Origin: a bacterium
GTDB taxonomy: Bacteria; UBA9089; CG2-30-40-21; SBAY01
Direction: 5' to 3'
Length of the DNA stretch: 9,579 nucleotides
Assembly (NCBI GenBank): GCA_040757115.1
Contig: JBFLYA010000143.1
Coordinates: 1-9,579, forward strand
The position numbers and the translations under genes were made by a program. Positions 1 through 9,579 of the stretch are shown here, piece by piece. The notes under the pieces were generated by a model that saw only the letters and a program-made list of their open reading frames with translations, did not search any database and was not told the DNA's origin. Position 1 is the stretch's first letter. Each line of letters starts with the position of its first letter.

Positions 1-158
1 GTGCGGTTAAATGTAAAATGAAAAATGTAAAATGTATAACTGAAAGGTAATGAGTCTTGCGAAGGAGTGAAATTTCCCATTTTTCATTTCCTATTTTACA
101 TTTTACATTTATTTTTCCTTTGCGTCTTGGCGATGAATTAGTCTAATCGCACAGGTGG
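1..158. repeat. ~150-bp inverted-end intergenic element, copy 1 (left edge cut by window)
   Basis: This stretch is nearly identical to 2757-2900, apart from 14 extra bases in copy 1 near its left end, equal to two heptamer units. The left end reads GTGCGGTTA and the right end TAATCGCACAGGTGG, so the termini are inverted repeats. The interior has a purine-strand heptamer array at 9-36 (units AAATGTA, AAATGAA, AAATGTA, AAATGTA) and a pyrimidine-strand heptamer array at 78-112 (CATTTTT, CATTTCC, TATTTTA, CATTTTA, CATTTAT). The two could pair into a long imperfect stem. There is no coding potential. It is probably a non-autonomous, MITE-like or structural repeat. Confidence 0.8.
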
Positions 159-193
159 GGATTTTTCCGTGTTTCATCCGTGTCCATCTGTGG

Positions 194-205
194 CTGAACG
201 GTTAC
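194..205 (-). repeat. 12-bp edge motif (GTAACYGTTCAG family)
   Basis: CTGAACGGTTAC on the plus strand, the inverse of GTAACCGTTCAG, ends a run with a roughly 10-nt period (TCCGTG.., TCCGTG.., TCTGTGG) at about 166-193. The same 12-mer, with one or two changes, occurs at 933, 1160, 1234, 2665 and 6959, always in spacers. Confidence 0.6.
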
Positions 206-222
206 CGATTTGGTTTATAATT

Positions 223-249
223 CTTCGTGCCCTTCGTGTTCTTCGTGGT
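223..249. repeat. 9-nt-period tandem array
   Basis: Three consecutive nonamers: CTTCGTGCC, CTTCGTGTT and CTTCGTGGT. Related triplets of nonamers with a different core occur at 312-338, 952-978, 1135-1161, 2685-2711, 3028-3054 and less regularly elsewhere. It is noncoding. Confidence 0.75.
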
Positions 250-274
250 TTTTAAAGATGTGAGGAAGGTTAAT

Positions 275-290
275 CTAACCGCACAGGTGG
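275..290. repeat. solo right end of the ~150-bp element
   Basis: CTAACCGCACAGGTGG matches the right terminus of the element at 143-158 and 2885-2900 with one change. No left half is seen, so this is an isolated end or a remnant. Confidence 0.6.
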
Positions 291-311
291 AAATTTTTTC
301 CCTTATTTCCC

Positions 312-338
312 TTTGCGTTCTTTGCGTGCTTGGCGTGA
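312..338. repeat. 9-nt-period tandem array
   Basis: Units TTTGCGTTC, TTTGCGTGC and TTGGCGTGA. It has the same period and T/G-rich composition as the array at 223-249. Confidence 0.7.
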
Positions 339-345
339 AACTTCC

Positions 346-430
346 TTTCTCCTGAAAATAGGCTGAAGGCGAAAGGTTTAAGGCTGAAGATTTTTTATCC
401 TATATCCTTCAGCCTATAGCCTATTTTTCA
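346..430. repeat. heptamer inverted-repeat element, copy 1
   Basis: The element begins with a 17-mer, TTTCTCCTGAAAATAGG, also present at 7122-7138. Four purine-rich heptamers follow at 361-388 (GGCTGAA, GGCGAAA, GGTTTAA, GGCTGAA). After a short T-run come pyrimidine-rich heptamers at 396-430 (TATCCTA, TATCCTT, CAGCCTA, TAGCCTA, TTTTTCA). Left TGAAAATAGG and right CCTATTTTTCA are inverted ends. The arms can pair into a long hairpin. It lies 54 bp downstream of the ferredoxin gene and could act as a transcript end, though no clear terminator T-run follows. Confidence 0.75.
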
Positions 431-483
431 TCGCTCTGTCCTCCGCAGGTTAATGTTCATTCCCCCAAATGATTGAACCATTA

Positions 484-891
484 CTAAAATAGTATTTCTA
501 CTGCTTGATAAGGACATGCCTTCAGGCAGAGCCCACACAGGATACAGTGTTCAGCCTCAAATGAGACTTCCATCTTTTCCCGGTTAACTCTTAAAGCCTC
601 AGAAGGACACAAAGGAATACAGGCAGTACAATGAGTACATTTCCCCTCATTCCATCGAACATCCTGAGCTAAGGGTTGGATAGTTACTCCTAATTCTTTA
701 AGATAGTCCATTCCTTTATGAAATTCGTCTTTTTGCCCGCTTATTTCCATGACTAATCTTCCTTCTTCATCAGGATTAACCTTAGCACTAAGAATATTAA
801 CCATCAAATCATAGTTTTTGATTAATCGGTAAGTAATTGGTTGTTCAACAGTTTGTTTGGGAAAGGTTAACACAATTCGCTTTTTAATCAT
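484..891 (-). CDS. NIL-domain 4Fe-4S dicluster ferredoxin
   Basis: Small electron-transfer protein of 135 residues. Residues about 1-75 match the NIL ligand-binding-like domain known from methionine ABC transporter ATPases and from stand-alone ferredoxins. Residues 80-135 carry two bacterial-type [4Fe-4S] motifs: C85-x2-C88-x2-C91-x3-C95-P and C116-x2-C119-x2-C122-x3-C126-P. There is no signal peptide, so it should be cytosolic. I chose the ATG at 891 because an AGGAGG ribosome site ends 8 nt before it. An in-frame GTG at 900 overlaps that site and would add only three residues. Such NIL-ferredoxins occur in anaerobes and are often linked to sulphur or methionine metabolism, but nothing in the window fixes the partner. 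It appears monocistronic, bounded by repeat-filled spacers. Confidence 0.9.
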   Translation of the reverse strand: MIKKRIVLTFPKQTVEQPITYRLIKNYDLMVNILSAKVNPDEEGRLVMEISGQKDEFHKGMDYLKELGVTIQPLAQDVRWNEGKCTHCTACIPLCPSEALRVNREKMEVSFEAEHCILCGLCLKACPYQAVEILF

Positions 892-903
892 ACTTTTCAC
901 CTC

Positions 904-933
904 CTATTCCATTTCCTGCTATTCCATTTCCTG
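904..933. repeat. tandem duplication of 15 bp upstream of the ferredoxin gene
   Basis: CTATTCCATTTCCTG occurs twice head to tail (904-918 and 919-933), immediately upstream of the ribosome site of the ferredoxin gene. It therefore lies in its leader or promoter-proximal region. Confidence 0.85.
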
Positions 934-1171
934 TAACTGTTCAGGATATAGCCACAGAGTCACAGAGAACACAGAGGGAATATATAACTACGAATGAACA
1001 CAAATACAAAAAAATTGTAGTACGAGGCTTTAGCCTCGCTTCTGGCAAGCCAAAAGGCGAACCTAAAGATTCGCACTACATTTATGGGATGTCAGAGGTT
1101 AATTCGTGTGCATTTGTGGTTAATTTCCTTAATTCTCTGTGAACTCTGTGCCTCTGTGGCTGAACGGTTAC
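933..1171. repeat. composite inverted spacer element, copy 1
   Basis: The outer ends are GTAACTGTTCAG (933-944) and CTGAACGGTTAC (1160-1171), an inverted pair. Inside them the nonamer triplets are also inverted: CCACAGAGT, CACAGAGAA, CACAGAGGG at 952-978 versus CTCTGTGAA, CTCTGTGCC, TCTGTGGCT at 1135-1161. Next come ACGAATGAACAC and the related GTTAATTCGTGTGC, and at the centre the 65-bp twin hairpin. The whole is a nested imperfect palindrome. It is repeated, with an extra inserted element, at 2665-3057. Confidence 0.8.
1016..1080. repeat. 65-bp twin-hairpin element, copy 1
   Basis: The ends TGTAGTACGA and TCGCACTACA are inverted repeats with one mismatch. Inside are two small palindromes, CGAGGCTTTAGCCTCG and CGAACCTAAAGATTCG, joined by CTTCTGGCAAGC. 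The second copy at 2909-2973 has the same length. The structure resembles a REP/BIME-like or MITE-like unit; no encoding transposase is in the window. Confidence 0.8.
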
Positions 1172-1233
1172 GATTTCTCCTATTTTTTACTTTCTCCTCC
1201 GTTTTATCCATACTAATCCGTGTTAATCAGTGG

Positions 1234-1245
1234 CTGAATAGTTAC
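1234..1245 (-). repeat. 12-bp edge motif next to the DUF3795 stop codon
   Basis: CTGAATAGTTAC, a variant of the inverse of GTAACYGTTCAG, lies 15 bp from the 3' end of the DUF3795 gene. It follows a degenerate TCCGTGTTAATCAGTGG run at 1217-1233. Confidence 0.6.
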
Positions 1246-1259
1246 TAAAACTTATGAAT

Positions 1260-1787
1260 TTATCTGGGTAAATAATCGCTATTTCTTTTAATAACGCTTT
1301 TTAAAGTAGCTATCTTTAATCTTAAATCCGAACTATCTATCTGGTGATTAGCTATCATCTTTTTTACTTCACTAATAGCATCTTCGATTAAACTAACTGG
1401 CATAAAATTACAAACCAGGCAATAAAAATTTATTGAGTAACCATCATCATAATTATCTAATAGATATTTTAAGAGTGAGTGTTTTCCCTTTTGTTCTTTA
1501 AGCATAAATTCTATCCCAATCTCTTTAATTCTATCCAGATTAGGTCTTCTTAGTTTATGAAACCTTTGACCTGGTAATGGTAATAATCTTTCACAGGGAT
1601 ATTCTTCACAATCAGCACAGGTTACAAGATACTTTTGTAGAACGCAACATTGAAATATTCCACACCAGGTATTCGTCTCAATCAATTTACAACCGGGGCA
1701 TTTATTCCTATCTTTAGTGTGAAATCTTGGGCAAAGATAACAATCTAATCCACAGGCACCAATAAGTTTTTGTTCTTCTCTATCCAT
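1260..1787 (-). CDS. DUF3795 domain Cys-rich protein
   Basis: 175-residue cytosolic protein of unknown function. The N-terminal half is Cys-rich in the DUF3795 pattern: ACGLDCYLCP (C12, C16, C19), CPGC (C30, C33), a WCGIFQCC stretch, then CADCEEYPC (C57, C60, C65). These are likely metal ligands (zinc or an Fe-S cluster). Another YCLVC pair lies near residues 122-126. The C-terminal ~50 residues are helical and basic, without a recognised motif. The start ATG at 1787 is preceded by AAAGG at 8 nt. The gene stands alone between repeat spacers, and no function is proposed in the family. I am confident of the family from the spacing of the cysteines but not of any role. Confidence 0.85.
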   Translation of the reverse strand: MDREEQKLIGACGLDCYLCPRFHTKDRNKCPGCKLIETNTWCGIFQCCVLQKYLVTCADCEEYPCERLLPLPGQRFHKLRRPNLDRIKEIGIEFMLKEQKGKHSLLKYLLDNYDDGYSINFYCLVCNFMPVSLIEDAISEVKKMIANHQIDSSDLRLKIATLKSVIKRNSDYLPR

Positions 1788-1815
1788 AATTATCGCCTTT
1801 GCATCAAGTTAATAG

Positions 1816-1836
1816 GGACGCAGATTTGCGCAGATT
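1816..1836 (+). repeat. left arm of a 21-bp inverted pair framing the GxxExxY fragment
   Basis: GGACGCAGAT, a 3-nt linker, then GCAGATT. It matches the reverse complement of 2042-2062 except around the linker. It belongs to the ~10-nt-period family (GACGCAGAT, TGCGCAGAT). Confidence 0.7.
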
Positions 1837-1888
1837 ATCAGGATAATAAAAACTAAATAATCTGCGAATATCTTTATAAAATCTGGAG

Positions 1889-2003
1889 TTATGCCTTTTG
1901 TTTAACTTTGGGATTATGTCCGAAATTAAATAATTGTGCAAGTTCAATCTATCGCTTTAAGATAATTTAGAAGTTGTACCTCAAGTTCATCAGCAAGGCA
2001 TTT
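1889..2003 (-). pseudogene. GxxExxY-family (PD-(D/E)XK-like) protein, frameshifted C-terminal fragment
   Basis: On the minus strand from 2003 one frame reads KCLADELEVQLLNYLKAID and then stops. Shifting by one base, the sequence continues ELAQLFNFGHNPKVKQKA to a TAA at 1889. Joined, this matches the conserved C-terminal part of GxxExxY proteins (a DEhevQLLNYLKAT..gLLLNFG..PKvkRk pattern, from family knowledge). The N-terminal half with the GxxExxY motif is absent. It is therefore a decayed remnant with at least one frameshift and a 5' deletion. It is framed by the inverted 21-bp pair at 1816-1836 and 2042-2062, so the gene and repeats may have arrived together. This fragment and its flanks account for the 306-bp gap between the DUF3795 and Gx genes. 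Confidence 0.65.
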
Positions 2004-2041
2004 TATGATTCTTGGTCAAATTTTATGTTTAAAATCTTAAA

Positions 2042-2062
2042 AATCTGCGTTCATCTGCGTCC
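2042..2062 (-). repeat. right arm of the 21-bp inverted pair
   Basis: AATCTGCGTTCATCTGCGTC plus a final C. It is the inverse of the left arm at 1816-1836 and has two ATCTGCGT units spaced by about 10 nt. Confidence 0.7.
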
Positions 2063-2093
2063 AACAAAAAGGAAATTCCTATACGATTAAATC

Positions 2094-2648
2094 TTACGGC
2101 TGATACCCGAATGCTGACAGTTGTAGCTGTTTATTCAGATAAATAACTACTACGCCATTGAAAAAACCAGTGACTAACGAAGACAAAAGGAATAGAGGCA
2201 CAAGATAAAAACAACCCGAATGTTTGATTAAAATAAAATAGGCAACGACAATTTGAGTTAAATTATTAGCCACAGCACCAATAATACTTATCCCAATGAA
2301 ACTAAATATCTTTTTACCGACCTTGTAAAATATCGCCATCACTATGGCTGAAATCACTCCACCGCTAAATCCTAAAATAAACGCTGGAGAAAATAAACTG
2401 CCTCTTAACAAACTGCTTAAAACACTTCGTAGTCCTGCTACAACCACGCCTCCTTTGATGCCAAATAAGATTATGGCGATTAAAGTTACGATATTAGCTA
2501 ATCCAATCCTTAGCCAGGGGAACATCGGTGGCAGGTAGGTATTTTCTAAAGTATTTAATACCGTAGCCAATGAGACTAAAACGGCTATTTGGGCTAATTT
2601 TTTGGTTCTGGATATAAGGTATAGTTGTTCGTTGTTCAATCTCTTCAT
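2094..2648 (-). CDS. Gx transporter family / heptaprenyl diphosphate synthase component I-like membrane protein
   Basis: 184-residue integral membrane protein with about five or six hydrophobic segments. The N-terminal region LVSLATVLNTLENTYLPP, the following PWLRIGLANIVTLIAI and the GLRSVLSSLLRGS segment are characteristic of the Hpre_diP_synt_I / Gx family, which resembles ECF-transporter substrate-binding subunits. Despite the old name, a role in prenyl synthesis is doubtful; it is probably a small-molecule uptake subunit with unknown substrate. The start ATG at 2648 has AAGGAG 6 nt upstream. In many anaerobes this gene sits beside apbE and FMN-binding or NusG-II proteins (family knowledge). 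Here apbE lies upstream on the same strand across a 409-bp repeat spacer, so the association is kept but the operon may be interrupted. Confidence 0.85.
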   Translation of the reverse strand: MKRLNNEQLYLISRTKKLAQIAVLVSLATVLNTLENTYLPPMFPWLRIGLANIVTLIAIILFGIKGGVVVAGLRSVLSSLLRGSLFSPAFILGFSGGVISAIVMAIFYKVGKKIFSFIGISIIGAVANNLTQIVVAYFILIKHSGCFYLVPLFLLSSLVTGFFNGVVVIYLNKQLQLSAFGYQP

Positions 2649-2752
2649 TCTTCACTCCTTAGTTGTAACCGTTCAGGGATATAACCACAGAGTCACAGAG
2701 AACACAGAGGGAATATATAACCACGAATGAACACGGATAATAAAAAGATTCG

Positions 2753-2900
2753 ACCTGTGCGGTTAAATGTAAAATGGATAACTGAAAGGTAATGAGTTTT
2801 GCGAAGTCCTAAAATTTCCCATTTTTCATTTCCTATTTTACATTTTACATTTATTTTTCCTTTGCGTCTCTGCGATGAATTAGTCTAATCGCACAGGTGG
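2753..2900. repeat. ~150-bp inverted-end intergenic element, copy 2 (complete)
   Basis: It runs from ACCTGTGCGGTTA (2753-2765) to TAATCGCACAGGT (2886-2898), inverted ends matching at 12 of 13 bases. The interior matches 1-158, including the heptamer run CATTTTT, CATTTCC, TATTTTA, CATTTTA. It is nested inside a spacer element that lacks it in the other copy, which suggests a discrete insertion. No target duplication can be read with confidence. Confidence 0.8.
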
Positions 2901-2908
2901 GAAAGATT

Positions 2909-2973
2909 TGTAGTGCGAGGCTTTAGCCTCGCTTCTGGCAAGCAGGAAAGCGAACCTAAAGGTTCGCACTACA
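2909..2973. repeat. 65-bp twin-hairpin element, copy 2
   Basis: Perfect 10-bp terminal inverted repeats TGTAGTGCGA / TCGCACTACA. Internal palindromes are GCGAGGCTTTAGCCTCGC and GCGAACCTAAAGGTTCGC, both perfect here. The length equals copy 1 (1016-1080); differences lie in the linker and stems, and one stem change in copy 1 weakens pairing. Confidence 0.85.
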
Positions 2974-3057
2974 TTTATCGAATGGCACAGGTTAATTCGT
3001 GTCCATTTGTGGCTAATTTCTCTAATTCTCTGTGAACTCTGTGCCTCTGTGGCTGAA

Positions 3058-4080
3058 TTAAGGAAATTTACTTAATTTTATTTTATTTTTAATCCCTGGC
3101 GAAACCATTATTCCAGAATCTGAGACAATAATGCCTTCCACTGTGTCTAATTTTTCAATCAATTCCATTCCTGCTTTCTCACCTAAGACAAATACTGCGG
3201 TAGAAAGAATATCCGCAATCATTGCCGACGGCGTGATTATCGTCACACTTATGCATAGATTTGCTGGATAGCCGCTTTTGGGGTCAATGATATGATGGTA
3301 TCTTCTGCCCTTGTCGATAAAGAAGTGTTCGTAATCACCTGATGTCGCCACAGCCATATTTTTTAGAGGAAAAGCACCTAAAATTTCATTTGCTTTGCGT
3401 GGATGCTGAATTCCAATCTGCCAGAGTTTTCCATAAGGATTTTTACCAATAGCCTTAATGTTTCTCCCAATATCCACCAAGGCATCTTTAATTCCAGCCG
3501 ATTCAATAATGTCAATTGCTTCTTCTACGGCATAGCCTTTGGCTACACCGCCTAAATCTATTTTCATCCCTTCAAGTCCTAAAACAACCTCCCGATTTCG
3601 CGGGTTTAATTTCACCTGCCGATAATCAACCAATATTGCCTTTTGGGCAATTTTATCTCGTGTCGGAACTATCCCTTTATCTTCTCTGAATCCCCATAAT
3701 TCTGTAACCGGTCCAATCGTTACATCAAACGCACCAGTGCTTAAATTAGAATAGGCTACGGACTTTTCCAGAACATAAAAAAGGTCTTTACTAACCTTCA
3801 TCTTTTTATTACGGTTAAGAATGGATAACTCACTCTCAGGATTGTGACTTGACATTTTATCTTCAATCTCTTTAATCCGTTCAAAACATCTTTTAATCGT
3901 TCCTTCTGCACGGAGCGGGTCATCATCTATTACCTTAATTTCAGCGATTGTGCCCATTACCACTTGAGTTTTAGAGAAAAGTTGCTTTTTCTCCCCACAA
4001 CCTGAACTGAAAGTAAGAAGTAAAATAAATCCAATATTCAACAGCCAAAATCCAAAATTTTTTTTACAATCCCACGCCAT
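3058..4080 (-). CDS. apbE: FAD:protein FMN transferase, lipoprotein (ApbE family)
   Basis: 340 residues, the usual ApbE length. It transfers FMN from FAD to Thr/Ser of target proteins such as Rnf/Nqr subunits and FMN-binding-domain proteins, outside the cytoplasmic membrane. The N-terminus has a hydrophobic segment ending in SSGC (C28), a lipobox. Family motifs seen: DLGGVAKGYA (175-184), ATSGDY (245-250), HHIIDPKSGYP (262-272) and ADILSTA with the Mg2+-binding D290 and T294. The usual GG(D/N) motif near 205 reads GRN (R206), an unusual replacement. The start ATG at 4080 overlaps the end of the upstream radical SAM gene by 17 nt. Its site AGGAGGTGATTT-ATG lies inside that gene, so translation is likely coupled. 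No target flavoprotein is in the window. Confidence 0.95.
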   Translation of the reverse strand: MAWDCKKNFGFWLLNIGFILLLTFSSGCGEKKQLFSKTQVVMGTIAEIKVIDDDPLRAEGTIKRCFERIKEIEDKMSSHNPESELSILNRNKKMKVSKDLFYVLEKSVAYSNLSTGAFDVTIGPVTELWGFREDKGIVPTRDKIAQKAILVDYRQVKLNPRNREVVLGLEGMKIDLGGVAKGYAVEEAIDIIESAGIKDALVDIGRNIKAIGKNPYGKLWQIGIQHPRKANEILGAFPLKNMAVATSGDYEHFFIDKGRRYHHIIDPKSGYPANLCISVTIITPSAMIADILSTAVFVLGEKAGMELIEKLDTVEGIIVSDSGIMVSPGIKNKIKLSKFP

Positions 4081-5062
4081 AAATCACCTCCTGACAATAT
4101 TCACATTTACCATTTTTTATCTTATACTCGGTCAATGAATATCCCTCTCGAATAATCAGTTTTTTCTTACAATTAGGACAAAAGGTAGTGTTTGTATCTA
4201 TATCCCAGATATTTCCCAGATAGACATATTTTAATTTTAAAATAGCAATCTCGTAAGCCTTTTTCAGGGTTGATACTGGTGTAGGCGGAAGAGTCATTTT
4301 ATATTGTGGGTAATATTTTGAAAAATGAGTCGGCGTATCATCCCCTAATTCATTTGCTATCCAGTTCACTAATTCCTGTAATATTTCTTCGTTATCATTT
4401 AAAGTAGGAATAATCAAGTTGGTGACTTCGACCAATTTACCTTTTTCTCTCGATAATTTAGCGGTATTTAGAACAGGGGATAGTTCTCCTTTGGAATATT
4501 TCGTATAAAACTTTGGTTCAAAAGATTTTATATCAATATTAAGGGCATCAATATAAGGTAATAATTCTAACAACGGTTCAGGATTAACAGAGCCGTTAGT
4601 GACCAGAACATTGGTTAATTCCTGTTCTTTAGCTAATTTAGCTGTTTCTAAGACATATTCGAACCAGATGAATGGTTCAGTATAGGTATAGGAAATGCCA
4701 CTGGACTTTTCTTCTTTTGCCAGTATAACTGCCTGGTGAGGGCTAAGTTTTTGAGTTTTTGCATCTATGTTTTGTGAGATATGCCAATTCTGGCAAAAAT
4801 CACAGGCAAAATTACATCCAACTGTGCCTAATGAAAGGATTTCACTGCCTGGATAAAAATGGTAGAGTGGTTTTTTTTCAATCGGGTCCATTGCAATTGC
4901 AGAGCATTCTTCGTAGATTTTAGAATAAAGCGTGCCCTCAAGATTTATCCTGACCCGACAAAAACCTACCTTGCCTTGCCCAATAATGCACATTTTGGGA
5001 CATAAAAGGCATTTAACCTTGTTATTCTCCTCTAATTTTTCGTAGTATAAAGCTTGTTTCAT
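4064..5062 (-). CDS. amrS: AmmeMemoRadiSam-system radical SAM enzyme
   Basis: 332-residue cytosolic radical SAM protein. The cluster motif C83-x3-C87-x2-C90 followed by QNW, the preceding C18-x2-C21-x3-C25 and C35 region, the SYTYTEPFIWFEY segment (124-136), and HFSKYYPQYKM (246-256) are the AmrS/PflA-like hallmarks. A C-terminal C295-x2-C298 and C320-x2-C323 pair forms a zinc-ribbon-like tail. The partner families AMMECR1 and Memo are not in this window. The biochemical role of the trio is not settled. It starts 2 nt after the stop of the glycosyltransferase gene (TAA-TT-ATG) and overlaps apbE at its 3' end, so it is the middle gene of a three-gene operon. Confidence 0.92.
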   Translation of the reverse strand: MKQALYYEKLEENNKVKCLLCPKMCIIGQGKVGFCRVRINLEGTLYSKIYEECSAIAMDPIEKKPLYHFYPGSEILSLGTVGCNFACDFCQNWHISQNIDAKTQKLSPHQAVILAKEEKSSGISYTYTEPFIWFEYVLETAKLAKEQELTNVLVTNGSVNPEPLLELLPYIDALNIDIKSFEPKFYTKYSKGELSPVLNTAKLSREKGKLVEVTNLIIPTLNDNEEILQELVNWIANELGDDTPTHFSKYYPQYKMTLPPTPVSTLKKAYEIAILKLKYVYLGNIWDIDTNTTFCPNCKKKLIIREGYSLTEYKIKNGKCEYCQEVIYGVGL

Positions 5063-5064
5063 AA

Positions 5065-6912
5065 TTACATTTCACCAGGAAGTTTTTCTTTTAATTCTAA
5101 CTGAACCAGATACTCACCTTTTATCTTCTCAAAGTTAACTCCGTCGTTTGAAAAATAACTTCGACCAAAATTATAATAATTATCAATCAATATTTGAACA
5201 TTGGCTAATTCAGTTACTTTAAAGATAATTGTATTTTTGCCATTTTTTAAAAGGGAAGGTTTTATGTCAATACTTGCCGTTCTTGTAAAATTACCATAGG
5301 TAATATAGGCACAACTAATTTTAGGTAGGTCATAGCCATTGACATTTATTAGCAACTCTCCTTTATCATTTGCCGAGTAATAAATTCCTAATCCAGCGGT
5401 TTTAACCTTAGATAAATCGCAATTAACCACAAGTTCCTTTTTAATAGTCTTATTCGGAGAATCGAGTATTCCTGTTTTATCTCCATGCCAATCGCCGCTG
5501 TTATCACGAATGACATATCCATATCGTTTCTCAATACAAAATCCATCTGGATGAGTTAGCGGATATGTCCAACCTAAAAAGGTATTAAAATTAACCAGCG
5601 AGTAAATGAGACAAAAGATGATAAAAGAGATAATTACTGGTTTATATTTTTTCTGCTGAATATGATGATACCAAAAATAAAGAGTATAACCAGAAAAAAT
5701 AATCAAATAAGGAACGAATGGCACACGAAACCTTGCCATAACAAAAAATAACAAAATAGCACTCATATATCCAATCATTACTAAAACTAAAAGCAAGATA
5801 TTTTTATTTAACCTCCGTAGAGACAGACAAATTCCCATTATTCCCAGTGAGGCAACAAGTCCGAATTGTAACATCAATTTTAATAGCGGGACAGATTTTT
5901 CAAATCGTGAATAAACAATATCATTATCAGGAATCTCATATCCACTCCAGAATATTGTCCATTTTTTATATAAAAGCCAGAGGTATTTATGGGGTTTTTC
6001 TTTTATAAACCTGACCGCATCCCGCATCCAGAAGCCCTCATCATCTTTACCCTTTAGATTATCCGCATACGGCGGAATGTAATATATCCCTTCTGAATCC
6101 TCATTATTCCCAGCCCAGAAGGTTACCGGTCCTGACTGAGTTAAAAGGATAAATTTGCCACTATAAATATAATTACGGATAGTCACCGGCGAAATGGCAA
6201 GTGCGGTTCCTAAGAGAATAAAGAAAGAGGCGATTAAAAATCTCTTTTTTAAGCCAAAAACAACCAATACCCATAACAATAAAAAAGGTAAGACGAAAAG
6301 TGTTGTTGCCCTTGATAAAGCAGAAAGGCCTATCACGATTCCTGTTATCAGATACCATTTTATCGAATTCTTTTCCACACTCTTTAAAAGGAGAAATGAA
6401 CTCAAGAACAGGGTAAATGTATCTAATACCGGTGTCAGGATAGTGGTTTCATAGACCATAAAGATACCATAAAATGTACATAACAAAAGGGCAATTAATC
6501 CAACCGTTTGATTAAAGATGCGTGTCCCCACTAAATACACCAGGAAATAACTCCCGCAACCAACAAATATCTGGAATATTACTGCTCTAAAAGGCTCAGT
6601 GCCAACAATCAAATATACCAGGGCTAAGAAATAATAATATAAAGGGTTAAATGAATAAGGGGATTTAGGCAATTCACCATTTAATAGCAGTCTGGCTAAT
6701 CCGTCATACGAACCTGCATCTGTGCCTTCAAAATGTAAAAAATTTGGGTCATTACTCTTTACCTGAAAAAGATAAATCAATCTTAAAATAATAGCCGCCA
6801 CAAGGAGACAGATAAGAATAATTTTATCCTTCGAGATGGAGAGTGGGAAAGATGAAGGCTTGCGGTAATTTTTAGACGGATGTTCTTTTTTCTTTTTAGA
6901 CTTTTTTTTCAT
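5065..6912 (-). CDS. GT39/ArnT-like integral membrane glycosyltransferase with C-terminal soluble domain
   Basis: 615 residues. A very basic N-terminus (MKKKSKKKKE) precedes about ten or more transmembrane segments (roughly residues 31-440). The first extracytoplasmic loop has TDAGSYDGLARLLLNGE (D65, D70), the catalytic-Asp region of GT39/PMT-type enzymes using polyprenyl-linked sugars, followed by NPLYYYFLALVY. LSRATTLFVLP and ISPVTIRNYIYSG are also typical of the family. The last ~150 residues are soluble and beta-rich, possibly a carbohydrate-binding-like domain. The acceptor and sugar are unknown. It is the first gene of the operon with the radical SAM enzyme and apbE. No ribosome site precedes the ATG. 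Instead the -10 box lies 6 nt upstream, suggesting a leaderless message. No alternative in-frame ATG lies near. Confidence 0.88.
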   Translation of the reverse strand: MKKKSKKKKEHPSKNYRKPSSFPLSISKDKIILICLLVAAIILRLIYLFQVKSNDPNFLHFEGTDAGSYDGLARLLLNGELPKSPYSFNPLYYYFLALVYLIVGTEPFRAVIFQIFVGCGSYFLVYLVGTRIFNQTVGLIALLLCTFYGIFMVYETTILTPVLDTFTLFLSSFLLLKSVEKNSIKWYLITGIVIGLSALSRATTLFVLPFLLLWVLVVFGLKKRFLIASFFILLGTALAISPVTIRNYIYSGKFILLTQSGPVTFWAGNNEDSEGIYYIPPYADNLKGKDDEGFWMRDAVRFIKEKPHKYLWLLYKKWTIFWSGYEIPDNDIVYSRFEKSVPLLKLMLQFGLVASLGIMGICLSLRRLNKNILLLVLVMIGYMSAILLFFVMARFRVPFVPYLIIFSGYTLYFWYHHIQQKKYKPVIISFIIFCLIYSLVNFNTFLGWTYPLTHPDGFCIEKRYGYVIRDNSGDWHGDKTGILDSPNKTIKKELVVNCDLSKVKTAGLGIYYSANDKGELLINVNGYDLPKISCAYITYGNFTRTASIDIKPSLLKNGKNTIIFKVTELANVQILIDNYYNFGRSYFSNDGVNFEKIKGEYLVQLELKEKLPGEM

Positions 6913-6918
6913 ATTGAC

Positions 6919-6947
6919 ATTATAGCATCTCTGAATAGTTATGTCAA
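6919..6947 (-). promoter_or_regulatory. consensus sigma70-type promoter predicting a leaderless mRNA
   Basis: Minus strand: -35 TTGACA (6947-6942), a spacer of exactly 17 nt, and -10 TATAAT (6924-6919), both perfect consensus. Only six bases (GTCAAT) separate the -10 from the ATG at 6912, so transcription should begin at about the A of the start codon. In addition, 8-bp arms ATTGACAT (6913-6920) and ATGTCAAT (6941-6948) form a perfect inverted repeat spanning the promoter, a possible operator. Confidence 0.8.
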
Positions 6948-6958
6948 TAAAAATAAAG

Positions 6959-6970
6959 GTAAGCGTTCAG
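6959..6970 (+). repeat. 12-bp edge motif upstream of the glycosyltransferase promoter
   Basis: GTAAGCGTTCAG followed by CCA. It matches GTAACYGTTCAG with one change and marks the gene-side edge of this spacer, as at 933 and 2665. Confidence 0.55.
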
Positions 6971-6985
6971 CCAAAGACCAGAGAG

Positions 6986-7020
6986 CATAGACTATAGACT
7001 ATAGACCATAGACTATAGAC
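6986..7020. repeat. heptamer tandem array (YATAGAC x5)
   Basis: Five perfect-period heptamers: CATAGAC, TATAGAC, TATAGAC, CATAGAC, TATAGAC. The only variation is at the first base. It is noncoding. The following 7021-7121 shows no gene, only short G/A-rich and GATTCGGG-like stretches. Confidence 0.9.
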
Positions 7021-7121
7021 CAAGGAACCGATGAAAAGCAAGTTTATTCCCCCTTAAATTCGGGACTCGGGACTGGGGGTTCGAGATTCGGGAAGGCTGG
7101 TAGCCACAGACTTCAGCCTGA

Positions 7122-7223
7122 TTTCTCCTGAAAATAGGAAGTAGAAAGTAGAAAGTAAAGAAAACATCACTCCTCACGCCTATCTCCTTACCTCCCACCT
7201 TCTATCTCCTACCCCTATTTTCA
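7122..7223. repeat. heptamer inverted-repeat element, copy 2, fused to the nucleotidyltransferase gene end
   Basis: It begins with TTTCTCCTGAAAATAGG, as at 346. Heptamers follow at 7134-7161 (ATAGGAA, GTAGAAA, GTAGAAA, GTAAAGA), then a short gap, then pyrimidine heptamers at 7179-7220 (CCTATCT, CCTTACC, TCCCACC, TTCTATC, TCCTACC, CCTATTT). The inverted ends TGAAAATAGG (7129-7138) and CCTATTTTCA (7214-7223) are perfect. The last three bases supply the stop codon of the neighbouring nucleotidyltransferase gene. Confidence 0.75.
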
Positions 7224-7481
7224 TCCTCCTCGTATATTTTTAATGCCTTCTTTCGTTAGTACATCAACCTTTTTTCCAAATAAGTTTTCAAGATATTCCA
7301 CAAATCTAATAAATTTGAACCCTATTGGTTGCTTGAATTCAACAACTATATCTAAATCACTATCCTTTGTCAGAGTCCCAGTTACCACTGAGCCAAAAAT
7401 ACCGATTTTGGAAACACCATATTCAGTCGCTAAAACATTATAATATTTCCTTATTAAATGTGTCACTTCTTTTTTATCCAT
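7221..7481 (-). CDS. MntA-type minimal nucleotidyltransferase, C-terminus apparently replaced
   Basis: 86 residues. It is a minimal Pol-beta-superfamily nucleotidyltransferase like the MNT antitoxins of HEPN-MNT modules. IGIFGSVVTG (27-35) gives the GS motif, SDLDIVVEF (41-49) gives D42 and D44, and VDVLT gives the third acidic residue D73, so the active site is complete. Family members usually continue for about 10-15 residues after KEGIKNIR with a short helix. Here the protein ends R-G-G-stop, inside the right end of a heptamer repeat, so the tail seems lost. The ATG at 7481 lies 26 nt after a GTTAGCC attC core (7514-7508), preceded by an AAAGGA site, consistent with a gene-cassette start. 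No HEPN partner is adjacent. Confidence 0.8.
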   Translation of the reverse strand: MDKKEVTHLIRKYYNVLATEYGVSKIGIFGSVVTGTLTKDSDLDIVVEFKQPIGFKFIRFVEYLENLFGKKVDVLTKEGIKNIRGG

Positions 7482-7507
7482 TGTCCTTTACCTAAATCAT
7501 ATTTTAC

Positions 7508-7638
7508 GGCTAACGATAAAGTTCAGGTGCGGCGGGGAGAATTACCACAAAAGTTTGATAGCAAGATAAAACTTTGAGAGACCACAAAACTCTAATTACG
7601 GCACAGCCCCCACCGTCAACTGCAACGCAGGGTTAGAC
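7508..7638 (-). other. attC recombination site (integron gene-cassette type)
   Basis: Minus strand: R'' GTCTAAC (7638-7632) and R' GTTAGCC (7514-7508) bound a 131-bp imperfect palindrome. After 5-nt spacers the inner arms align as GTTGCAGTTGACGGTGGGG against, read inward from the other end, AGTTCAGGTGCGGCGGGG. These match apart from single extra bases (G and A in one arm) and a few changes. Unpaired single bases in one arm are the hallmark extrahelical bases of attC. The exchange point would be G|TTAGCC. It precedes the nucleotidyltransferase gene and follows a micro-ORF whose stop lies in R''. Confidence 0.82.
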
Positions 7639-7695
7639 AAAAGCTCTCATTCGCTGTCTTTTCCTTTTCCTCTGCCTCACCGAATTATTGTGCAT
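7633..7695 (-). CDS. very small basic ORF in a ~120-bp cassette (doubtful)
   Basis: 20 residues, MHNNSVRQRKRKRQRMRAFV, strongly basic. The TAA stop falls inside the attC core GTCTAAC, a usual placement in cassettes. The frame stays open further upstream to the previous core site, but there is no ATG/GTG/TTG nearer to the strong AAGGAGGG site at about 7728-7734. Only an ATT (7722) lies at suitable spacing, giving 29 codons. Either a rare start is used or the cassette is noncoding. The call rests on position and composition only. Confidence 0.3.
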   Translation of the reverse strand: MHNNSVRQRKRKRQRMRAFV

Positions 7696-7744
7696 TCCAC
7701 ATTCACGGTTTGCCCCTAAAATATCTCCCTCCTTTTTATATTTT

Positions 7745-7763
7745 GCCTAACAATTTGTTAGAC
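7745..7763 (-). other. collapsed attC-like site: two core motifs 5 bp apart
   Basis: Minus strand GTCTAACAAATTGTTAGGC. Both ends fit the attC cores (RYYYAAC and GTTRRRY), and the central 15 bases form a perfect palindrome. The inner L arms found in true attC sites are missing. It lies where an attC is expected, between the cassette gene 7834-8214 and the micro-cassette. It could be a deletion product or a site built from core ends only. Confidence 0.55.
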
Positions 7764-7770
7764 ATCAAAT

Positions 7771-7815
7771 AGGGGAAATGTCCCTCTATTTCCCCTTTAT
7801 TTCCACTCTATTTCC
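7771..7815. repeat. 9-bp hairpin plus three 11-bp direct repeats
   Basis: AGGGGAAAT (7771-7779) and ATTTCCCCT (7788-7796) are a perfect inverted pair with an 8-nt loop. Overlapping this, three 11-mers follow: CCTCTATTTCC, CCTTTATTTCC, ACTCTATTTCC (7783-7815). It lies downstream of the membrane-protein gene and could stabilise or end its transcript; no T-run is evident. Confidence 0.65.
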
Positions 7816-7822
7816 TCAGTCA

Positions 7823-7849
7823 GGCAAAAGATTTTAATCTTTGCTTGCC
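7823..7849 (-). promoter_or_regulatory. stem-loop overlapping the stop codon of the cassette membrane protein
   Basis: GGCAA-AAGATT-TT-AATCTT-TGC-TTGCC on the plus strand: 5- and 6-bp stems with a small asymmetry. The stop codon sits in the loop. Without a T-run it is not a standard terminator. Confidence 0.45.
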
Positions 7850-8214
7850 ACATAAGCACCAAAGATTATGGCTCCAATTACGAGGATGTCCAAACCGATC
7901 AAGAGTAACAAGTAAGTTGTGTCAAGATCAGAAGGATACAGAAGCCAGCCAGTGAGAGAAAGGCCGCCAATAAGAATAGCCAAAGTTGTAAGAGCAAAAA
8001 AAAGGACAGTCTTATTGACTTCTTTAAACATCTTGCTTGTAAGGTAGACAGACAAGCATGCGGCGATAAAGCTGCCTATGGCTCTGCCTATATTAGGCCC
8101 TGCAGCTACCCATTCCCCGTGTATTGACTCTCTTGCCTCAAAAATATTTGCCAACAAGAACCACGAAGGCAAGAAGAAGATATATAGCACTATAACAGCG
8201 AAAACATTCTTCAT
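7834..8214 (-). CDS. small four-helix membrane protein, cassette-borne, unknown function
   Basis: 126 residues with four hydrophobic segments, at roughly 3-25, 44-60, 68-92 and 98-122. Short polar loops include FEARESIHGEWVAAGPNIG between helices 1 and 2. There is no motif I can assign. The start ATG at 8214 is preceded by AGGAG 9 nt upstream, and this ribosome site overlaps an attC-core-like GTTAGGA (8231-8225). The gene is tandem with the DUF6804-like gene (36 bp gap), in the same orientation. Its base composition is visibly richer in G+C than the backbone genes, as expected for an acquired cassette. I do not recognise the family. Confidence 0.7.
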   Translation of the reverse strand: MKNVFAVIVLYIFFLPSWFLLANIFEARESIHGEWVAAGPNIGRAIGSFIAACLSVYLTSKMFKEVNKTVLFFALTTLAILIGGLSLTGWLLYPSDLDTTYLLLLIGLDILVIGAIIFGAYVASKD

Positions 8215-8224
8215 GTTTTGTTAC

Positions 8225-8256
8225 TCCTAACGGTGCGGAGCAGGAACGAGTTATTG
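8225..8256 (-). other. attC remnant between two cassette genes
   Basis: Minus strand: a poor left core CAATAAC (8256-8250, containing the TAA stop of the preceding gene), then CGTTCCTGCTCCGCACC, then GTTAGGA (8231-8225). The distance is far too short for a full attC and the last base of the right core is off-consensus. The placement between tandem small genes suggests a deleted site. Confidence 0.35.
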
Positions 8257-8604
8257 CGATTGCGAGTTGTCTACATCCGTCTTGTTTGCCGAATCTTTCC
8301 TTGCATGCTTCACTTTCAGAACGAAAATAGATACCATCGCCACTACGATTGTGGCAACATTGACAACTGACCATATTTCCCTTGTGAGGTGAACTCGGAT
8401 GATTGGGTTATATATCACCGCAGTAACGCCAAGAACCCACACCACACCTTGCTTCTCTTGGGCAAGTGACTGAATGGCGAGGTAAGCAAAGATGGCACAA
8501 CACACCCACCGCAGAAGGATGTAGTATCCGTAGGGGTTCTCTGGGTTGAGCGCCCACAGCAGCATTGCGCTTGAAATGACTTGGGGTATCCAGATTCGTT
8601 TCAT
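8251..8604 (-). CDS. DUF6804-like small membrane protein, cassette-borne
   Basis: 117 residues, three to four transmembrane helices and a polar, charged C-terminus (KHARKDSANKTDVDNSQSQ). The pattern NPENPYGYYILLRWVCC ... VVWVLGVTAVIYNPIIRVHLTREIW is what I recall for the DUF6804 family of small proteins common in cassette arrays; the match is from memory. Function is unknown. I start at the ATG at 8604, with GAGG 5 nt upstream. That site directly follows an attC core GTTAGAC (8620-8614), a typical cassette gene start. A longer frame from 8643 would begin inside the attC and has no ribosome site. The gene is G+C richer than the backbone. Confidence 0.75.
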   Translation of the reverse strand: MKRIWIPQVISSAMLLWALNPENPYGYYILLRWVCCAIFAYLAIQSLAQEKQGVVWVLGVTAVIYNPIIRVHLTREIWSVVNVATIVVAMVSIFVLKVKHARKDSANKTDVDNSQSQ

Positions 8605-8613
8605 GTTTTCCTC

Positions 8614-8700
8614 GTCTAACGTTTTGCGTAACCGGCTCTGCAAAAAGCAGAGTGAGGAACGAACGCCAACGCCACTTTTGCCGTCCGTGTGGACGCAATT
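8614..8700 (-). other. attC site, interrupted at its outer end
   Basis: Minus strand: R' GTTAGAC (8620-8614) is preceded by the arm GCCGGTTACGCAAAAC. The other arm is TTGCGTCCACACGGACGGC at about 8698-8680. TTGCGT pairs with ACGCAA, and a CGG core follows after a small bulge. A perfect inner hairpin, CTCTGC-AAAAA-GCAGAG (plus strand 8635-8651), lies beside one arm. The expected R'' core (RYYYAAC) beyond 8700 is missing; the sequence becomes A/T-rich there, where the IS110-like segment begins. Confidence 0.65.
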
Positions 8701-8719
8701 GATAATAATTAAAAGGCAC

Positions 8720-8748
8720 TTGAAATCGATCGTACAGTATGATATAAT
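8720..8748 (+). promoter_or_regulatory. strong sigma70-type promoter with extended -10
   Basis: -35 TTGAAA (8720-8725), a 17-nt spacer ending in TGA (extended -10 TGn), and -10 TATAAT (8743-8748). The predicted start is near 8755. It reads into the structured noncoding region, not directly into a gene. Confidence 0.75.
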
Positions 8749-8754
8749 ACCAAT

Positions 8755-8930
8755 GAGTTTATCGCTTTAACCACACCTGGATATATATGGGAAACATTAA
8801 TGGCTTAACCTTCTCCTCTGAGAGGCTAAATAACCTTCAGAGGCATACATATCCAGTATGTGGCCTGGAAGGCGCTCGGGTTGCTCTCCAGCATTGCCCT
8901 ATCCTCCTCCCAGGGGAGAAAGTTAAGAGT
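8755..8930 (+). ncRNA. candidate IS110 bridge RNA (structured noncoding region)
   Basis: A closing stem pairs CTTAACCTTCT (8804-8814) with AGAAAGTTAAG (8917-8927), 10 of 11. Inside it are three hairpins. The first is CCTCTGA-g-AGG with CCT-TCAGAGG (8815-8825/8834-8843), 10 bp with one bulge. The second is CATAC-ATATCCA-GTATG (8844-8860). The third is CTGGA with TCCAG (8865-8869/8887-8891). Separately CACACCTGGATATATATG (8772-8789) is an imperfect inverse of 8844-8862. Size and place, between a promoter and the transposase, fit an IS110-group bridge RNA. The identity of the guide loops is not established. Confidence 0.55.
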
Positions 8931-9122
8931 GTAACCATAGATTCTATTTATATTATAGCCTTTTCTTTAGCTTGCGTCAAGAATTATTTTCATAGGCATC
9001 AGACTTATTTACCTTTTCTAACACAAAAATTGTGGAGGAACATATCTCTTATGTCCCTCTTTAAGGTCGATTTAGAAAATTGACCAATAAATCAAAATTT
9101 ATTAGTATTAAGGAGGCCCATC

Positions 9123-9323
9123 ATGAAATATCTTGCTTTAGACGCTCATAGCAACTTTTGTTCATTTGGTGTCCTTTCTGAGGACAATAAGATTCTTACC
9201 TGCATCGATATTGAAACAAGTGAGATGAATCTGATTAATGCAATCCAAAGTGTTTCTGGAACCAAAACACTCGTAGTAGAAGAATCACCATTAGCCCATT
9301 GGAGGTATGTGCGAATTTTATGA
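9123..9323 (+). pseudogene. IS110-family transposase, truncated N-terminal fragment
   Basis: 66 codons, against roughly 300-400 for the family. MKYLALDAHS (D7) and KTLVVEES (E53) are the first two acidic residues of the RuvC-like DEDD domain of IS110 transposases. The match holds to about LAHW (residue 60). After that the reading frame drifts through RYVRIL to a stop, and no continuation of the DEDD domain or of the C-terminal Tnp2 domain follows. AAGGAGG lies 6 nt before the ATG, so the start is sound. The break at about 9302 marks a deletion or a later insertion. It cannot be active alone. Confidence 0.75.
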
Positions 9324-9348
9324 AGATAAAAAAGAAGTAAAGAAAAAC

Positions 9349-9416
9349 GGCTAACATTCCGAAATACAATATGAGAAGTAAAAATTATATTGTATTAAAA
9401 GGAGGATATGTTAGCT
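9349..9416 (+). promoter_or_regulatory. nested inverted repeats upstream of the last gene
   Basis: Outer arms CTAACAT (9351-9357) and ATGTTAG (9408-9414); inner arms AATACAATAT (9363-9372) and ATATTGTATT (9387-9396), all perfect. The AAGGAGG ribosome site (9399-9405) lies between the right inner and outer arms, so folding could mask or expose it. The layout also recalls an attC (GGCTAAC to GTTAGCT), but the two spacers differ in length. A 15-codon frame ending in the left core (9307-9354) is not clearly a gene. Confidence 0.5.
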
Positions 9417-9579
9417 ATGTATATTATCGGCAATTTGGTGGAAGAAATTAAAGTTCAAGATGAAGTTAAGGTAGCATATTGTACTAAATGTGGATCGACT
9501 TTTGTTGGAGAGAACAGAATCTATACACGGAATGTCAAACAAGGCAAATTCCAGGGTGGAGAAATAGCAAAAGAGGAGG
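9417..9579 (+). CDS. unknown small protein with CxxC, N-terminal part (runs off window)
   Basis: At least 54 residues: it starts MYIIGNLVEEIKVQDEVKVA, then YCTKCGSTFVGENR with one CxxC pair (about residues 22-25), then basic and polar residues up to the window edge. A single CxxC in a short strand-rich context suggests half of a zinc-ribbon or rubredoxin-like knuckle, but the second half is not seen. The ATG at 9417 is 11 nt after AAGGAGG; an in-frame ATG at 9408 is only 2 nt from it and less likely. It lies on the opposite strand to the backbone genes and just beyond a truncated IS. I do not recognise the family. Confidence 0.55.
   Translation, partial: MYIIGNLVEEIKVQDEVKVAYCTKCGSTFVGENRIYTRNVKQGKFQGGEIAKEE

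Follow-up and report, generated by a model that had tools for sequence, protein, structure and literature searches.

A probable detached part of a large chromosomal integron network, with an amplified ORF-less attC cassette

The window analysed here is the whole of contig C143 (9,579 bp), from a genome of 4.3 Mb in 462 contigs. Followed leftward along the minus strand, it begins with the start of a DDE insertion sequence (IS) and the remnant of an IS110-family element, and then has a probable attC of another type, a DUF6804 gene, a weak site and a gene for a 126-aa protein. Further leftward lie a collapsed attC, an ORF-less cassette with a full attC, a gene for an MNT-type nucleotidyltransferase and the backbone (Table 1). 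The 126-aa ORF and the DUF6804 gene are thus small, co-oriented genes between sites. An earlier note on this DNA had described core motifs alternating with four short, co-oriented ORFs; the alternation was confirmed, with the ORFs on the minus strand, and their number came down to three, the third being the MNT gene, which lies downstream and has no attC after it.

Table 1. Features of the window (positions in contig C143)
Feature	Positions	Strand	Remarks
MNT-type nucleotidyltransferase gene	7221..7481	-	PF01909, E 1.7e-14; after the last attC, none behind the gene
Full attC, 131 bp (GTCTAAC ... GTTAGCC)	7508..7638	-	Textbook plan, with R'' (GTCTAAC) on the right and R' (GTTAGCC) at 7508-7514
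Short ORF-less cassette (the unit), about 235 bp	7508..7744	-	Consists of a purine-rich tract and the attC; about 48 distinct copies genome-wide
REP-like left end of the unit (GGAGATATTTTAGGGGCAAACCGTGAATGTGGAATGCAC)	7690..7729	-	Fixed left boundary in many copies; core common to REPIN pairs
Collapsed attC, R'' and R' only (GTCTAACAAATTGTTAGGC)	7745..7763	-	Hairpin lost; 9.7 bits against model R1
Cassette ORF, 126 aa	7834..8214	-	Probable small membrane protein, no family
Possible remnant between the two cassette genes	8225..8256	-	Neither folds nor matches the model; overlaps the stop codon of DUF6804
DUF6804 cassette gene, 117 aa	8251..8604	-	PF20619, E 7e-25
Probable attC of a different type	8613..8700	-	R' at 8614-8620; R'' missing; interrupted by the IS110-family element where R'' meets L''
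IS110-family element with its noncoding left end and the beginning of the transposase gene (9123-9303)	8700..9304	+	89% identical to C231, 94% to C329
Start of a second IS (ISL3/Mutator-like DDE)	9301..9579	+	Cuts the IS110 gene; strong hairpin 9350-9416; 95% identical to G001 C48

Two of the three genes have relatives in other cassette arrays. A DUF6804 homologue (68% at the amino acid level) lies in the array of the intI-bearing integron of Candidatus Scalindua, and MNT genes occur in two further cassette contigs of the same genome (C98 and C283). The Scalindua homologue answers the concern, raised in the earlier note, that relatives of the small ORFs might never occur in cassette arrays. 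No homologue of the 126-aa ORF was found in other arrays, and among plasmids DUF6804 gave distant matches only. On the other side of the genes, the copy of the IS110-family element in C329 has a longer open frame, and the assignment to IS110 was made by reading that frame. In C231, an attC is interrupted at the corresponding position by the same left end, so that two insertions at the R''/L'' border are known in all. In genome G001 (contig C48), an ISL3/Mutator-like transposase ORF follows the region matching the start of the second IS. The hairpin at 9345-9420 is very stable (z -5 to -6, both strands), and its GCTAAC/GTTAGC ends mimic an attC. As the hairpin is conserved in G001 C48 upstream of a gene of the second IS, it is probably an IS leader rather than an attC.

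The full attC was characterized by comparison with its relatives in the genome, of which array contigs and a selection of loci were read in detail. Its arms pair around GGGG/CCCC, and at least 40 copies are present in the same genome, mostly 92 to 96% identical. RNAalifold applied to 33 such attC sites from the genome gave a 21-pair stem, with two-sided changes in five pairs. A covariance model (R1) trained on the alignment of these sites matched 7508-7638 on the minus strand with 143 bits (E 3e-40), the sole strong match in the window. The DNA fold of this site alone was not significant (z -0.8), and the covariance model was needed. Genome-wide, R1 detected at least 138 sites at E ≤ 1, at least 131 of them at E ≤ 1e-3, spread over about 40 contigs. 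Among the sampled genomes, it matched 15 of the 19 from the same phylum, versus none of the 22 from outside it. A lineage-specific attC family and many cassettes, the marks of a sedentary chromosomal integron, are thus both present.

Within the window, a single site has the R''/L''/L'/R' fold in full; the remaining sites are decayed or of another type. One cassette gene family carries a full attC in C231 and a collapsed one in C93, where the hairpin was lost at a short ATCG/CCG match, and we therefore read the site at 7745-7763 as a deletion product. A pattern search for collapsed sites returned few matches, close to the control. The region 8613-8700 folds significantly (z -2.7) and is not matched by R1; it is probably an attC of a different type that lost its R'' to the IS110-family insertion.

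A genome-wide search for intI, as the earlier note had advised, recovered one apparently intact integrase gene and several broken ones. The predicted IntI of contig C39, judged intact from its full-length open frame, has 460 aa, scores 372 bits against TIGR02249 and has an N-terminal extension of about 140 aa. The cassettes of C39 point away from it, in divergent orientation. Its relatives, at 58 to 83% identity, come from Nitrospirae, Brocadiales, Deltaproteobacteria and others, and span several phyla. Other contigs gave at least 11 weaker or partial IntI-like matches, several of them split or with stop codons. Some of the weaker matches could be other tyrosine recombinases, and some of the broken copies could be assembly errors, given the fragmentation into 462 contigs. 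The intact gene and the several broken copies noted are distributed over contigs C39, C30, C63, C118, C114, C324, C154 and C116; in C118, cassettes of the same direction flank the broken intI on both sides. An attI-like sequence beside the IntI gene of C39 is followed by one cassette there and by a long ORF-less cassette in C14. Such differing cassettes are as predicted if IntI inserts them at attI.

These data allowed us to weigh what kind of locus the window represents. The core motifs that had drawn attention to it do occur where they were described (GTTAGAC at 7632, GCCTAAC at 7745, GTTAGAC at 7757 and GTCTAAC at 8614), except at 7508, where GGCTAAC does not satisfy the strict motif. As evidence they are weak, because RYYYAAC and GTTRRRY together occur 22 times on the plus strand of the window versus 21.9 expected in shuffles, so that core pairs alone are at chance level. 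Even so, it is extremely improbable that in this AT-rich genome all the motifs arose by chance: the strength of the R1 match and the many genomic copies refute this for 7508-7638. They do not refute it for the weak core pair at 8225-8256, which has no match to the attC model. The model check that the earlier note had proposed thus succeeded at 7508-7638 and failed, with the genome-trained model, at 8613-8700, and one minus-strand site passed where at least two had been hoped for. The note had also named the region a CALIN without integrase. Like a CALIN (PMC9024848), it is a cluster of cassette sites on a contig lacking intI; its sites are decayed, and backbone genes stand on one side. Yet intI would be expected upstream of the outermost site, and just there, after 880 bp and amid nested insertion sequences, the contig ends (position 9579). 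Because it stops on that side, the absence of intI from the window contig proves nothing, and the term is not claimable here. The authors of IntegronFinder themselves caution that CALINs are overstated in draft genomes (PMC9024848), and the default threshold is two attC sites, compared with one passing the genome-trained model here, close to a contig edge and with intI elsewhere in the genome. An old, independent array that lost its own integrase and has no relation to the genome's other integrons appears improbable to us, since the window attC belongs to a family of about 131 sites in the same genome and the ORF-less cassette, which matches dozens of copies at up to 97% identity, must have arrived recently. 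Instead, the region is very likely a small, detached part of a large integron network of the chromosome. Its kind is ordinary; what is unusual is the amplified cassette, which would act as an attC donor. The attC family and the order, orientation and cassette boundaries demonstrate, at the level of sequence, an array of the sort that IntI would build on the minus strand, with the chemistry deduced from them. An integron cassette array in a small phylum, with sites in differing states of decay, is therefore supported as first proposed, and its proof comes from the genome rather than from motifs in the window.

The ORF-less cassette, hereafter the unit, stands out by its copy number. The count came to 48 distinct copies here and, in the examined part of a sister species, to at least 30; a second count gave 47 matches here and 46 in the sister, the latter figure including attC-only matches. 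The part at 7639-7744 contains no ORF beyond about 20 aa, and the 20-aa frame (MHNNSVRQRKRKRQRMRAFV) is broken by an indel in at least one copy. Homology between copies reaches about 100 bp upstream of R'', and from the ACCGTGAATG start to the GTTAG of R' nearly all copies measure 200 to 202 nt. A longer ORF-less cassette includes 12 of the copies here and 6 in the sister, and most of the remaining copies follow unrelated genes. The left boundary is fixed and the flanks differ. Directly upstream of the unit lies a truncated attC in five copies and a collapsed attC in two, one of which is that of the window; identical flanks with and without the unit were also found between the two species. On the grounds of these varied left flanks, junctions with truncated or collapsed attCs and matching flanks with and without the unit, we propose that the ORF-less cassette supplies fresh attCs to other genes. 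A single copy at 92% identity in G014, a genome of another family, suggests horizontal transfer.

At its left end (GGGGAGATATTAGGGTCAAACC), the unit is similar to inverted REP pairs at other places in the genome, of which one lies beside a Y1/RAYT transposase gene. This resemblance, the fixed left end with variable flanks and the insertions in attC arms would be expected if the unit were mainly a REP/RAYT-type mobile element that carries an attC by chance, with IntI minor in its spread. We hold this to be rather unlikely: the right end is always the R' of an attC with the next cassette following, the long form is a whole cassette that is also found directly behind an attI copy, and no unit was noticed to have the rest of an interrupted attC on its right side. 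The variety of left ends might also have arisen without any special element, purely by deletions between ordinary cassettes and the neighbours upstream of them. Three observations make this a real possibility, though short of likely: attC arms and GGGGGAGAT share G-rich microhomology, several left ends carry short duplications, and the arrangement in G001 C97 is derivable from a C5-like one by one deletion. Against it, dozens of copies in two species combine a fixed right endpoint with left endpoints that vary, which is more than random deletion predicts. A further proposal, which we put forward tentatively and with considerable doubt, is that the amplified REP-attC unit acts as a cassette-making element and, by landing behind genes or in old attCs, creates new mobile cassettes.

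In the overall reading of the region that we hold to be very likely, IntI-type recombination at folded attC sites assembled the minus-strand array, which then decayed. One attC lost its hairpin, probably by microhomology deletion, and another, probably of a different type, its R'' to an IS110-family insertion, which a second IS then cut. The intact attC is part of the ORF-less cassette that was amplified to about 48 copies. IntI would move this cassette, the long form of which lies directly behind one attI copy, and a second putative process would connect other genes, or truncated attCs, with the REP-like left end. Genes joined in this way would then belong to a larger cassette with a fresh attC at its end. 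This joining may be due to REP/RAYT-type transposition or to adjacent deletion ending at the left boundary of the unit. The expected joints are G|TT if IntI acted and GGGGAGAT inside attC arms if the second process did. It is an open question how genes gain an attC and thereby turn into cassettes, and the REP-attC unit, if true, would be a proposed answer to cassette birth. With dozens of attC-unit copies joined to different genes, the two sister species offer natural before/after pairs with readable junctions.

The system shares several traits with the sedentary chromosomal integrons of Vibrio (the superintegron) and Xanthomonas: many cassettes, a lineage-specific attC family, one intact IntI, an attI, and small cassette genes that include toxin-antitoxin and MNT genes. 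It differs from them in its spread over about 40 contigs, its several broken IntI copies, the presence of cassettes among backbone genes, its small phylum and the conservation between copies of about 100 bp upstream of the attC. An integron system thus extends across a phylum that is small and poorly known, and many of its cassettes lie apart from any complete platform. Gene-less cassettes of Vibrionaceae (PMC11014356) and of an oral metagenome (PMC6557892) are likewise short and without an ORF; compared with the available parts of these accounts, the present unit differs by its roughly 48 near-identical copies per genome, its REP-like left end and the many different genes that precede it. The IS1111-attC group (Tetu and Holmes 2008; Post and Hall 2009; both as cited in PMC11187229) places an IS at the end of an attC. 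Our two insertions resemble it, as far as the citing text describes the group, in having an IS of the IS110/IS1111 superfamily at one attC end; unlike it, the left-end noncoding region lies before the transposase gene, in the IS110 style.

Comparison with the sister species placed the array in its genomic setting. Over 2853-6953, the backbone of the sister matches that of the window at 97% identity; beyond this stretch it has thi4- and fdhD-like genes (named by reading the sequence) and no cassettes, and the array is therefore lineage-specific at this locus. The alignment here showed divergence and no clean empty site. In C34, a HicAB-like gene pair with an attC precedes lepA (names again by reading), has G|TT at both borders and is common to the sister; C5 has borders of the same kind. 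These borders fit cassette insertion at non-classical sites. Such lone backbone cassettes with G|TT borders recall attG-mediated genomic insertion (Loot et al. 2024, as summarized in PMC11023631), from which our case differs in that the search for empty sites recovered none. Among the seven loci for which empty sites were sought in the sister (C34, C15, C5, C38, C96, C247 and C209), C34 was common to both species, and none of the other six yielded a pair that could be used.

Several other repeats and mobile elements were observed along the way. In C7 (L148 2227-2286), a REPIN, GGGGTCAAACCTTGATTAT...ATAATCAAGGTTTGACCCC, lies near a Y1/RAYT gene. A copy related to the dispersed MITE-like repeat described below, with ends GTAAGCGTTCAG/CTGAACGCTTAC, sits inside the purine tract of the unit in G001 C97, with an apparent short target duplication. 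The cassette contig C205 (L122 1804-5139) contains a frame of 1111 aa whose C-terminal end carries a fused IS200-type Y1 transposase domain. A search of the window against Rfam yielded only sub-threshold matches, mostly to eukaryotic families; a false miRNA match among them falls on 351-432, an inverted repeat of the dispersed AGGCTGAAGG kind. Finally, a MITE-like dispersed repeat with ends GTAACYGTTCAG/CTGAACGGTTAC is present at 927-1170 and 2665-3055 of the window and in many other intergenic places.
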